Source of the DNA: Massilia sp. Root418
GTDB lineage: Bacteria > Pseudomonadota > Gammaproteobacteria > Burkholderiales > Burkholderiaceae_D
Direction: 5' to 3'
DNA length: 64,000 nucleotides
Assembly: GCF_001425265.1 (NCBI RefSeq)
Contig: NZ_LMEC01000025.1
Span: 62,305-126,304, forward strand
Made by a program: the position numbers and the translations under genes. The notes beneath the pieces were generated by a model. It had not been told where the DNA came from. It saw only the letters and a program-made list of their open reading frames with translations, and did not search any database. Below are positions 1 through 64,000 of the stretch, in pieces. Each line of letters opens with the position of its first letter. The first letter of the stretch is position 1.

Positions 1-358
1 GCGGGCCGGCGACGGCGGCGTCCACCGGCAGCAGCTCACGGTATATATCGGGATGCCGGGCGGAGCGCGGCAGGCGGCCGTCCCGCACCGCCAGGATCTG
101 ATCGAAATGGCGCCTGTAGACCGCGTCGCCGGTGGCGGCGTAGCTGCGCGCCATGCGGGTCAGCTCATCCGAGGATAGGCGCAGCTCATCGGCCAGGTAG
201 GTGGAGCGCAGGCGCATCTCGTTGGCGGCGTCGATTTTCTTCTCCGCCCGCACATAGAATACAAAGCTGGCGGCCAGCAGCAGCGACACCCCCAGCGTGA
301 GCCAGAGGTGTACGGAAAGGCGGGACAGGCGTCGGTTGGAAGCGGCCGTGCTGGGCAT
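1..358 (-). CDS. Membrane sensor protein, N-terminal part (runs off the window)
   Basis: Only the first 119 codons are present; the gene continues beyond base 1. The start ATG is at 358-356. Residues 14-34 form one hydrophobic membrane segment. It is followed by a polar region containing DELRLSSDELTRMARSY and AATGD, then an aspartate/arginine-rich stretch. In known proteins, this layout (one inner-membrane segment followed by a helical periplasmic part with 'DELR.SSDDLTRM' text) is typical of hybrid sensor histidine kinases and GGDEF sensors. No output domain lies in the window, so kinase versus cyclase cannot be decided. The gene is divergent from the DUF2807 gene; the 189-base gap shows only a poly-purine/CTGCGGGT slippage-like stretch near 370-392. 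Confidence 0.55.
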   Translation of the reverse strand, partial: MPSTAASNRRLSRLSVHLWLTLGVSLLLAASFVFYVRAEKKIDAANEMRLRSTYLADELRLSSDELTRMARSYAATGDAVYRRHFDQILAVRDGRLPRSARHPDIYRELLPVDAAVAGP

Positions 359-547
359 AGGTGATCGGGTCTGCGGGTCTGCGGGTCTGCCGTCTCGGCG
401 CGCCCATGGTATGCCTATCGTCCGGCGCGGGCAAGCGCTGTTGCAATTGGCCCCCGCGATTTTGCAGTTCGTCGCAAAATCCACCATGGCGGCGCGCGCC
501 TCACTACAATGGCCTCACTGACAACTCACTGTACTCAAGGGAATACC

Positions 548-1177
548 ATGCGCCGTCTCGTGATCCAAACCGCCATCGCCTCGCTCGCCTTTGCTTCCTT
601 CGCCCACGCCGACGAACAGGTGCGCAACCTGCAGCCATTCACCGCCATCGACAGCAAGGGCGCTTACAGCATCGTGGTGGAAGCCGGCAAAACGCAATCG
701 GTGAAAGTGTCCGGCAACGAGAAGTTCGTCAGCAACCTGGCTACCGAAGTGGTGAACGGCGAACTGAAAATTTACCACCGCGACAGCGGCTCCAAGAACA
801 CCAACGGCGAGCCGCGCATCGTGATCACGGTGCCGGCGCTGGTGAAATTCATCGGTGAAGGCGCTGGTGAGACGCAGCTGAAAAACATGGCGGGCGACCG
901 CCTCGACGTGAGCTACCAGGGCGCGGGGCGTTTCGCCGCACAGGGCAAGGTGAAGCTGCTGCGCCTGAAGGCGCAGGGCGTGGGGGAAGTGGACACCAAG
1001 GAGCTGGACACCGAGCGGGCCGACGTGAACTTCAACGGTATCGGTAATGTGAAGGTCACCGCGCGCGATACGCTGAACGCGGTGGTGAACGGCATGGGCA
1101 GCTTGAATTATTACGGCAAGCCGCGTCATGTGAACAAGACTGTCAACGGGATTGGCAACGTTACGGCCGGCGACTGA
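548..1177 (+). CDS. DUF2807 (head-GIN domain) secreted protein
   Basis: This 209-residue protein has a clear Sec signal peptide ending in FASFAHA before DEQVRNL. The body matches the DUF2807/'head GIN' pattern: an opening QPFTAIDSKGAYSIVVEAG, followed by repeating short beta strands such as GEGAGETQL, GAGRFAAQGKV, GVGEVDTKEL, GIGNVKV, GMGSLNYYGKP and GIGNVTAGD. These glycine-centred repeats predict a right-handed beta-solenoid in the periplasm or on the cell surface. The family has been called an autotransporter-adhesin head, but its biochemical role is not established. I chose the ATG at 548 because it opens the signal peptide and follows AAGGGA; an upstream in-frame ATG at 509 would add 13 residues that are not signal-like. 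The gene ends against a palindromic repeat pair. Confidence 0.85.
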   Translation: MRRLVIQTAIASLAFASFAHADEQVRNLQPFTAIDSKGAYSIVVEAGKTQSVKVSGNEKFVSNLATEVVNGELKIYHRDSGSKNTNGEPRIVITVPALVKFIGEGAGETQLKNMAGDRLDVSYQGAGRFAAQGKVKLLRLKAQGVGEVDTKELDTERADVNFNGIGNVKVTARDTLNAVVNGMGSLNYYGKPRHVNKTVNGIGNVTAGD

Positions 1178-1181
1178 GCTT

Positions 1182-1274
1182 GGCGGGTTACGGCTGCGCC
1201 TAACCCGCCCTACGGACCAGTCCACCCCACGCTGCACCTCGTAGGGCGGGTTAGCGCAAAGCGCGTAACCCGCC
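1182..1274. repeat. Head-to-head palindromic repeat pair (BIME/REP-like), copy pair 1
   Basis: Two copies of one imperfect palindrome lie here in opposite orientation. The first (1182-1215) reads GGCGGGTTA, a short stem, TAACCCGCC, then CTACGG. The second (1241-1274) is its reverse complement, CGTAGGGCGGGTTA then TAACCCGCC. Each copy can fold alone, and the two can also pair with each other. The pair fills the gap between two convergent genes (DUF2807 ending at 1177 and DUF885 ending at 1277), so it may act as a bidirectional terminator or mRNA-end stabiliser. The same element recurs at 6208-6434 and 61328-61424. Confidence 0.8.
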
Positions 1275-1276
1275 GT

Positions 1277-2557
1277 TCACCGCAGGCTGCCCGCCAGGCG
1301 CGGCGACGACAGCAACTGGCGGAACGCCGCCCAGCGCTGGGCGCGCGCCGTTTCCGGATCGGTGGACGTGGCGTGGCGCTTCACGTACTCGCCCACCAGG
1401 TCCGCGCCCACCGTGTAATTGATCACGTAGCCACGGTTCGCGTCATAAAATCGTATGCGCTGCTCGGCCTTTTCCGGCGGATACAGCAGCACATTGACCA
1501 GCCACTCCACGGTTTGCGCGCGCGTGGCCTTGCCGTCCAGGTAGGCGCGGGCGGCGTCGTTGTCGGCGTAGGCAAGCTTGCCGAACAGTTGCGTCAGCGC
1601 TGCGTATTTCTCGGCCAGCGCCGGGTCCAGCCCGGCCAGCGGATACAGCACGCCGCGCTCGAACTCCAGCCGCTCCTCCGGCGTGAACGCCATCAGGATG
1701 CCGTAGTTGGCACTGCCCTCGGCCACCAGCGACATCGGCGAATACAGTGGATAGACGCTGAACTCCTGCCAGTTCTTGCCCTTGACCAGGGTCTGCTCCA
1801 GCAGCGCGTTGTAGACGTGGTGGCCGGGGTAGCCTTCGTGGCAGCCCAGGTCCACCGCACGGTCGATGTAGATCGGGAATTCGGTATTAATCTGGATCAG
1901 GCTGTGCGCGTCGCCCTTGTACCAGTTGTAGCCGGACCAGGGCTGGTTCTGCACGAACTCCAGCACGAAGCTTTCGTTGGCCGGCATGGCGATGTACTTC
2001 GCGCTGCGCTCGCGGCAGGCGCGGATGGCCGCCTCCATCACGGGGCGCAGCTTGTCCTTGGGGATTTCAACGCGGGCACGGAACGCTTTCACGCGGTCGG
2101 CCAGCGGGCCTTCTCCGCCCAGCAGCTTGCCGATGCGGTCCTGCAGTTCCAGATAGTAGGCGCGTCCGTGCTGCGGCGCCACGGCGTTGTACATGACGGC
2201 GGTTTCCTCGTCGAAGCTGAACTTCTTCCCGCCCAGCATATCGACCCGCATCACCATGGACTGCAGCTGCTTGTCCAGGAAGGTGATGCGCAGCGCCTCG
2301 TCGGCGTCCGCGCCGGCCGGAGGCAGCGCCTTGCGCGCCGCCTCCGCCTCGCTGCGGATGGCGGCCAGGCTCAGTTTCTCCTTGACCGCCTGCTCCTGCA
2401 GCTGCGCCGGCCCGTAATAGGCGTCCACATAGGAAGCGTCGTGCTGACCCACGGCCAGCACCAGCTTCATGTAGCGTTCACCCACCTCCTGAACCGGGGC
2501 CGCCCAGGCACTGCCTGCGATCAGCATGGCCACTCCTCCCGCAAGCAGTTTCCGCAT
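1277..2557 (-). CDS. DUF885 family protein, exported
   Basis: This 426-residue protein has a signal peptide (about residues 1-20, ending SAWAA). It carries the family hallmark HEGYPGHHVYN at residues 240-250, a histidine/glutamate cluster reminiscent of gluzincin metallopeptidases. DUF885 proteins are widespread and are suspected peptidases; the substrate is unknown. The start ATG at 2557 follows AAAGGATAG at good spacing. The gene begins 10 bases after the stop of the upstream CsgG-like gene, so the two are probably one transcript. Length is somewhat shorter than the roughly 550-600 residues of many DUF885 members, but the central domain looks complete. Confidence 0.8.
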   Translation of the reverse strand: MRKLLAGGVAMLIAGSAWAAPVQEVGERYMKLVLAVGQHDASYVDAYYGPAQLQEQAVKEKLSLAAIRSEAEAARKALPPAGADADEALRITFLDKQLQSMVMRVDMLGGKKFSFDEETAVMYNAVAPQHGRAYYLELQDRIGKLLGGEGPLADRVKAFRARVEIPKDKLRPVMEAAIRACRERSAKYIAMPANESFVLEFVQNQPWSGYNWYKGDAHSLIQINTEFPIYIDRAVDLGCHEGYPGHHVYNALLEQTLVKGKNWQEFSVYPLYSPMSLVAEGSANYGILMAFTPEERLEFERGVLYPLAGLDPALAEKYAALTQLFGKLAYADNDAARAYLDGKATRAQTVEWLVNVLLYPPEKAEQRIRFYDANRGYVINYTVGADLVGEYVKRHATSTDPETARAQRWAAFRQLLSSPRLAGSLR

Positions 2558-2567
2558 GCGCTATCCT

Positions 2568-3470
2568 TTACTTTTTCTTGGTGTCCTTCTTCACAGGAGT
2601 CTTGGCCGCAGGCGCCGCCGCTGCCGGCTGCGATGCCGGCGTGGTGCCGCCCTGTACGCCCAGCGCGCCGCCGGTACCCAGGCCGCCCGCCACTTCCTGC
2701 GCCTTGTAATTGCGCACCGCTTTCACGAGCTGGTTGTACGAGTCCATGAAGGCGGCGATGAGGATTTTACCCTCAGGGGTGTTGGAATAGCCACCGGCGC
2801 CTGCGAAACCGCCCGCGAACAGGCCGCCGAACATGTTGAAGTCGAAGTTCTTGGCGCTGCCTTCGGCCGCTGCCAGCTGCACGCCGGAACGGTTGTCGAT
2901 CATGATCAGCGTGGTGGCCGCCTCGTTCGATTTCATGCCGCCAGCGACCATGCCGGCCACGCTGCCGATCAGGCCGAAGCCGCCCAGTGCGCCGCCCACG
3001 CCCGAGGTGCCCTTCTGGCTGAAGGCGATGGTGGGGCTCATGGTGTAGTCGGCGGCGACCATCTGGCCCTTGCCGAAGTTGCTGCCGCCGCGCATTTCGC
3101 CGCTCTGCTGGATGTCGCGCTCCATGTTCATGTTCTTCAGCGCGGCACCGCGCTCGACCACCACGAAGCAGTTGGACTGCTGGATCATCATGCGCAGCAC
3201 CGGCACGGTGGAACCCAGCTTGTACTGGGACAGCGCGTGGTACCACGGCGCCGACTGGTCTTCCACCACGCCCAGCGTGCCGAGCGGCTTGTCGCATTTT
3301 TCCAGCTGCGAGCTGGCGTTGGCGGCGGTAGCGCCGCCGGCGGCGCCGGTGGCGACCGTGCCGCCGCCGCCCAGCTGCGGCTGGGTGCCGGCACAGCCGG
3401 TCAAGGCCAGCGCGGCGATGGCTGCTGCGAGATATTTACCCTGGATGTGAATCGTCTTATTGGTCTTCAT
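2568..3470 (-). CDS. CsgG/HfaB-like lipoprotein
   Basis: This 300-residue protein has a lipobox LALTGC with the lipidated cysteine near residue 26, so it should be anchored in the outer membrane. The body resembles the CsgG/HfaB family: a CDKPLGTLGVVED-like opening, a region MMIQQSNCFVVVERG, a glycine-rich membrane segment, and ATTLIMIDNRSGVQLAAAEG. CsgG proteins form outer-membrane secretion pores for curli; HfaB anchors the Caulobacter holdfast. No curlin genes lie nearby, so the cargo is unknown. The C-terminus is an alanine/proline/lysine tail. I chose the ATG at 3470 because AGGGGAG precedes it; an upstream ATG at 3515 lacks such a site. The region just upstream (3510-3600) is strikingly AT-rich and probably holds the promoter. 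DUF885 follows in the same direction. Confidence 0.75.
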   Translation of the reverse strand: MKTNKTIHIQGKYLAAAIAALALTGCAGTQPQLGGGGTVATGAAGGATAANASSQLEKCDKPLGTLGVVEDQSAPWYHALSQYKLGSTVPVLRMMIQQSNCFVVVERGAALKNMNMERDIQQSGEMRGGSNFGKGQMVAADYTMSPTIAFSQKGTSGVGGALGGFGLIGSVAGMVAGGMKSNEAATTLIMIDNRSGVQLAAAEGSAKNFDFNMFGGLFAGGFAGAGGYSNTPEGKILIAAFMDSYNQLVKAVRNYKAQEVAGGLGTGGALGVQGGTTPASQPAAAAPAAKTPVKKDTKKK

Positions 3471-3597
3471 AGTGCTACTCCCCTGGTCGTTTGCGTGGGC
3501 AAAAATGCGCTTCATTTTAGTGCTGGGGAGTATATTTCAAACAACAAGTTAGATTCTATACAATTGTCACACTAGTAATTATATTTATCTATCAATC

Positions 3598-5055
3598 TTA
3601 GCGAGACGATAGGTCGCGTCTTTGCAGGCGCAGTACCAGGTTCTCGGGCGACATCACAAAGCCCATGATTTCCCCGGCCTCCGCGCCCGACGCGGTCTGC
3701 ACGGCGGCGATGTCGTAGCGCGCCAGCACCATGGCCATGGCGATCTTGATCTCCAGCAGCGCCAGATAGCGCCCGGGACAGGTGCGCGGCCCGGCGCCGA
3801 AAGGCACGCCCACCTTCTTGTCGGCGGCGACGGCGCCCTGCGCGTCCGGCAACCAGCGCTCTGGATCGAATTCGGCGGCGCGCGGAAAATGGCTGTCCGA
3901 CACCGTGTGGTGGCGCAGCACGCACCACACCAGGGCGCCCGCCTTCACTTCGATGCCCGCCACCGCCGTGTCGCGCAGCGCTTCGAGCGGCATGAAGGGC
4001 GCCACCGGCTTCAAACGCATGGCTTCCTGGATGCAGGCGTCCAGGTAGTCCAGCGCGTCCATCTGCCCGATGCTGAAGGCTGCGGGGTCCGGGGCGTGGC
4101 GCAGCACTTCCTCGCGCGCCGCCTGCATGGCGCGAGGATGGCGCTGCAGCAGGTAGAGCAGCCAGGCGATGGTGTTGGCGGTAGTGTCTTCCCCGGCCAG
4201 CAGCATGGTCGAGACATTGCCCGCCACGGAACGGTCGTCCACGCCGCTGCCCGGCTGGTCGGCGGCGGCGATCATGGCTTCCAGCAGGTTGCCGGGACGC
4301 GCCGCGCGGGCGGGATCGGCCGCCATGCGCGCGCGCGCCTGCACGATCAGCTCATCGACAGCGCTGGCCATGGCGGCCACCGAGCGGTCCAGGCGGCGGT
4401 CCTGCGGCAGCTTCACGTAGCGCCAGTAAGGGAACAGCGCAATGCTGCGGCGCGCGACGGCGGGCAGGATGTCGTCCAGGTGGCGCTGTATGGTGTCTTC
4501 GCCGCCGTCGATGGTGTTCACTTCGGTGCCGAAGGCCAGGCCGGCGATGATGTCCACCGTGTAGCGCTTCAAGTCCGCCGCCAGGTCGATTTCGCGGCCG
4601 TCCTGCGCGGCGCCGTCCCAGCGGCGCTGCAGGCGCAGCGCCACTTTCACCAGCGCGGGAAAATAGGCCTTGATGGCGTGCGGCGCGAAGCCCTGCATCA
4701 CCATGCGGCGCTGGTTGCGCCAGTCGCCGCCCTCGGCCATGAACACGCCCGGCAGGCCGCCCATTTCGTCGGACACCCTGGCCGTCACGCCGGGGCGGCG
4801 GAAGCCGTCCGGGCGGTCGCGCAGGATGGCGGCCACCGCTTCGTGGTCGGCCACTACCAGCACTTCGGTGCGGCCGAAATACACGGGGAAGAAGCTGCCG
4901 TAGCGTTGGCACCAGCGCTCGATGTCGCGGTGCACGCTCAGCGGCCGCACTTGCAGCAGATTGCCGACCAGCGGCCATGGGCGCGGTCCGGGCAGCGACG
5001 AGATCCGGCGCAGCGGCGGCTGGCCTTCGGTGGACATAGGAAGAATAGTAGACAT
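3598..5055 (-). CDS. Cytochrome P450
   Basis: The roughly 485-residue protein has all P450 landmarks: a proline-rich LPGPRPWPLVGNLL near the start, the I-helix oxygen-activation motif AGEDTTAN, the K-helix ExxR in EAMRLKP, and the heme-binding loop FGAGPRTCPGRYLA with the axial cysteine near residue 426. It should be a monooxygenase on a hydrophobic substrate. No ferredoxin or ferredoxin reductase gene lies near it, so electron donors must come from elsewhere. The open frame extends upstream to 5277, but that part overlaps the divergent gene at 5150; the ATG at 5055 (or 5037) is more plausible, although neither has a strong ribosome-binding site. The P450 subfamily cannot be assigned from the sequence alone. 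Confidence 0.92.
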   Translation of the reverse strand: MSTILPMSTEGQPPLRRISSLPGPRPWPLVGNLLQVRPLSVHRDIERWCQRYGSFFPVYFGRTEVLVVADHEAVAAILRDRPDGFRRPGVTARVSDEMGGLPGVFMAEGGDWRNQRRMVMQGFAPHAIKAYFPALVKVALRLQRRWDGAAQDGREIDLAADLKRYTVDIIAGLAFGTEVNTIDGGEDTIQRHLDDILPAVARRSIALFPYWRYVKLPQDRRLDRSVAAMASAVDELIVQARARMAADPARAARPGNLLEAMIAAADQPGSGVDDRSVAGNVSTMLLAGEDTTANTIAWLLYLLQRHPRAMQAAREEVLRHAPDPAAFSIGQMDALDYLDACIQEAMRLKPVAPFMPLEALRDTAVAGIEVKAGALVWCVLRHHTVSDSHFPRAAEFDPERWLPDAQGAVAADKKVGVPFGAGPRTCPGRYLALLEIKIAMAMVLARYDIAAVQTASGAEAGEIMGFVMSPENLVLRLQRRDLSSR

Positions 5056-5149
5056 CCTGACATCATAGCGGATCGCGCACGCCGTTGGTATGGGCCGGCG
5101 CAGCGCCGACGCTGCGCCGCTGTCCGCACGGCAGGCGTAAGATCGGCGC

Positions 5150-6199
5150 ATGGACACGCAAGCCACTCCTATCTTTGCAAGGCCGGCCAGGGCCGCGATC
5201 GCTGCCATCATCGCCTGCGCAGGCTGCAGCGCCGCTGCGGCGCAGAGCGCGGACGCCGCGCCTGTCGCCACCGTCACCGTGCCTTACACCCGGGACCCGG
5301 TGGACAAGTCCTACCGCAAGATGGTGCGCGGCATGGAGCGCTACGAACGGGCGCGCACGCTGGCGCCGCGTTCCTCGCTGCGCTTCCAGGTGTTGCCGCG
5401 CCAGCCCGGCGTGAAGCTGGACGGCGTGGCCTTGAAGGTGGTGGGCGACAGCATCGCGCTGCCCGTGCCAATGGGACCGGACCACAGTTTCACGCTGGAG
5501 CGCAACGAGCGGGCCTGGCGTGAGGATGCCGCCCTGGTGGCCAACCGCAAGACCAGCAGCATGACCTGGCGCGCCATGGTGCGCAGCATCGGCGTGCCGC
5601 CCGGTATGCGGCGGCTCGGCGATTTGCGGCTGGAGTGCCTGGTGGGCATGGAGGCGGGGCTGGTGTCGAACAATTCCGCGCTGTTCGGATGGCTGAGCGA
5701 TATGCTGGCCGATGCGGACAAGGTGTGCGCTTCGCCGGAGGGCAATTACCTGCAGTTTGCGGACCGGCCGCTGTTCGGGGTGACGCTGCATGCGAACGGC
5801 CGCTCGGTGGCGCTGCCGTTCCGCGCCCTGTACGCGGGCGGCACGCAGACCGCCGCCACCCTGCCCTATTGCGACTGCCAGGTGCTGCTGGACCGCAGCT
5901 ACTACGCGCCGATCTGGGACCGTGCCTGGCCGGACGATGCGCTGCTCAGTTTTGAGTATATGGACGAAGCCGGGCCGCCGGTGCCGCCCGGCGTGGCCAG
6001 CAAAGAAGCGGCGCGCGCGGCGCTGGGGGAGCCAGCGGCCGCGCTGCGCTTCGACAGCGGCTACGAGGTGTGGCAGTACCAGTATCCGCCCGCCTCGGGC
6101 CTGCCGAAGGGGGAGGACGGCAGGCCGCGGATGGCGGAACTGGTGCTGCTGTTCGACAGCGCCGGCACAACACTGCAATACCGGCGCCGCGAACCGTAG
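5150..6199 (+). CDS. Exported protein of unknown function with a BamE-like C-terminal stretch
   Basis: I do not recognise a named family. The 349-residue product has an N-terminal hydrophobic segment ending in AACAGCSAAAAQSA-like text (about residues 14-32), so it is exported and possibly lipidated at the cysteine. The middle has paired cysteines (YCDCQVLLDRSYYAP). The last about 70 residues, including ARAALGEPAAALRFDSGYEVWQYQY and AELVLLFDSAGTTLQY, resemble the SmpA/BamE small-protein fold in which a Gly-x-P loop is followed by a 'vWqY' strand. That similarity is by eye only. The gene is divergent from the P450 (95 bases between starts) and ends at palindromic repeat pair 2. Confidence 0.7.
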   Translation: MDTQATPIFARPARAAIAAIIACAGCSAAAAQSADAAPVATVTVPYTRDPVDKSYRKMVRGMERYERARTLAPRSSLRFQVLPRQPGVKLDGVALKVVGDSIALPVPMGPDHSFTLERNERAWREDAALVANRKTSSMTWRAMVRSIGVPPGMRRLGDLRLECLVGMEAGLVSNNSALFGWLSDMLADADKVCASPEGNYLQFADRPLFGVTLHANGRSVALPFRALYAGGTQTAATLPYCDCQVLLDRSYYAPIWDRAWPDDALLSFEYMDEAGPPVPPGVASKEAARAALGEPAAALRFDSGYEVWQYQYPPASGLPKGEDGRPRMAELVLLFDSAGTTLQYRRREP

Positions 6200-6207
6200 C
6201 GGTGCAC

Positions 6208-6434
6208 GGCGGGTTACGCGCCTTCGGCGCTAACCCGCCCTACGGATCGCCAGGACGGCGGCACCGTGGCGCCGTGATGCATGCCGGGTTGCCAGGCCGG
6301 CGGCACCGTGACGCCGTGACGCCGTGATGCACGCCAGGTTGCCACGCCGGAGGCACCGTGGCGCCGTAATGGGTTGCCAGGCCGGCGGCGCGGTGACGCC
6401 GTAGGTCGGGTTAGCGCATCGCGCGTAACCCGAC
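6208..6434. repeat. Palindromic repeat pair 2 enclosing a degenerate tandem repeat
   Basis: The left palindrome (6208-6245) reads GGCGGGTTACGCGCC, a short loop, then GGCGCTAACCCGCCCTACGG. The right one (6401-6434) is the inverted copy GTAGGTCGGGTTAGCGC...GCGCGTAACCCGAC, with a T for G change in each arm that keeps pairing. Between them (6249-6400) is a degenerate tandem array whose unit reads roughly GCCAGGCCGGCGGCACCGTG then GCGCCGTGATGC; units start near 6249, 6291, 6341 and 6378. The element sits exactly between two convergent genes (ends at 6199 and 6444). Confidence 0.75.
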
Positions 6435-6443
6435 AGCGCCGCC

Positions 6444-7865
6444 TCAGTCATTGGCCTGTGGCGAATACTTATCCGCCTGTGCCTTGGCGCCCACGCCGTG
6501 GGTGCGCACGTCGTCCGAAATCGGCAGCATGGACGCGTCCCACGCTTCCCACTGCTGCTTCAGCTCAGCCAGCCGCTCCGGATGCTTGCGCGCCAGGTTG
6601 GCGCGCTCGCGCTGGTCCTGCTCCACATTGAACAGGTACTCATTCCCGTTGATCTTCAAATACTTCCAGTCGCCCGCCCGCACCGCACGCTGCGCGTTCG
6701 CCTTGTAGCGCCAGAACAGCGTGCGCTCGGCAGGCGGCTGCTCGCCCAGCAGCACCGGCAGCAGGTTCTGCCCGTCGGACGGATAGGCCGCATCCGGCTG
6801 CGTGCCCGCCGCCGCCAGCAGGGTCGGCAGCCAGTCCATGCTGATGGCCACCTGTTTGCTCACCTGCCCGCCCTTCAGCCGCGCCGGCCAGCGCACGAGG
6901 CCGGGCACGCGGATGCCGCCTTCCAGCAGCTCGGTCTTCTGCCCGCTGAACGGCCAGGTTTTCGAAAAACGCTCGCCGCCGTTGTCGCTGGTGAAAACCA
7001 CGATGGTGTTCTCCGCCAGGCCCTGCTTCTCCAGCGCCTGCAGCACCCGGCCGATGGACGCGTCGAGCGACACCACCATCTTGGCGTAGGTGGCCAGGTC
7101 GCCGCCGTCGTAATGGAAGATGTTGTCGATCTGTTTAGCCACTTCCTCGTCCTTCGGGCCTTCCCATGGCCAGTGCGGTGCGGTGTAGTGCAGCGACAGG
7201 AAGAAGGGCTTGGACTTGTCCTGCTTCTTCACGAAGGCGGCGGCGCGCTCGCCCAGCAGGTCGGTGTAATAGCCCACTTCGTGCACCGCCACCTCGCCTT
7301 CGTACAGATCCTCCTTCACGTCCGGCCCCACGCCCGGCTTGTGGGTGAAGTAATCGATGGCGCCGCCGTAATTGCCGTAGAAGGAATCGTAGCCGCTTTT
7401 CAGCGGGCCGAAATTCGGCAGGGAGCCCAGGTGCCATTTGCCCACCAGCGCCGTGTTGTAGCCGGCCTTCTTCAGCAGCGACGGCAAGGTGGGATGCTCG
7501 GGCGGCAGGCCGACCGTTTCCGACGGGCCCGCGATCGGCTCTTCCAGGCCGCCGCGCAGGCGGTACTGGTAGCGGCCTGTGATCAGGCCGAAGCGCGTGG
7601 CCGAGCACACCGCCGAGTTGGAGTAGGCCTGCGTCAGGCGCACGCCTTGCGCGGCCAGCTTGTCCAGGTTGGGCGTGCGGAAATCGGTCTGCCCGTAGAC
7701 GCTCAGGTCGCCCCAGCCCAGGTCGTCGGCCAGGATGAAGATGACGTTGGGCTGGTTCTGCGGGCGGCCCTTGCCGGCCGCCAGCGCCAGCGATGGTGCA
7801 ACAGAAAGGGCCGACAGCCCTCCCAGGCCGGCAACGACGGCGCGGCGTTTCTTGTTGATGCTCAT
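6444..7865 (-). CDS. Type I sulfatase (arylsulfatase family), exported
   Basis: This 473-residue enzyme has a twin-arginine-like N-terminus (KKRR then a hydrophobic AVVAGLGGLSAL stretch ending ALAAG), so it is probably periplasmic. The calcium-binding ADD motif is at residues 46-48. The catalytic C-S-A-T-R is at residues 87-91; its Cys87 is the residue normally converted to formylglycine. TGRYQYRLRGG and GKWHLGS complete the active-site signature. It should hydrolyse sulfate esters. The start ATG follows GAGGAGAAC. It lies 13 bases after the stop of a TonB receptor, which follows an arylsulfotransferase gene, so all three likely form one arylsulfate uptake and turnover operon. The required maturase (formylglycine-generating enzyme or anSME) is not in the window. 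Confidence 0.92.
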   Translation of the reverse strand: MSINKKRRAVVAGLGGLSALSVAPSLALAAGKGRPQNQPNVIFILADDLGWGDLSVYGQTDFRTPNLDKLAAQGVRLTQAYSNSAVCSATRFGLITGRYQYRLRGGLEEPIAGPSETVGLPPEHPTLPSLLKKAGYNTALVGKWHLGSLPNFGPLKSGYDSFYGNYGGAIDYFTHKPGVGPDVKEDLYEGEVAVHEVGYYTDLLGERAAAFVKKQDKSKPFFLSLHYTAPHWPWEGPKDEEVAKQIDNIFHYDGGDLATYAKMVVSLDASIGRVLQALEKQGLAENTIVVFTSDNGGERFSKTWPFSGQKTELLEGGIRVPGLVRWPARLKGGQVSKQVAISMDWLPTLLAAAGTQPDAAYPSDGQNLLPVLLGEQPPAERTLFWRYKANAQRAVRAGDWKYLKINGNEYLFNVEQDQRERANLARKHPERLAELKQQWEAWDASMLPISDDVRTHGVGAKAQADKYSPQAND

Positions 7866-7878
7866 GTGTTCTCCTCGT

Positions 7879-10284
7879 TCAGAATTCGTGACGGGCTGTA
7901 ACGCCCACGGTGCGCGGCGTGGCGATGACCGCGTTGTAGGAACCGAAACCGCTATTCCACATACTGGTGTAGTAGTGCTTGTCGAACGCGTTCTTCACCC
8001 ACAGCGACACGTCCCACGCCGCGCCGCGCGTGGTGCGCAGGCCCAGAGAGAAATTGCTCACGCTGTAAGCCGGGATCTTCGAATACTCGGAGGCGTCCAG
8101 CGTACCGTAAGTGGCGGCGCGGTAGGAATAATTGGCGTTGTAATAGGCTTGCCGGCCTTCCCCCGCCGCGTGCGCGTACTGCGCGCCCAGGTTGCCGATC
8201 CAGCGCGGCGCGTTCACCAGCGCGTTGCGGCCGGACAGGTCGCAGAAGGTGGCGGCGCGCTCCGGCGGGCAAGGCGCGTTGCGGTAGTCCAGGTAGCTGG
8301 CGTCGTTGAAGGACCCGTTGGCGCGCAGCGTCAGCCCTTTCAGCGGCGTGGCGATGGCTTCGATTTCCAGGCCGCGCGTCCTGACGTCGCCCGCGTTGGT
8401 GAGATAGGAGCTGCGGCTGACCGGGTCATAAGCGTTGCTCTGATAGCCGTGCACCACGGTGGCGAAAAGGTTGCCGTTCAGTTGCAGGCGGTTGTTCAGC
8501 AAGCTGCTTTTCACGCCCAGCTCCAGCGCATTGGCGCGCTCGGTCCCCACCAGCATCGACGCTGCGCCGCCTGTGCCCGGGACGGCGAGGTTGATGCCGC
8601 CGGATTTTTCCCCGTGCGATAGGCTCGAATAGAGCAGCACTTCCGGCGTAGCCTTGTAGCCCACGCTGAGCAGCGCCGTGGGACTGAACTGGGTCAGGCC
8701 CAGGGTGCCGGAATCGTAGGCGCCGTAGCGGGCGTTGCGCGCGGCCAGCGCCGCCCCTGTGACCGGCGCGCCGCCGGTGGGCGCGTAGCGCAGCACGCGC
8801 GCGGTCTTGTCCTCGTAGCTGGCGCGCACGCCGGCGGTGACGTCCAGCTTGTCCGTGGCGTGCCAGGTGGACTGGGCGAACAGCGCGTAGCTGTTCACAC
8901 GCAGCTGGCCGGGCGCGTCGCTGCTCAGGTTGGCCCAGGCGCCTGCCGGATTGCCGTTGTAGATATCGGCCAGCGGGCCGTTGACGGTGAAGGAGTTGTT
9001 GTCCAGCTCCTGGTAGTAGTAATAGGCGCCGAACACCGACTCCAGCGCCTGGCCGGACGGCGTGGCCCAGCGCAACTCCTGCGTGAACTGCTTGTGGCGC
9101 GCGGAGGCGCCCACGTTCAGGGTGACCGGTACCGGCAGGCCGTCGTCATTGCGCGGCGTGAAGTTCCAGTAGCGATAGGCGCTGACGGAGGTGAGCTTAT
9201 GGTCGCCCGCCAGCGTCCAGTTGGCCTCGGCCGAAGCGCCGCCCTGGTGCACCGTCACGTGCGAGCCGTTGTCCAGGTTGACCGCGCGCTGGGCCGGGTC
9301 CAGCACCGGCGTGGCGCCCACCAGTTTGGCCTGCGCGATCGCGCGGCCGCTTGGGCCGGCGTTGTAGAAGACCAGTGTGCCGTTGTTGGAGTCTTCCTCG
9401 TTGTAGTCGGCGATCAGGCGCAGGCTGAAGTCGCGGTTCGGTTCATACAGGGCCTGGGCGCGGAATCCCTGGCGGTCGCCGCCCTGTACCTTGCCGCCGT
9501 CATACAGGTTAGTGATGTAGCCGTCGTCGCGCGTCTTGTAGGCCGACAGGCGGCCCGCCAGCGTGTCGGTCAGGCCGCCGGACAGCACCAGCCTGGCCTG
9601 GCCGTAGCCGAACCGGCCGCCGGACAGCTCGATGCTGCGCTCCGGGTTGAAGGTGGGCTTCTTGGTGGCGATATTGAGCACCCCGGCGGTAGTGTTCTTG
9701 CCGAACAGCGTGCCTTGCGGGCCGCGCAGCAGTTCCAGCTGCTGCACGTCGAGCGCGTCGAAGGCGGCCATGCCGGGGCGGGCCAGGTAGACATTGTCCA
9801 GGTAGATGCCGACGCTGCCTTCCAGGCCATCGCTGGCCGGATTGTTGCCCAGGCCGCGCACGGCAAAGCTCATCTGGCGGGCATGCACGTAGTTGATGGT
9901 GGTGCTGGGCAGCAGCTGCTGCAGATCCTGCACGCGGTAGGTGCGGCTGCCGTCCAGCGCATCCTCGCCCAGCACGGTCATCGGCGTGGGCACGTTCTGC
10001 GAACTCTCGACGCGGCGGCGGGTCGTCACCAGCACGCTTTGCACGGCGCCCACGATGACCGGCTCGGCGCCGCTGGCGGCGGCGGTGCCCACGCTGGCGG
10101 CCGCACCGGCAGCGGCTTCGGCCTGCACATCGGCGGCGGTTTCTGCTGCCGTTTCCGCTGCATCGGCGGCGGCATGCAGCGGCGCAGCCAGCGCCAGCAC
10201 GGCCAGCGCGATGGTACTCAGTTGCGGAACCGGCCGCGATGGACTGCGGCTGGCGAGACGGTTTGCTGCGGATTTCTGTACCAC
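7879..10284 (-). CDS. TonB-dependent outer-membrane receptor of the arylsulfate locus
   Basis: This 801-residue receptor has a signal-like N-terminus (LSTIALAVLALAAPLHAAAD). An alanine-rich linker follows, then a plug domain (NVPTPMTVLGEDAL, RVQDLQQLLPSTTINY, VRGLGNN, LELLRGPQGTLFGKNTTAGV). The long beta-barrel ends in the terminal aromatic HEF. I chose a GTG start at 10284 because it follows AAGGGGAG; the open frame runs on to 10902, but that part overlaps the arylsulfotransferase gene antiparallel in frame and has no export signal. Its place between the arylsulfotransferase and the sulfatase suggests it imports a sulfated organic compound across the outer membrane. The ligand is unknown. 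Confidence 0.9.
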   Translation of the reverse strand: MVQKSAANRLASRSPSRPVPQLSTIALAVLALAAPLHAAADAAETAAETAADVQAEAAAGAAASVGTAAASGAEPVIVGAVQSVLVTTRRRVESSQNVPTPMTVLGEDALDGSRTYRVQDLQQLLPSTTINYVHARQMSFAVRGLGNNPASDGLEGSVGIYLDNVYLARPGMAAFDALDVQQLELLRGPQGTLFGKNTTAGVLNIATKKPTFNPERSIELSGGRFGYGQARLVLSGGLTDTLAGRLSAYKTRDDGYITNLYDGGKVQGGDRQGFRAQALYEPNRDFSLRLIADYNEEDSNNGTLVFYNAGPSGRAIAQAKLVGATPVLDPAQRAVNLDNGSHVTVHQGGASAEANWTLAGDHKLTSVSAYRYWNFTPRNDDGLPVPVTLNVGASARHKQFTQELRWATPSGQALESVFGAYYYYQELDNNSFTVNGPLADIYNGNPAGAWANLSSDAPGQLRVNSYALFAQSTWHATDKLDVTAGVRASYEDKTARVLRYAPTGGAPVTGAALAARNARYGAYDSGTLGLTQFSPTALLSVGYKATPEVLLYSSLSHGEKSGGINLAVPGTGGAASMLVGTERANALELGVKSSLLNNRLQLNGNLFATVVHGYQSNAYDPVSRSSYLTNAGDVRTRGLEIEAIATPLKGLTLRANGSFNDASYLDYRNAPCPPERAATFCDLSGRNALVNAPRWIGNLGAQYAHAAGEGRQAYYNANYSYRAATYGTLDASEYSKIPAYSVSNFSLGLRTTRGAAWDVSLWVKNAFDKHYYTSMWNSGFGSYNAVIATPRTVGVTARHEF

Positions 10285-10367
10285 GGTACTCCCCTTGTTT
10301 GAATTTTTGCGCAAGCGCTCCCCTGCCTGTGCGGCATGCGGCATGAAGGGCGCTGCGGATTGCTTTG

Positions 10368-11753
10368 TTATTTGTCGGCGAGCGCTTTTTCTGAGCGCGG
10401 AGTGCCCTGTGGGACCCATTCGTAAGGGACCGGCTGCGCGCGATAGACCCAGTTGGTCCTCACCTGCTTGCCTCCACCACCGACGGCTGAATTGCCGAAA
10501 TAAGGACTGACGTATTCCCACACGATGTCGCCCTGCGGCGTCACCTGGAAGAAGCGGCCGTTCATGCCTTCGTCCACCAGCGTGTTCCCGTTCGGCAGGC
10601 GTCGTGCGCTGCTGATGAAGGCGCTGTAGAAGCTCCACTGGGTCTGGCTGGAATCGGCGGCCGTGTACTGCCACACGATCTGCTTGCTGACCGGATCGAT
10701 CTCCAGTACCCGCGAATGCGGGAAGATGCCGGGGCTCACGCGCGGATAGCCCGCCTCTCCCTGGTTGTCGAACACCAGGAGGTTGCCCGCGCCGGGCAAA
10801 CCCTTGGCGATCAGGTGCGCGTCGTGCGGGCCGATGATCTGGTCCACGGCGCGCGGTACCTTGGAGCCGGCAATGGCCTGGTAGTCCGGGCCCAGGTTCC
10901 ACACCACCTTGCCGCTCTGCTTGTCGATGATGGCGATGAAGTTCGCCTCGCGGGAACCGATGATGATGTTATCGGGATGGAAGCGCCGGTCGCCCTGCTC
11001 GAACCACTTGTTCGCGCCCAGCACGGCCATATTGTTCACGTGCAGATAGTCCACCGGGCCGGCACCCAGGTGCGGCCGCGCCGCGCGCACCAGCTTCAGC
11101 GCCTCGGGCGTAAAGCCGAATTCCTCCAGGTGGTCGGACGCCACCCATTTCCACGCGATGGCGCCGGACGGCGTGACCTCATAAATCACATCATCGAGCA
11201 CCTGTGCGGCCTGGAAGCCCGGCACGCTGTGCACCAGGTTGGCGAGCACCAGCGTGTTACCGTTGGCAAGGCGGCGCCAGTCATGGTGCTGCTTGGCCGC
11301 GCCGCCCGGCGCGCCGCTGCTGGCCACCGAGGCCGAACCATACGCTTCCTGTGCGCCGGCGCCCCATTGCCACACCACCTTGCCGTTCCAATCGAGTTCG
11401 CCGATGCTGGTGTTGCCCAGGCCATTGCCGGTGGTCTGCGCACCGGGCACGCTGCCCAGCTGCAGCAGGATGTTGCCCTGCTTGCCGCCCGCCAGCGCAG
11501 GCTCCAGCAGCAAAGGCGGAAAGCCCTCGTGCGGCCACTGGCGCACCTCGTTGCCGTTCATGTCGATCAGGTGGGTCTTCTTGTCCTGGCCGCTGAATAC
11601 CACGTAGCTGTTATAGGCGCGGGCCGGATCGTAGCGCGTGACGCCGGTGGGGTAAACGCTGGGCCCCGCCATCGCAGCGCCGGCCGCCATCGCCAGCCAG
11701 GCGCCCGCCGCCGCAACCGTTCCCCATGCCGCACCTGCCTTCGCTACCGCCAT
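10368..11753 (-). CDS. Arylsulfotransferase (ASST-like), exported
   Basis: This 461-residue protein has a signal peptide ending AAGAAMAGP. The body matches the arylsulfotransferase beta-propeller families, with repeated blade text such as NGNTLVLANLVHSV, GAIAWKWVASDHLEEFG, GKVVWNLGPDYQ, GPHDAHLIAKG, FPHSRVLEIDP and GDIVWEYVSPYFG. ASST enzymes transfer sulfate between phenolic compounds in the periplasm without PAPS. The start at 11753 has an excellent AAGGAGG site five bases upstream; an upstream ATG at 11771 would place the ribosome-binding site inside the gene. It is the first gene of an operon with the TonB receptor (83 bases downstream) and the sulfatase. The AT-rich stretch 11800-11880 upstream (ATAATATTAT palindrome near 11840) is the likely promoter region. 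Confidence 0.85.
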   Translation of the reverse strand: MAVAKAGAAWGTVAAAGAWLAMAAGAAMAGPSVYPTGVTRYDPARAYNSYVVFSGQDKKTHLIDMNGNEVRQWPHEGFPPLLLEPALAGGKQGNILLQLGSVPGAQTTGNGLGNTSIGELDWNGKVVWQWGAGAQEAYGSASVASSGAPGGAAKQHHDWRRLANGNTLVLANLVHSVPGFQAAQVLDDVIYEVTPSGAIAWKWVASDHLEEFGFTPEALKLVRAARPHLGAGPVDYLHVNNMAVLGANKWFEQGDRRFHPDNIIIGSREANFIAIIDKQSGKVVWNLGPDYQAIAGSKVPRAVDQIIGPHDAHLIAKGLPGAGNLLVFDNQGEAGYPRVSPGIFPHSRVLEIDPVSKQIVWQYTAADSSQTQWSFYSAFISSARRLPNGNTLVDEGMNGRFFQVTPQGDIVWEYVSPYFGNSAVGGGGKQVRTNWVYRAQPVPYEWVPQGTPRSEKALADK

Positions 11754-11888
11754 CACCGCCTCCTTGTGCATCCCGCAATGTTGAAATTCGAGACTGCATC
11801 ATAGGGAGGCGCGCGGCGGCGCACCACGAATCATTTTGCATAATATTATTTGGCGCCCCGGCATTAGCTCATAGCCAAATACATAGGT

Positions 11889-13763
11889 TCAGCGCGGCAC
11901 GACCATCACAGGGCACAGCTGGTAAGGATAAGGATCGGCGCCGATGTGGGCCGGGTAGATTTTGCAGGCGGTGCCGTCCAGCGCCAGTCCGTAGCCTTGC
12001 AGCGTCTTCTGCGCCTCGGCCACCACGGCGCGGTCCAGCGCCGGCAAGTCCATGCGGTACTTCGGCTGCAGCTCCAGCGCGCAATGCTGCCCGCCCGGCG
12101 CGCCCGCCAGCGGCTGCATTTGCACCTGGAAGCGCACGCGCTTCAGTATGCGGTCCAGCTTCGCGCAGCCGGCCTCGCTTTCGGTCAGGCCCAGCATCTG
12201 CGCCAGCTTGAGCTTTCTCGGCACGCTGTCCTGCTTGTAGTTCTTGTTGGCGTAAAGCATGGCGTAATGCGGTCCCGGGCGGCTGGCGATGACGGCGTTG
12301 ATGCGGTCCACGTGGGCCGGGGTGGAAGGGAAGCCCACCAGCGACACCACGCTCACCTCTTTCGGCATGAGCGTGGCCATCCAGCCCATGGGCGGATGCA
12401 CGTGCGCGGTGAACACGATGGTGGACGCAGGCTGCGCAAACGGCGGCAGCTCGGCGCTGAAGCTCTTGCTGGCCCATGGCGCATGGCCCCAGGTAACGAA
12501 GGGGAACACCGCCAGCGTGGTGAAGGCCAGCACCCAGCCGCCCACGCGGCGTGCAGCACCCGGCGCAAGGACACGCTGCAGCAGCACCCACACCACCAGC
12601 GGCGCCAGCATCTCGATAGGGATCAGGTAGCGGTGGATGCTGAACAGCTTCATCCAGCCCAGGTAGCCCAGCGCGAAGAAGACCAGCACAAAACAGGCAC
12701 GCGGCGCCAGCGCGGGCTTGCCATCGCGCCGCTTGGTCACGCGCACGAACAGCAGATAGGCGCACACGCCGATAAACAGCAGGTACACGATGGGCCAGAT
12801 GGTCTGGCGCAGCGCCACTTCCGACACCCGCAGGAAGTCGAAAGTGAATACGATGGGCCAGAACAGCGCTTCGAGCGCGTTCTTGGGCAAGTGGAAGGCA
12901 TCCATCACGGCCACTTGCTGCGCCAGCGGGCTGCGGAAGATGCCGTTAAATTGCGGGAACAGCGGATTGCCGAAAGCCTGCCACATCTTCAGGAGCCACC
13001 AGCCGGCCGTCACGGCGATGCCGGCCAGCGTGGCGACGCCGAACAGGAAGGCGAGGCGGAAGCGCAGCCACAGCGTGCCGGGCGCCACGGCGAAGGCGGC
13101 GCACAATGCCAGCGCATAGGTGGCATTGGTCAGTTTCAGGCCGGTGCCCAGGCCCATGACGAAGCCGGCGCCCAGCGCGGCCAGCACGGCGGCGCGGCTC
13201 CATTGCTGCAACTGGTCCCAGCGCCGCAGCAGGATGAGCAGCGCGCCCAGCACCAGCAGCGCGGTCATATTGTCGCCCATCGAATTGCCCAGCTCCGACA
13301 GGAAGCCGGCGCTGCATGCGCCGGCTATCCCCAGGAGCAGCGGTACGCGGTAGCCGCCGCCCTGGTCCGCACCCAGCACGCAGCGTGCGATGGCGAACAG
13401 CAGCACGAAGTTCAGCCCATGCAGGACACCGAACACGAAGCCGGTGACCGGGCCGGGGAACCAGGCGGTCATCAGATAGTACGGTAGGTCCAGCGTGGGG
13501 TTGAAATAGCTTTGCCACTGGCCGGGCGCAATGTCCACGCCCATGCGGCCGTTCAGCAGCGCGTGCGGGTTGTAGAGGTGATAGTTCTTCATATCCCAGC
13601 CGTCGTCCTGGCCCAGCATCAGCGACATGAGGCCGAACAGCAGCGGCACCAGCACTGCGGCAAGCATGGGGGCGCGCGGGCCGGACAGCGCCCGGGTGCG
13701 GCGCGCGAACCAGGCTTCCAGGGCAACGAGGGGCCGTAACAGCAGAGAGAGGGAAGACGTCAT
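11889..13763 (-). CDS. Polytopic membrane protein, GT-C glycosyltransferase-like
   Basis: This 624-residue protein has about ten or more predicted membrane helices. Near the N-terminus, after the first helix, it carries GWDMKNYHLYNPHALLNGRM; an acidic residue in this first periplasmic loop is usual for GT-C lipid-linked glycosyltransferases. A long C-terminal soluble part (from about residue 430) has no recognised motif. GT-C enzymes use polyprenyl-phosphate sugars to modify lipids, proteins or polysaccharides. There is no polysaccharide cluster around it, so its target is unknown. It is transcribed toward the arylsulfotransferase gene and starts about 120 bases from the tRNA-Phe promoter region, pointing away from it. 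Confidence 0.65.
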   Translation of the reverse strand: MTSSLSLLLRPLVALEAWFARRTRALSGPRAPMLAAVLVPLLFGLMSLMLGQDDGWDMKNYHLYNPHALLNGRMGVDIAPGQWQSYFNPTLDLPYYLMTAWFPGPVTGFVFGVLHGLNFVLLFAIARCVLGADQGGGYRVPLLLGIAGACSAGFLSELGNSMGDNMTALLVLGALLILLRRWDQLQQWSRAAVLAALGAGFVMGLGTGLKLTNATYALALCAAFAVAPGTLWLRFRLAFLFGVATLAGIAVTAGWWLLKMWQAFGNPLFPQFNGIFRSPLAQQVAVMDAFHLPKNALEALFWPIVFTFDFLRVSEVALRQTIWPIVYLLFIGVCAYLLFVRVTKRRDGKPALAPRACFVLVFFALGYLGWMKLFSIHRYLIPIEMLAPLVVWVLLQRVLAPGAARRVGGWVLAFTTLAVFPFVTWGHAPWASKSFSAELPPFAQPASTIVFTAHVHPPMGWMATLMPKEVSVVSLVGFPSTPAHVDRINAVIASRPGPHYAMLYANKNYKQDSVPRKLKLAQMLGLTESEAGCAKLDRILKRVRFQVQMQPLAGAPGGQHCALELQPKYRMDLPALDRAVVAEAQKTLQGYGLALDGTACKIYPAHIGADPYPYQLCPVMVVPR

Positions 13764-13846
13764 GGTCTAACAGCAAAAAATCGGGAAGGTGGCATTATAG
13801 TGCGTCCAAGCAGCAGCCTTGCCAGAAATGCAAATCAAACAGGGGC

Positions 13847-13875
13847 TTGGCAAATCGAAATTTGGTTTGTATAAT
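13847..13875 (+). promoter_or_regulatory. Sigma-70 promoter of tRNA-Phe
   Basis: The -35 box TTGGCA (13847-13852) and a perfect -10 box TATAAT (13870-13875) are separated by 17 bases. The -10 is preceded by TG-like text (TTTG). The tRNA begins 12 bases after the -10 box. This is the strongest promoter match I found in the window. Confidence 0.85.
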
Positions 13876-13886
13876 TGCGGGCTCTT

Positions 13887-13962
13887 GGCCTGGTAGCTCA
13901 GTTGGTAGAGCAGAGGATTGAAAATCCTTGTGTCGGTGGTTCGATTCCGCCCCGGGCCACCA
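13887..13962 (+). tRNA. tRNA-Phe (anticodon GAA)
   Basis: The 76-base gene folds as a standard cloverleaf. The acceptor stem GGCCTGG pairs with CCGGGCC with one T-G wobble. The D-arm reads GCTCAGTTGGTAGAGC. The anticodon arm AGGATTGAAAATCCT places GAA in the loop. The T-arm has GGTTCGATTCC, and CCA is encoded at the 3' end (13960-13962). It is a single gene with its own promoter and terminator. Confidence 0.97.
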
Positions 13963-13980
13963 AGAACATCGTTCACGCAA

Positions 13981-14007
13981 CGCCCACTCATGCAAGTGGG
14001 CGTTTTT
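13981..14007 (+). terminator. Rho-independent terminator after tRNA-Phe
   Basis: A perfect 8-base stem, CGCCCACT (13981-13988) with AGTGGGCG (13995-14002), a 6-base loop, and a run of five T (14003-14007) followed by GTTTC. It lies 18 bases after the tRNA CCA end. Confidence 0.9.
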
Positions 14008-14147
14008 GTTTCTAGCATGCAGTGACTGCCGGCTTATGCGACGCACAAGACAGCACACATGGTCGCCTTCAAGAGCTCCTCATCATCGACGAGTTCCTTA
14101 TACTGCGCGTATGGGCTCAGGACAACGTTCCCGCAGCTGGCCTGGGC

Positions 14148-14555
14148 TTATCGCCGCACGCCGCGCAATCGCCTTCCCGGCACGCCAAAGTATCTGACCG
14201 CTGATTGCCGGCCCCGGGCGTTTTCCATGGTAACGAGGAAGTGCCTTCCATATGCAGCATCAGTTCCGAACCGAACTTGAAACGAGCTTATATCTTCCAG
14301 CTTAACCCCGTGCTTGGCACAGAACTCGGGAAGTACTTCCCGATAGAGTAAAACTGCACGGGCGAGACTGGGGGACGCAGGCGAGCCCGTAGTGGTCGCT
14401 CTGAGGAAATCCACGAGAATGTACCCCTCTTTCGAGGCAGCCGCTTCGGCAAAAACATCCATCGCATAATATCCCACCAGAAGGCCGATTCCACTCGCAA
14501 ACGAATCAGCGAAGTTATGTCCGATGGCTTTAATCGTTCCGAGCTTCGTCGTCAT
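14148..14555 (-). CDS. Small orphan protein of unknown function, lower GC than its neighbours
   Basis: I do not recognise this protein (about 135 residues from the ATG at 14555; a TTG at 14582 would add nine). It begins MTTKLGTIKAIGHNFADSFA, continues with a hydrophobic GIGLLVGYYAMDVF, and ends with an arginine-rich tail. The coding region is clearly richer in A+T than neighbouring genes, with less G/C at third positions. It lies directly downstream of tRNA-Phe, a common site for acquired DNA. No integrase is nearby, and no repeat of the tRNA 3' end is seen. The gap 14008-14147 holds nothing I recognise. It may be an acquired or phage-derived gene, or a decaying remnant. Confidence 0.55.
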   Translation of the reverse strand: MTTKLGTIKAIGHNFADSFASGIGLLVGYYAMDVFAEAAASKEGYILVDFLRATTTGSPASPSLARAVLLYREVLPEFCAKHGVKLEDISSFQVRFGTDAAYGRHFLVTMENARGRQSAVRYFGVPGRRLRGVRR

Positions 14556-14766
14556 ATCTTTCAAGTCATTGATCGAACCCAACTGATTGCCCAGATGTGC
14601 GCAGTGGCACTCCGCTCACTGTAGCACAGCCCAACCCAGCCTTGAACGCCCGCTTGTTACCTGATGTAATAAGTAAAGTAAATCACCGGACATTTACAGC
14701 CCCCGGCGTGTGCAATACGCTGGCGATGTCCGTGGGCAAGCCGCCCGCCTTACTCTGGAGTTCTCA

Positions 14767-15594
14767 ATGAAAAAGACCATACTCGCCGGCCTGCTGGCCG
14801 CCGCCGCCAATCTCGCCACCGCCGGCACCGTGCTGGTGGTGGTGTCCGACCAGGACAAGCTGGACCTCAAAGACGGCAAAGTCATGCAGACCGGATTCTT
14901 CCTGAACGAGCTGATGGAGCCGGTCCAGGCCTTCATCGCCGCCGGGCACACCGTCGTCTTCGCCACGCCCAGCGGCAAGGCGCCGTCGGCCGACCAGAAG
15001 TCGGACGATGTGAATTTCTGGGGCGGCAATGAAAAAGCGCGCCAGGAAAGCAAGGCCTTGCTGGCCACGCTGAAATTGACCGCCAAGGCGGGCTCGCCGG
15101 CAATCAGCTTGGCGCAGGTGAAACGCATCGGCTACGACAAGTTCGACGCGGTGTTCGTACCCGGCGGCCACATTCCGATGCAGGACCTGCTGAAGAACAA
15201 GGACCTGGGCGAGCTGCTGACCAGCTTCCACAACAATGGCAAGGTGACCGGGCTGACCTGCCACGGCACGATCGCCCTGCTGTCCACCATCCCGGACGCG
15301 CGCGGCTACGTGGGCAAGCTGGAATCGGGCCAGCGTCCGCAGCCTGCGCAGTGGATCTACACGGGCTACAAGATGACGGCCTTCACCAACGAGGAGGAGG
15401 AGCAGGCCAAGGGCTACCTGAACGGCGGACAGATGAAGCTGTTCCCGCAGGACGGCCTCGTCGCGGCCGGCGGCAACTTCGTGGAAGCCAAGGCCTGGAG
15501 CGAAAATGTGGTGGAAGACCGCGAGCTGATCTCCGGCCAGAATCCGCAGTCGGCCAAGGCGGTGGCGCTGGCCATGCTGAAGAAGCTGCACTGA
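14767..15594 (+). CDS. DJ-1/PfpI family protein, exported
   Basis: This 275-residue protein has a short signal peptide (MKKTILAGLLAAAANLATAG). The Hsp31/PfpI-like class I amidotransferase fold is visible: TVLVVVSDQD, a FATPSGK strand, the VPGGHIPMQDL loop, and the nucleophile elbow GLTCHGTIALL with cysteine near residue 165. Related proteins act as deglycases, chaperones or hydrolases; most are cytoplasmic, so the export signal is notable. The start follows CTGGAG at the right spacing, and an earlier in-frame start at 14710 would bury the signal peptide. The 180-base upstream gap contains an A/T-rich stretch around 14655-14690 that probably holds the promoter. Confidence 0.85.
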   Translation: MKKTILAGLLAAAANLATAGTVLVVVSDQDKLDLKDGKVMQTGFFLNELMEPVQAFIAAGHTVVFATPSGKAPSADQKSDDVNFWGGNEKARQESKALLATLKLTAKAGSPAISLAQVKRIGYDKFDAVFVPGGHIPMQDLLKNKDLGELLTSFHNNGKVTGLTCHGTIALLSTIPDARGYVGKLESGQRPQPAQWIYTGYKMTAFTNEEEEQAKGYLNGGQMKLFPQDGLVAAGGNFVEAKAWSENVVEDRELISGQNPQSAKAVALAMLKKLH

Positions 15595-15625
15595 TCCACA
15601 GGCCGGCTCTCGCCGCTCACGCCGC

Positions 15626-17485
15626 TCAAGCCGCCACGACCTTGAGCGGCGGCGGCTGGGGATCGTTGCCGCCGGCGGGGCCGGGCAGCTGCCCGTCAAA
15701 CCGGAAGCCGCTTGCTTCATGCACCGCCCATGCGCCCTCCCCCAGCAATTGCAGCACATGGGTGTGGTGACGCAGCACGGCGGGGCGGTGGGCGATGCTG
15801 ATCAGGGTGGCGCCGCTGCTGCGCAGGCGTTCATAGAGCGAGGCTTCGTTGCCGCTGTCGAGCGCGCTGGTTGCTTCGTCCAGGATCACAATGCGCGGCG
15901 CATGCACCAGCACGCGGGCGAAGGCCAGCCGCTGCTGCTCGCCGACCGACAGCAGCTTTTCCCAGTCCTGCACTGCGCCCAGGCCGCCCACGCGCTCGGC
16001 CAGCTGCGGCAGATGGACCTGCTCCAGGATCGCGAGCAACTGCTCGTCGTCCAGGCTGGACTCCGCGCTCGGGTAAATCAGCTGGCTGCGCAGCGTGCCG
16101 GGCTGAAGGTAGGGCTGCTGAGGCAAGAAGAAAACGCTGTCCAGTGGCGGATGCTGTATGACCCCGCTGCCGGTGTGCCACAAACCGGCGATGGCGCGCA
16201 GCAGCGAGCTCTTGCCGCAGCCGCTGTCGCCGGTGATGAGGAGCGCGTCGCCCGGCCGCAGCGCCAGCGTCAGCTCCTTGATGAGCACGCGTTCGGAGGC
16301 CGGCGGATGCAGGGTCAGCGCTTCCAGCGCGATGTGCTCGCCCGGACGCAGCTGGATGCGCGGGTGCGCGCCGTCCGGCTCGGCCTCGGGCTGCACGCCG
16401 GGCAGCACCAGGTTGGACAGCACTTGCAGCCGGCCGATGCCCGCCACGAAGCGGCTCAGGCTCTCGAAATTGTCGACAATCACCGCCACCGCTGCGAGCA
16501 CGGCTGTAAATGCACCGGCAGCCTGGATGGCCCGTCCCACTTCCAGTTCGCCCGACAAGACGCGGTCGGCCAGGATCACGCCCGGCAGCACCAGCGTGAG
16601 CTGGCTGAAGGTGCGCTGGAACAGGTTCAGCGAGCGCTGCTTCCTGATCAGCCGGGCAAAGTTGTGAAACACCTTCTCGAACTTGCTGTCGATGTGCGCG
16701 CGCTCCTGCGCCTCGCCGCGGTAGAAGGCGATGGATTCGGCCTTCTCGCGCAGGCGCATTAGGCTGAAGCGGAAGTCCGCCTCGCGCCGCAGCTGCAGGA
16801 AATTCAGGTGGATCAGCGGCGTGCCGAAGACGTAGAGCGCTACCACGGTGCCGATCAGCGCATACGCCGCCAGCACGCCCACCAGCAAATGCGAGATCGA
16901 CCACAGCACCGCGCTGAACGCGACCAGCTGCATGACGGAGCCTAAAAAGATCAGCAGGAAGTGGATGGACCGGCCGGTGAAGGTGTTGATGTCTTCGCTG
17001 ATACGCTGGTCGGGATTATCGATTTCACTGTCGGAACCCAGGTGGTAGTACTTGCGCCCTTTGAGGTAGCCGTCCAGGAAACGGCCGGTGAGCCAGCGCC
17101 GCCAGTGATTGGCGAACAAGTCCCGCATGTAGTAATAGAACGCATAAATCGGCACGGCGAACGCAAGGACGAACAGGCAGGCGCGCACCGACGTCCAGAA
17201 GCGGTCGCCGTTTTTGGCGGCCAGCGCCGAGGTCATCTCGCCGGCCTGGTTGTTCAGCATGACGGCGAACTTGGTCTCGGCCAGCATCAACACGATCAGG
17301 AGTGTCAGCAGGAACCAGGCCTTCTTTTTTTCTTCGCCCAGCCAATACGGCTTGGCCACGCTGACGAATTGCCGCCATGCGGCGAGCGACAACAAGGGAA
17401 CACGGCGTTTTCTCGCCGGCGGCGCCGGGATCTCGCTGGTGGGAGCGGCCGTGCCGCTCTTGCTGGTGGAGTGAGGCGTGCTCAT
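15626..17485 (-). CDS. SbmA/BacA-like ABC transporter, fused permease and ATPase
   Basis: The 619-residue protein joins an SbmA/BacA-type membrane domain (about residues 35-370; text includes LLTLLIVLMLAETKFAVMLN, YYHLGSDSEIDNPDQRI and EDINTF) to an ATP-binding domain. The latter has Walker A GDSGCGKSS, signature LSVGEQQRLAFARV and Walker B IVILDEATSAL. This is the YddA/SbmA full-length exporter-like arrangement, found in many proteobacteria. Relatives move peptides, vitamin B12 or very-long-chain acyl compounds; the substrate here is unknown. It is a convergent neighbour of the DJ-1 gene, 31 bases apart, and probably monocistronic. The upstream gap (17486-17716) contains the inverted repeat TGCCTCGC (17531-17538) / GCGAGGCA (17565-17572), of unknown function. 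Confidence 0.88.
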   Translation of the reverse strand: MSTPHSTSKSGTAAPTSEIPAPPARKRRVPLLSLAAWRQFVSVAKPYWLGEEKKKAWFLLTLLIVLMLAETKFAVMLNNQAGEMTSALAAKNGDRFWTSVRACLFVLAFAVPIYAFYYYMRDLFANHWRRWLTGRFLDGYLKGRKYYHLGSDSEIDNPDQRISEDINTFTGRSIHFLLIFLGSVMQLVAFSAVLWSISHLLVGVLAAYALIGTVVALYVFGTPLIHLNFLQLRREADFRFSLMRLREKAESIAFYRGEAQERAHIDSKFEKVFHNFARLIRKQRSLNLFQRTFSQLTLVLPGVILADRVLSGELEVGRAIQAAGAFTAVLAAVAVIVDNFESLSRFVAGIGRLQVLSNLVLPGVQPEAEPDGAHPRIQLRPGEHIALEALTLHPPASERVLIKELTLALRPGDALLITGDSGCGKSSLLRAIAGLWHTGSGVIQHPPLDSVFFLPQQPYLQPGTLRSQLIYPSAESSLDDEQLLAILEQVHLPQLAERVGGLGAVQDWEKLLSVGEQQRLAFARVLVHAPRIVILDEATSALDSGNEASLYERLRSSGATLISIAHRPAVLRHHTHVLQLLGEGAWAVHEASGFRFDGQLPGPAGGNDPQPPPLKVVAA

Positions 17486-17716
17486 AGTTATACCGCAGTC
17501 TTAGCCAAGGATGGAACGTTAGATTCGGCATGCCTCGCTGCCGGAATCACACGCCAAGAATACGGCGAGGCACGAGGCCGTTCAGTGCGGAAACGGACAT
17601 AAGAACGGTTATCGCCAAAAAAATGACACGGAGCCATCCTGGGCTGCTTGCTGAATCCGGTCAGTCCAATTAACATCTGGCTAGACCAAATTTTCCGGCT
17701 GCGGCCGCGCCCTTTC

Positions 17717-19783
17717 ATGCATATCTTGCTCCCTTCAGCCGGCCGGGCCGCCATGGCGCTGCTGGGCGCCGCCCTGCTCTGGCTGGCCCATCCGGCAAAC
17801 GCGGCGGCGCAGCCCGGCGCCGCCGGCGAACTGCGCTTCGACTTCACCGGCCAGCCTGCGCCGGGCGCCGTGCGCGTATCCTGGAACAGCCAGGCCAACG
17901 CGCCGCTGTACGACGCCGCGGCCGGCTACGGCTTCGTGGAGCGCACTGCCGCAGTGCCTGCCCGCCCCGTGCACACGGCGGAAATCCGCAGCGACGCGGG
18001 CGGCGCCCGCATCAGCGAGCCGCGCTTTGACGGCGACGCCGGCAGCGACCACCACAACAACTACGGCATGGCCTTCCGCGTGAAGGCGGCGCCGGGCGCC
18101 TACGCCATCCGCGTGCGCACCACATCGGACGCCGCCGACACCATCGTCTCCGTCAGCGGCATGCAGGCCAGCCGCCTGAATCCCGGGGTGTTCTGGGACG
18201 CGGCCGGCCTGCTTCCCAACCGGACCACGGCGGCCTGGGAGGGCAAGCAGTGGTCCTTCCGCTATGCGAACGGGCGCGGCTACATCGACATTGAAATCGA
18301 ACCGCGCAAGACCAATGTGCCGGTTGGCGTGGCCGAGATCAGCATCACCCCGATTGCGGCGCAGGCGCGCCCGGCCAACGCCCTCCCGACCATCTACACG
18401 CTGGGCGATTCCACCGTCAAATCCTATACCTTCGATGAAGCGCCCATGAGCGGCTGGGGCCAGGTGTTCGGCCGGCTGTTCGACCAGCAGCGCGTGCGCG
18501 TGGTGAACTATTCCATGGGCGGGCGCTCCTTCCGCAACGCCTACGCGGAAGGCCGCCTGAACGACTTGCTGCTGCACGCGCACGCGGGCGACTACCTGTT
18601 GATCCAGTTCGGCCACAACGACGAGAGCACGGACGAGACGCGCCGCTGGGGGCGCGGCGCCACCGAGGACATGTACGAATCCATGCTGCGCGACGTCTAC
18701 CTGCCGGCGATCCGGGCGCGCGGACTGGTGCCGCTGCTGGTAACGCCGATGTCGCGCGTGAACGGCGCGCCCAAGCCGGGCGAACCCTTCCAGAACTCTT
18801 TCCAGAAAAGGCGCTTCCCGGAACTGATGAAGGCCATCGGCGCAGCGCAAGGCGTACCGGTGCTGGACCTGAACAGCCGCAGCGTGGCCTACTACAACGA
18901 GGCCGGTGCGGCCGCCATCAGTGCCATGATCATGTCGATCGAGGCCGGCGAAACGCCGGGCAAGACCAACGACGGCAGCTACGCCAACGGACACCCGGCC
19001 AACAAGATCGACGGCACGCACTTCAAGGAGTCGCTGTCGAAGCAGTATGCGCGCCTGGTGGCGGACGAACTGGCCCGCCTGGCCAGGGAGGGCGACCGCA
19101 CGGCGGCTGGCATCACCGCCTATTTCCACCCTGCCGTGAAGGCAGCGATAGACCGCCGCGACTGGTCCGGCGTGTATCCGGAGATTGCGCGCGACATCGC
19201 CGGCGGCGAGAACGCCTATTACCGCAATCAGATCGAGAAGCTGCTGCAGCTGGGCGCCCTGCGCACCGACGCGGACGGCAACTTCCGCCCCGCTGCCATC
19301 ATGTCCACGCGTGAATTCGTCAACGCGCTGTGCACCCTGATGCGCACGCCCTGCGGCGCGCTGGCGGACTATGGCGACGGCCCCTTGCGCCGCGAGGTGA
19401 TGGGCGCCATCCTGCATGACGCCTACCGCGAAAAATTCCGCGCCAAACCAGCCTACATGACGGACTACAACGGCAAGACCGCCGTCACCGGCACGCCCGG
19501 CTACGACCCCAACCTGGACAGCGGCGCGCAAGGCGCCATGTACTACCCGCTGCTGCGCTGGGAGCAGCTGGCCGATCCCGCCTATGCCGACAAGCTGCGC
19601 GCGGCCTACGAATTGGGCCTGATCCGGGCGGAATCGGGCATCGCGCGCGGGCGCATGGTCAATGGCCGCGCGCTGGAGCCTTCAACGCCGGTCAGCCGCG
19701 CCAAGGCGGCCAAGGCGCTGTACTTCATGTGGGTGCTGGCGCAGCCGCCCAAAGCGGAGAACGACACGCTCGCGCCGCATTGA
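17717..19783 (+). CDS. SGNH/GDSL carbohydrate esterase with SLH-like C-terminal repeats
   Basis: This 688-residue exported protein has three parts. Residues about 38-212 form a galactose-binding-like beta-sandwich. Residues about 225-455 are an SGNH hydrolase related to rhamnogalacturonan acetylesterase: YTLGDSTVKSY with Ser232, NYSMGGRSFRNA, IQFGHND and the C-terminal KIDGTHFKE Asp/His pair. Residues about 520-680 contain two stretches that look like S-layer-homology motifs (QIEKLLQLGALRTDADGNF...STREFVNALC and LRAAYELGLIRAES...VSRAKAAKALY). It likely removes acetyl groups from pectin or xylan and may be held at the cell surface. The ATG at 17717 opens the signal peptide; a TTG at 17648 is an alternative. 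No clear ribosome-binding site is visible. Confidence 0.82.
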   Translation: MHILLPSAGRAAMALLGAALLWLAHPANAAAQPGAAGELRFDFTGQPAPGAVRVSWNSQANAPLYDAAAGYGFVERTAAVPARPVHTAEIRSDAGGARISEPRFDGDAGSDHHNNYGMAFRVKAAPGAYAIRVRTTSDAADTIVSVSGMQASRLNPGVFWDAAGLLPNRTTAAWEGKQWSFRYANGRGYIDIEIEPRKTNVPVGVAEISITPIAAQARPANALPTIYTLGDSTVKSYTFDEAPMSGWGQVFGRLFDQQRVRVVNYSMGGRSFRNAYAEGRLNDLLLHAHAGDYLLIQFGHNDESTDETRRWGRGATEDMYESMLRDVYLPAIRARGLVPLLVTPMSRVNGAPKPGEPFQNSFQKRRFPELMKAIGAAQGVPVLDLNSRSVAYYNEAGAAAISAMIMSIEAGETPGKTNDGSYANGHPANKIDGTHFKESLSKQYARLVADELARLAREGDRTAAGITAYFHPAVKAAIDRRDWSGVYPEIARDIAGGENAYYRNQIEKLLQLGALRTDADGNFRPAAIMSTREFVNALCTLMRTPCGALADYGDGPLRREVMGAILHDAYREKFRAKPAYMTDYNGKTAVTGTPGYDPNLDSGAQGAMYYPLLRWEQLADPAYADKLRAAYELGLIRAESGIARGRMVNGRALEPSTPVSRAKAAKALYFMWVLAQPPKAENDTLAPH

Positions 19784-19852
19784 AACGGGGCGCGTGCCGG
19801 GAGGTGTGACTCGGTGCGGCGATGGTCCGTCCGGCACGGACAGCCAGGGTTC

Positions 19853-20743
19853 TTATTTCTGCTGCGCGGCTCGGGCGATGGCATCCGCCACCAGGCGCAC
19901 CGATGGCAGCTGGCCACGGCGGTGCGGCATCAGTAGCGTCGTGGTCACCGTGCCGGCCCGCCACCCGGGCAGCACGCGCTGCACGCGGCCCGCCTCCAGT
20001 GAGGCCTGGACCATGCGCTGCGGCAGGCAGGCAATCCCCAGCCCGGCTTCGGCAGCGCGCAGCAGCACGCTGGATTCATCCGCATGCATGCGCGGCGCCA
20101 GCCTAACCTCCACTTGCTCGCCCGCGTCGCTCTCCAGCCGCCAGGCACCGCCGTGCATGGTGCTCATCAGGCCGTCGTGGAGTGCCAGGTCTTGCGGAAC
20201 CTGCGGCACGGCACGCGCGGCCAGGTAGGCGGCGGACGCCACCAGCAGGACGCACTCGGTGGCCACGCGCCGCTGCACCAGCCCGGAGTCCGGCAATGGC
20301 GCGAAGTGGTCGCGCACGGCCATGTCGAAACCTTCCTGCACCAGGTCCACCGCGCGGTCGGTGACGTGCACCGAGACCTGCACCCTGGGATGCGCCACGG
20401 CCAGCTCGACCAGCACCTCGCCCAGCATGGTCTGCACCGTGGGCACGGACGCCGTGATCCGCACTGCGCCGCTGGGCTCGGCCAGCCGCCCTTTCACCAC
20501 ATCCTCCGCGGCCTGGGCCTCGATCAGCATGGCCGATGCGTGGCGATAGAATTCCTGTCCTAATTCCGTCACGGTGAAGCGCCGCGACGTGCGCTGGATC
20601 AGGCGCACGCCCAGCTCCGCTTCCAGTGCCGCCAGCCGCGTGGAGAGCGTCGATTTGGGCAGGCCGCTGTGCCGTGCCGCCTGCGCAAAGCCGCCCTGGT
20701 CCACCACCAGCACAAAGTAAAAATAGTCGTTCAGGTTTCGCAT
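19853..20743 (-). CDS. LysR-family transcriptional regulator
   Basis: The 296-residue protein has the N-terminal winged helix-turn-helix of LysR regulators (YFYFVLVVDQGGFAQAARHSG, LPKSTLSTRLAALEAELG, RLIQRTSRRFTVTE). An effector-binding domain follows. It is divergent from a glutathione S-transferase gene (101 bases between start codons), the usual arrangement for a LysR regulator and its target. Three TCGTTCAG direct repeats lie in and beside the start of this gene and are candidate operators, implying autoregulation. The start codon has no strong ribosome-binding site. Confidence 0.93.
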   Translation of the reverse strand: MRNLNDYFYFVLVVDQGGFAQAARHSGLPKSTLSTRLAALEAELGVRLIQRTSRRFTVTELGQEFYRHASAMLIEAQAAEDVVKGRLAEPSGAVRITASVPTVQTMLGEVLVELAVAHPRVQVSVHVTDRAVDLVQEGFDMAVRDHFAPLPDSGLVQRRVATECVLLVASAAYLAARAVPQVPQDLALHDGLMSTMHGGAWRLESDAGEQVEVRLAPRMHADESSVLLRAAEAGLGIACLPQRMVQASLEAGRVQRVLPGWRAGTVTTTLLMPHRRGQLPSVRLVADAIARAAQQK

Positions 20744-20804
20744 TTATCGTTCAGATCCACGTACGCTCCATCCATATTTTGCCATCTTTTCGCTCATCGT
20801 TCAG
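20727..20804. promoter_or_regulatory. Three helically phased TCGTTCAG repeats, LysR/GST operator candidate
   Basis: Identical octamers TCGTTCAG occur at 20727-20734, 20747-20754 and 20797-20804. The offsets are 20 and 50 bases, so all three sit on the same face of the helix. The first lies within the LysR gene's first codons, and the third is about 40 bases upstream of the GST start codon. Confidence 0.5.
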
Positions 20805-20844
20805 GTACGTATATTCCCCTGCTCAACCACACAGGAGAAATCAC

Positions 20845-21579
20845 ATGGAAACAGTTATTTTCTACGGCGTACCCAGCGGCTGCTCGCTGGCCTCCGTCAT
20901 AGCATCGGAGTGGCTGGGCCAGCCTTACCGCCTGGTCCGCATCGAGATGATGGAGGAGTGGCCCGCGCGCTTTGCGCAGGTGAACCCGCGCATGAAGACC
21001 CCTGCCATGCTGACCGCGCATGGCCACACGCTGACCGAAAGCCTGGCGATCCTGCAGCACATCGGCCAGCGCGGCGCCGCGCAAGGACTGGGCTTCGCGC
21101 CGGGAACGCATGACGCGGACCGCCTGGCGGCGATGCTGTCCTACCTGGTGACGGATCTGTTTGCAGCGTTTGCCCCGCTGTGGGCTTTGTACGACGCCGG
21201 CGTTGACGACCCGGTGGTGAAACAGGTCCTGCGCAAGCATGGCGAAGACCACGTGCGCAAGGAGTACGCCTATCTCGACGCCCTGCTGGCGGACCGTGAG
21301 TGGCTGCTGGACGGCGGCAAGCCGACCGTGGCCGATGCCTACCTGTTCGCCATCGGCCGCTGGGCGGAATACCACAAGGTGTGCGTGCTGGAAGGGAGCT
21401 ATCCGAACGTGGCGCGCTACATGCGCAAGCTGGCGGACGATCCGGCGGTCCGCTTCGCGCTGGAACTGGAAAAGAGCGGCAATGCGGCCGGCGGCAGCGG
21501 CAGCTGCCTTGGCCATGTGAGCCTGGCGCAGCTGGACATCCCGCAGGCCGCAGGCATGCACGCGCCGCTCGCGGCGTAG
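20845..21579 (+). CDS. Glutathione S-transferase family protein
   Basis: The 244-residue protein has an N-terminal thioredoxin-like domain (VIFYGVPSGCSLASVIASEWLGQPY, then NPRMKTPAMLT and the glutathione-binding LTESLAILQHI). A helical C-terminal domain with LDALLADREWLLDGGKPTVADAYLF follows. That is the canonical cytosolic GST layout, with a serine/cysteine pair (SGCS) at the active-site position. It probably conjugates glutathione to electrophiles or reduces disulfides. The start follows AGGAGA (20833-20838). Divergence from a LysR regulator suggests inducible expression. Confidence 0.9.
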   Translation: METVIFYGVPSGCSLASVIASEWLGQPYRLVRIEMMEEWPARFAQVNPRMKTPAMLTAHGHTLTESLAILQHIGQRGAAQGLGFAPGTHDADRLAAMLSYLVTDLFAAFAPLWALYDAGVDDPVVKQVLRKHGEDHVRKEYAYLDALLADREWLLDGGKPTVADAYLFAIGRWAEYHKVCVLEGSYPNVARYMRKLADDPAVRFALELEKSGNAAGGSGSCLGHVSLAQLDIPQAAGMHAPLAA

Positions 21580-21612
21580 GCCGGACGCCCGCGCGCGGCG
21601 CGGCAGCGGCGG

Positions 21613-21837
21613 CTAGCGTTGCAGGCTGCCGTCCGCGCGGGCGAAGAGGTGCCGCACCAGGTGCCCCTTCCACATCCATAATCCCAGCAGCACGATGGCG
21701 GGGAAGAAGCCGTAGCGTATCGAGGCGGCATAGTTGTGCAGCTCCTCGATCGGCCCGTAGATGTAGCCGGCGACCGGGATCGCCAGCAAGGCATGGGTCC
21801 AGCGCAGCAGCGCACGTTTGGTGGATTCGCCCATCAT
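21613..21837 (-). CDS. Small two-helix membrane protein, third gene of the ArsR operon
   Basis: This 74-residue protein has two hydrophobic segments (about residues 13-25 and 42-57), with WTHALLAIPVAGYIYGPIEE before the second. It resembles small uncharacterised membrane proteins often found next to AHSA1 genes; I cannot name a function. Its ATG overlaps the stop of the preceding SRPBCC gene in an ATGA (21834-21837), indicating translational coupling. It is the last gene of a three-gene operon. Confidence 0.72.
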   Translation of the reverse strand: MMGESTKRALLRWTHALLAIPVAGYIYGPIEELHNYAASIRYGFFPAIVLLGLWMWKGHLVRHLFARADGSLQR

Positions 21838-22247
21838 GCCGCCGCTCCCGCCGCCACCTGCTCCAGCTGGTTGAAAAAGTTCTGCCAGCCGTACTGCGCG
21901 CCCTGGTAGGCCTGTTCCTGGTCGAGCCGGAAGCCGGCTTGCTCCATCCGCAGATGCGTGCCTTTGCTGGTCGCGTCCAGGGTCCAGGTGACGACGGTCT
22001 CCACGCCGTAGGCGGACCAGGTGTAGGACAGCGTTTTCAGCGGATCGACTTCTTCCACCCGGCAATCGACCGAGCCCCAGTCCGCATTGAACTGGAAGCG
22101 GTGGCCGGCCACCGGCTGGAAATCGCTTTTCATCAGCCACGCTTCAATCAGATGGGGCTGGGTGAGCGCGCGCCAGAGCTTTTCGGGCGGATGCGGGAAC
22201 TCGCGTTCGACTACGACGGTGCGGAGTTGTTGGGCAACTTGGTTCAT
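21834..22247 (-). CDS. SRPBCC (AHSA1-like) domain protein
   Basis: The 137-residue protein matches the activator-of-Hsp90-homologue/START-like fold: VVEREFPHPPEKLWRALTQP near the N-terminus, GSVDCRVEEVDPLKTLSYTW in the middle, and a C-terminal helix GWQNFFNQLEQV. These small proteins bind hydrophobic ligands and are typically co-transcribed with an ArsR regulator, as here. The start overlaps the ArsR stop by four bases (ATGA) and also has AAAGGA upstream. The operon order is ArsR, AHSA1, small membrane protein. Confidence 0.9.
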   Translation of the reverse strand: MNQVAQQLRTVVVEREFPHPPEKLWRALTQPHLIEAWLMKSDFQPVAGHRFQFNADWGSVDCRVEEVDPLKTLSYTWSAYGVETVVTWTLDATSKGTHLRMEQAGFRLDQEQAYQGAQYGWQNFFNQLEQVAAGAAA

Positions 22248-22585
22248 TGGTCCATCCTTTTCAAGAGGTCATCAAGATCGTCGAACCGGCCTTCCCAGAA
22301 GCGCGTCATCTGGTTGGTCCAGTCCAGCAGCGGAGCCAGCGCGTTGAGCTGCGCGCTGTAGTGCGTCTGGCGGCCCTGGTGCCGGTCCAGCACCAGGCCG
22401 GCCTGCTTCAGTACCGCGAGATGCTTGGAGACGGCGGGCTGCGAAATCTGCGCGTGGCCAGTCAGCCCGCCCACGGTTTGCTCGCCGCCCGTGCACAGCT
22501 GTTCAAAAATGGCGCGCCGGGTCGGATCGGCCAGTGCCCGGAAGAGCGCGTCGTGTGCGTTGTTGTGCATGTTATTCATAGCCAT
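22244..22585 (-). CDS. ArsR-family transcriptional regulator
   Basis: The 113-residue protein is a winged helix regulator (DALFRALADPTRRAIFEQL, then QTVGGLTGHAQISQPAVSKHL, AVLKQAGLV). No metal-binding CxC motif is present, so it is of the non-metal 'AHSA1-associated' ArsR type and not a metal sensor. It leads a three-gene coupled operon. Start codons at 22585 and 22579 are both possible; neither has a clear ribosome-binding site. Confidence 0.92.
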   Translation of the reverse strand: MAMNNMHNNAHDALFRALADPTRRAIFEQLCTGGEQTVGGLTGHAQISQPAVSKHLAVLKQAGLVLDRHQGRQTHYSAQLNALAPLLDWTNQMTRFWEGRFDDLDDLLKRMDQ

Positions 22586-22736
22586 CGAGTTATGGATTAA
22601 GTATAGCCAGCTGGTTATGGGTCGTCAAGAGAAAGCTGCGATGCTGGAATTGATATAGCGTCCGCCAAATTTGTTATTAGACCGGCGCGGCGCGGCGGCC
22701 TACCATCGCTGCACTGCCTTTGCCGAGAGAACAATA

Positions 22737-24416
22737 ATGAAGAGACTCCTCACCGCGCTGAGCCTGGCAGCCAGCGCGCCGATCAGCCTTGCCGCGCCGC
22801 CGGTACAGGCACCGGTCCAGCTCACCGTGGATGCCGCCCGCGTCACGGGCCCGATGACCCCGATCTGGGCCTGGTTCGGCTACGATGAACCGAACTACAC
22901 CACCGCCCCCAACGGCAAGAAGCTGCTCAGCGATATTGCCGCCCTGAGCCCGGTGCCGGTATACGTCCGCGCGCACAACCTGATGACCTCGGGCGACGGC
23001 AGCTACGCGCTGAAATGGGGCTCGACCGGCATGTACAGCGAGGACAAGGACGGAAAGCCGGTCTACAACTGGACCATCGTCGACCAGATCTTCGACACCT
23101 ACGTGGAGCGCAAGATGAAACCGCTGGCGCAGATCGGCTTCATGCCGGAAGCGCTGTCGCAGCGTCCGCAGCCCTACCAGCACCGCTGGAAGCCGGGCAC
23201 GCCCTACCAGGAGATCATGACAGGCTGGGCCACGCCGCCCAAGGACTACGACAAGTGGGCCGAACTGATCTACCAGTGGGTGACGCACTGCGTGGCGCGC
23301 TACGGCCGGCAGGAGGTGGAAAGCTGGTACTGGGAAGTATGGAACGAGCCGGACGGCCACTACCTGATCGCGCCCGACACCAAGCTGGAATACTTCAAGA
23401 TGTACGACTACGCGGCCGACGCCGTCAAGCGCGCGCTGCCGACCGCGCGCATGGGCGGGCCGCACACGGCCGGCGCCGGGCGCTTCATGGACGACTTCCT
23501 GCAGCACGCGCTGCACGGAACCAACTTCGCCACCGGCAAAACCGGCTCGCCGCTGGACTTCGTGGCCTTCCACGCCAAGGGTTCGCCCAGGGTGGCCGGC
23601 GGCGTGGTCCAGATGGGCATGGGCATCCACTTCAAGCGCCTGGACCAGGGCTTTGCGCTGGTGGAGAAATATCCGGAACTGAAAGGCGTGCCGGTAATCA
23701 TCGGCGAATCCGATCCCGAAGGCTGCGCCGCCTGCGGCATGCAGACCAACCCGGAGAACGCTTACCGCAACGGCACGCTGTACGCGAGCTATACGGCGGC
23801 CTCGATTGCGCGCGAATACGAACTGGCCGCGCGGCGCGGCGTGAACCTGGTCGGCGCCGTGAACTGGTCGTTCGAGTTCGAGGATCAGCCCTGGTTCGCC
23901 GGCTTCCGCGACCTGGCCACCAACGGCGTGAACAAGCCGGTGCTCAACGTATTCCGCATGTTCGGCATGATGCGCGGCGAGCGCGTGGCGGTAGGCGGCG
24001 ACCAGGCTTACGACGCGGCCGCCATCATGGCCGGCGGCGTGCGCGGCGCGCGCACCGATATCAATGCCCTGGCCAGCAAGGACCGGCACAGCATTGCCGT
24101 GATGGTGTGGAACTACCACGACGACGACCTCCTCGACGCCGGCTCGCCGGTGGAACTGCGCATCGCCGGCATCCCCGCCGCGCAGGTGCAACTGCGCCAC
24201 TACCGCATCGACAACGACAACAGCAATTCCTACAGCGCGTGGCAGCGCATGGGCTCGCCGGCCAGCCCGAGCGCGGCGCAGGTGGCGGAACTACAGAAGG
24301 CCAGCGAGCTGGCGCAGCTGGGCGCGGCCAGCACGCTGCCCACACCGGGCGGCAAGGCCACCGTCAGGATGCAGCTGCCGCGCCAGGCGGTGTCGCTGGT
24401 GGTGCTGGAATACTAG
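22737..24416 (+). CDS. GH39-like glycoside hydrolase (xylosidase family), exported
   Basis: This 559-residue protein has a signal peptide (to about residue 20, ISLAAPP). The (beta/alpha)8 barrel has the clan-A acid/base glutamate in VWNEPD (Glu204) and a probable nucleophile in VIIGESDPEG (Glu324). A beta-sandwich follows at the C-terminus. GH39 enzymes act on beta-xylosides or related sugars; it may work with the SGNH esterase encoded about 3 kb away, although they are not in one operon. The start at 22737 follows GAGAG and opens the signal peptide. Its last four bases overlap the end of the convergent methyltransferase gene. Confidence 0.82.
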   Translation: MKRLLTALSLAASAPISLAAPPVQAPVQLTVDAARVTGPMTPIWAWFGYDEPNYTTAPNGKKLLSDIAALSPVPVYVRAHNLMTSGDGSYALKWGSTGMYSEDKDGKPVYNWTIVDQIFDTYVERKMKPLAQIGFMPEALSQRPQPYQHRWKPGTPYQEIMTGWATPPKDYDKWAELIYQWVTHCVARYGRQEVESWYWEVWNEPDGHYLIAPDTKLEYFKMYDYAADAVKRALPTARMGGPHTAGAGRFMDDFLQHALHGTNFATGKTGSPLDFVAFHAKGSPRVAGGVVQMGMGIHFKRLDQGFALVEKYPELKGVPVIIGESDPEGCAACGMQTNPENAYRNGTLYASYTAASIAREYELAARRGVNLVGAVNWSFEFEDQPWFAGFRDLATNGVNKPVLNVFRMFGMMRGERVAVGGDQAYDAAAIMAGGVRGARTDINALASKDRHSIAVMVWNYHDDDLLDAGSPVELRIAGIPAAQVQLRHYRIDNDNSNSYSAWQRMGSPASPSAAQVAELQKASELAQLGAASTLPTPGGKATVRMQLPRQAVSLVVLEY

Positions 24417-25246
24417 CCCCCGCGCTTGGTGATGACGACTTCCAGGTATTCGGCCGGCACCACCAGGGAGGCGCCGCCTGCCGTGTTGGCGCTGTCCAGC
24501 AAGGCGGTCAGATCGCGTTCCAGCGCCAGCTTGCCGGGGTCGTCCAGGGCCGCGAACGCCTTGTGCACCGGACCGTAGAAATCGCGGAACACTTGCAGCC
24601 AGTGCGCGGCGGAGGCGTAGCGGAAGTTGAACATCTTGCGCTGCACTTCGAAGCGCTCCGCCTGTTCGCCGAACAGCTGGCCCAGGTAATCCTCGGTGCC
24701 CCACAGCCCGGGCGGCTTCACGCCCGCCGGCGGCGGCACGTGCTGGCCTATAGTCTTGAACAGCTGGCCGATGAAGCCCTGCGGCGTCCAGTTGGCCATC
24801 CCGGCGCGCCCGCCGGGGCGCAGCACGCGCATCATTTCGCTGGACGACTGGACGTGGTTGGGCGTGAACATGATGCCGAAGGTGGACAGCGCCACGTCGA
24901 AGCTGCCGTCGGCAAAGGGCAAGGCTTCGGCGTCGGCCTCGCGGAACACCACCGCCAGGCCTTCGGCGGCGGCGCGCGCGCGGCCTTTTTCGAGCAGCGC
25001 CGGCACGTAGTCGGTGGAGGTGACGTGCGCGAAGCGGTGTGCGGCCGCCAGGGTAGCATTGCCGTTACCGGCCGCGATGTCGATCACCTCTTCGCCGGCG
25101 CGGATATCGGCCGCCTCCGCCAGCGATTCGCCGACAATTTGCAGGGTCACGCCGATGATGGCGAAGTCGCCGCTGGCCCAAGTGGCTTGCTGGCGTTGCT
25201 TGATCGCGGAAAAATCGGGCGCTGGCGGGCTGTCGGCTTGGCTCAT
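24413..25246 (-). CDS. SAM-dependent class I methyltransferase
   Basis: The 277-residue protein has the Rossmann methyltransferase motif I VIDIAAGNGNATLAAA, the acidic loop TSTDYVPALLEKG, FREADAEALPFADGSFDVAL and the post-motif LRPGGRAGMANW. This matches UbiE/COQ5-like small-molecule methyltransferases. The substrate is not predictable. The start ATG follows AGGAGAA. It is convergent with, and slightly overlaps, the GH39 gene, and appears monocistronic. Confidence 0.9.
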   Translation of the reverse strand: MSQADSPPAPDFSAIKQRQQATWASGDFAIIGVTLQIVGESLAEAADIRAGEEVIDIAAGNGNATLAAAHRFAHVTSTDYVPALLEKGRARAAAEGLAVVFREADAEALPFADGSFDVALSTFGIMFTPNHVQSSSEMMRVLRPGGRAGMANWTPQGFIGQLFKTIGQHVPPPAGVKPPGLWGTEDYLGQLFGEQAERFEVQRKMFNFRYASAAHWLQVFRDFYGPVHKAFAALDDPGKLALERDLTALLDSANTAGGASLVVPAEYLEVVITKRGG

Positions 25247-25310
25247 GGCGTTCTCCTGGCGAATGAGATTCAGTATAGGCGCTGCGCGCAGCGCCGCTGA
25301 ACAACTTCGC

Positions 25311-26258
25311 CTAGGCCCGCTCCAGCTCCTGCAGCGCCAGCCTGGCCATGGTGCGCGCGCCCTCGTAGGATTTCACGGCGGCGATGAACCTGCCGTTGTG
25401 GCAGAAGCCAGCGTCCGGCACGCCGGTGACGGCGGCCAGTTCCGCGTCGCGCAGTCCGGCCCAGGACGCCGGCAGATCGGCCCGCGCCTTGAAGCTTTCG
25501 GCGCTGACCGGCACCGTGTGCAGCACGTAGCGCTGTTCGGCAACGCTGTGGCTGATGACGAACAGCACCTTGGGCATTTCCTTGCGCACCACCTGGGTCC
25601 AGGGCAGCGCGCTGTTTTTCAGGAACAGCACCTTGCCGTCTTCCAGCACCTCGCCCTGCCGCACTTGCGCCACCGCCAGCATGGCGCCGACCCGGTACCG
25701 TACCGCGTTGATCAGGATATCCGTCAGCAGCGCCATCGCGCGCTGGAACTGTTCCAGGCGGTAGGCATCGGCCGGCGCGCCGTAGCCCAGCCTTTGCTCG
25801 TCAAGCCAGTTGGGGTTGAAGCCGGACACCACCGCCGACAAGCCGTAGCCGCCGGGCGCGCTTTTCGCCGCGCCCACGTCCGACAGGTCCAGGTATTGCA
25901 CGATGTCGGCGTCGATGCCGTAGGCGATCTCGCGCGCCTCGCCATCGGCCAGCTGCTGCCCGGTGTGCGCGGCGGCCAGCGCAGCGACGCAGCGGGCGCC
26001 GTATTCGCGCCACACCAGCCCTGCGCTGGCGTAGGGCACGCCGCTCGCGCGGGCGCCGCTGAAGCCTTTCTGGTGGTGGTCGAAGCGGCCCGCCGCCGGG
26101 TCCCAGATGCCGCCCACGTCGATGGCGAAATCCGCCGCCTCGATGGTTGCGGCATCGCGCGTGCGGACGATTTCGCTGCCGGGGAATAAAACATTCAGGA
26201 CGGCGACCGCCCAGGCGTCGTCCGCATGGAATTTGCCGCTGTGGGTCACGATAACCAT
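25311..26258 (-). CDS. MYG1 family protein (DHH-like phosphoesterase/nuclease fold)
   Basis: The 315-residue protein begins VTHSGKFHADDAWAVAVL and contains FAIDVGGIWDPAAGRFDHHQKGF and VWREYG, the signature of the MYG1 (UPF0160) family. Eukaryotic MYG1 is a 3'-5' RNA exonuclease acting in nucleus and mitochondria; the bacterial members are less studied. The conserved HxDD and DHHQ residues for metal binding are intact. It is monocistronic. A direct repeat (CTGTCAGAC twice, 26280-26299) lies just upstream of its start. Confidence 0.92.
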   Translation of the reverse strand: MVIVTHSGKFHADDAWAVAVLNVLFPGSEIVRTRDAATIEAADFAIDVGGIWDPAAGRFDHHQKGFSGARASGVPYASAGLVWREYGARCVAALAAAHTGQQLADGEAREIAYGIDADIVQYLDLSDVGAAKSAPGGYGLSAVVSGFNPNWLDEQRLGYGAPADAYRLEQFQRAMALLTDILINAVRYRVGAMLAVAQVRQGEVLEDGKVLFLKNSALPWTQVVRKEMPKVLFVISHSVAEQRYVLHTVPVSAESFKARADLPASWAGLRDAELAAVTGVPDAGFCHNGRFIAAVKSYEGARTMARLALQELERA

Positions 26259-26279
26259 ATCAGTTCAACTTTCTCACAT

Positions 26280-26299
26280 CTGTCAGACAACTGTCAGAC
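26280..26299. repeat. CTGTCAGAC direct repeat between MYG1 and DUF1840
   Basis: Two identical 9-mers CTGTCAGAC (26280-26288 and 26291-26299) are separated by AA, an 11-base period. They lie 22 bases upstream of the MYG1 start and about 155 bases upstream of the DUF1840 gene. The rest of the 194-base gap holds two CGAACGG copies (26352-26358 and 26379-26385) and no other recognised element. Confidence 0.4.
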
Positions 26300-26452
26300 C
26301 GCATCATACCCGTCATTGCGGCACCGGGCGGTGTCTTAAAGGCTGCTTAAACGAACGGATTTCATTTGGGAATTCGAGCGAACGGGACTAATGTCTCCTC
26401 ATCGGGCGGCCCACACCCAGGCGGCCGCCGGAACCTGACTTAGGACGTGCAT

Positions 26453-26794
26453 ATGTTAATTTCCTTCAAATCCAAATCCTCGCCCGAGGTACTGATGTAC
26501 CAGGAGCATGCCGAGCGCATCCTGCGCCTGCTGCACAAAAGCCCCCAGCGCGGCGTGATCACGGCGGCCGAAGCGACCGCCGCCCTGTCCCTGCTGGAGC
26601 AGGAAGTGAGCTACACGAAGCTGCACCCGAAAGAGGACGTCGAGCACGACGTCCACACGCCTGAGCAGGAAGAAGGCGAGAGTACCGAGCATGCCCTGCA
26701 GCAGCGGGTGAGCTTCTCGGCGCGCGCCTATCCGCTGCTGGAAATGCTGCGCTCGGCCAGCAGGGAGAACGAGTACATCATGTGGGGCGTCTGA
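26453..26794 (+). CDS. DUF1840 family protein
   Basis: The 113-residue protein begins MLISFKSKSSPEVLMYQEHA, continues RILRLLHKSPQRGVITAAEA, and ends with SARAYPLLEMLRSASRENEYIMWGV. This is the conserved DUF1840 pattern of Betaproteobacteria. The function is unknown. The middle holds an acidic/glutamine-rich linker. I chose the ATG at 26453 because TTAGGA is seven bases upstream and this gives the usual family N-terminus; a GTG at 26447 is in frame. Confidence 0.9.
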   Translation: MLISFKSKSSPEVLMYQEHAERILRLLHKSPQRGVITAAEATAALSLLEQEVSYTKLHPKEDVEHDVHTPEQEEGESTEHALQQRVSFSARAYPLLEMLRSASRENEYIMWGV

Positions 26795-26917
26795 CCCACG
26801 CACGCGTCCGCACGCCGGGCGCCGCCTGATTCGGGCCGGGACTATACTGGTTTTTCATCGCCAGTTCCCGGCGGTTGCGGGGCTGGCCACTCTACAACGC
26901 ACTGATAGGGAGGCGAT

Positions 26918-27436
26918 ATGCACACCACGTGGATACTTTCGGCCAACGCCGGCCGTGCGCGGTTCTTTACCGAGTCCAGCCCCAACGGGCCGCTGGTGGA
27001 AGTCGAGGACATGCTTAATTCAGCAATGCGTCAGCGCATGCTGGACACGATCTCCGACAAGATCGACCCCAAGGCTGCCACCAGTAGCGGCCATGGCATC
27101 GGCGGAACGCAGGGCCCGGGCCAGGCCCACAACGCCAGGGCGGGCGCGCCGAACAAGGACTACCAGCCGGCGCAGACACCGGACCAGCACCAGGCCGAAC
27201 AGTTTGCGCGGGACATCTCGCGCTACCTTGTGACGGCGCACCAGCAAGGACGGTTCCAGCAACTGTTCATTGCCGCCTCGCCGGAATTCCTCGGCACCTT
27301 GCGCGGCTGCCTGGCCCCGCAGATCGCCGCGCTGGCCAAGCAGGAACTCAACAAGGACTACACCCAGCTCGACGCGCAGCAACTGCAGGAGCGCCTGCAT
27401 GGGCAGGTGCGCGCGCAGCACGCTCATCCTCGATAG
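26918..27436 (+). CDS. Host-attachment family protein
   Basis: The 172-residue protein matches the Host_attach family (PF10116): WILSANAGRARFF at the start, a middle GHGIGGTQGPGQAHN segment, and FARDISRYLVTAHQQGRFQQLFIAASPEFLGTLR toward the end. The Agrobacterium relative was linked to attachment to plant cells, but the fold resembles the eRF1/baeRF family, so a ribosome-related role has also been suggested. The start has AGGGAGG eight bases upstream. The spacer to isocitrate lyase (27437-27680) carries three palindromes listed separately. Confidence 0.88.
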   Translation: MHTTWILSANAGRARFFTESSPNGPLVEVEDMLNSAMRQRMLDTISDKIDPKAATSSGHGIGGTQGPGQAHNARAGAPNKDYQPAQTPDQHQAEQFARDISRYLVTAHQQGRFQQLFIAASPEFLGTLRGCLAPQIAALAKQELNKDYTQLDAQQLQERLHGQVRAQHAHPR

Positions 27437-27445
27437 CGAAAAAGC

Positions 27446-27462
27446 GTTTCACAGCGTGAAAC
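27446..27462. promoter_or_regulatory. GTTTCAC-N3-GTGAAAC palindrome upstream of isocitrate lyase
   Basis: This is a perfect inverted repeat with 7-base arms (27446-27452 and 27456-27462) and AGC between. It lies right after the host-attachment gene stop and about 220 bases before isocitrate lyase, so it may be an operator. A terminator is unlikely because no T tract follows. Confidence 0.45.
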
Positions 27463-27512
27463 AGGCGCAAAAAAACCAGCACGGAATTCATCTCATTTTT
27501 TGAAAGTTTGTT

Positions 27513-27530
27513 TCGTATCCCGAAATACGA
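27513..27530. promoter_or_regulatory. TCGTAT-N6-ATACGA inverted repeat upstream of isocitrate lyase
   Basis: The arms TCGTAT (27513-27518) and ATACGA (27525-27530) flank CCCGAA. The repeat is embedded in AT-rich DNA about 150 bases upstream of the isocitrate lyase start. It may be a binding site of a glyoxylate or fatty-acid regulator; no consensus could be matched. Confidence 0.4.
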
Positions 27531-27572
27531 TATTCAACGCTTTGAATTCAAAGAGAAAAATTCTAGTTATAT

Positions 27573-27586
27573 GTCTTATATAAGAC
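27573..27586. promoter_or_regulatory. Perfect 14-base palindrome GTCTTATATAAGAC upstream of isocitrate lyase
   Basis: The palindrome GTCTTATATAAGAC has no spacer and spans 27573-27586, 95 bases before the ATG. It could be an operator overlapping the promoter. A possible -10 (TACTAT at about 27612-27617) lies 25 bases downstream. Confidence 0.45.
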
Positions 27587-27680
27587 TCTGGTGCGCCGCA
27601 ATAAAAAGGCCTACTATTAATGCATGCGGTTTCACTTTCTTGCATCACCTTCTTGCATTACTACTTAGGAGATTCACACC

Positions 27681-29261
27681 ATGTCCCAGTACCAAGACGA
27701 CATCAACGCCATCGGCGCCCTGAAAGAACAGCAAGGCAGCGCCTGGAACGCGATCAACCCGGAATCGGCCGCCCGCATGCGCGCCCAGAACAAGTTCAAG
27801 ACCGGCCTGGACATCGCCAAGTACACCGCCAAGATCATGCGTGCGGACATGGCCGCCTATGACGCCGACCCGTCGAAGTACACGCAGTCGCTGGGCTGCT
27901 GGCACGGTTTCATCGGCCAGCAAAAGATGATCTCCATCAAGAAGCACTTCAACAGCACCGACCGCCGCTACCTCTACCTGTCCGGCTGGATGGTGGCCGC
28001 GCTGCGCTCCGAGTTCGGCCCGCTGCCGGACCAGTCGATGCATGAAAAGACCGCTGTCTCGGCACTGATCAAGGAGCTGTACACCTTCCTGCGCCAGGCC
28101 GACGCGCGTGAACTGGGCGGCCTGTTCCGCCAACTGGACGCCGCCGAAGGTTCGGCCAAGGCCGCCATCCAGGCGCAGATCGACAACCACGTGACCCACG
28201 TGGTGCCTATCATCGCCGACATCGATGCCGGCTTCGGCAACGCCGAAGCGACCTACCTGCTGGCCAAGCAGTTCATCGAAGCGGGCGCCTGCTGCATCCA
28301 GATCGAGAACCAGGTGTCGGACGAGAAGCAGTGCGGCCACCAGGACGGCAAGGTCACCGTGCCGCACGAGGACTTCCTGGCCAAGATCCGCGCCATCCGC
28401 TACGCCTTCCTGGAACTGGGCGTGGACGACGGCATCATCGTGGCCCGCACCGACTCGCTGGGCGCCGGCCTGACCAAGCAGATCGCCGTAACGGCCAAGC
28501 CGGGCGACCTGGGCGACCAGTACAACTCCTTCCTCGACTGCGAAGAAGTGTCGGCCGACGCGCTGGGCAACGGCGACGTGATCATCAAGCGCGACGGCAA
28601 GCTGCTGCGTCCGAAGCGCCTGCCAAGCAACCTGTTCCAGTTCCGCGCCGGCACCGGCGAAGAGCGCTGCGTGCTCGATTGCGTGACCGCGCTGCAGAAC
28701 GGCGCCGACCTGCTGTGGATCGAAACCGAAAAACCGCATATCGCCCAGATCGGCGGCATGGTCAGCGAAATCCGCAAGGTCATCCCGAACGCCAAGCTGG
28801 TGTACAACAACAGCCCGTCGTTCAACTGGACCCTGAACTTCCGCCAGCAGGTGTACGACGCGATGAAGGAAGCGGGCAAGGACGTGTCGGCCTACGAGCG
28901 CAGCAAGCTGATGAGCGTGGAATACGACCAGACCGAACTGGCCATCGCCGCCGACGAGAAGATCCGCACCTTCCAGGCCGACGCGGCCCGCGAAGCCGGC
29001 ATCTTCCACCACCTGATCACGCTGCCGACCTACCACACCGCCGCGCTGTCGACCGACAACCTGGCCAAGGAATACTTCGGCGAGCAAGGCATGCTGGGCT
29101 ACGTGGCCGGCGTGCAGCGCAAGGAAATCCGCCAGGGCATCGCCTGCGTCAAGCACCAGAACATGTCCGGTTCGGACATCGGCGACGACCACAAGGAATA
29201 CTTCAGCGGCGAAGCGGCGCTGAAGGCCGCCGGCAAAGACAACACCATGAACCAGTTCTAA
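27681..29261 (+). CDS. aceA: Isocitrate lyase, long form
   Basis: The 526-residue enzyme splits isocitrate into succinate and glyoxylate, the first step of the glyoxylate shunt used on acetate or fatty acids. The catalytic loop is seen as KQCGH (in EKQCGHQDGKVTVPHEDF); the classical short form has KKCGH, and the longer Pseudomonas-type subfamily has this variant. Other family text is PIIADIDAGFGNAEATY, IIVARTDSLGAGL and VYNNSPSFNWTLNF. The start has TTAGGAG ten bases upstream. No malate synthase gene is adjacent. Three palindromes upstream suggest tight regulation, and a strong hairpin follows the gene. Confidence 0.95.
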   Translation: MSQYQDDINAIGALKEQQGSAWNAINPESAARMRAQNKFKTGLDIAKYTAKIMRADMAAYDADPSKYTQSLGCWHGFIGQQKMISIKKHFNSTDRRYLYLSGWMVAALRSEFGPLPDQSMHEKTAVSALIKELYTFLRQADARELGGLFRQLDAAEGSAKAAIQAQIDNHVTHVVPIIADIDAGFGNAEATYLLAKQFIEAGACCIQIENQVSDEKQCGHQDGKVTVPHEDFLAKIRAIRYAFLELGVDDGIIVARTDSLGAGLTKQIAVTAKPGDLGDQYNSFLDCEEVSADALGNGDVIIKRDGKLLRPKRLPSNLFQFRAGTGEERCVLDCVTALQNGADLLWIETEKPHIAQIGGMVSEIRKVIPNAKLVYNNSPSFNWTLNFRQQVYDAMKEAGKDVSAYERSKLMSVEYDQTELAIAADEKIRTFQADAAREAGIFHHLITLPTYHTAALSTDNLAKEYFGEQGMLGYVAGVQRKEIRQGIACVKHQNMSGSDIGDDHKEYFSGEAALKAAGKDNTMNQF

Positions 29262-29317
29262 GCAGCACGCAGTCTTAGCTTTATAGTTTTACCCTCGCCC
29301 ACAAGGCAACCGGTCGC

Positions 29318-29349
29318 AAGCCCCCGCGCTGTATCCAGCGCGGGGGCTT
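29318..29349. terminator. Strong hairpin between isocitrate lyase and the GlxA regulator
   Basis: A perfect 13-base stem, AAGCCCCCGCGCT (29318-29330) with AGCGCGGGGGCTT (29337-29349), and a 6-base loop GTATCC. The T runs are weak in both directions (TTGTTC on the plus strand). It sits two bases before the stop of the convergent GlxA-like gene, so it probably ends both transcripts. Confidence 0.8.
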
Positions 29350-29351
29350 GT

Positions 29352-30320
29352 TCATTTCGGCCTGAACTGTTTGCGGTAGGCGGCCGGCGAGAGCGAGAAC
29401 GCGGCCGTGAACTGCTGGCGCAGCGAGACGGTGGAGCCGAAGCCGGCCAGTTCGGCCACGCGGTCGATGGCCTGGTCGCTGGTCTCCAGTAGGCGCTGGG
29501 CGGCGGCCAGGCGGTGGTTGAGCAGCCATTGCGCCACGGTGGCGCCGGTGCGGGCCTTGAAGCGGCGCGTGAAGTTCCTGCGGCTCATGGCGGCGCGCGC
29601 GGCCAGCTTGTCCAGGCACAGCGGCTGGTCCAGGTGGGCCTGGGCCCAGGCCAGCACGCTGTCGAGCGGGTCGCCGCTGCCGGCCTTGGGCAGGGGCTGT
29701 TCGATGTACTGCGCCTGGCCGCCGTCGCGGTGCGGCGCTACCACCATGCGGCGCGCCACGCGGTTGGCCACGTCGGCGCCGTGGTCGCAGCGCAGCAGGT
29801 GCAAACAGCAGTCGATGGCGGCGGCGGTGCCGGCCGAGGTAAGGATGTCGCCGTCATCCACGTACAGCACTTTCTGGTCCAGTTTCACCTTGGGGTATTT
29901 ACGGGCGAAGTCCTCGGCCCACACCCAGTGTGTAGACGCTGCGCGCCCGTCCAGCAGTCCGGCCTCGGCCAGCACGAAGGCGCCCAGGCACAGGCCCACC
30001 ACCCTGGCCCCGCGTTCGTGCGCGGCGCGCAGGGCCTGCAGCAGGGCTTCGGAAGGCCGTTCGTCCGGGTGTCCCCAGGCAGGCACGATGACGGTGTCGG
30101 CGCGCTCCAGCGCGGACAGGCCATGCGGCACGTCGATGCTGAAGCCGGACATGGTGGCGGTGAGGCCGGGCCGCTCGCCGCACACCAGCAGCTCGTAGCG
30201 CGGCCCGCCCAGGCGCGCCATGTCGTCGCCGAACACCATGCAGGGCACGGACAGGTGGAAGGGGCTGATGCCTTCGAAGGCGATGACGGCGACAGTGTGG
30301 CCAGAGGTGGATTCGGACAT
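29352..30320 (-). CDS. GlxA-family AraC-type regulator with DJ-1/PfpI-like sensor domain
   Basis: The 322-residue protein has an N-terminal class I glutamine-amidotransferase-like domain (VAVIAFEGISPFHLSVP, TVIVPAWGHPDE, VVGLCLGAFVLAEAGLLDGRAAS). A C-terminal AraC/XylS double helix-turn-helix (DKLAARAAMSRRNFTRRFKARTG, RLLETSDQAIDRVAELAGFGS) follows. The family, exemplified by GlxA and FtrA, usually acts as an activator of catabolic genes. It is divergent from an isochorismatase-fold hydrolase, its most likely target. AGGA lies eight bases before the ATG. The cysteine of the nucleophile elbow (GLCLGA) is retained. Confidence 0.92.
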   Translation of the reverse strand: MSESTSGHTVAVIAFEGISPFHLSVPCMVFGDDMARLGGPRYELLVCGERPGLTATMSGFSIDVPHGLSALERADTVIVPAWGHPDERPSEALLQALRAAHERGARVVGLCLGAFVLAEAGLLDGRAASTHWVWAEDFARKYPKVKLDQKVLYVDDGDILTSAGTAAAIDCCLHLLRCDHGADVANRVARRMVVAPHRDGGQAQYIEQPLPKAGSGDPLDSVLAWAQAHLDQPLCLDKLAARAAMSRRNFTRRFKARTGATVAQWLLNHRLAAAQRLLETSDQAIDRVAELAGFGSTVSLRQQFTAAFSLSPAAYRKQFRPK

Positions 30321-30340
30321 GGCCCGATCCTATCACATGT

Positions 30341-30354
30341 TGTCCTGCGGGACA
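30341..30354. promoter_or_regulatory. TGTCC-N4-GGACA inverted repeat between GlxA-like regulator and isochorismatase
   Basis: The arms TGTCC (30341-30345) and GGACA (30350-30354) flank TGCG. The site lies in the 95-base divergent promoter region, 21 bases upstream of the regulator start and 62 bases upstream of the hydrolase start. It is a candidate binding site for the regulator. Confidence 0.4.
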
Positions 30355-30415
30355 CTTTCGGGGCGGACGGCGCGGCGCGATACTGATCCCACCGCACAAC
30401 CAACCAGGAGATCAC

Positions 30416-31036
30416 ATGAACCACCCCACCATCCGCACCATGGCCGGCGCCAGCGCCCCGCAAGCGATCGCCGCGAACAGCACCGCCCTGCTGGTAATCG
30501 ATTTTCAGAACGAGTATTTCAGCGGCAGGATGCCGATCCCGGACGGCATGGCCGCCCTGCGCAACACGCAGCGCCTGGTGGCGCACGCGGACCGCGCCGG
30601 CATGCCGGTGTTCCACATCCAGCACGTGACGCCGGCCGGCAGCCCTATCTTTGCGGAGGATGGCGACACGGTGCCCTTCCACAGCGGGCTGCAGCCGGCG
30701 CCGCACCATGCGGTGGTGAAGAAGTCGCAGGTGAGCGCCTTCCAGGGCACGGACCTGGACCAGCGCCTGAAGGCGGCCGGCATCAAGACGCTGATCGTGT
30801 CGGGCCTGATGACCCATATGTGCGTGACCGGCGCCGCGCGCGACGCGGTGCCGCTGGGCTACGCCGTCATCGTGCCGCACGACGCCTGCGCCACGCGCGA
30901 CCTGGACGGGCCTACCGGCCTGGTGCCGCACGCGGAGCTGCACCGCGCCGCGCTGGCGGCCATCGCGGACGCCTTCGGCGACGTGCTGAGCACCTCGCAG
31001 GTGCTGGAGCTGAAACTGGAGCGGGAAGCGGCGTAA
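30416..31036 (+). CDS. Isochorismatase-family cysteine hydrolase
   Basis: The 206-residue protein has the cysteine-hydrolase triad of the isochorismatase fold: Asp in ALLVIDFQNEY, Lys in HAVVKKSQVSAFQGT, and Cys in LMTHMCVTGAARDA. Family members hydrolyse nicotinamide, ureidoacrylate, isochorismate or similar amides; the substrate is not predictable. The ATG follows CAGGAGA. It is divergent from the GlxA-like regulator and convergent with DUF2058 (16 bases). Confidence 0.9.
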   Translation: MNHPTIRTMAGASAPQAIAANSTALLVIDFQNEYFSGRMPIPDGMAALRNTQRLVAHADRAGMPVFHIQHVTPAGSPIFAEDGDTVPFHSGLQPAPHHAVVKKSQVSAFQGTDLDQRLKAAGIKTLIVSGLMTHMCVTGAARDAVPLGYAVIVPHDACATRDLDGPTGLVPHAELHRAALAAIADAFGDVLSTSQVLELKLEREAA

Positions 31037-31052
31037 AACCCCCGCCAAGGGC

Positions 31053-31589
31053 TTACCACATCAGGTCGTCGGGGATCTTGAAGGCTGCGTACGGATCGTC
31101 CTCCTCGACCTCGGTGCTGGTCTGCTTCACGCGCACCACGATGGATTCATCGCGCTCGGCGATCTTGTCGGCAATCACGCGCGGCACCAGTTCCACGGCG
31201 CCGTTCAGGCACACGATTACCAGGCGGCCGGCGATCAGGTGGCCCTGCACTTCCGGCGACACGTAGATGCGTTCGATCTTGGTGCCGTGCGTGAAGTTGT
31301 AGGCCACGTCGCCCTTGCCCTTGTTCTGGCGGTTCTGCTGCACCATCTGCGCGATCTGCGCCTGGATCGCCTTCTGGGCGGCGGCAGCGTCGCGCTGGGC
31401 GTTCAGCTCGCGCGCGCGCTCGGCCTGCTTGCGCTGCATTTCCTGCGCCGCCAGGCGCGCCTCATCCACGGTCTCGGTGCCGCTGCGGCGCTCTTCCTTT
31501 TTCTGCTTGCTCTTGTCCTGCTGGACTACCTTGACCTTCTTTTTATCGACCAGGCCAGCTTTGAGCAGTTGATCTGCCAACGAAACCAT
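31053..31589 (-). CDS. DUF2058 family protein (YaiL-like)
   Basis: The 178-residue protein matches DUF2058: MVSLADQLLKAGLVDKKKV, a long charged coiled-coil-like region with many Lys/Arg/Gln, then YNFTHGTKIERIYVS, RLVIVCLNGAVELVPRVIADKIAERD and PDDLMW at the end. In E. coli the homologue YaiL binds nucleoprotein and ribosomal fractions. It is a small cytosolic, likely RNA-associated, protein. The ATG at 31589 has CGGAG eight bases upstream; the ATG at 31595 is too close to it. Confidence 0.9.
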   Translation of the reverse strand: MVSLADQLLKAGLVDKKKVKVVQQDKSKQKKEERRSGTETVDEARLAAQEMQRKQAERARELNAQRDAAAAQKAIQAQIAQMVQQNRQNKGKGDVAYNFTHGTKIERIYVSPEVQGHLIAGRLVIVCLNGAVELVPRVIADKIAERDESIVVRVKQTSTEVEEDDPYAAFKIPDDLMW

Positions 31590-31740
31590 ATCCATTACTC
31601 CGTACGAAAGACGCTAGCATAACAAACCTTGGCGCCGTCCTTGACTTCCAGTTTGCCAGCACTAGGCTTAACTGATCGGTTATCTGCGGCACGACCATCC
31701 GCGACTGCTGTCGGACTGCCGATTTATCAGGAGGCATGTC

Positions 31741-32184
31741 ATGGATATACAGGAAAACAAGAAGCTGGTGATGGACGGCTATCGACTGTTCCAGACCGGG
31801 GATATCCGCAACCTGCTGGACCGCTACCACGACGACGCGGAGTGGGTCGGGCCCGATTCAGAGTTTGTTCCGTTCGCCGGCCGCTACCACGGCAAGGCGG
31901 AGATTGCGCAGTTCTTCGAGAAGCTGGACCGGGCGGTGATGCCGGTGCGCTTTGAGCCCAAGCAGTTTATCGCCGAGGGCGACACGGTGGTGGTGACGGG
32001 CGACGCCACCTGGATGGCCAGGCAGACCGGCCTCACCTACGACAGCCCCTGGGTCCACGTGTTTACCCTGCGCGACGGCAAGGTAGAACGCTTCCAATCG
32101 TATTACGACACGGCCGCCACCGAGCGCGCGCTGCATGTCGACCAACCCGGCCAGGCGGCCGCAGCAGCCCAGCTGCATCATTAA
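31741..32184 (+). CDS. NTF2-like/SnoaL-like protein
   Basis: The 147-residue protein has the NTF2-like cone fold: LVMDGYRLFQTGDIRNLLDRYHDDAEWVGP near the start, GRYHGKAEIAQFFEKL, FIAEGDTVVVTGDATWMARQTG and VHVFTLRDGKVERFQSYYDTA. These proteins often act as SnoaL-type isomerases, dehydratases or ligand-binding proteins. No partner gene is apparent. The start has AGGAGG seven bases upstream. Confidence 0.9.
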   Translation: MDIQENKKLVMDGYRLFQTGDIRNLLDRYHDDAEWVGPDSEFVPFAGRYHGKAEIAQFFEKLDRAVMPVRFEPKQFIAEGDTVVVTGDATWMARQTGLTYDSPWVHVFTLRDGKVERFQSYYDTAATERALHVDQPGQAAAAAQLHH

Positions 32185-32203
32185 GTCATTGCTTCTCCCA
32201 AGG

Positions 32204-32223
32204 ATTGGTATTACATTGGTATT
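32204..32223. repeat. ATTGGTATT direct repeat upstream of the erythromycin esterase-like gene
   Basis: Two identical 9-mers ATTGGTATT (32204-32212 and 32215-32223) separated by AC, 11-base period. It lies in a short AT-rich spacer 20 to 40 bases upstream of the next start codon. Confidence 0.35.
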
Positions 32224-32242
32224 TTTTAATCCCGGGGGAAGC

Positions 32243-33469
32243 ATGCAACATACCGTCAAGGCCGCTCTGGCCGCCGCCGCTCTGGCTCTGGCCACCCTTG
32301 TGCCGGATGCGCAGGCGCAAGCCGGTACCCCCTGGCCCATCGCCAGCACCAGCCCGCAGCAGCTGGACGACAGCGACCTGAAACCGTTCGCCGACGCCAT
32401 CGGCAACGCGCGCATCGTGGCGCTGGGCGAGCAGACCCACGGCGGGCGCGAAGAATTCCTGCTGAAGACGCGCTTGCTCAAGTTCCTGCACGAGAAAATG
32501 GGCTTCGACGTGTTGCTGCTGGAGAGCGGTTTCTACGACATGGCGCGGCTGGCCGAACGCATGGAGCGCGGCGAGAAGCTGGACGATATCGCGCCCGGCA
32601 ATGTGTTCTTTATGTACGCCAACACGGCTGAAGGCCGCGGCATGCTGCAATACGTCGACAGCCAGCGCGCGCAAGGCAAGCCGATCGCGCTGGGCGGCAT
32701 CGACAGCCAGCACACCGGCGAGACCAGCAAGAAGGAGTTGCTGCCGCGCCTGCAGGCCTATCTGAAGACGGCCGCACCGGGGCTGGCCGAAGGCGACGGC
32801 TGGCGGCGCTATGCGCAAGCGGCCCAGCCGCTGCTGGAGATGCAGCGCGCGCCGCCAGCGGGCGAAGCGCAAGCGGCATTCCGGCAGCACGCCGCCGCGC
32901 TGCGGGCCGCCCTGTGCCAGGCCGTGCCCGCGGCGCCCAGCGCAGGCTTCTGGTGCCAGGCTGTGAAGAGCGTGGAGGCGCAGGCGGCCAGCTACTGGAG
33001 CGCGGACCACGACTACCAGCGCGACAATCAGATGGGCGATAACACGATCTGGCTGGCCGACAAGCTCTACCCGGGCCGCAAAGTGGTGATCTGGGCGCAT
33101 ACGGTGCACACCGCGCGCGGCTTCCAGCGCACGCCGGTGAATCTGCAGGCCGGGGAAGTGATGCACCGGCACTGGGGCGCGGACTACAAGATCGTGCAGT
33201 TCAGCAGCGCCGGCGGCAAGATCCTGGACTTCGTCAGCAACCAGCGCCTGCCCTTGCCTGCTATTCCGCCGGACAGCCTGGAAGCGGCCCTGGCCCGCCA
33301 GCCGCACGCCCTGCTCGGCCTGACCGCCGGCGCCCTGCCGCAGCCGCGACCGAAAGACCAGCCGCAGTTCAGCTACGAATACGAACTACAGCGCGGCGGC
33401 CAGCTGGGCGTGAACTGGGATGTGCTCTTCTTCATTCGTCAGATTACACCCGTCAGCATGGCGCGCTGA
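32243..33469 (+). CDS. Erythromycin esterase family protein, exported
   Basis: The 408-residue protein has a signal peptide (to about residue 26, ATLVPDAQAQA) and then the erythromycin-esterase family signature: RIVALGEQTHGGREEFLLKTRLLKFLHEKMGFDVLLLES, with the conserved Glu/His pair, and HTVHTARG further on. Known members (EreA/EreB) hydrolyse macrolide lactones, but most family members are not resistance enzymes, and resistance should not be inferred here. I chose the ATG at 32243, which opens the signal peptide and follows GGGGGAAG. It may be co-transcribed with the NTF2-like gene 58 bases upstream, or use its own AT-rich promoter. Confidence 0.85.
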   Translation: MQHTVKAALAAAALALATLVPDAQAQAGTPWPIASTSPQQLDDSDLKPFADAIGNARIVALGEQTHGGREEFLLKTRLLKFLHEKMGFDVLLLESGFYDMARLAERMERGEKLDDIAPGNVFFMYANTAEGRGMLQYVDSQRAQGKPIALGGIDSQHTGETSKKELLPRLQAYLKTAAPGLAEGDGWRRYAQAAQPLLEMQRAPPAGEAQAAFRQHAAALRAALCQAVPAAPSAGFWCQAVKSVEAQAASYWSADHDYQRDNQMGDNTIWLADKLYPGRKVVIWAHTVHTARGFQRTPVNLQAGEVMHRHWGADYKIVQFSSAGGKILDFVSNQRLPLPAIPPDSLEAALARQPHALLGLTAGALPQPRPKDQPQFSYEYELQRGGQLGVNWDVLFFIRQITPVSMAR

Positions 33470-33624
33470 CTGCCACACTGAGCCGCTGGCAGGCCACACG
33501 GTTGCCGTTGCGCGGCGGGTGGCGGCCGCAGTCAAAATCCGATAAATTGATTAGGCGCGCTCCTACTTGCCGGGTCCGGCGGCAGTGGAATAATGGCCGC
33601 TCACCCAACCTAAGGAGGAATGCC

Positions 33625-34152
33625 ATGAAAGCTCAAGCGACTACCGCAGTGTTGGCCCTGCTGCTCAGTGCCGGGGCCTGGGCGCAGAACCAGGACCCGC
33701 GTGGCCAGGACCCTTACGGCAACGCCGCCGTGCAGCAGCACACCACCGATCCGCAACATGCGGACAAGCACAAGTCCAAGCAGAAAAAATCCAGTAAGCG
33801 CAACAATACCAGCGACACTGGCGACACCAGCAGAAGCATGGACCAGAACAGTTCCGGCAGCAGCGGGACCAGTGGGACCGCCGGCGGCACCGGTAGCGGC
33901 ACGTCCGGCAGCAGTGGCACCAGCGGTACCACGGGCACCGCCGGCAGCGGCACCTCCGGTACGTCGGGCAGCAGCGGTAGCACCGGCACCACTGGCAGCG
34001 GCACTACCGGTACGTCGGGCACCAGCGGCACCACGGGCACCGCCGGCAGCGGCGACCGCCCTTCGGATGTCGCGCCGATGACGCCAACTACCCGCCCGAC
34101 CGACCGGTCATCCCAGAACCCGTCCGACACCCGCACGCCGACCACCAGGTAA
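33625..34152 (+). CDS. Secreted low-complexity Ser/Gly/Thr-repeat protein
   Basis: The 175-residue protein has a signal peptide (AGAWAQ cleavage near residue 21), then a polar region rich in Asp/His/Gln, a lysine cluster (HKSKQKKSSKRNN), a long repeat of TGTSGSSGT-like units (about residues 77-145), and a Thr/Pro/Arg tail. It has no enzymatic motif. Such proteins are likely surface or matrix components, or intrinsically disordered linkers. The ATG at 33625 has AAGGAGG upstream and opens the signal peptide. It is convergent with the TonB receptor gene that ends at 34198. Confidence 0.8.
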   Translation: MKAQATTAVLALLLSAGAWAQNQDPRGQDPYGNAAVQQHTTDPQHADKHKSKQKKSSKRNNTSDTGDTSRSMDQNSSGSSGTSGTAGGTGSGTSGSSGTSGTTGTAGSGTSGTSGSSGSTGTTGSGTTGTSGTSGTTGTAGSGDRPSDVAPMTPTTRPTDRSSQNPSDTRTPTTR

Positions 34153-34197
34153 TGCGGCCGGCCGATGGCCGGAACGCGGCCGGCGCGGCCGGCTTGC

Positions 34198-37191
34198 TCA
34201 GTACTTGTACGTCAGGCCCAGCACGAAAGTGCGGCCGGAGTGCACGTACAGCAGCGTGTCGTTGCGCTGCAGGTCACGGCCGTAGCGCAGCGGGGTGTCT
34301 GTCAGGTTCTGGCCTTCCAGGCTCACGCGCAGTTTCGGCGTGATGTTGTAGGACAGGCTGAAGTCGACACTGGTGGAGCCGTCCACCACGGTGAAGTCGT
34401 GCCCGGCCACGTCGCCCAGCACATTCAGCAGGTAGGACGAGCGGTGCGCCGCCGAGACCCGCGCGCTGAACTTCGGATCTTCGTAGAACAGCGTGATGTT
34501 GTGCGCGTTCGGCGACAGGCCGGTGAAGTTGGCGGTCTTGCTGAGCAGCTCGTTGGCCGGCGTGTTCGGATTGTCCACCCGCGTCACGTAAGTGATCTTG
34601 GAATCGACGTGGGTGTAGTTGGCCAGCAGGCCGAAGTTGCTCCACACCCCGGGCAGGAAGCTGAACGGCGCCTGCAGGTTCACCTCGAAGCCGTTCAGCG
34701 GCCCGCCCGGCGTGTTGACCTTGCGCGCCACCGTGACCACCGTGTCCGGCAGCGTCGGGCAGGCCGGCGTGCCGCCGGTGATGCTGCAACCGCCGCCGAT
34801 CAGCACCGAATCCGGCAGGCCCAGCGAGGAGAACGGCGCGCGCTCGGACACGCCCTGGATGAAGGTGTTGATCTCCTTGCGGAAATAACCCACCGACAGC
34901 AAGGCGTTCTTGGCGTAGTACCACTCGGCCTGCAGGTCGTAGGTGCGCGCGCGGATCGGGTCCAGGTTCGGATTGCCGATCGAGACCGACTGGCTTTGCG
35001 TGGTCAGGGTGGCGGTCGGCGCCAGGTCGGTGTACTCGGGGCGCGACAGCGTCTTGCCGGCCGAGAAGCGCAGCATCACGTCCTGCGGCAGCGAGGCAGT
35101 CACGTTCAGCGCCGGCAGCACGTCGCGGTACTTGTGCTCCACCGTGGCCGGCGTCAGCGCGCCATTGGCGTTGATCAGCGCGAACGAGGTGGCCTTGGTT
35201 TCTGCGCCGCGCACGCCCACGTTGCCGCGCAGGCCGACCGGGCCCACGTCGTACTTGAAGTCCACCATGCCGTACAGCGCATTGATGCCCTCTTCCACGC
35301 CGCGGTTCACCTGGCCCAGCAGGTTGTATTCCGAGCCCGGTACTTTCGAGCAGTGGCATTCGATGTCGTACACGGCGCGGAACTTGTCCAGGTCCACCGC
35401 GGCCCACGAGGTGGGCACGCCGCTGCCGCCCAGGCCGCGGCCGAAGCCGTCGATCTGGCGCGTGATGCTGGCCATGGTGGTGCCGGCGGGCAGCGCCAGG
35501 CCATTGCCGCCGGAGCCAATCTCCACGTTGGTCCAGGTGTTCTTGCGGTTTGAGACGCCGCCGCGCAAGGTGATGTTGTCGTTCACCTCGAAGCTGGCGT
35601 TGATGGCGTTGGTGCGCAGCTTGTTCTTGGTGTGCAGGTAGCGGCCCACGAACTGGCCGTGGAAGGTGCCGTCGGCCTCCTGCGGCGCGAAGGTGAACAG
35701 GTTGGGATTGGCCACGTCCATGCCGAAGTTCAGGGTGGGCACGTTGCGGTTGTTGCGGAAATCGAAGGCGAAGCCGTTCACGTTCGGATTGTCGAACTGC
35801 ACGGTGGCGCGCATCGGTTCGTCCAGGTCGGAGTTCGACACGCCGGCCAGGAAGTCCACCTTGAAGCGGTCGGTGATCTCGCGGCTGCCGGACAGCACCT
35901 GCTGGCGGAACAGCGTGGTGTACTTGTCCAGCAGGCCTTCGGTGCGGATGTCCACCGCGTTGAACTTGCCGTAGTCCCAGCTGCCGTTGCTGTCGAAGTG
36001 GGCGTCCACGATGGACGATTGCGGCTTGCCGTTGGACTGGCCCAGCGTGCGGCCGAAGGAGATGGCGGAAATGTAGTTGTCGTAGCGGTCGTTGACGAAC
36101 TTGCCGCCCATGAAGTCCAGGTTCAGCTCGGTCTTGGTGTCCGGGCGCCACTGCGCGGACGCGGTGAGGCCGGTGCGCTCGTAGTTGGTGAGCGAGCGGC
36201 GGTAGCGCGGGATGCGCGGCGCGAAGGCGCCCGAACCGGCGGCCGGACTGGCCACGGTGCCGCCGTAGTTGTCGGTGCGGCCCATCACGTCGTTGTAGGC
36301 GGCCAGGCTGGAGGTGCGCGGCACGCCGAAGCCGCAGCTGGTGGCGGTGATGCCCTTGGCCGGCGTATTGACCGGGTTTTGCGGCGTGTAGCCGAGCGGC
36401 GAGCAGAAGCCGCCGTCCTGGCTGGCGCTCAGCAGTTCAACCGCCTCGTAGCCCTCCTCCTGGATGGTGCGCTTGGAATAGGCCACCGAGGCCAGCGCGC
36501 CGATCTTGCCGATCGGCGTGTCCCAGCGGTCCGAATACAGCGCAGTCACGCGCGGCTCGGCCTTGCGCGACAGGCCGTTCCACGATTCCTGCCCGCCCAG
36601 GCTGAAGGTCCGGCCCTTGAAATCGAACGGGCGCGCGGTGCGCAGGTCCACCGTGGCGCCCAGCGAGCCTTCTTCCACGCCGGCTTCGGAGGTCTTGCGC
36701 ACTTCCAGGCTGTTGAACAGTTCCGAGGCGAACACGCTGAAGTCGAAGCCGCGCCCGCGGTTGGTGCTGCCGTTGATGTCGGACGCGCCGGTGGCGGTGA
36801 CGCCCTCGATGCCGTTGATGCGCACCCGCGTAAAGCCCGCGTTCAGGCCGCGCACGGTGATCTGCTTGCCCTCGCCGCCATCGCCGCGCGTGAGCGAAAC
36901 GCCCGGGACGCGCTGCAGCGATTCGGCCAGGTTGGCGTCCGGGAACTTGGCGATGTCCTCGGCCTTGATCACGTCGACGATGCCGTCGCTGTTCTTCTTG
37001 GTGTTCAGCGCGCTGTTCAGGCTGGCGCGGAAGCCGGTGACCACCACCACGTTGTCGTCGGCCTTGGCTTCCTGGGCTTGCGCTTGCAGCGAGGCGGCCA
37101 GCGCGAACACGGCCAGGGCGATCAGGGTGGGCTTTGATGCGGGAGAGGTACGGGTGCTGCGAGTACTGGTGCTGCGGTTCCGGCTAGTCAT
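34198..37191 (-). CDS. TonB-dependent receptor, Xanthomonas/Caulobacter carbohydrate type
   Basis: The 997-residue receptor has a signal peptide (TLIALAVFALAASLQAQAQE). Its plug domain matches the TonB-Xanth-Caul pattern: VVVVTGFRASLNSALNTKKN, GIVDVIKAEDIAKFPDANLA, ESLQRVPGVSLTRGDGGEG, QITVRGLNAGFTRVRINGIE. A long barrel ends LGLTYKY. This receptor type usually imports oligosaccharides. The ATG at 37191 follows AAGGAAA; the open frame runs further upstream to 37578 without a signal peptide. A histidine kinase gene lies upstream on the same strand. Plant cell-wall hydrolases elsewhere in the window (GH39, SGNH esterase) fit a carbohydrate role, but they are 10 kb or more away. Confidence 0.92.
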   Translation of the reverse strand: MTSRNRSTSTRSTRTSPASKPTLIALAVFALAASLQAQAQEAKADDNVVVVTGFRASLNSALNTKKNSDGIVDVIKAEDIAKFPDANLAESLQRVPGVSLTRGDGGEGKQITVRGLNAGFTRVRINGIEGVTATGASDINGSTNRGRGFDFSVFASELFNSLEVRKTSEAGVEEGSLGATVDLRTARPFDFKGRTFSLGGQESWNGLSRKAEPRVTALYSDRWDTPIGKIGALASVAYSKRTIQEEGYEAVELLSASQDGGFCSPLGYTPQNPVNTPAKGITATSCGFGVPRTSSLAAYNDVMGRTDNYGGTVASPAAGSGAFAPRIPRYRRSLTNYERTGLTASAQWRPDTKTELNLDFMGGKFVNDRYDNYISAISFGRTLGQSNGKPQSSIVDAHFDSNGSWDYGKFNAVDIRTEGLLDKYTTLFRQQVLSGSREITDRFKVDFLAGVSNSDLDEPMRATVQFDNPNVNGFAFDFRNNRNVPTLNFGMDVANPNLFTFAPQEADGTFHGQFVGRYLHTKNKLRTNAINASFEVNDNITLRGGVSNRKNTWTNVEIGSGGNGLALPAGTTMASITRQIDGFGRGLGGSGVPTSWAAVDLDKFRAVYDIECHCSKVPGSEYNLLGQVNRGVEEGINALYGMVDFKYDVGPVGLRGNVGVRGAETKATSFALINANGALTPATVEHKYRDVLPALNVTASLPQDVMLRFSAGKTLSRPEYTDLAPTATLTTQSQSVSIGNPNLDPIRARTYDLQAEWYYAKNALLSVGYFRKEINTFIQGVSERAPFSSLGLPDSVLIGGGCSITGGTPACPTLPDTVVTVARKVNTPGGPLNGFEVNLQAPFSFLPGVWSNFGLLANYTHVDSKITYVTRVDNPNTPANELLSKTANFTGLSPNAHNITLFYEDPKFSARVSAAHRSSYLLNVLGDVAGHDFTVVDGSTSVDFSLSYNITPKLRVSLEGQNLTDTPLRYGRDLQRNDTLLYVHSGRTFVLGLTYKY

Positions 37192-37327
37192 TGAATTTCC
37201 TTGTGATTTATTTGTTCGGAAATGAAGCGCGCGTCCCAACGCGATTTGGATCATATGCGGATTCATTTCGTCCGGCGTGCGCCGGCCACAAATACTCACT
37301 TTGTTGATTGAGGAAATCCCGGAATGC

Positions 37328-38476
37328 TCAAGCGGCGGTGGCTGCGCCGTGATAGGGGCGGGCGTCGAGCGGAATGTCGATGACGAAGGTGGTGCCGTCC
37401 TGTGGGTTGCTTGCAACAATGATGCTGCCGCCGTGGGCCTCGGCGGCCTTGCGCGCGAACGGCAGGCCCACGCCCCAGCCCTGCACGCCGTACTTGCCGC
37501 GCGCGGCGCGCCGGTAGAGCTGGAAGATGCTCTCGCATTCCTCGGGCGGGATCGGGTCGCCGTCGTTGTGCACCGCAATCCTGGCGCGCTCGAAGTCGCT
37601 GCTCACGCTCAGCTTGACCGGAGCGCCGGGACGGCCGTACTTGACGGCGTTGCCGACCAGGTTTTCCACAGCGCGCCGCAGCGTCTCGCGGCACCAGTGC
37701 CCGGCGACGGGCTGCGGCGGCAGGTCCAGCTCCACGCGCGAGGCGGTCTCGATGGCGGTGGCCACCTCGCGCGCCAGCTCGGCCAGGTCGAACTCGGCGA
37801 TGCGCAGGGCCAGCTTGCCGGCGCCGCCGAACACGATCCTGTCGAGCAGTTCGCAGGTCATGGTGTCTATCCTGGCGGCACTGCGCAAAATGGTCTGGGC
37901 CAGCTGGCGCACGTCGGGATCGCCGGCCATGCGCTCGATCAGCTCGGCAGCCATGCGCGCGTTCGACAGCGGCGTGCGCAGGTCGTGCGTGATGGCGGCA
38001 ATGAACTGCTCGCGCAGCGCGGCCTGCACCGCAGCAAAGGCGTTGGCGCTGTCGCGCATCATGTTGTCGAGGCAGTTGGCCACCAGCGCGCGCTGCGCCA
38101 GGTCCAGCGGCGCGCCGCTTTGTTCCATCTCGGCAAACAGCACCCGCTTGAACAGCTGCAGCTCGTGAATCAGGGTGGTGATGTCGTACGGCGTCAGGCG
38201 CGCCCGCTCACCGCCGTGCTCGTTTGCCAGCGTGGTCAGGTCGCTGATGGCGTGGTCGCGCTCCCCTTCCGTCAGCAGCAGGGCCACGGTATCGACAATG
38301 GCGGGCAAGGTGTTGCCGAGGATGGCCAGGTGCAGCGGGCCGGCCTTGGGCACGGACTTGCGCATGGTATCCATCCACGCGTTGACCACCGCGTCGCGGC
38401 GGGCCATGAGCGCGCGCGTGGCCGGCGCCAGTCCGGGCTGGCTCGGATCGCTTGTGCCTGTCAGATTGGAGCTCAT
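37328..38476 (-). CDS. Cytoplasmic sensor histidine kinase
   Basis: The 382-residue protein has no membrane segment. An all-helical N-terminal region (about residues 20-145) precedes the phosphoacceptor motif FIAAITHDLRTPLSNARM, with His164. The catalytic ATPase domain has the N box RAVENLVGNAVKYG, HNDGDPIPPEECESIFQLY and the G2 motif GWGVGLPFARKAAEAHGG. No response regulator lies next to it, so it is an orphan kinase. The input domain is helical and resembles the RsbRD-type N-terminal region. Start choice: an ATG at 38476 without a clear ribosome-binding site; the open frame extends to 38686. It is divergent from the RelA/SpoT-like gene, 172 bases apart. Confidence 0.88.
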   Translation of the reverse strand: MSSNLTGTSDPSQPGLAPATRALMARRDAVVNAWMDTMRKSVPKAGPLHLAILGNTLPAIVDTVALLLTEGERDHAISDLTTLANEHGGERARLTPYDITTLIHELQLFKRVLFAEMEQSGAPLDLAQRALVANCLDNMMRDSANAFAAVQAALREQFIAAITHDLRTPLSNARMAAELIERMAGDPDVRQLAQTILRSAARIDTMTCELLDRIVFGGAGKLALRIAEFDLAELAREVATAIETASRVELDLPPQPVAGHWCRETLRRAVENLVGNAVKYGRPGAPVKLSVSSDFERARIAVHNDGDPIPPEECESIFQLYRRAARGKYGVQGWGVGLPFARKAAEAHGGSIIVASNPQDGTTFVIDIPLDARPYHGAATAA

Positions 38477-38648
38477 GGGATAAATATAGCGCGCTGCCGG
38501 CCAGTGCGCCGCCCGTTTGGCGGGTGCTGCAACGCAGCAACAGCGACGCCGCGCAGCGGTCAATTTGCAACGCGGGGCCGCGTCCGATTGACCGCCGCCA
38601 GCGGCAGGGGGATACTTGCTTATCGGATAGCGCTGATGGCATAAGGAC

Positions 38649-39857
38649 ATGACCGAACTGCATGCTTCACTCAAGTGCGCGCACAAGTTCTCGCTGAACT
38701 GGGGCTACCTCAACGCCATTGCCAGCGGCGTGTCCGCCATCGACCTGGGCGCGCTGGCCTTGCGCAACCTGCACGACGCGCGCCAGTTCGTGCTGGAGTA
38801 CGGCTTCGACCTGGCCCAGCCGGCCGCCCCCGCCGTGATCGCCCGCGCACACCGGGAAGCGGTGGCCTTTATCGCCAGCACCTTCCTGGCGCCGGGGCAG
38901 GCAGCGTTGATCCCGGCCGAGGTGCGCGCGCCGGACGACCCGCTGCAGCTGCTGGTGTATGCGTCGCGGCGCGGCCTGCAGGCCGATGCGCTGCGCATGT
39001 GGTCGTGCGCGGTGCTCAAGGTCATGCACGGCATCTTTTACATCGACAACAATCTGAAGCTGCGCCACTTCAACACCATCCGCGAGCAGGTGTTCGCCTC
39101 GCTGGACGAGGTGATACGCTGCGACGACGGCCAGTACTTCCTGACGCACGGCGACACCTGTTTGCCGCTGCTGCAGTTCGACCGCAAGAACAACAAGGGC
39201 CGCGCCAGCATCCTGCTCAAGCTGCTGCAGAAAGCGGCCTACCTGGCGGCCGACGTGTACGACCACCTGGGCGTGCGCATGATTTTCAATACCCGTTTCG
39301 AGTGCCTGCTGGCCTTGCAGACGCTGCAGCGCGCGCACCTGCTGTCGGTGACCAACGTCGATTCGCAGCGCACCCGCAACACCCTGCTGGACATGGAGGC
39401 GGCCAAGGAGGTGTTCTGCAAGTACCGGCCCATGCTGGAGCGCAGCGAGCACTATCCGGCCGGGCTGCTGCGGCGCATGGACGAGGAGCTGCTGGCGCTG
39501 TCGGCCCAGCAGACCCGCAGCGACAACCCGCACAGCGGCGAAGGCTTCAGCAGCATCCAGGTGACGGTGCGCAAAATGATCCACTTGCACGCCAACGACG
39601 CCGGCGGCAGCAGCCTGCCCCTGTTTGCCGCGCAGGACGCCGCGGCGGCCGAGTCGGCCGAACCGGACTACGACGTGGGCTTTTTCTTTGAGTATGAGAT
39701 CCAGCTGATGGACAAGGCCAGCCATGACCGCAGCCTGAGCGGACCGGCCAGCCACGAAGCATACAAGCGGCGCCAGGTGGACACGGCGCGCCTGCGCGTG
39801 CTGGGCCGCGAACTGCTGCGCTGGATGGATGAGCACAGCGGCGTGGCTGCCGCCTGA
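38649..39857 (+). CDS. Protein with divergent RelA/SpoT-like synthetase motifs
   Basis: I recognise this 402-residue soluble protein only by motif order. VYDHLGVRMIFNT (residues 203-215) resembles the 'DLxGxR' strand of the RelA/SpoT nucleotidyltransferase. GFSSIQVTVRKMIHL (299-313) corresponds to 'GYxSIH'. FEYEIQLMDKASHD (347-360) followed by GPASHEAYKRRQ (365-376) matches 'vEIQIRT..M...aE.G.AaHw.YK'. Thus Asp205 and Glu350 align with the two metal/ATP-binding acidic residues of (p)ppGpp synthetases, while the histidine of SIH is Gln304. No HD hydrolase or TGS domain is present. It may belong to an uncharacterised family such as TIGR04552; that name is from memory. The start has AAGGAC six bases upstream. 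Two periplasmic binding protein genes follow (11 and 4 bases apart), so all three are probably co-transcribed. Confidence 0.7.
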   Translation: MTELHASLKCAHKFSLNWGYLNAIASGVSAIDLGALALRNLHDARQFVLEYGFDLAQPAAPAVIARAHREAVAFIASTFLAPGQAALIPAEVRAPDDPLQLLVYASRRGLQADALRMWSCAVLKVMHGIFYIDNNLKLRHFNTIREQVFASLDEVIRCDDGQYFLTHGDTCLPLLQFDRKNNKGRASILLKLLQKAAYLAADVYDHLGVRMIFNTRFECLLALQTLQRAHLLSVTNVDSQRTRNTLLDMEAAKEVFCKYRPMLERSEHYPAGLLRRMDEELLALSAQQTRSDNPHSGEGFSSIQVTVRKMIHLHANDAGGSSLPLFAAQDAAAAESAEPDYDVGFFFEYEIQLMDKASHDRSLSGPASHEAYKRRQVDTARLRVLGRELLRWMDEHSGVAAA

Positions 39858-39867
39858 ACGGACCGCC

Positions 39868-40701
39868 ATGCCGCCGCCACGCATATCTGCAGCCGCTTTC
39901 TGCGCCGCTTTCGTCAGGGTTCTCGCCAAGGTGATCGCCAAGGTTCCCGCCACGGCGCTCGCCGCGGTGCTTGGCTGCGGCGCGCTGTCCCCGGCCACGG
40001 CCGCCCCGCTGCTGCTGCGCACGGCGGCGCAGGACAACAACACCCTCAAGTACGAGGTGGGCGCCAGGCGCAAGGGCATCTGCGTGGAGGTGATCAAGGC
40101 TGTCGAGCAGGTGGCGCCGGGCTTGCGCTTCACCGGCTGGACCCAGCCCATGTCGCTGCCGCGCATCGAATCGGCGCTGGCGGAAGGACAGCTGGACGTG
40201 TTCTGCGCGCTGATCCGCACCGGCGCGCGCGAAGCGAAATTCGGCTACATCGACGTGCCGGTGTACACGGTGCGCCACAAGATCGCCGTGCGCGCGGACG
40301 ACAAGGTGGCCGTAAAGACCCTGGACGACATCCGCAAGCTGGGGCCGGACAGCGTGATCATCGTATCCAGGGGCAGCGCCTACGCCAGCCAGCTGGCGGG
40401 CGAGCCCGGACTGCGCCTGGACGCCAGCAGCAGCGACCCGGAAGTCAACCTGCGCAAGCTGATGAACCGGCGCGGGCGCTTTTTTTACCACGCCGAAGGC
40501 GCGCTGCGGCGCACCATCGCGGACGAGCACCTGACCGGCATGGTCAAGCTGCTGCCGGCTGTGTTCAAGGAGGAGCCGCTGTACTTCGCGGTGTCGCGCA
40601 CGCTGGCGCCGGCCACTGCCGCGCAGCTCAGGCACGCGCTGCAGACGCTGGCCGAGCAGGGCGAGCTGCAGCGTATCTACGCCAGCTACAAGGACGACTG
40701 A
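39868..40701 (+). CDS. Periplasmic substrate-binding protein (SBP_bac_3 type), first
   Basis: The 277-residue protein has a long signal peptide with two hydrophobic stretches (to about residue 45, SPATAAP). The body matches the extracellular solute-binding family 3: ICVEVIKAVEQVAPGLRFTGWT, LPRIESALAEGQLDVFCALIR, a KTLDDIRKLG segment, LRKLMNRRGRFFYHAEGAL and LYFAVSR. Family members bind amino acids or act as sensory inputs. There are no ABC permease or ATPase genes here, so it may serve signalling. It lies 10 bases after the RelA/SpoT-like gene and 3 bases before a second binding protein. Confidence 0.82.
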   Translation: MPPPRISAAAFCAAFVRVLAKVIAKVPATALAAVLGCGALSPATAAPLLLRTAAQDNNTLKYEVGARRKGICVEVIKAVEQVAPGLRFTGWTQPMSLPRIESALAEGQLDVFCALIRTGAREAKFGYIDVPVYTVRHKIAVRADDKVAVKTLDDIRKLGPDSVIIVSRGSAYASQLAGEPGLRLDASSSDPEVNLRKLMNRRGRFFYHAEGALRRTIADEHLTGMVKLLPAVFKEEPLYFAVSRTLAPATAAQLRHALQTLAEQGELQRIYASYKDD

Positions 40702-40704
40702 GAC

Positions 40705-41619
40705 ATGCCGCGCCAGGCTGCTTCCCGCTCCGCGCGCGTCCGCGCCGCCCTTGCGGCGTTCGCGCCGGCTGCGCTGCCGGCGTTGCCAGGTGCGTTGCCA
40801 GCTCCGTTGCCAGCTGCGTTGCTGGCTGCGTTGCTGGCGGCCGGCGCGGCGCACGGCGGCGAGCCCGGGGCTGCCACGCCGCAGCCGGGCCCACCGGGCC
40901 CATCCGCGCCGCTGGTCATGTGCTACGAGGACGTGGAGCAGCGCCCCTGGAGTTCGCCGGACGCCAGCGGCCTGAATTTCGAGCTGCTGCGGCGGGTGGA
41001 AAAACAGCTGGGCGAGCGCTTCGTCTACGCCCCCAAGCCCTGGCGCCGCTGCATCGAAGAGCTGCGCCTGGGCACAGTGGACGCGGTGGTGGCCGCCGCC
41101 GACGCGAAATCGCGGCGCAGCTTTGCGGCCTACCCGCTGCGGCCCGACGGCAGCGCCGATCCGGCGCGCGCGCTGTATTCGGACAGCGTCAACGTGTTCC
41201 TGCGCGCGGGAGGGCGCGGCAGCTGGGACGGACATACCCTGGTCGCGCCCAACCAGGAAGTGGCGGTGCAGTCGGGCTACCTGATCAGCAGCGTGCTGCG
41301 CGAGCGCGGCTACCGCCCGCGCGAACTGGTGAAATCGGCCGAGGACGCGCTGCGCCTGCTGCAAACCGGGATGTTCGACGTCGCCCTGCTGCAAGGGGCC
41401 GAGGCCAGCCGCCTGGCCGTCAGCGACCCGCGCTTCCAGGGCAAGGTGGTCCAGACGGGGCCGCCGTACTGGGTGCTGCCGCTGCACCTGGCCTTCAACC
41501 GCGCGGCCTACCGCCGCAACCCGCAGCGCGCGCACGCCATCTGGGAAGCCATCGCGGCGGCGCGCGCGTCGGCCGACTATCGCAGGCTGGCCGCCGAAGC
41601 CGGCGTACCCGAGCCCTAG
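40705..41619 (+). CDS. Periplasmic substrate-binding protein (SBP_bac_3 type), second
   Basis: The 304-residue protein has an unusually long alanine/proline/leucine-rich N-terminus (about residues 1-60) built partly from five 12-base tandem repeats, then a family-3 solute-binding fold: VMCYEDVEQRPW, LNFELLRRVEKQLGERFVYAPKPWRRCIEEL, GTVDAVVAAADA, LLQTGMFDVALLQGAEAS and PYWVLPLHLAF. It is a paralogue of the preceding gene in the same operon, and both follow the RelA/SpoT-like gene. No transporter partner is present. The odd repeat-built leader may still act as a signal peptide. Confidence 0.8.
   Translation: MPRQAASRSARVRAALAAFAPAALPALPGALPAPLPAALLAALLAAGAAHGGEPGAATPQPGPPGPSAPLVMCYEDVEQRPWSSPDASGLNFELLRRVEKQLGERFVYAPKPWRRCIEELRLGTVDAVVAAADAKSRRSFAAYPLRPDGSADPARALYSDSVNVFLRAGGRGSWDGHTLVAPNQEVAVQSGYLISSVLRERGYRPRELVKSAEDALRLLQTGMFDVALLQGAEASRLAVSDPRFQGKVVQTGPPYWVLPLHLAFNRAAYRRNPQRAHAIWEAIAAARASADYRRLAAEAGVPEP
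40780..40839 (+). repeat. Five in-frame 12-base tandem repeats in a signal-peptide region
   Basis: Units GCGTTGCCAGGT, GCGTTGCCAGCT, CCGTTGCCAGCT, GCGTTGCTGGCT and GCGTTGCTGGCG run head to tail from 40780 to 40839. A degenerate sixth unit begins near 40771. Each unit is four codons, so slippage would change the length of the leader by four residues and keep the frame. Confidence 0.7.
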
Positions 41620-41683
41620 GCCGGTTCCGCGCCGCGCCACGCCGCGACGCATCCTGCTTAGCAAGCTGACCGGTTTACTTTTT

Positions 41684-42418
41684 TTGCAACAGCGCCGGCC
41701 GTTCTTGGATACAATATGGCTCCATGACCACCCCACCGCCACGGCCTTGATCGACGGCCGCCTCTCGCTGACCACGCCGGAAGGCACCCGCCTGCTGCTC
41801 ACCCCGGCCGGCCCGGCGCCGCGCGCCTGGGCCTGGGCGCTGGACGCCACCCTGTGGCTCAGCTTCATGGGTCTGGCCGGCTGGCTGCTGAGCGGGCCGC
41901 GCATGGCGCAGGGCGTGCTGGCGGTGCTGGCCTTCCTCAGCTACTGGGGCTATCCCGTCATCTGCGAAGTCTATTTCCAGGGCCAGACCATCGGCAAGCG
42001 CGCGCTCGGCCTGCAGGTGCGGCGCGACAACGGCCTGCCCGTGGGCTGGCGCGAATCGGCGCTGCGCAACCTGCTGCTGGTGGCGGACTTCCTGCCGCTG
42101 GCCTATGCCACCGGCCTGGCCTGCATGCTGTACGACCGCCAGTTCCGCCGCCTGGGCGACATCGTGGCCGGCACCCTGGTGGTGTACCGCGACCGGCCGC
42201 CGGCCCGCCCCACCGTGCGCGAGGCCGCGCCGCTGCCGCTGCCCTTCCCGCTCACGTCCGCCCAGCAGCGCGCGCTGGCCGACCTGTTCGACCGCGAACA
42301 GGGCCTGCCGCCGGCGCGGCTCGAAGAGCTGGGCAGCATCGCCGAGCCGCTCACCGGCACCATCGGCGCAGCCTCGCTGGAACGCCTGCGCGCCTACGCG
42401 GCGGGGCTCAAGCAATGA
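41684..42418 (+). CDS. RDD family membrane protein, first gene of the MoxR/DUF58 operon
   Basis: The roughly 220-244-residue protein has an RDD domain: RAWAWALDATLWLSF, YFQGQTIGKRALGLQVRRDNG, WRESALRNLLLVADFLPLAY and RRLGDIVAGTLVVYRDR, with two to three membrane helices and a polar C-terminus. RDD proteins are thought to be small transporters or chaperones of membrane complexes. The start is uncertain: no ATG lies in frame, so TTG at 41684, 41705 or 41747 are the choices, and none has a good ribosome-binding site. It starts a tight six-gene operon and ends 10 bases before SpoIIM. Confidence 0.8.
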   Translation: MQQRRPFLDTIWLHDHPTATALIDGRLSLTTPEGTRLLLTPAGPAPRAWAWALDATLWLSFMGLAGWLLSGPRMAQGVLAVLAFLSYWGYPVICEVYFQGQTIGKRALGLQVRRDNGLPVGWRESALRNLLLVADFLPLAYATGLACMLYDRQFRRLGDIVAGTLVVYRDRPPARPTVREAAPLPLPFPLTSAQQRALADLFDREQGLPPARLEELGSIAEPLTGTIGAASLERLRAYAAGLKQ

Positions 42419-42428
42419 GGCCGGCGCC

Positions 42429-43403
42429 ATGAAGCAGACCCAGTTCGAACAGCGGCACGCGCCGCTGTGGGAGGCGGTCGACGCCATCCTGCACAACCGC
42501 TCGGACGATCCGGCCGCCCTGCCCGCGCTGTACCGGCGCCTGTGCCAGTGCCTGGCGCTGGCCGGCCAGCGCGGCTATTCGCCGGCGCTGACCGACTACC
42601 TGCACGCGCAGGCGGCGGCCTGCCACCTGCGCCTGTACGGCAGCGCGGCCGAGCGCCCGCGCGCGCTGCTGCAGTGGCTGCTGGTGGACTTCCCCTGCCG
42701 CGTGCGCGCCGAATGGCGTTTGCTGCTGGTGGCGGCGCTGGCGGTGTTCGGCGTGGCGCTGGCACTGGGCCTGCTGGTGTGGCAGCAGCCGCACTGGGCG
42801 CACAGCTTCATCGATCCGGCGCAGCTGGAAAAATACCGCCAGATGTACCGGCCCGGCCGCATCGGCCTGGGGCGCGGCCAGGAAGGCGACCTGCAGATGT
42901 TTGGCCACTACATCTGGAACAATGTGTCGATCTGCTTCCGCACCTTCGCCGGCGGCATCTTCGGCGGCCTGCCGTCGCTGCTCAGCCTGGCCTTCAACGG
43001 CATGCACATGGGCGTGATCGCCAGCTGGCTGAGCATGGACCCGCTCACGCGCACCAATTTCTGGTCCTTCGTGGTGACGCATTCCAGTTTCGAGATCACC
43101 GGCCTGGTGCTGGCCGGCCTGTCCGGCATGCGCCTCGGGCTGGCGCTGATCGCGCCGGGCCGCCTGAGCCGGCGCCACGCGCTGCACGCCACCAGCCGCG
43201 CCATGTTCCCCGTGATCGTGGGCGCCGCCGTGCTGACGCTGCTGGCCGCCTTCGTGGAAGCGTTCTGGTCCGCCAGCACCGCGGTGCCGCCGCAGGTGAA
43301 GTACGCGGTGGGCGGCGTGTGCTGGACGGCGGTGATCGCCTTTTTCGCGCTGGCCGGCCGCGGCCGGGGCACGCACAGCGGGGGAGCCCTGCGTGCGGAT
43401 TGA
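42429..43403 (+). CDS. SpoIIM (stage II sporulation protein M) family membrane protein
   Basis: The 324-residue protein has about six membrane helices and the SpoIIM/DUF95 signature: YIWNNVSICFRTFAGGIFGG, LSLAFNGMHMGVI and THSSFEITGLVLAGLSGMRLG. In this operon context (next to DUF4129, DUF4350, MoxR and DUF58), the family is found in many non-sporulating bacteria, so the name does not mean sporulation. The ATG at 42429 is 10 bases after the RDD gene. The last 11 bases overlap the next gene. Confidence 0.9.
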   Translation: MKQTQFEQRHAPLWEAVDAILHNRSDDPAALPALYRRLCQCLALAGQRGYSPALTDYLHAQAAACHLRLYGSAAERPRALLQWLLVDFPCRVRAEWRLLLVAALAVFGVALALGLLVWQQPHWAHSFIDPAQLEKYRQMYRPGRIGLGRGQEGDLQMFGHYIWNNVSICFRTFAGGIFGGLPSLLSLAFNGMHMGVIASWLSMDPLTRTNFWSFVVTHSSFEITGLVLAGLSGMRLGLALIAPGRLSRRHALHATSRAMFPVIVGAAVLTLLAAFVEAFWSASTAVPPQVKYAVGGVCWTAVIAFFALAGRGRGTHSGGALRAD

Positions 43404-45135
43404 CAAGCTGCAGATCGCGCTGCGCCCGCGCCCGGCGCCGCAGGCCCTGGACCTGGGCTTCGCGCTGCTGCGCGCGCACGCCGGGCCGGTGTACAAAACC
43501 TGGCTGGCGCTGTGGCTGCCCTTGTGCGGGCTGGCGCTGCTCCTGATCTGGGCGGCGCCGTCGTGGGCCGCCTTGTGGATGTTCCTGCCGTGGTGGCTGC
43601 GGCCCTTGCTGGAGCGCGGCCCGCTGTACGTGCTGTCGCGCCAGGTGTTCGGCGAGGACGTGACGTGGCGCCAGGCGCTGCGGGCCTGGCCGCGCCAGCT
43701 GGGCGGCGGCTGGTTCCGGCTGATGACCTGGTGGCGGCTGTTCATGCCGGGGCGCGGGCTGTACCAGCCGATCTGGCAGCTGGAGCAGGCGCGCGGCGCC
43801 ACCGCCAGCGAACGGCGGCACGCCATCGGCCGCAACGGCACCGGCGCGGCAGCCTACCGCTTCGGCCTGGCCTGCGCGCACTTCGAGGCGGTGCTGAACT
43901 TCGGCCTGATGGCCCTGGTGGGCCTGTTCCTCAGCGATGGCCCCGCCGTCAATCCCTTCGCCATTTTCAGCAAAGGCGCCAGCGGCACCTGGCTCGACCT
44001 GGTGGCCATGGCGGCTTACGCGGTGGCGGCCGGCATCGTGGGGCCGGTTTACACGGCCTGCTGTTTCACCCTGTACCTGAACCGGCGTGCCACGCTGGAG
44101 GCATGGGACATCGAGATCACGCTGCGCCAGATCCAGGCGCCGGCCGCGCGGCACCAGCCGCAGCCGCAGGCCGGCCATGCCAGCCCGCTGCTGCTTGGCT
44201 GGCTGGCCATGCTGGCATTGGCGGCGGCGCTGGCCGTGGCCCTGCCGGCCGCCCCGGGCCGCGCCGAGCCGCTGCAGGCGGCCGCGCCGCCGCCCGCGCC
44301 GGGCCCGGACCGCATCCGCTGCGCGCGCCCCCCGCACTTGCAGAACCCGATCGGCAAGCATGCCCCCGCGCGCAGCGCGGAGCAGGCCGCGCTGCAGCAG
44401 GAAATCAAGCGCCTGTACGACAGCGACGACCTGCGCGGCTACAAGTGCGAGGATAGCTGGCACCTCAAGGATTTCGATGCGCCCGAACCCGAAAAGCCGC
44501 TCAAGATGCCGGACCTGAGCCTGCTGGCACTGGCCATCAAGGTGCTGCTGATCGCCGGCGGCGTGGTCCTGCTGGCGTGGCTGCTGTACCGCTACCGGGG
44601 CAAGTTCGCCTGGCTGTTGCCGGCGCCGGCCGTGATGGCGGCAACCGAGATCGCGGGCCTGGACATCCGCGCCGAAAGCCTGCCGGCCGACGTGGCGGAC
44701 GCCGTGCGCAGCCTGTGGGAGCAGGGAGAACGGCGCGGCGCGCTGGCCTTGCTGTACCGCGCCACCCTGTCGCGCCTGGTGCAGCAGGACGGGCTGCAGC
44801 TGGCCCAGGGCGCCACAGAGGGCGAGTGCCTGCGCATGGCGCAGCAAGCCGGCCTGGCGCCGGCGCGCTACGGCATCGCCGCCACCGCCACCACGCTGTG
44901 GCTGAACGGCGCCTATGGCGCGCGCTGGCCCGACAGCGCCGCGCTGTACGCGGCCTGCGACGCGTGGCGGGCGCAATTCGACGCGGCCACCGGCGCACAT
45001 GCAGGCGCGCATGCAGGCACGCCCGCTGGTGCGGCCGTTGGTGCGCTGGCTAGTGCGCCAGCTAATGTGCACACCGAGGCCCACGGCAAGGCGCACGCCG
45101 CGGAAGCCACGACGCCGCGGGAGCACGGCCGGTGA
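43393..45135 (+). CDS. DUF4129 domain membrane protein
   Basis: The 580-residue protein has N-terminal membrane helices (about residues 35-75 and 150-250), a single central helix after LPAAPGR (near 275-295), a periplasmic segment rich in charged residues, another helix (LSLLALAIKVLLIAGGVVLL near 380-395), and a soluble C-terminal DUF4129 domain (ALALLYRATLSRLVQQDGLQ). The end is an alanine/histidine/glycine-rich tail (GAHAGAHAGTPAG). The start is GTG at 43393, after GGGGGAG and overlapping SpoIIM by 11 bases. The last 4 bases (GTGA) overlap the next gene, so translation is coupled throughout. Confidence 0.85.
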   Translation: MRIDKLQIALRPRPAPQALDLGFALLRAHAGPVYKTWLALWLPLCGLALLLIWAAPSWAALWMFLPWWLRPLLERGPLYVLSRQVFGEDVTWRQALRAWPRQLGGGWFRLMTWWRLFMPGRGLYQPIWQLEQARGATASERRHAIGRNGTGAAAYRFGLACAHFEAVLNFGLMALVGLFLSDGPAVNPFAIFSKGASGTWLDLVAMAAYAVAAGIVGPVYTACCFTLYLNRRATLEAWDIEITLRQIQAPAARHQPQPQAGHASPLLLGWLAMLALAAALAVALPAAPGRAEPLQAAAPPPAPGPDRIRCARPPHLQNPIGKHAPARSAEQAALQQEIKRLYDSDDLRGYKCEDSWHLKDFDAPEPEKPLKMPDLSLLALAIKVLLIAGGVVLLAWLLYRYRGKFAWLLPAPAVMAATEIAGLDIRAESLPADVADAVRSLWEQGERRGALALLYRATLSRLVQQDGLQLAQGATEGECLRMAQQAGLAPARYGIAATATTLWLNGAYGARWPDSAALYAACDAWRAQFDAATGAHAGAHAGTPAGAAVGALASAPANVHTEAHGKAHAAEATTPREHGR

Positions 45136-46524
45136 GCGCCGCAGGGCAAGCCATGCCGCGCCGCCCGGGCCGCAGGGCCGGCATACGCGCGCTGGTCGCG
45201 CTGGGCTGCCTGGCGGCGCTGGCGGGCTGCGTGGCGCTCTGGTACGCCGTCATGGAGCGCTCGCCGAACGCGGTCACTTATATCTCGCCGCTGGCCATCG
45301 ACAACCCCATGCTGGCCGCCGGCACGCTGCTCAAGCAGCACGGCTACACCGTCAGCGTGGAAAAGAGCCTGAGCGGCGCCGGCCTGGGCAAACTGCCCGG
45401 CGGTACGCTGATCCTGGCCGATAACAGCGGCCAGGTCGACCCGGTACAGGCGGCCCAGCTGCTGGACTGGGTCCGGCGCGGCAACACCGTCGTGATGCAG
45501 CCCAAGTGGGTGGCGCTGCACTACGGCGACGACGGCAAGCCGGACCGCCCCGGCGCGCGCAAGCGCCTGGCGCCGCTGACGGAACCGGACCCGCTGGGCG
45601 CGCGTTTCGGCGTTGCCCTGAGCTACCGCAACAAGCTGCGCGCCAGCTGCGACACGGTCAACGGCGCCATCGCGGCGCTGCCGCCGGAGGACGACGAGGA
45701 CGGCCAGGACGACGAGGACGAGGACCAGGAAGAGGACCAGCATCCGGAGCCGGCGCAGGAGCAGGCGCGGCAACGCGCCCCCGGAAAACCATCGGGCGCG
45801 GTGGACAAGCCGAAAGAGCCGCGCCAGCTCACCTGCGTCCCCCTGCCCGGCGCCGCCTATCCGCTCGCGCTGGACACCGGCACCGAAGTGCTGCAGACCA
45901 TACGCGAAGGCCGCCAGCCCGCCTGGAGCGACTTCGACGGCATGTCCGTGCGCGTGTACGCCGAGGGCCGCGGCCACATCGCCATGGTGTCCGACAATTA
46001 CTTCAACAACCAGCGCCTGCCGCGCTTCGACCACGCCGAACTGCTGCTGGGCCTTACTCGCCTGAACCAGCAGGGCCGCAACGTCATGGTGGTGCTGCAC
46101 GCCGACGCCTCGCCCTGGTACGCCTTGCTGTGGCGCGCCGCGTGGATGCCGCTGACCGCGCTGGCCCTGCTGCTTGCGCTGCTGCTGTGGCGCGCGGCGC
46201 GCCGTTTCGGTCCCCTGCTGCCCGAGCCCTCCGGCGAGCGCCGCTCGCTGCTGGAGCACGTGGAGGCGAGCGGCAACTGGCTGTGGCGCGCCAAGGGCGG
46301 GCGCGAGGTGCTGCTGGCCGCCGCGCGCCAGGAGACCCTCGCCCTGCTGCGGCGCCGCGCGCCGGAACTGCAGCCGCTTGCAGAGGATGACAAGGCGGCG
46401 CGCCTGGCGCGCCTGTGCAACGCCCAGCCGGCCGAGATGCGCAGCGCGCTGGCCGGGCCGGCCGCGCCCCACCCGGCCGCCTTCACGCGCCAGATCCAGC
46501 TACTCCAACAAGTGAGAACCCATT

Positions 46525-46538
<14 letters not shown>
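45132..46538 (+). CDS. DUF4350 domain membrane-anchored protein
   Basis: The 468-residue protein has an N-terminal membrane segment (about residues 19-40), a periplasmic DUF4350 domain (AAGTLLKQHGYTVSVEKSL, LPGGTLILADNSGQVDPVQ, QLLDWVRRGNTVVM), a highly acidic insert (residues 184-212, mostly Asp/Glu/Gln), and a second membrane segment near residue 340. A cytosolic tail resembling the BatD/Aer C-terminus follows. The acidic insert is not a usual part of this family and may be lineage-specific. Starts as GTG overlapping the previous stop (GTGA). It ends 14 bases inside MoxR. Confidence 0.82.
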
Positions 46539-47540
<1,002 letters not shown>

Positions 47541-47544
<4 letters not shown>

Positions 47545-48950
47545 CGCCTTCGCGCCGCCTGCTGTTGCTGGTGCTGGCCTGGGCCGGCGCGGGCGCGGCC
47601 GCCAGCGTGGGCGCGGCGCAAGCCGGCCTGGGGTCGGCCCCGGCTCAGGCGCTGGCCGCCGCGTGGTGGCTGGCCGGCGCCGCGCTGCTGGCCGCCGCAC
47701 TGGCCGACGCCTGGCAGGCGCTGCGCGCGCCGCCGCTGCGGCTGGAACGCCAGCTGCCCGGCGTGCTGCCGGTGGCGCTGTGGCACGGCGTGACGCTGAC
47801 GGTGCACAACCTGGGCACGCGCCCGCTGCACCTGGAACTGTTCGACGACTACCCCGCCGCCTGGGCCATGGAGGGCATGCCGCACGCCTGCACCGTGGAC
47901 GGCGGCGCGTTCGTGTCGCTGGCCTACCGGGTCAAGCCGGACCGGCGCGGCAACGCGCAGTTCGGCCAGCCGCACGTGCGCGTGGCCACGCCCTGGGGCT
48001 TGTGGCAGCGCACCCGCCGCCTCGGGCCGCAGCAGGCGGTCAAGGTGTTCCCCGATTATTCGCGCCTGCTGGGCCAGACCCTGCAGGCTACCGACCGCCG
48101 CGCGCCGGCGGCCGGCGCCGTCCGCAAGCGGCGGCGCGGCGAGGGCACGGACTTCCGCCAGCTGCGCGAGTACCGCCAGGGCGACAGCCTGCGCGCGATC
48201 GACTGGAAGGCCACTGCGCGCCAGCGCAAGCCCATCGCCCGCGAATACCAGGAGGAACGCGACCAGCAGGTGGTGTTCCTGCTGGACTGCGGCCGGCGCA
48301 TGCTGGCCAGCGAACAAGGCGCCAGCGCGCGGGACGGGGGCGCGCAGAGCGGGGGCGGGCAGGACGCGGGCGAAGCGGGCAGCCACTTCGACCACGCGCT
48401 GCAGGCGGTGCTCACGCTGGGCTTCGTGGCGCAGAAACAGGGCGACGCGGTGGGCTTGATGACCTTCGGCGGCGCGGCCGGCGGCACCGACGGGCGCTGG
48501 CTGGCGCCGGCCAAGGGCCGCGCCGGCTTCGACCGCCTGCTGGCCGGCGTGTACGACGTGCAGCCCGATGAAAGCGCGCCCGATTACACCCTGGCGGCGG
48601 GCGCGCTGATGAACAAGCTGTCCAAGCGCGCTTTCGTGGTGTTGATCACCAACCTGCGCGACGAGGACGACCAGGCCATGCGCAGCGCCTGCGAGCTGCT
48701 CGGCACGCGCCACATGGTGCTGTGCGCCAGCCTGCGCGAGCAGGCGCTGGACCGCGCCGCCGCCGCGCCGGTGGCCGGCTTCCAGGACGCGCTGCGCCAG
48801 CCGGCCGCCATGCTGTACCTGCAGCAGCGGCGCGAAGCGATCCGGCGCCTGGGCCTGCGCGCCAACGCGCTGGTGGACGTGGCGCCCGGCCAGCTCAGCG
48901 CGGCGCTGCTGGGCCGCTACCTGGACATCAAGGAAAGCGGCCAGCTGTAG
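47541..48950 (+). CDS. DUF58 (vWA-like) protein
   Basis: The 469-residue protein has two N-terminal hydrophobic segments (about residues 5-20 and 38-53) and the DUF58 core: RRGNAQFGQPHVRVATPWGLWQ, GEGTDFRQLREYRQGDSLRAIDWKATARQ, and the MIDAS-like VFLLDCGRRM, followed by a vWA-type domain with ALMNKLSKRAFVVLITNL. DUF58 proteins are the usual partner of MoxR ATPases. A low-complexity insert (Ser/Gly/Asp-rich, about residues 258-275) interrupts the vWA domain. It is the last gene of the operon and ends 3 bases before the convergent DUF805 gene. Confidence 0.92.
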
Positions 48951-48953
48951 GCC

Positions 48954-49529
48954 TTACAGGCCCTGGCTCGATGCGGCGCGCGCCCGCTGCGTATAATCCT
49001 GGTAGGCCGGGATGGCGACGGCGGCCAGGATGCCGAGCACGATCACCAGCACCGGCAGCACCAGGCCCAGCACCTTGATTGCGGTGCTGTTGGGCGCCGG
49101 CGGCGGGCCGAAGTCGTTGCTGCCCTCGTCGCCGCGCGCGAAGATCAGGTACAGCGAGACGACAAAGTTCACCAGCGGCACCCACAGCAGCAGCGAAAAC
49201 CAGCCGGAGCGGTTGGCGTCGTTGAAGCGGCGCTTGGCCAGCACAAAGCTGAACACCAGCAGCGGCAGGTACAGCAGGGTGCTGATGCCGACTATCGCTT
49301 CCGGGTTGTTGGCCAGCACGCCGGCCGCGCCCAGCACGCCCATCACGATGGTCACCGGCAGCATGTTGATGAGGGAGATGATGAACAGGTAGGCCAGGTA
49401 GCGCAGCCGGCCGATGCGCCCGCGCCAGGCCCACAGGCGCGGCTGGTAGCTGTCCTGGCCGGCGGCCGCGCCGGACAGGGCGGCGCCGGGCGCCGAGTAG
49501 GGATTGGGGGTGTTCACGGTGGTGTTCAT
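48954..49529 (-). CDS. DUF805 family membrane protein
   Basis: The 191-residue protein has the DUF805 pattern: WRGRIGRLRYLAYLF, four membrane helices, LAKRRFNDANRSGWFSLLLW, VSLYLIFARGDEGSNDFGPPP. A C-terminal hydrophobic segment followed by QDYTQRARAASSQGL resembles the start of a pilin-type helix. DUF805 function is unknown; relatives are often linked to cell-envelope stress. The start ATG follows AGGAGC. It is convergent with the DUF58 operon, 3 bases apart. Confidence 0.9.
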   Translation of the reverse strand: MNTTVNTPNPYSAPGAALSGAAAGQDSYQPRLWAWRGRIGRLRYLAYLFIISLINMLPVTIVMGVLGAAGVLANNPEAIVGISTLLYLPLLVFSFVLAKRRFNDANRSGWFSLLLWVPLVNFVVSLYLIFARGDEGSNDFGPPPAPNSTAIKVLGLVLPVLVIVLGILAAVAIPAYQDYTQRARAASSQGL

Positions 49530-49572
49530 GGATGCTCCTGTAGTGTGATTCGTTTAAAAGGAAAAGCCTGTC

Positions 49573-50520
49573 ATGGATACGCAACAACTGGTTTATTTCA
49601 TCAGCGCCCTGCTGTCGCTGGGCGCCGCGCTGCTGATGGCGCTGGTCTTGTTCGACCGCCTGGCGCCGCTGCCGGCTGCGCGCGCCGGCCTGGCGCTGGA
49701 GCGGCTGCGCGCCGGCCTGCGCCTGCGCCAGGCCAGCGTGCCCGGCTTCGCCATGCCCTACCTGGAGGGCGGCAAGGGCGAGACCCTGGTGCTGCTGCAC
49801 GGCTTCGCCGGCGACAAGGACAACTTCACCCGCATGGCGCGCTGGCTCACGCCGCACTACCGCGTGCTGTGCCCGGACCTGCCCGGCTTCGGCGAGGCCG
49901 GGCGCGACCCGCAGGCCGGCTACAGCATCGCGCAACAGGCCGAGCGCCTGCGCGCGCTGCTGGACCAGGTGGCGCCCGGCAAGGTCCACCTGGGCGGCAA
50001 TTCCATGGGCGGCTTCATTGCCGCGCAGTTTGCCGCCGCCTGGCCGGAACGGGTGGCCAGCCTGTGGCTGCTGGACGCGGCCGGCACCGAGGCCGCGCAC
50101 AGCTCCGAAGTGCTGCAGCGCTACGAGGCCAGCGGCGACATGCCGCTGCTGGTGCGGCAAGAGCAGGACTACGGCGCCCTTATGGACACCTGCACCGCAG
50201 AGCGCCCCTTCCTGCCCTATTCCGTGCTCACCGCGCTGGGCCGGCGCGCCGCCGCCGACTTCGCGCTGCACACGGCCATCATGCGCCAGGTGGCTGCTGC
50301 GCCGCTGCTGCAGCCGCAGCCGCAGTACGCCGCCATCCCGGCGCTGGTGGCGTGGGGCGAGCAGGACAGGATATTGCACCCGTCCGGCGCCGCCGCCCTG
50401 GCCCGCCTGTTCCCGCGCAGCCGCACGGTGATGATGGCGGGCGTGGGCCACTTGCCGATGGTGGAAGCGCCCAGGCGCACCGCGCAGGACTACCTGGACT
50501 TCCGCCGCACCCTGGCCTGA
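49573..50520 (+). CDS. Membrane-anchored alpha/beta hydrolase
   Basis: The 315-residue protein has an N-terminal membrane segment (about residues 8-28) and an alpha/beta hydrolase fold: LVLLHGFAGDKDNFTRMARWL (oxyanion HG), GNSMGGFIAAQFAA with Ser144 as nucleophile, ALVAWGEQDRILHPS with the acid, and GVGHLPMVEAP with the histidine. It should hydrolyse esters or lactones, and the anchor places it at the inner membrane. It starts 43 bases from the DUF805 gene on the opposite strand (AAAGGAAAA upstream), so the two share a divergent promoter region. Confidence 0.9.
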   Translation: MDTQQLVYFISALLSLGAALLMALVLFDRLAPLPAARAGLALERLRAGLRLRQASVPGFAMPYLEGGKGETLVLLHGFAGDKDNFTRMARWLTPHYRVLCPDLPGFGEAGRDPQAGYSIAQQAERLRALLDQVAPGKVHLGGNSMGGFIAAQFAAAWPERVASLWLLDAAGTEAAHSSEVLQRYEASGDMPLLVRQEQDYGALMDTCTAERPFLPYSVLTALGRRAAADFALHTAIMRQVAAAPLLQPQPQYAAIPALVAWGEQDRILHPSGAAALARLFPRSRTVMMAGVGHLPMVEAPRRTAQDYLDFRRTLA

Positions 50521-50536
50521 GCGGCGCCTGCACCTG

Positions 50537-51979
50537 CTAGCGGTCGGTGACGGTGAACTCGCCGAATTGCTTGAGCTGTTCTTCGATGGCCTTCCTGTCG
50601 CCCACCACCACCACGGACTGCGTCTCCGGGGTGAAGTATTTCCTGCCCATGTCGCGCACCTGCTCGGCGCTCACTTTCTGGATCTTCGGTACGAAGCTGC
50701 CGAGGAATTCGGGCGGCAGGCCGGCCAGCCAGTTGGCCGCCAGCGTGGCGGCCACCGCGCCCTGCAGCTGGTTGGTAAGCAGGTAGGAGCCGGCCACGTA
50801 GCGCTTGTTCATGCGCATTTCATCGTCGCTCACCAGCTCCGTGCCCAGCTTGCGGTATTCCTTGAAATATTCGCCCAGCGCGGCGCCGGCGACTTCGTTG
50901 CGCACGTCCGCGCCGCCGATGATGGCGCCGCCGTTGCGGCTCATGCGGGCGCCGGCCGAGGCGCCGTAGGTGTAGCCCTTTTCTTCGCGCAGGTTGAGGT
51001 TGACGCGGCTGCTGAAGCCCCCGCCCAGGATGGTGCTGGCCAGGCGCAGCGGCACGTGGTCTTCCACGCTGGCGGCGGCGCCCGGACGGCCCAGGCGCAA
51101 GGTGGCTTGCACGCTGCCGGGACGCTCCAGCAGCAGGCGCTGCGGCGGCATGGCGGCGGCGGCCGGCGGTGTTTCCGGCAGCGCCGGGCCGCTGGCGCGC
51201 CAGTCGCCGAAGGCCGATGCGGCCAGCTTCATGGCGTCCGCCTCCTTGATGCGGCCGGTGATCACCAGCAGGCTGCGCTCGGGGCGGAAGCGCCTGGCGT
51301 GTTCGGCGCGCAGCAGCGCGGCGTCGGTGGAGCTGATCGATTCGGCGGTGGCGGTGGTGCGGCCATACGGATGGTCGCCGTAGACGGCGCGCGAGATGGC
51401 GCGCTCGGCGCGGAAGGCCGGGCGCGCTTCGGCCGCCTTGAGCGCCTGCAGGGCGTTGGTCTTGGCCAGCGTGACTTCCTCTTCGGGGAAGGCCGGTGTG
51501 CGCGCCACCTCGGCCAGCAGCGCGGCCATGGCGGCGGCGTTCGACGCCAGCGCGTTGCCGGACACGGTGATGCCGTCGTTGGCGGTGGAGGCGCCCACGC
51601 TGCCGCCCATGCCCTGCGCCGCTTCGGCGATGGCGCGCGAGCTGCGCTTGGCGGTGCCTTCGTTGAGCAGGTTGGCCAGCAGGCTGGCCATGGCCGGATG
51701 CTGGGCGTCGTCGGCCGCGTAGCCGGCGCCGCGCACGGCCAGCACGAAGTCCACGCGCGGCAGGCCCTGGCGCGGCACCACCCATACTTCCAGGCCGTTG
51801 GCCAGGGTCTTCCTGGCGATCTTCGGCACCGGCAGCGGCTTGTCGGCGCCGTAGGGCGGCACCGGCGACACGGCCGGCGCTGCCGGCGCCGCGTCGTCCT
51901 TGGCGGCAGCGGCGGTCTGGGCGTGCAGCAGCGGCGCGCACAGCGTGGAGATGGCCACGGCCAGTATCAGTTTTTTCAT
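50537..51979 (-). CDS. M16 family peptidase-like protein without zinc motif
   Basis: The 480-residue exported protein (signal to about residue 21, PLLHAQT) has the M16 fold: ANGLEVWVVPRQGLPRVDFVLAVRGAG, PAMASLLANLLNEGT, FREEKGYTYGASAG, DVRNEVAGAALGEYFKEY. The zinc-binding HxxEH expected after 'GAGYAADDAQH' is absent, so it should be non-catalytic. In many bacteria such a protein pairs with an active M16 subunit encoded immediately upstream (here 10 bases away), as in mitochondrial processing peptidase. The start ATG follows AAGGAG. Confidence 0.9.
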   Translation of the reverse strand: MKKLILAVAISTLCAPLLHAQTAAAAKDDAAPAAPAVSPVPPYGADKPLPVPKIARKTLANGLEVWVVPRQGLPRVDFVLAVRGAGYAADDAQHPAMASLLANLLNEGTAKRSSRAIAEAAQGMGGSVGASTANDGITVSGNALASNAAAMAALLAEVARTPAFPEEEVTLAKTNALQALKAAEARPAFRAERAISRAVYGDHPYGRTTATAESISSTDAALLRAEHARRFRPERSLLVITGRIKEADAMKLAASAFGDWRASGPALPETPPAAAAMPPQRLLLERPGSVQATLRLGRPGAAASVEDHVPLRLASTILGGGFSSRVNLNLREEKGYTYGASAGARMSRNGGAIIGGADVRNEVAGAALGEYFKEYRKLGTELVSDDEMRMNKRYVAGSYLLTNQLQGAVAATLAANWLAGLPPEFLGSFVPKIQKVSAEQVRDMGRKYFTPETQSVVVVGDRKAIEEQLKQFGEFTVTDR

Positions 51980-51989
51980 GGTGCGCTCC

Positions 51990-53390
51990 TTATTTCGTGG
52001 CGGGGGCCGGGGCCGGGGTGGAGGCCGGGGCGGCCGGGGCTTCCTTCGGCGCCGGCTTGCGGTCGATCACGGTGCGGTTGGCCCGGGTCAGGTAGGTGGC
52101 CGCCACGCGCTGGATGTCTTCCGGCTTGACGCCCTCGATCCAGCCGGGGATCTTGTTGACCACCCTGGCGTCGCCCCACAGCGTTTGCAGCTTGGCCAGG
52201 GTGTCGGCGCGGTTGATATAGCTTTCCAGCTTGTTGTACCAGTCCGCCAGCATGGCCGTTTTCACGCGCTGCAGGGTGGCCGCGTCCACGCCGTCCCTGG
52301 CCACCCTGGCAATCTCCTCGTCCATGGCCGCCAGCACTGCGTCGGCGCTGCTGGTGGGCTTGTACATGGCGAACACCGTAAACAAGGTGGGGCCGTCGTA
52401 TTCCCATGGGCCGGTCAGGCCGTACAGCGGCGACAGGTTGAGCGCCAGCTCGCGGCCCTTGACCAGGCCCTGGTACAGGCGCGAGGCGTCGCCGCCGGCC
52501 AGCAGTTCGCCCAGCACGGCCATCGGCGCCTGGTCCTTGCTGCCGCGCTGCGGCATCTTCCACGCCGCCGCCAGCGCCGGCACCTGCGCCAGCGCGTCGC
52601 TCTGCTCGACGCGCTTTTCAGCCGTGTTCAAGCCTTCGCTGAAGTCGCCGAAGGCCGGCGTGGGCCGCTTGGGGATGGCGCCGAAATACTTCTGCGCCAG
52701 CGCGTAGCCCTGCTGCGGCGTCACGTCGCCGGCAATGGCCAGCACCGCGTTGTTGGGGCCGTAGTAGTCGCGGTGGAAGGCGCGCACGTCGTCCAGGCTG
52801 GCGCCTTCCAGATCCTGGAAGCTGCCGTAGCCGTCGTGGTTGTTTTCCCATTTCTGGAACGCGTGCTGGCCGATGTCGATCCACATGAAGCCGCCGTACG
52901 GCTGGTTCTTCACGTTCACGCGGATCTCCTCCTTCACCACGTCCTGCTGGTTCTTCAGCGTTTTCTCGTTGAAGTCCAGGGTCTTCATGCGGTCCGCTTC
53001 CAGCCACAGGATGGCGTCCAGCGCGGAGGCCGGCGCGGTCTCGATGTAGTTGGTGAAGTCGGCGCGGGTGGAACCGTTGTTGCGCCCGCCGCCGCCGGTG
53101 ATGGTCTTGTCGAACACGCCCTTGGGTGCGTTCGGCGTGCCCTGGAACATCAGGTGCTCGAACAGGTGGGCAAAGCCGGTGCGGTTCTTCGGCTCCAGGC
53201 GCATGCCCACCCGGTACACCACGCTCACGCCCACGGTGGGCGAGCTGTGGTCTTCAGTGACGATGACGGTCAGGCCGTTGTCGAGCTGCTTGACGTGGAC
53301 CGGCACGTCCCAGCGGTCGGCGCCGGCAGCGCGCGCGGACAGGGTGAGCATGGCGGCAGCCAGCAGGACGGGAAGGTGGCGCATGCGCAT
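51990..53390 (-). CDS. M16 family zinc metallopeptidase, active subunit
   Basis: The 466-residue exported peptidase (signal to about residue 23) keeps the zinc motif HLFEH at residues 75-79 in RTGFAHLFEHLMFQGT. A downstream glutamate follows in QQDVVKEEIRVN. It should cleave peptides in the periplasm. It is the first gene of a two-gene operon with a non-catalytic partner, which suggests a heterodimer. The proline/alanine-rich C-terminus (AAPASTPAPAPATK) is a linker without known role. Two ATGs (53390, 53384) are possible; AAAGG precedes the first. Confidence 0.92.
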   Translation of the reverse strand: MRMRHLPVLLAAAMLTLSARAAGADRWDVPVHVKQLDNGLTVIVTEDHSSPTVGVSVVYRVGMRLEPKNRTGFAHLFEHLMFQGTPNAPKGVFDKTITGGGGRNNGSTRADFTNYIETAPASALDAILWLEADRMKTLDFNEKTLKNQQDVVKEEIRVNVKNQPYGGFMWIDIGQHAFQKWENNHDGYGSFQDLEGASLDDVRAFHRDYYGPNNAVLAIAGDVTPQQGYALAQKYFGAIPKRPTPAFGDFSEGLNTAEKRVEQSDALAQVPALAAAWKMPQRGSKDQAPMAVLGELLAGGDASRLYQGLVKGRELALNLSPLYGLTGPWEYDGPTLFTVFAMYKPTSSADAVLAAMDEEIARVARDGVDAATLQRVKTAMLADWYNKLESYINRADTLAKLQTLWGDARVVNKIPGWIEGVKPEDIQRVAATYLTRANRTVIDRKPAPKEAPAAPASTPAPAPATK

Positions 53391-53553
53391 AGGGGAGCCT
53401 TTCGAGAGCCTTTCAATCGGAGAGCGTTTTCGGCTTTTGCCGAATCAGCAATTTTGCCTGTTACATCGCAAAAGATACTCACCAATTATTGCGAATGCCA
53501 CCTTTTTTTTTGGGCTAAGATGGAGCCACATCCACAACCGCCGGAGGCGCTCC

Positions 53554-54018
53554 ATGAAACGCAGGCTGATGCTACTAACTCTTGGTACTTCCCTCCTGCT
53601 GGCCGGGCTGCCGGCGCGCGCCGCCGAACGCGGCACGCCGGAAGAAGCCATGGCCATGGCCAAGAAAGCCATCGCATTCATCAAGGCCAACGGCAAGGAC
53701 AAGGCCTTCGCCGAGATCAACGATGCGCACGGCCAGTTCACCGACCGCGACCTGTACGTGGTGGTGTATGACCTGAACGGGAAAAACCTGGCGCACGGCC
53801 AGAACCCGCGCATGATAGGCAAGGACCTGATCGACATCCGCGACGGCGACGGCAAGTACTACATGCGCGAGCGCATCGAGATCATCAAGACCAAGGGCAA
53901 GGGCTGGCAGGACTACAAATTCCTCGATCCGCTGACCAAGAAGATCGAGCCCAAGTCCATGTATATTGAAAAGGTCGACGACCTGATCGTCGGCTGCGGC
54001 GTCTACAAACCGCAGTAA
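53554..54018 (+). CDS. Exported single Cache-domain protein
   Basis: The 154-residue protein has a signal peptide (to about residue 23, AGLPARAAE) and a small sensory Cache-type fold: AIAFIKANGKDKAFAEINDAHGQF, LYVVVYDLNGKNLAHGQNPRMIGKDLIDIRD and EKVDDLIVGCGVYK. This is a stand-alone Cache/dCache_2-like protein, commonly periplasmic and ligand-binding; similar proteins occur near chemoreceptors or cyclases. The PAS-GGDEF-EAL gene starts 116 bases downstream on the same strand and may be its partner. I chose the ATG at 53554 because it opens the signal peptide; the open frame extends upstream. A purine-rich site (CCGGAGG) lies nine bases before it. Confidence 0.85.
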   Translation: MKRRLMLLTLGTSLLLAGLPARAAERGTPEEAMAMAKKAIAFIKANGKDKAFAEINDAHGQFTDRDLYVVVYDLNGKNLAHGQNPRMIGKDLIDIRDGDGKYYMRERIEIIKTKGKGWQDYKFLDPLTKKIEPKSMYIEKVDDLIVGCGVYKPQ

Positions 54019-54133
54019 GGCGCACCGCCCCGCCCCTCCAAACCGTGACAGCATGCGGGTTTGCAGGTAACATGTCTGGTAAGCAACAACACCAAGAAAA
54101 ATCCATGTTACTCGCCACGAAGGAGGGCTGCGA

Positions 54134-56425
54134 TTGGCAGCGCTAAACGACGTCGCGCACTGGCGCGGCCAGATCTTCAAGCGCATCCTGCAGTTCGTCC
54201 TGGGCCTGGGCGTGGTTACGGCCGTGCCCAGCATCCTGCTCAGCATTTCGGAAAACCTGTGGTCGGTGGTGGTGCTGGACGTGGTGGCGCTGGTGTGGAT
54301 ACTCGGCATCCTGCGCCTGCCCGGCATCTCCTACGGCGCGCGGGTGCTGAACTTCCTGGCGGTCACCTTCATCTTCGGCGTGGGCCTGCTGGTCAAGGTG
54401 GGCCCGGTCAGCCAGATCTACCTGATGGCCGTGCCGGTACTGGCCGCGCTGCTGCTCGGGCTGCGCGCCGGCCTGTGGGCGCTGGCCATCGACACGCTGG
54501 CGCTGCTGGTGATCGGCTTCTACACCAACACCATCCCCGACCTGCAGGGCCTGGAGCTGGCCTCCTTCCTGAAATGGAGCGTGATCACCTCCAACTACCT
54601 GTTCATCACGGCGGTGCTGACCCTGTCCTGCGGCGTGCTGCTGCAGCGGCTGGAAACCTCCATCGGCGAGCTGCGCGCCACCGCCGCCTCGCTGGAACAG
54701 GGGCAGCAGGAGCTGACCGCGCTGAACGCCGAGCTGCGCCTGACCGCCGCCGCCGTGGCGCGCCTGAACGACATGGTCAGCATCGCCGAAGTGGCGGGCA
54801 CCGAGCAGCGCATCATCTTCGTCAACCGCGCCTTCGAGCGGCGCAGCGGCTACAACCGCGACGCCATGCTGGGCGGCAGCCTGCGCCTGCTGCAGGGGCC
54901 GGACACCGCCACCGGCACGCTGGACCGCATCAACCAGGCCATGGCGCGCAGCGAGGCGGTGCGCGCCGAGCTGCTGAACTACACCCGCTACGGCGAGCCG
55001 TACTGGGTGGAGCGCGAGCTGGTGCCGATCTCGGATGAAGGCGGCAACAACACGCACTGGGTGGCGGTGGAGCGCGACATCACCGAGCGCAAGAAATCCG
55101 AGGACGACATCCACCGCCTGGCTTACTTCGACGTGCTGACCGGCCTGCCGAACCGGCGCCTGCTGATGGACCGCATCGACAAGCTGCTGGCCAGCTCCGA
55201 GCGCAACAGCCAGTACAGCGCGGTGATGTTCATCGACCTGGACAACTTCAAATACATCAATGACGCGCGCGGCCACGCCACCGGCGACGCGCTGCTGAAG
55301 AACGCGGCCGCGCGCCTGGCGCAGCTGATGCGCAAGGCCGACACGGTGGCGCGCATCGGCGGCGACGAATTCGTGGTGCTGCTGGCGCACCTGAGCGGGG
55401 TGCATGCCACGGCGGCGCACGCGGCGCTGGTGGTGGCCGAGAAGATCCGCGCCACCATCGCGGAGGATTTCGTGATCGACGGCCAGGCCTACAGCAGCTC
55501 GGCCAGCATCGGCGTGACCCTGCTGCCCAAGGGCGCAGCAGGCGCGGCCGGCGAGCAGAGCGCGCAGGACTTGCTGCGTGAAGCGGACATCGCCATGTAC
55601 CGCGCCAAGGCGGACGGCCGCAACGGCATCGCCTTCTTCGAGGCGGCCATGCAGGCCGAGGTGGAGCAGCGCCTGAACCTGGAGCGCGATCTGGCGCAGG
55701 CGATCGAGAACCGCGAGCTGGCCATGCATTACCAGGCGCAGGTGGACAGCGACGGCGCCATCATCGGCGCCGAGCTGCTGATGCGGTGGCAGCGCGCGGA
55801 CGGCAGCTGGGTGTCGCCGGCGCAGTTCATTCCGCTGGCCGAGGAATCGGGCCAGATCCTGGCGCTGGGCGCCTGGGCCATGCGCCAGGCCTGCGACGCG
55901 GTGCTGCGGCTGCAGGCGGCCGGCCATGCGCTGCCGCTGTCGGTGAACGTGAGCCCGAGCCAGTTCCGCCAGCCGCAGTTCGTGGAACAGGTGCGCGCGC
56001 TGCTGGCCGAAACGGGCGCGCCGGCCGAGCTGCTGATCTTCGAAGTGACCGAGGGCTTGCTGGTCGAAAAACTGGAGGACACGGTGCTGCGCATGCGCCA
56101 GCTGGCCGCCCTGGGCATCCGCTTCTCGATCGACGATTTCGGCACCGGCTACTCCAGCCTGGCCTATTTGAAGAAGATGCCGCTGTATGAGCTGAAGATC
56201 GACCGCAGCTTCATCCAGGACACCCCGGCCGACGCCTCGGTGACAGCCATCGTGCAGACCATCCTGGCGATGGCGCACCACCTGGGCCTGAAGGTGGTGG
56301 CCGAAGGCGTGGAAACGCAGGCGCAGGCGGACTTCCTCATCAACAGCGACTGCCACGGCATGCAGGGCTACCTGTACGCCCGCCCCGCCCCGCTGGACGC
56401 CCTGCTGGCGCGGCTGGCCGCATAA
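54134..56425 (+). CDS. Membrane PAS-GGDEF-EAL protein (c-di-GMP turnover)
   Basis: The 763-residue protein has five or six membrane helices (about residues 15-165), a short coiled linker, a PAS domain (about 200-320), a GGDEF domain (about 330-490, intact GGDEF at 409-413) and an EAL domain (about 505-755). The phosphodiesterase motif at residue 547 reads ELL instead of EAL (GAELLMRW), while DDFGTGYSSL, KIDRSFIQD and VVAEGVET are intact. The PAS region carries GGSLRLLQGPDTA, which resembles a LOV core (GRNCRFLQ) without the flavin cysteine. The start is TTG at 54134, supported by AAGGAGG seven bases upstream. Cyclase activity looks possible; phosphodiesterase activity is uncertain. Confidence 0.92.
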   Translation: MAALNDVAHWRGQIFKRILQFVLGLGVVTAVPSILLSISENLWSVVVLDVVALVWILGILRLPGISYGARVLNFLAVTFIFGVGLLVKVGPVSQIYLMAVPVLAALLLGLRAGLWALAIDTLALLVIGFYTNTIPDLQGLELASFLKWSVITSNYLFITAVLTLSCGVLLQRLETSIGELRATAASLEQGQQELTALNAELRLTAAAVARLNDMVSIAEVAGTEQRIIFVNRAFERRSGYNRDAMLGGSLRLLQGPDTATGTLDRINQAMARSEAVRAELLNYTRYGEPYWVERELVPISDEGGNNTHWVAVERDITERKKSEDDIHRLAYFDVLTGLPNRRLLMDRIDKLLASSERNSQYSAVMFIDLDNFKYINDARGHATGDALLKNAAARLAQLMRKADTVARIGGDEFVVLLAHLSGVHATAAHAALVVAEKIRATIAEDFVIDGQAYSSSASIGVTLLPKGAAGAAGEQSAQDLLREADIAMYRAKADGRNGIAFFEAAMQAEVEQRLNLERDLAQAIENRELAMHYQAQVDSDGAIIGAELLMRWQRADGSWVSPAQFIPLAEESGQILALGAWAMRQACDAVLRLQAAGHALPLSVNVSPSQFRQPQFVEQVRALLAETGAPAELLIFEVTEGLLVEKLEDTVLRMRQLAALGIRFSIDDFGTGYSSLAYLKKMPLYELKIDRSFIQDTPADASVTAIVQTILAMAHHLGLKVVAEGVETQAQADFLINSDCHGMQGYLYARPAPLDALLARLAA

Positions 56426-56490
56426 TTTGGAGGGGGCGGTGGCGGCATGCCGCCGCAGCTCCCTCTGTATAAGCTGTCTTGTTCCGCCAT

Positions 56491-56560
56491 CTCATTTTGT
56501 CTCTTTTGAACTCATTCTGTCTCGCGCTGTCCAACAGACAGAACGAGACAAAACGAGACA
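56491..56560. promoter_or_regulatory. Array of TGTCTC/GAGACA sites with a 47-base imperfect palindrome
   Basis: CTCATTTTGTCTC (56491-56503) and CTCATTCTGTCTC (56511-56523) form a direct repeat with a 20-base period. Downstream, GAGACA occurs at 56545-56550 and 56555-56560, inverted. The segment 56511-56531 pairs with 56537-56557 (17 of 21 positions) around CAACA. So there are two TGTCTC and two GAGACA boxes within 70 bases, immediately upstream of a small gene at 56582. The density and symmetry suggest a multi-site operator, not a terminator. Confidence 0.6.
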
Positions 56561-56581
56561 CAATAAGAAAGGGGAATGAGC

Positions 56582-56905
56582 ATGGTTATACAGACGCAGG
56601 CGGCAGGGGTACCGCCAGCTGCATACCTCGAACTGACGACTTATCTGCGGACATCGAACAGCACCCTGAGCGCCCCCGAGGCGCTGAGCCACGCGGTCAA
56701 ACACTGGATCGCCGCCCAGCGCGAAGCGGCGGCCGCGATGCGCGGATATCAATGGAAATGCCTGTTCCTGCCATCGCGCCAGTTCACCCTGATGATGGCA
56801 GGCCCCGGCAACGCTCACGCTAATGCAACGCATCCATCACACGTCCACCCACCAATTGGAGCGGCGCATTCCCAAGCAGCGCCGGCTCGAAAATGGCGCG
56901 CTTGA
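56582..56905 (+). CDS. Small protein of unknown function behind the TGTCTC array, possibly C-terminally truncated
   Basis: The 107-residue product begins MVIQTQAAGVPPAAYLELTT, then SAPEALSHAVKHWIAAQREAA and GYQWKCLFLPSRQFTLMMAG. A helical N-terminal half and a 'GYQWKxLFLP' box look like a conserved fold I have seen in uncharacterised betaproteobacterial proteins, but the part after residue 72 is low-complexity His/Pro/Ala-rich text that looks like read-through into a wrong frame. The likely start is ATG at 56582, seven bases after AGGGGA; an ATG at 56576 is closer than usual. The dense operator upstream suggests a tightly controlled gene. It could be a decayed relic. Confidence 0.5.
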   Translation: MVIQTQAAGVPPAAYLELTTYLRTSNSTLSAPEALSHAVKHWIAAQREAAAAMRGYQWKCLFLPSRQFTLMMAGPGNAHANATHPSHVHPPIGAAHSQAAPARKWRA

Positions 56906-56993
56906 CGACTGATGGCGGGCGCTGTGCGCTAAAAACGGGGCGGTGTGGGCGCGGTCCGCTATCATTAGCGTTCTTCGCACCTTCCTGAACACT

Positions 56994-57332
56994 ATGGAAT
57001 TGATTGTCGTTGCGGTATGCCTGCTGGCTGCCGCCCTTGCCTACTCGTTTCGCGCCGCCGGCACCAAGCCGGTCAAGGGCAGCGATTTCTACGTGGTCTC
57101 GCGCGACGGCCGCGTGCTGCGCACGCGCGGCCCGCAGGTGAAGTGCCTGCGCGCGCTGGCCATGCCGGACGGCTTGCGCGTCACGCTCAGCAACGGCAGC
57201 CGCACCGGCCAGTTCTTCGTTCACGACCTGGTGGCCGAAGCCCACCTCCCCAACCCGTCCGGCCGCACCCGCGTGCGCCACAAGGACGGCAACAAGCGCA
57301 ACAACGCCGTTGCCAATCTGGAGTGGTATTGA
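56994..57332 (+). CDS. Membrane-anchored NUMOD4/HNH-like small protein
   Basis: The 112-residue protein has a single N-terminal hydrophobic helix (about residues 3-20, ELIVVAVCLLAAALAYSF) followed by a domain that matches the NUMOD4/HNH homing-type nuclease pattern: DFYVVSRDGRVLRTRG ('YxVSnlGrV'), FVHDLVAEAHLPNP ('vHrLVAeaFlpNP') and RVRHKDGNKRNNAVANLEW ('vnHiDGnk.NN..NLeW'). The HNH-like H, D, G, N and N are retained. Phage/intron HNH proteins are soluble, so a membrane anchor is unusual. The start ATG at 56994 lacks a clear ribosome-binding site. The gene lies between the unknown small gene and a convergent lipoprotein (9 bases apart). Confidence 0.65.
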   Translation: MELIVVAVCLLAAALAYSFRAAGTKPVKGSDFYVVSRDGRVLRTRGPQVKCLRALAMPDGLRVTLSNGSRTGQFFVHDLVAEAHLPNPSGRTRVRHKDGNKRNNAVANLEWY

Positions 57333-57341
57333 GGACGGCGC

Positions 57342-57818
57342 CTAGTTGGCCTTGGCGGCAACGTCAGCCACAGCAGGGATGGCGCTGACGGCCGGCGATG
57401 CAGGCGCTGCTGAAGGCGCGCCGATCACGTTTTCGATCTGGCGCATCACGATGGTCACGCTGGCCGGATAATCAAAGCCGGCGCCAGTATTGCGGTCGAT
57501 AATATAACCAATGCCGCCGCCCACCAAGATGTTGCCCCACACCGCGCCGTTCGACTTCGACACGACGTTTGCATTGCCCGCGTAACGGTCTTTCTTGCAG
57601 TCGATGGCAAGATCGCCAGTGCTCTTGTGCACCGTGACGCTAGCCGGGCTAGTCAGAAACCAGCTACCTGCATCGTTAGTCAACGTGCAGCCGATACCAG
57701 CCACTTCCTTGTTGTCGTGCACTGTGATTACCGACAGCGGCTGCATTTTTTCGCCCGAGATCGACGCGCAGCCCGTCAGTGCCAGCAGGGCTGCCAGCGT
57801 AGCCAATTTGATCATCAT
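57342..57818 (-). CDS. Small lipoprotein of unknown function
   Basis: The 158-residue protein has a typical lipobox LALTGCAS (cysteine near residue 17). The mature part contains GIGCTLTNDAGSWFLTSPASVTVHKSTGDLAIDC, then GNILVGGGIGYIIDRNTGAGFDYP, a glycine-rich segment found in several small outer-membrane lipoproteins, and an Ala/Pro-rich tail. The function is unknown. Two methionines at the start (MM) leave the first residue uncertain. Its gene is convergent with the HNH-like gene and shares the strand with the S9 peptidase, from which it is separated by a terminator. Confidence 0.82.
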   Translation of the reverse strand: MMIKLATLAALLALTGCASISGEKMQPLSVITVHDNKEVAGIGCTLTNDAGSWFLTSPASVTVHKSTGDLAIDCKKDRYAGNANVVSKSNGAVWGNILVGGGIGYIIDRNTGAGFDYPASVTIVMRQIENVIGAPSAAPASPAVSAIPAVADVAAKAN

Positions 57819-57902
57819 GTTATTCCCGTTTCATTATATTGTTTTGGAAACCCAGCTTAGCCGATCATTGCCTACCGAAAACTAACCAATACTCACGGAA
57901 AT

Positions 57903-57935
57903 AAAAAAAGCCCGCCGCGAAGAGACGCAGCGGGC
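57903..57935 (-). terminator. Rho-independent terminator of the S9 peptidase gene
   Basis: On the minus strand the stem GCCCGC (57935-57930) pairs with GCGGGC (57915-57910), extended by TGCG/CGCG, and is followed by seven T (57909-57903). It lies about 25 bases after the S9 peptidase stop at 57962. Confidence 0.8.
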
Positions 57936-57961
57936 CGGCTTCAGAAAAACAATTGCGGTGC

Positions 57962-60037
<2,076 letters not shown>

Positions 60038-60433
60038 GCGGTTATCTCCGACATCGTTATAAAAAAGGCCAGCTTGTGGCCGGCGCAGTCGGACATAATA
60101 CCAAGAATTGCGGGCGAAAGAGGCCCGCCGGCGCCCCGCGGGAGCCGGCGGAAAAGGGAGACACCGCGGACGGCGGACTCGCCCGCGGCTTGCTACAACA
60201 CCCTCAGCGCGGCGGCCCGGCATTGGTACCGGCACAGCGTGCGCCGCAGGGACGCGCATTCGCGTCCCGCTAAGATTCAATATAGCGAGCTTTCGCGGCG
60301 CCGAGATAGTATTTTTCTCGCCCCCGCCCGCCGCACATAGCGTCCCTGCATGCCCCTGCGCCACGTGCACGCCCTTGCGCTACAATGGCAGCCACACCCG
60401 TCCCCTCTCCCATCACGCCCCCGAATTTCGACC
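60038..60433. other. Divergent intergenic region between the S9 peptidase and GNAT genes
   Basis: This 396-base gap contains the terminator-like hairpin at 60061-60081 and a perfect 8-base stem GGGACGCG (60249-60256) / CGCGTCCC (60261-60268) with a 4-base loop. AT-richer text (TTCAATATAGCGAG, 60278-60291) may hold the promoter of either gene. I see no further gene or repeat. Confidence 0.5.
60061..60081 (-). promoter_or_regulatory. Terminator-like hairpin in the leader of the S9 peptidase gene
   Basis: On the minus strand GGCCA and TGGCC form a 5-base stem with a 5-base loop (60081-60067) followed by six T (60066-60061), about 24 bases before the S9 start codon. The strand and position suggest attenuation, but the stem is short. 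Confidence 0.35.
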
Positions 60434-60886
60434 ATGCACATCGACTTTGAAACGCCGGACCAGCCCGAAATCATCGCCCTCATCGCCGACCTGGACGCCT
60501 ACCAGCTGACCCTCTATCCGCCGGAAAGCGTGTACGCGCTGGACCTGGCCTCGCTGAAGCAGCCCAATGTGCTGTTCGCGGTGGCGCGCGGCGCGGATGG
60601 CGCGGCGCTAGGCTGCGGCGCCATGGTGGTGACGCCGGCGTTCGCCGAGGTCAAGCGAATGTACGTGCGGCCGGAAGCGCGCGGCCAGGGCCTGGCGCGG
60701 CGCATGCTCACGCTGCTGGAACAGGCCGCCGCGCAGCGCGGCGCGGCGCTGTACACCCTGGAGACCGGCCCGTCGCAGCCGGAGGCGATCGCGCTGTACG
60801 AACGGCTGGGCTACCAGCGCTGCGGCCCGTACGGCGACTACCGCGACGACCCGCTCAGCGTCTTCATGCGCAAGGCGGTGCAATGA
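60434..60886 (+). CDS. GNAT family N-acetyltransferase
   Basis: The 150-residue protein has the GNAT acetyl-CoA-binding motif VKRMYVRPEARGQGLARRMLTLLEQAA and the C-terminal YTLETGPSQPEAIALYERLGYQRCGPY. It should acetylate a small amine or protein; the substrate is unknown. It is translationally coupled to a MazG-like pyrophosphatase (ATGA overlap). The ATG at 60434 gives the usual length; the open frame goes further upstream without conserved text. Confidence 0.92.
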   Translation: MHIDFETPDQPEIIALIADLDAYQLTLYPPESVYALDLASLKQPNVLFAVARGADGAALGCGAMVVTPAFAEVKRMYVRPEARGQGLARRMLTLLEQAAAQRGAALYTLETGPSQPEAIALYERLGYQRCGPYGDYRDDPLSVFMRKAVQ

Positions 60887-61254
60887 TGGCGCAGCCGGCC
60901 GCACCGCAAGACAGCCTGCTGGAACTGCGCGACCTGGCGCGCGCCTTCGCGGCAGAGCGCGACTGGGGCCAGTTCCACACGCCCAAAAACCTGGCCATGG
61001 CACTCACGGTGGAAGCGGCCGAACTGGCCGAGCACTTCCAGTGGCTGCCGACCGGCGCCGACCACGAGCTCGACGCGCGCAAGCGCGAAGGCATCCGCCA
61101 TGAACTGGCCGACGTGATGCTGTACCTGATCCAGCTGGCCGACAAGACCGGCGTGGACCTGCGCAGCGCGGTGCTGGAAAAAATGGAGCTCAACCGCGCC
61201 AAATACCCGGCCGAGCAGGTGCGCGGGGATATGCGGAAATATAACGAATATTGA
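60883..61254 (+). CDS. MazG-like nucleotide pyrophosphohydrolase
   Basis: The 123-residue protein has the all-alpha NTP-PPase signature: FHTPKNLAMALTVEAAELAEHFQW (ExxE) and RHELADVMLYLIQLADK (ExxD). This matches the dCTP pyrophosphatase/MazG-like house-cleaning enzymes that remove unwanted nucleotides. The ATG overlaps the GNAT stop by four bases. It is convergent with an esterase gene, with repeat pair 3 between. Confidence 0.92.
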   Translation: MMAQPAAPQDSLLELRDLARAFAAERDWGQFHTPKNLAMALTVEAAELAEHFQWLPTGADHELDARKREGIRHELADVMLYLIQLADKTGVDLRSAVLEKMELNRAKYPAEQVRGDMRKYNEY

Positions 61255-61261
61255 GTGCATG

Positions 61262-61424
61262 GGCGGCGCATTGGCGGCGCATTGGCGGCGCGTTGGCGGC
61301 GCATTGGCGGCGCGTTGGCGGCGCGTTGGCGGGTTACGCGCTGCGCGCTAACCCGCCCTACGGCAGAGCCGTCGCCCTCGTATTTTCCGTAGGGCGGGTT
61401 AGCGGCAAGGCCGCGTAACCCGCC
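61262..61424. repeat. 11-base tandem repeat (six units) plus palindromic repeat pair 3
   Basis: Six units GGCGGCGCATT or GGCGGCGCGTT run from 61262 to 61327. They join directly onto a palindrome GGCGGGTTACGCGC...TAACCCGCCCTACGG (61328-61363), followed by its inverted copy CGTAGGGCGGGTTA...CGCGTAACCCGCC (61389-61424). The first five bases of the tandem unit match the palindrome's first five, so the tandem may have grown by slippage from the palindrome edge. The whole element lies between convergent genes ending at 61254 and 61434. Confidence 0.75.
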
Positions 61425-61433
61425 AGGCGCACC

Positions 61434-62342
61434 TCACCGCAGCCCGAGCGCCTTGCGGATCTCGCCCAGCACCAATACCCACGCCGGCGAGGTGGCGGCC
61501 ACCTCATCATAATGGCTGGCATTGGGCAGCACCACCACCTCGGCCGCGTCGCCCGCCGCCCTGGCGCGGCGCGCGTAATCCTGCGCCACGCGCACCGGCG
61601 ACACCGTATCAAGCTCCCCCGTGACGAGCACCGTGCGCACCCCGGCCGGCAGCAGCTCGGCCGGCGACGTGTCCGCAAACACGTCCGGCCGCGCCGCGCT
61701 GGGCAGGCCGGTGAGCTGCACCATGTCGCGCTCGCAGCTGGTCTTGATCAGCTGCTCCTCGTTGCGCAAATCCGCCAGCCCGCCCAGGCTGATCACCTGC
61801 GGTATGGCCAGCGGCGCCGCGCGCCACACGGGGCTGGACTGCGGCAGCCGGTGGCGCGACGCGGCCCACTGCGCCAGATGCCCGCCGGCCGAATGGCCCA
61901 CCGCCACCACGCGCGTCAAATCCAGCCCGTGCGCGTCCGCCTCCTGCCTGAGCCGGTCCACCGCCGTGGCCACGTCCTGGTACATGCCTGGGTAGCCGCC
62001 TCCCTCCTCGTCCACCCTGCGGTACTCCACGTTCCACACCGCGATGCCGTGCTTCACCAGGTCCCCCGCCATGTTGTGCATCTGCGCGATGCCGCCGAAA
62101 TGCACGGTCCAGCAGCCGCCGTGGATCAGGATCACCACCGGGAACGGTCCCGGCCCGGCCGGCTTGAACAGCTCCACGAACTGCGACGGCGCGCCGCCGT
62201 AGGCCAGGTGGCGGTCCGGCTTGGGGCCGGACAGCGCCAGGTAGTCCTGCAGCGTCATGGGCGCGGCCGTGGCTGCGGCGTGGCCGCCGGCTGCGCCGGC
62301 AATGGCTGCGGCACACAGGGTCTTGCGGAAGGTGGTCAGCAT
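61434..62342 (-). CDS. Alpha/beta hydrolase (esterase/acetylhydrolase-like), exported
   Basis: The 302-residue protein has a signal peptide (to about residue 27), the oxyanion motif VVILIHGGCWTVHFGG, the nucleophile elbow VVAVGHSAGGHLAQWAAS, and the C-terminal Asp (LVTGELDTVSPV) and His (NASHYDEV). This resembles BD-FAE/acetyl-xylan-type esterases and arylformamidase-like enzymes. It lies 65 bases downstream of a TonB receptor on the same strand, so it may act on the receptor's ligand. A GGATAG site precedes its start. Confidence 0.88.
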   Translation of the reverse strand: MLTTFRKTLCAAAIAGAAGGHAAATAAPMTLQDYLALSGPKPDRHLAYGGAPSQFVELFKPAGPGPFPVVILIHGGCWTVHFGGIAQMHNMAGDLVKHGIAVWNVEYRRVDEEGGGYPGMYQDVATAVDRLRQEADAHGLDLTRVVAVGHSAGGHLAQWAASRHRLPQSSPVWRAAPLAIPQVISLGGLADLRNEEQLIKTSCERDMVQLTGLPSAARPDVFADTSPAELLPAGVRTVLVTGELDTVSPVRVAQDYARRARAAGDAAEVVVLPNASHYDEVAATSPAWVLVLGEIRKALGLR

Positions 62343-62407
62343 GGGCTATCCATAAAAAACGGGACAAGGCGCAGCATACCGCGCCTTGCCCCGGCTGTCA
62401 TGCCGCC

Positions 62408-64000
62408 TTAGAACTTGTAGCTGGCGCGCGCGTAGTAGTAGCCGCCATTGATACCGAACGGCGAGAACGAGGGATAGACCGTCACCGCCGAGTTGTCCAG
62501 GTTGGCGCGGTACACGGCCAGCAGCTGGGCGTTCACCTGGTCCGGATACTTGTTGAACAGGTTGTTGCCGCCTGCCGACAGGGTCCAGCCGTTGCTCATG
62601 CGGTAGCTCACTTCCAGGTCGGTGACCGCCGTCACGCCGATCTCGGTCTTGTAGTAATCCGCGCCGTCCGGCGTGCCCCATTCGGACGACTTGCCATAGA
62701 TCGCCTCGCGCAGGTTCACGGTCCACGCGCCCTTCTTCCACAAGGCGCCCAGGTTCAGGCGCATTTTAGGCGACGCGGTCTCGATGTCCGAGATGGCGGT
62801 CTTGTCGAGCAGGGTTTGCGGCCGCAGCTGCACCGGCGCCTGGTTCACCTTGATGACGGTGACCTTGTTGTAGTTGGCGGCCGCCGACCAGTCCACCCTG
62901 CCATAGTCGCCGTAGTTGCTGTTCAAGGTGGCCACGAACTCCAGGCCGCGCGAGCGGGTGTTGACGGCGTTGGAGAAGATGTTGATACCGGTCTGCACCA
63001 CCGTCGGATCGAGCACGTTGCCGTTGGCGAGGATGGCCGCCGTGACCGCCGGCGAGTTGTCCGCGCCGCCGGAGCCGTACAGCGAACCGCTGCCGACGAT
63101 GCGGTCGCGGATGGTGATCTGGTAGGCGTCCAGCGTGAGCGCGACATTGCTCGACGGGTTGAGCACCAGGCCGGCGCTGAAGTTGGTGGACTTCTCCGGC
63201 TTCAGGCCATTCACGCCCACCAGCGCGGCGCCCGGCGAATTGGGCGCCAGCTGCACGAAGGCGCTGCGCGGCGACACATTGGTGGCCGAATAGTACTGCT
63301 CGGCCAGCGTGGGCGCGCGGAAGCCGTTGCTGACCGTGCCGCGCAGCGCGAAGGCGGGCGAGAAGTCGTAGCGGCTGGTGATCTTGCCCACCTTGGCGTT
63401 GCCGAAGTCGCTGAAGTGCTCGTAGCGCGCGGCCAGGTCCACCGTCAGCGCGTCCACCGGGAATACGATCAGGTTGGCGTACACCGCCTTGTTGTTGCGG
63501 TCATGCTTGCCGGCGTCGGTCAGCGAGAAGCCGGGATAGGACTGCGAGCCCTCCTTGTAGCGCGAGAACTCGTCGCCGGCCTGGATCTGGTACTTGTCCA
63601 CCCGGTACTCCAGGCCGAGCGCGAAGGTGGCCGGCCTGGTCCCCACCAGGTTCAGTTCACGGCTGAAGTCCAGGTTGTTGGTCCACTGGGTGGCGATGAA
63701 GGCGCCGGCGGCAAACACGGTGGGCGTGAATCCCTTGTCCTGGTACAGCGACACGTTGGCCGAATCCTCGACCCCGATTTCCGCCTTGTCGCGGCCATAG
63801 GTGGTGCTCAGCTCCCAGTTCCAGGCGCCCGCGAGCTTGCCCTTCATGCCGGCGGTGAACGCATAGTCCTGGTCCTTGATGGTTTCCTTGGGGCTGAAAC
63901 CGAGCGGATAAACCTGCGGCAGCCGGTTGGGCATGCGGTAGTTCTCGTAGGCGCGCGCCTCCTTGCGGCCCACGGTGCCGAAGGCGTAGAGGGAAGTATC
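62408..64000 (-). CDS. TonB-dependent receptor, C-terminal part (runs off the window)
   Basis: The N-terminus lies beyond base 64000; 530 codons are present. The visible part is outer-membrane beta-barrel: RFEYRVDKYQ-like strands, LAARYEHFSDFGNAKVGKITSRYDFSPAFALRGTVSNGFRAPTLAEQYYS, a DAYQITIRDRIVGSG region, and NGWTLSAGGNNLFNKYPDQVN. It ends with ARASYKF, the terminal aromatic residue. It is upstream of, and probably co-transcribed with, the esterase gene. The ligand is unknown. Confidence 0.92.
   Translation of the reverse strand, partial: DTSLYAFGTVGRKEARAYENYRMPNRLPQVYPLGFSPKETIKDQDYAFTAGMKGKLAGAWNWELSTTYGRDKAEIGVEDSANVSLYQDKGFTPTVFAAGAFIATQWTNNLDFSRELNLVGTRPATFALGLEYRVDKYQIQAGDEFSRYKEGSQSYPGFSLTDAGKHDRNNKAVYANLIVFPVDALTVDLAARYEHFSDFGNAKVGKITSRYDFSPAFALRGTVSNGFRAPTLAEQYYSATNVSPRSAFVQLAPNSPGAALVGVNGLKPEKSTNFSAGLVLNPSSNVALTLDAYQITIRDRIVGSGSLYGSGGADNSPAVTAAILANGNVLDPTVVQTGINIFSNAVNTRSRGLEFVATLNSNYGDYGRVDWSAAANYNKVTVIKVNQAPVQLRPQTLLDKTAISDIETASPKMRLNLGALWKKGAWTVNLREAIYGKSSEWGTPDGADYYKTEIGVTAVTDLEVSYRMSNGWTLSAGGNNLFNKYPDQVNAQLLAVYRANLDNSAVTVYPSFSPFGINGGYYYARASYKF

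Follow-up and report, generated by a model that had tools for sequence, protein, structure and literature searches.

A TIGR04562/TIGR04552 family protein of Massilia with a predicted, divergent RelA/SpoT-like nucleotidyltransferase domain

Long RSH proteins (RelA, SpoT and Rel) carry an HD hydrolase domain, TGS/ACT domains at the C-terminus and a SYNTH domain, whose active site contains a metal-binding Asp and a catalytic Glu. Small alarmone synthetases such as RelP (SAS2) and SAS1 are about 200 aa in length, and toxSAS enzymes, e.g. FaRel2 and CapRel, have antitoxins. Atkinson et al. (2011, PMC3153485) describe bdRel as a SAS subgroup of β-, δ- and, in Table 2, γ-proteobacteria, a spread that is compatible, on a comparison of distribution alone, with that of the families TIGR04562 and TIGR04552. 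These families are curated in NCBIfam without a functional name; a paper naming TIGR04552 was found but none naming TIGR04562, and among the matches listed by further literature searches nothing concerned this family.

We analyzed a window, i.e. the whole stretch of 64,000 nucleotides from Massilia sp. Root418, to which all positions below refer. A 402-aa ORF at 38649–39857 (+) was confirmed by an ORF and translation check, and its product is a full-length member of this already catalogued NCBIfam pair. TIGR04562 matched over profile positions 1–355 of 356 (406.7 bits, cutoff 140; E = 9e-122) and TIGR04552 over positions 2–351 of 352 (403.4 bits, cutoff 125), far above both curated cutoffs, and no difference from the pair was found. 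The dN/dS values of the gene were 0.17–0.36 in all six pairs, indicating purifying selection. A promoter scan gave a weak sigma-70-like site at 38588–38616 (9/12, 0.3 expected). The host genome also encodes two long RelA/SpoT proteins, and this third RelA/SpoT-like gene was present as a single copy in 48 of 60 genomes of the same genus. The family was also found in loci of β-proteobacteria and, within the same GTDB class, in a different order, and one paper places a member in a Bdellovibrio. A plasmid search returned no match to the family, and occurrence in phages was rejected, the sole match being a record of bacterial content.

We then compared the protein with RSH profiles. PF04607 (RelA_SpoT) matched with 19.3 bits (E = 0.0015), below its gathering cutoff of 27. 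The same model was the top Pfam match in all eight further family members, one of which, a relative at 28% identity (L081), exceeded the cutoff (28.2 bits, profile positions 3–112 of 113); another, L103, reached 24.0 bits (positions 3–111). In the reverse search, the TIGR04552 profile retrieved five RSH ORFs of 726–736 aa (E from 1.3e-4 to 8.8e-4 per genome). A thin HMM was built from the SYNTH domains of six of seven long RSH sequences (L058 was left out), five of them from one genus. By whole-sequence E, seven of eight family members outranked all 2,000 shuffles and eight reversals in this control (E from 0.0021 to 1.8 against 2.4 for the best shuffle, the last two being marginal), and the eighth, L103, did not. 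Comparing thin profiles with each other gave a weak match (E = 0.024 at 2% probability), and a second such comparison (E = 0.051) covered the last motif alone. A PDB sequence search with the protein gave 13 matches (best E = 0.34), none of which was an RSH.

The first-pass annotation had reported four RelA/SpoT-like motifs, and all four were found at the places given, with Asp205, Gln304 and Glu350 correctly numbered. Their conservation was tabulated in 58 sequences, namely 54 of the 55 family loci, the window protein and L081, L102 and L103; L056 (Massilia sp. H-1), with a reading frame that breaks off after 57 codons, was not included. An alignment, A1, comprised 37 of the 55 loci and the window protein. 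Asp205, Glu350, Gln352, Lys183 and Lys191 were invariant in 58/58, an invariance that rests on four divergent sequences because the other 54 are close relatives. Also invariant were Gly208 and Arg210 of DHLGVR (codons 205–210; 39261–39278, +), Asp355 of YEIQLMD (codons 349–355; 39693–39713, +), and Gly365, His369, Tyr372 and Lys373 of GPASHEAYK (codons 365–373; 39741–39767, +). GFSSIQ (codons 299–304; 39543–39560, +) aligned as the equivalent of GYxSLH. Residue 300 is Phe in 51 sequences and Tyr in seven. Residue 304 is Gln in 57, including the window protein, which lacks the GYxSLH histidine; it is His in L103, and the Gln-for-His change is therefore not family-defining. The HMM alignment placed Asp205 and Glu350 in register with the metal-binding Asp and the catalytic Glu of RSH enzymes.

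Two further elements were observed. The segment K-x-R-x-S-I-x-x-K-x-x-x-K (codons 183–195; 39195–39233, +) aligned to the K...SI..K motif of RSH proteins, and its Lys183, Ser187, Lys191 and Lys195 were invariant in 58/58; its ATP-site-like part, K183-x-R-x-S187-I-x-x-K191, was absent from the earlier annotation, as were the existing NCBIfam entry of the family and the stretch ahead of the GF motif, which is about 50 residues longer than in long RSHs. RTRNTLLD (codons 241–248; 39369–39392, +) is a family signature (Arg241, Arg243, Asn244 and Asp248 invariant in 58/58) and might, as a conjecture, take the place of the long-RSH motif RxKD. In SaEAS, a small alarmone synthetase, a change of Asp121 abolishes activity, and Glu182 and Gln184 are named for ATP binding (PMC12691689); by analogy, Asp205, Glu350 and Gln352 would correspond to these three residues. 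A text search of the main text of that paper found no occurrence of Massilia, Duganella, Bdellovibrio, Myxococc or TIGR.

A structure was predicted for the protein with a pLDDT of 75, residues 19–36, 197–203 and 318–341 being under 50. When the model was checked against the PDB using Foldseek, every chain at ranks 1–42 was a RelA/SpoT protein or a small alarmone synthetase, including 3l9d, which is named only smu.1046c in the output and which we take to be an RSH/SAS chain; the best E was 3.4e-3, and no match reached 0.001. VIA-align, in which rows less than 1 Z apart count as ties, placed RSH, SAS or CapRel chains at ranks 1–25 (Z 9.3–6.2), followed by TdT (Z 6.1). In a BFVD search (best E = 0.044), four of the best ten rows were RelA/SpoT-named. 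The RelA/SpoT-like domain is predicted at about residues 126–375. Residues 1–125 (38649–39023, +) form a helical region without a recognised fold; modelled alone (pLDDT 68), it gave a best Foldseek E of 1.4 and a best VIA-align Z of 5.5 (RbcX), with no clear fold match. No HD-hydrolase rows appeared in these fold searches, with which a remote HD kinship remains compatible. The profile, predicted-fold and conservation evidence bears out the proposal that the protein has the fold of a divergent RelA/SpoT-like synthetase and retains the two acidic residues, and supports, at the level of sequence and model, the assignment of the C-terminal two thirds of the protein to a divergent RelA/SpoT (SYNTH) nucleotidyltransferase.

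The model shares the SYNTH fold with long RSHs (Bacillus subtilis Rel, 8acu: Z 9.3, rmsd 3.1, 142 aligned), and the SI..K, DxxGxR, ExQ and H..YK motifs occur in the same order. However, the protein has a different N-terminal region and about 50 extra residues between the DxxGxR and GY motifs, and Arg-Thr of EIQIRT is replaced by Met-Asp, as His of GYxSLH is by Gln304. In addition, with Pfam thresholds relaxed to E of up to 1, RelA_SpoT was the sole match, and HD, TGS and ACT were unmatched. RelP (SAS2) and SAS1 were the top Foldseek rows (6ex0, 6fgj and 5ded; VIA-align Z 7.0–9.0 over about 146–160 residues), but they are half as long and differ in the motif changes.

These comparisons suggest that the protein is probably a cytosolic accessory RSH-type enzyme with a predicted role in (p)ppGpp-like alarmone synthesis, and that its pyrophosphate-transferase site is likely to work. 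The domain at about 126–375 would take pyrophosphate from ATP and attach it to the 3'-OH of a purine nucleotide, and the alarmone would be made in parallel with the two long RelA/SpoT proteins of the host. We infer this activity, with ATP as donor and a guanine nucleotide as acceptor; the insert and the helical part at the N-terminus may regulate the enzyme or select the acceptor. Family membership, sequence homology, the predicted fold, the kept acids and ATP-site basic residues, and purifying selection support this explanation, as do the SaEAS parallel, the two other RSH genes of the host and the occurrence in 48 of 60 genomes of the genus; the sub-threshold Pfam score, the PDB sequence search without an RSH match, the weak profile-profile results, the Foldseek E values above 0.001, the low-pLDDT stretches of the model, the close relatedness of 54 of the 58 sequences and the Gln304 and Met-Asp departures count against it. 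The RelA/SpoT reading offers a testable function for a curated, unexplained family. If it is true, β-proteobacteria that already hold two long enzymes would possess a third RSH-type enzyme, and if this is active, deletion of relA and spoT alone might not yield ppGpp-null strains of these genera. More tentatively, TIGR04562/TIGR04552 might constitute a functionally distinct RSH branch whose own acceptor or product is determined by the insert R-x-R-N-x-L-x-D, by the Gln and Met-Asp substitutions and by a new regulatory region at the N-terminus; it might serve as a third alarmone system beside RelA and SpoT in the Massilia/Duganella group.

It is rather unlikely that the protein is a toxSAS-like enzyme of the RSH fold with an altered acceptor (ATP, ADP, AMP or tRNA). 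The GYxSLH and EIQIRT departures could shift the acceptor, as could the insert and the additional region at the N-terminus, and the fold matches include CapRel (Z 6.4) and FaRel2 (Z 5.2); however, long RSHs and SASs outscore the toxSAS rows, with rows less than 1 Z apart read as ties. We surveyed the neighbors at 55 loci. The most common downstream partner, a PVDKSYRK protein, was encoded on the same strand in 24 loci, mostly as the next gene by crude calls, which might suit an altered-acceptor enzyme, but it was missing in 31 and looks like an exported protein, which makes it a poor antitoxin candidate; four copies scanned had no Pfam match. No neighbor, antitoxin-like or other, was found adjacent in most of the 55 loci by these crude calls, which relied on GC content by codon position and may err singly, although a fused antitoxin, as in CapRel, would be compatible. 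Moreover, no PADLOC defence model matched the protein (for L103, PDC-S33 gave a single weak match at E = 0.018), and the single-copy occurrence within the genus is not sporadic.

A catalytically dead RSH relative, which would bind a nucleotide or partner and act as a regulator, is suggested by Gln304 in place of His, Met-Asp in place of Arg-Thr and the low Pfam score. We consider this improbable, since conservation of the two acids, Gln352, Lys183 and Lys191 in 58/58 and an always aromatic residue 300 would be an unlikely pattern had catalysis been lost.

The first-pass annotation had further linked the enzyme to external signals through two periplasmic binding proteins encoded in one operon. 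Two SBP_bac_3-like genes do lie closely downstream: SBP1 (39868–40701, +; Pfam E = 4e-9; signal-peptide-like N-terminus by eye) starts at ATG 39868, 10 bases past the stop of the 402-aa gene, and SBP2 (40705–41619, +; E = 3.8e-6; 27.1 bits, cutoff 26.4) follows after 3 bases. An earlier SBP1 ATG at 39829 would overlap the synthetase-like gene. A histidine kinase (37328–38476 with the start as chosen, –; HisKA and HATPase_c, sub-threshold RsbRD_N) is divergent at a distance of 172 bases, and no ABC permease or ATPase occurred among seven neighboring proteins scanned (an ORF at 34198–37578 on the minus strand was left out), as the annotation had stated for transporters. By tblastn at E = 1e-6 over the 3–5 kb downstream, the trio is kept in five of the 55 loci, with and without the upstream kinase, but these are all copies 83–95% identical, and the other 50, including other lineages with other neighbors, have no such pair. 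The kinase adjoins the gene in two loci (L002 and L003); a third match (L053, 28% identity) lies about 2.6 kb off. The genome contains 20 SBP_bac_3 matches, including another close pair. Inspection by eye showed nothing like a signal peptide at the N-terminus of the synthetase-like protein, which should therefore be cytosolic, across the membrane from the SBPs, and no linking membrane receptor was seen among the seven neighbors. Hence the SBP genes and the kinase are local neighbors rather than widely conserved partners; the operon was rejected as a conserved system, a signalling operon is not supported, and coupling to external signals through the SBPs is very improbable.

Chance resemblance of the motifs without RelA/SpoT homology, as the weak PDB, Pfam and profile-profile scores of the protein alone might suggest, has a negligible likelihood given the relative above the Pfam cutoff, the consistent fold list and the shuffle control.

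Four ORF clusters present at the gene in most loci were rejected as neighbors, being other frames of the gene itself. A fifth (31/55 loci) was rejected as a single partner, as it mixes several kinds of downstream ORFs; 39 of its 107 ORFs are antisense to two large minus-strand genes located 1.2–5.5 kb away, encoding a peptidase M1 (17 loci) and a subtilase (13 loci). Other neighbors in family loci included beta-lactamase-fold, ParA-like, GGDEF/EAL and DUF4197 proteins.

The product of the TIGR04562/TIGR04552-family ORF at 38649-39857 (+ strand, 402 codons) was compared with RelA/SpoT homologues (RSHs) by sequence and by predicted fold. The motifs and residue numbers by which the first-pass annotation had likened it to RelA/SpoT synthetases were all recovered on the ORF. 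Searched alone, the protein matched Pfam RelA_SpoT below threshold (19.3 bits, E 0.0015, residues 183-233). PF04607 was the top match for all eight further family members (E 2.5e-6 to 0.025), spanning nearly the whole domain in three of them and exceeding the cutoff solely in the divergent relative L081. We also built a thin HMM on six long-RSH sequences and ranked members by whole-sequence E-value against 2,000 shuffles and 8 reversals; seven of the eight outranked every control, four clearly (E 0.0021-0.011) and the last barely (1.8 vs 2.4), and divergent L103 did not. Two profile-profile comparisons used thin profiles: in one the motifs lined up in order, though at poor significance (E 0.024, probability 2%), and the other aligned the last motif alone.

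The AlphaFold2 model of the protein was of moderate quality (pLDDT 75, pTM 0.66), and the predicted fold bore out the proposed likeness, as the top rows of both structure searches were all RSH-type. In a Foldseek search of the PDB, ranks 1-42 were occupied exclusively by chains of RSHs and small alarmone synthetases, with no hit below E 0.001, and in VIA-align such chains filled ranks 1-25 (Z 9.3-6.2, model residues ~126-375), followed by terminal transferase and DNA polymerase beta, which share the nucleotidyltransferase fold class with RSH synthetases. With all tests combined, homology to the RelA/SpoT synthetase domain is nearly certain, a level that no single test on the window protein reaches by itself.

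We tabulated residues across 58 sequences, 54 of them close relatives and four divergent (L053, L081, L102 and L103), and found that Lys183, Ser187, Lys191, Lys195, Asp205, Gly208, Arg210, Glu350, Gln352, His369, Tyr372 and Lys373 were invariant. Residue 300 was Phe in 51 and Tyr in 7, and residue 304 was Gln in 57 and His in one. The HMM alignment placed Asp205 and Glu350 in RelA/SpoT register, on the Asp of YDxxGxR and the Glu of ExQIR, which in RelA/SpoT are the metal-binding and catalytic acids. Where RSHs have Arg-Thr, the family has Met-Asp (Leu-Asp in L103). Also unlike RSHs, it has a longer stretch after the DxxGxR helix, with an invariant R-x-R-N-x-L-x-D that might, as a conjecture, stand in for the RxKD motif found in long RSHs, and an N-terminal region that is helical and of no recognised fold. 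In the small synthetase SaEAS, a change of Asp121 abolishes activity and ATP binding is listed for Glu182 and Gln184 (PMC12691689, consulted in part); we infer that these three correspond to Asp205, Glu350 and Gln352 of the window protein.

The sequence family is already catalogued: the protein matched the NCBIfam models TIGR04562 (406.7 bits) and TIGR04552 (403.4 bits) over its full length, and these curated models cover the same stretch and are both functionally unnamed. A search of one literature library by the two family numbers returned no paper treating the family as an RSH synthetase. The family may correspond to bdRel, a subgroup of small alarmone synthetases whose description is left empty in the consulted part of Atkinson et al. 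2011 (PMC3153485); a search of that library on bdRel returned no other relevant paper. The window ORF evolves under purifying selection (dN/dS 0.17-0.36 in 6 of 6 pairs with relatives, custom counting script).

The gene is present once in the window's genome, in 48 of 60 same-genus genomes and in 50 of 392 genomes of a family-level sample. Among 40 genomes sampled from the order's other families, none had a match above cutoff, and one had a sub-cutoff match. Two of 398 genomes were positive at the phylum level, the window's own being one, as were 2 of 247 genomes from a different order of the class, one already counted among the 398. The 55 named loci come from Pseudoduganella, Duganella, Rugamonas, Massilia, Janthinobacterium, unclassified Oxalobacteraceae or Burkholderiaceae, and one Curvibacter MAG. 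In Massilia sp. H-1 (L056 5001-6142) and genome G712, the gene is interrupted by frame changes or stops (sequencing error or decay). In the consulted part of PMC9888234, one table row records that a TIGR04552 gene (DOE51_RS08710 of Bdellovibrio sp. NC01) carries a small indel in one evolved population (B) cocultured with prey, possibly a loss under selection. A record filed as phage, MW495066.1 ('Microcystis phage MaAM05', 273,876 bases; L103, L104), also carries a TIGR04562 gene; the two stretches opened hold ispG, trpS, fliA, rpsA, rplU, rpmA, ruvA, nusG, rplK, glyS, secDF and a type 3 secretin, and these bacterial housekeeping genes suggest that the record is a mislabelled contig from a bacterium.

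We consider the window protein most likely to be a cytosolic pyrophosphotransferase, an activity that is a prediction. With ATP as donor, it would transfer pyrophosphate to a purine nucleotide, the predicted acceptor, at the 3'-OH, and its product would add to the alarmone pool from the genome's two long RSHs. That the protein is instead a toxin is less likely, because no adjacent gene is common to most of the 55 loci, although a fused antitoxin would be compatible with that reading. The commonest downstream partner, the PVDKSYRK protein (24/55 loci), looks exported and is missing in the other 31. Its copies (L020 6405-7412, L022 6156-7199, L029 6264-7310 and others) are roughly 260-350 aa with a signal-like start, and the four scanned had no Pfam match.

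The neighbourhood described in the first-pass annotation was found in the window: two SBP_bac_3-like genes for periplasmic binding proteins (E = 4e-9, and 3.8e-6, barely above cutoff) lie close downstream (gaps of 10 and 3 bases), and a divergent histidine kinase gene adjoins the ORF. The external-signal link drawn from the pair was not supported, since the pair lies downstream, and the three-gene order recurs, in just 5 of the 55 loci (identity 83-95%). L004 lacks the pair despite 86% identity, downstream genes differ in other lineages, and the kinase adjoins the family gene in two loci. An exported binding protein could contact a cytosolic enzyme only through a membrane partner, and none was recognised among the seven neighbours scanned. 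The adjacency is best read as a local arrangement. The genome has 20 SBP_bac_3 matches, 17 above cutoff, and another close pair lies on the same contig (230949-232476). Beyond the pair, genes for RDD, SpoIIM-like, 580-aa Pfam-unmatched and DUF4350 proteins follow consecutively in that order (41684-46538); in 7 of the 55 loci, a related DUF4350 gene is found upstream of the TIGR04562 gene. Elsewhere in the window, the ORF at 33502-34152 encodes mostly Ser-Gly-Thr repeats preceded by a signal-like stretch.
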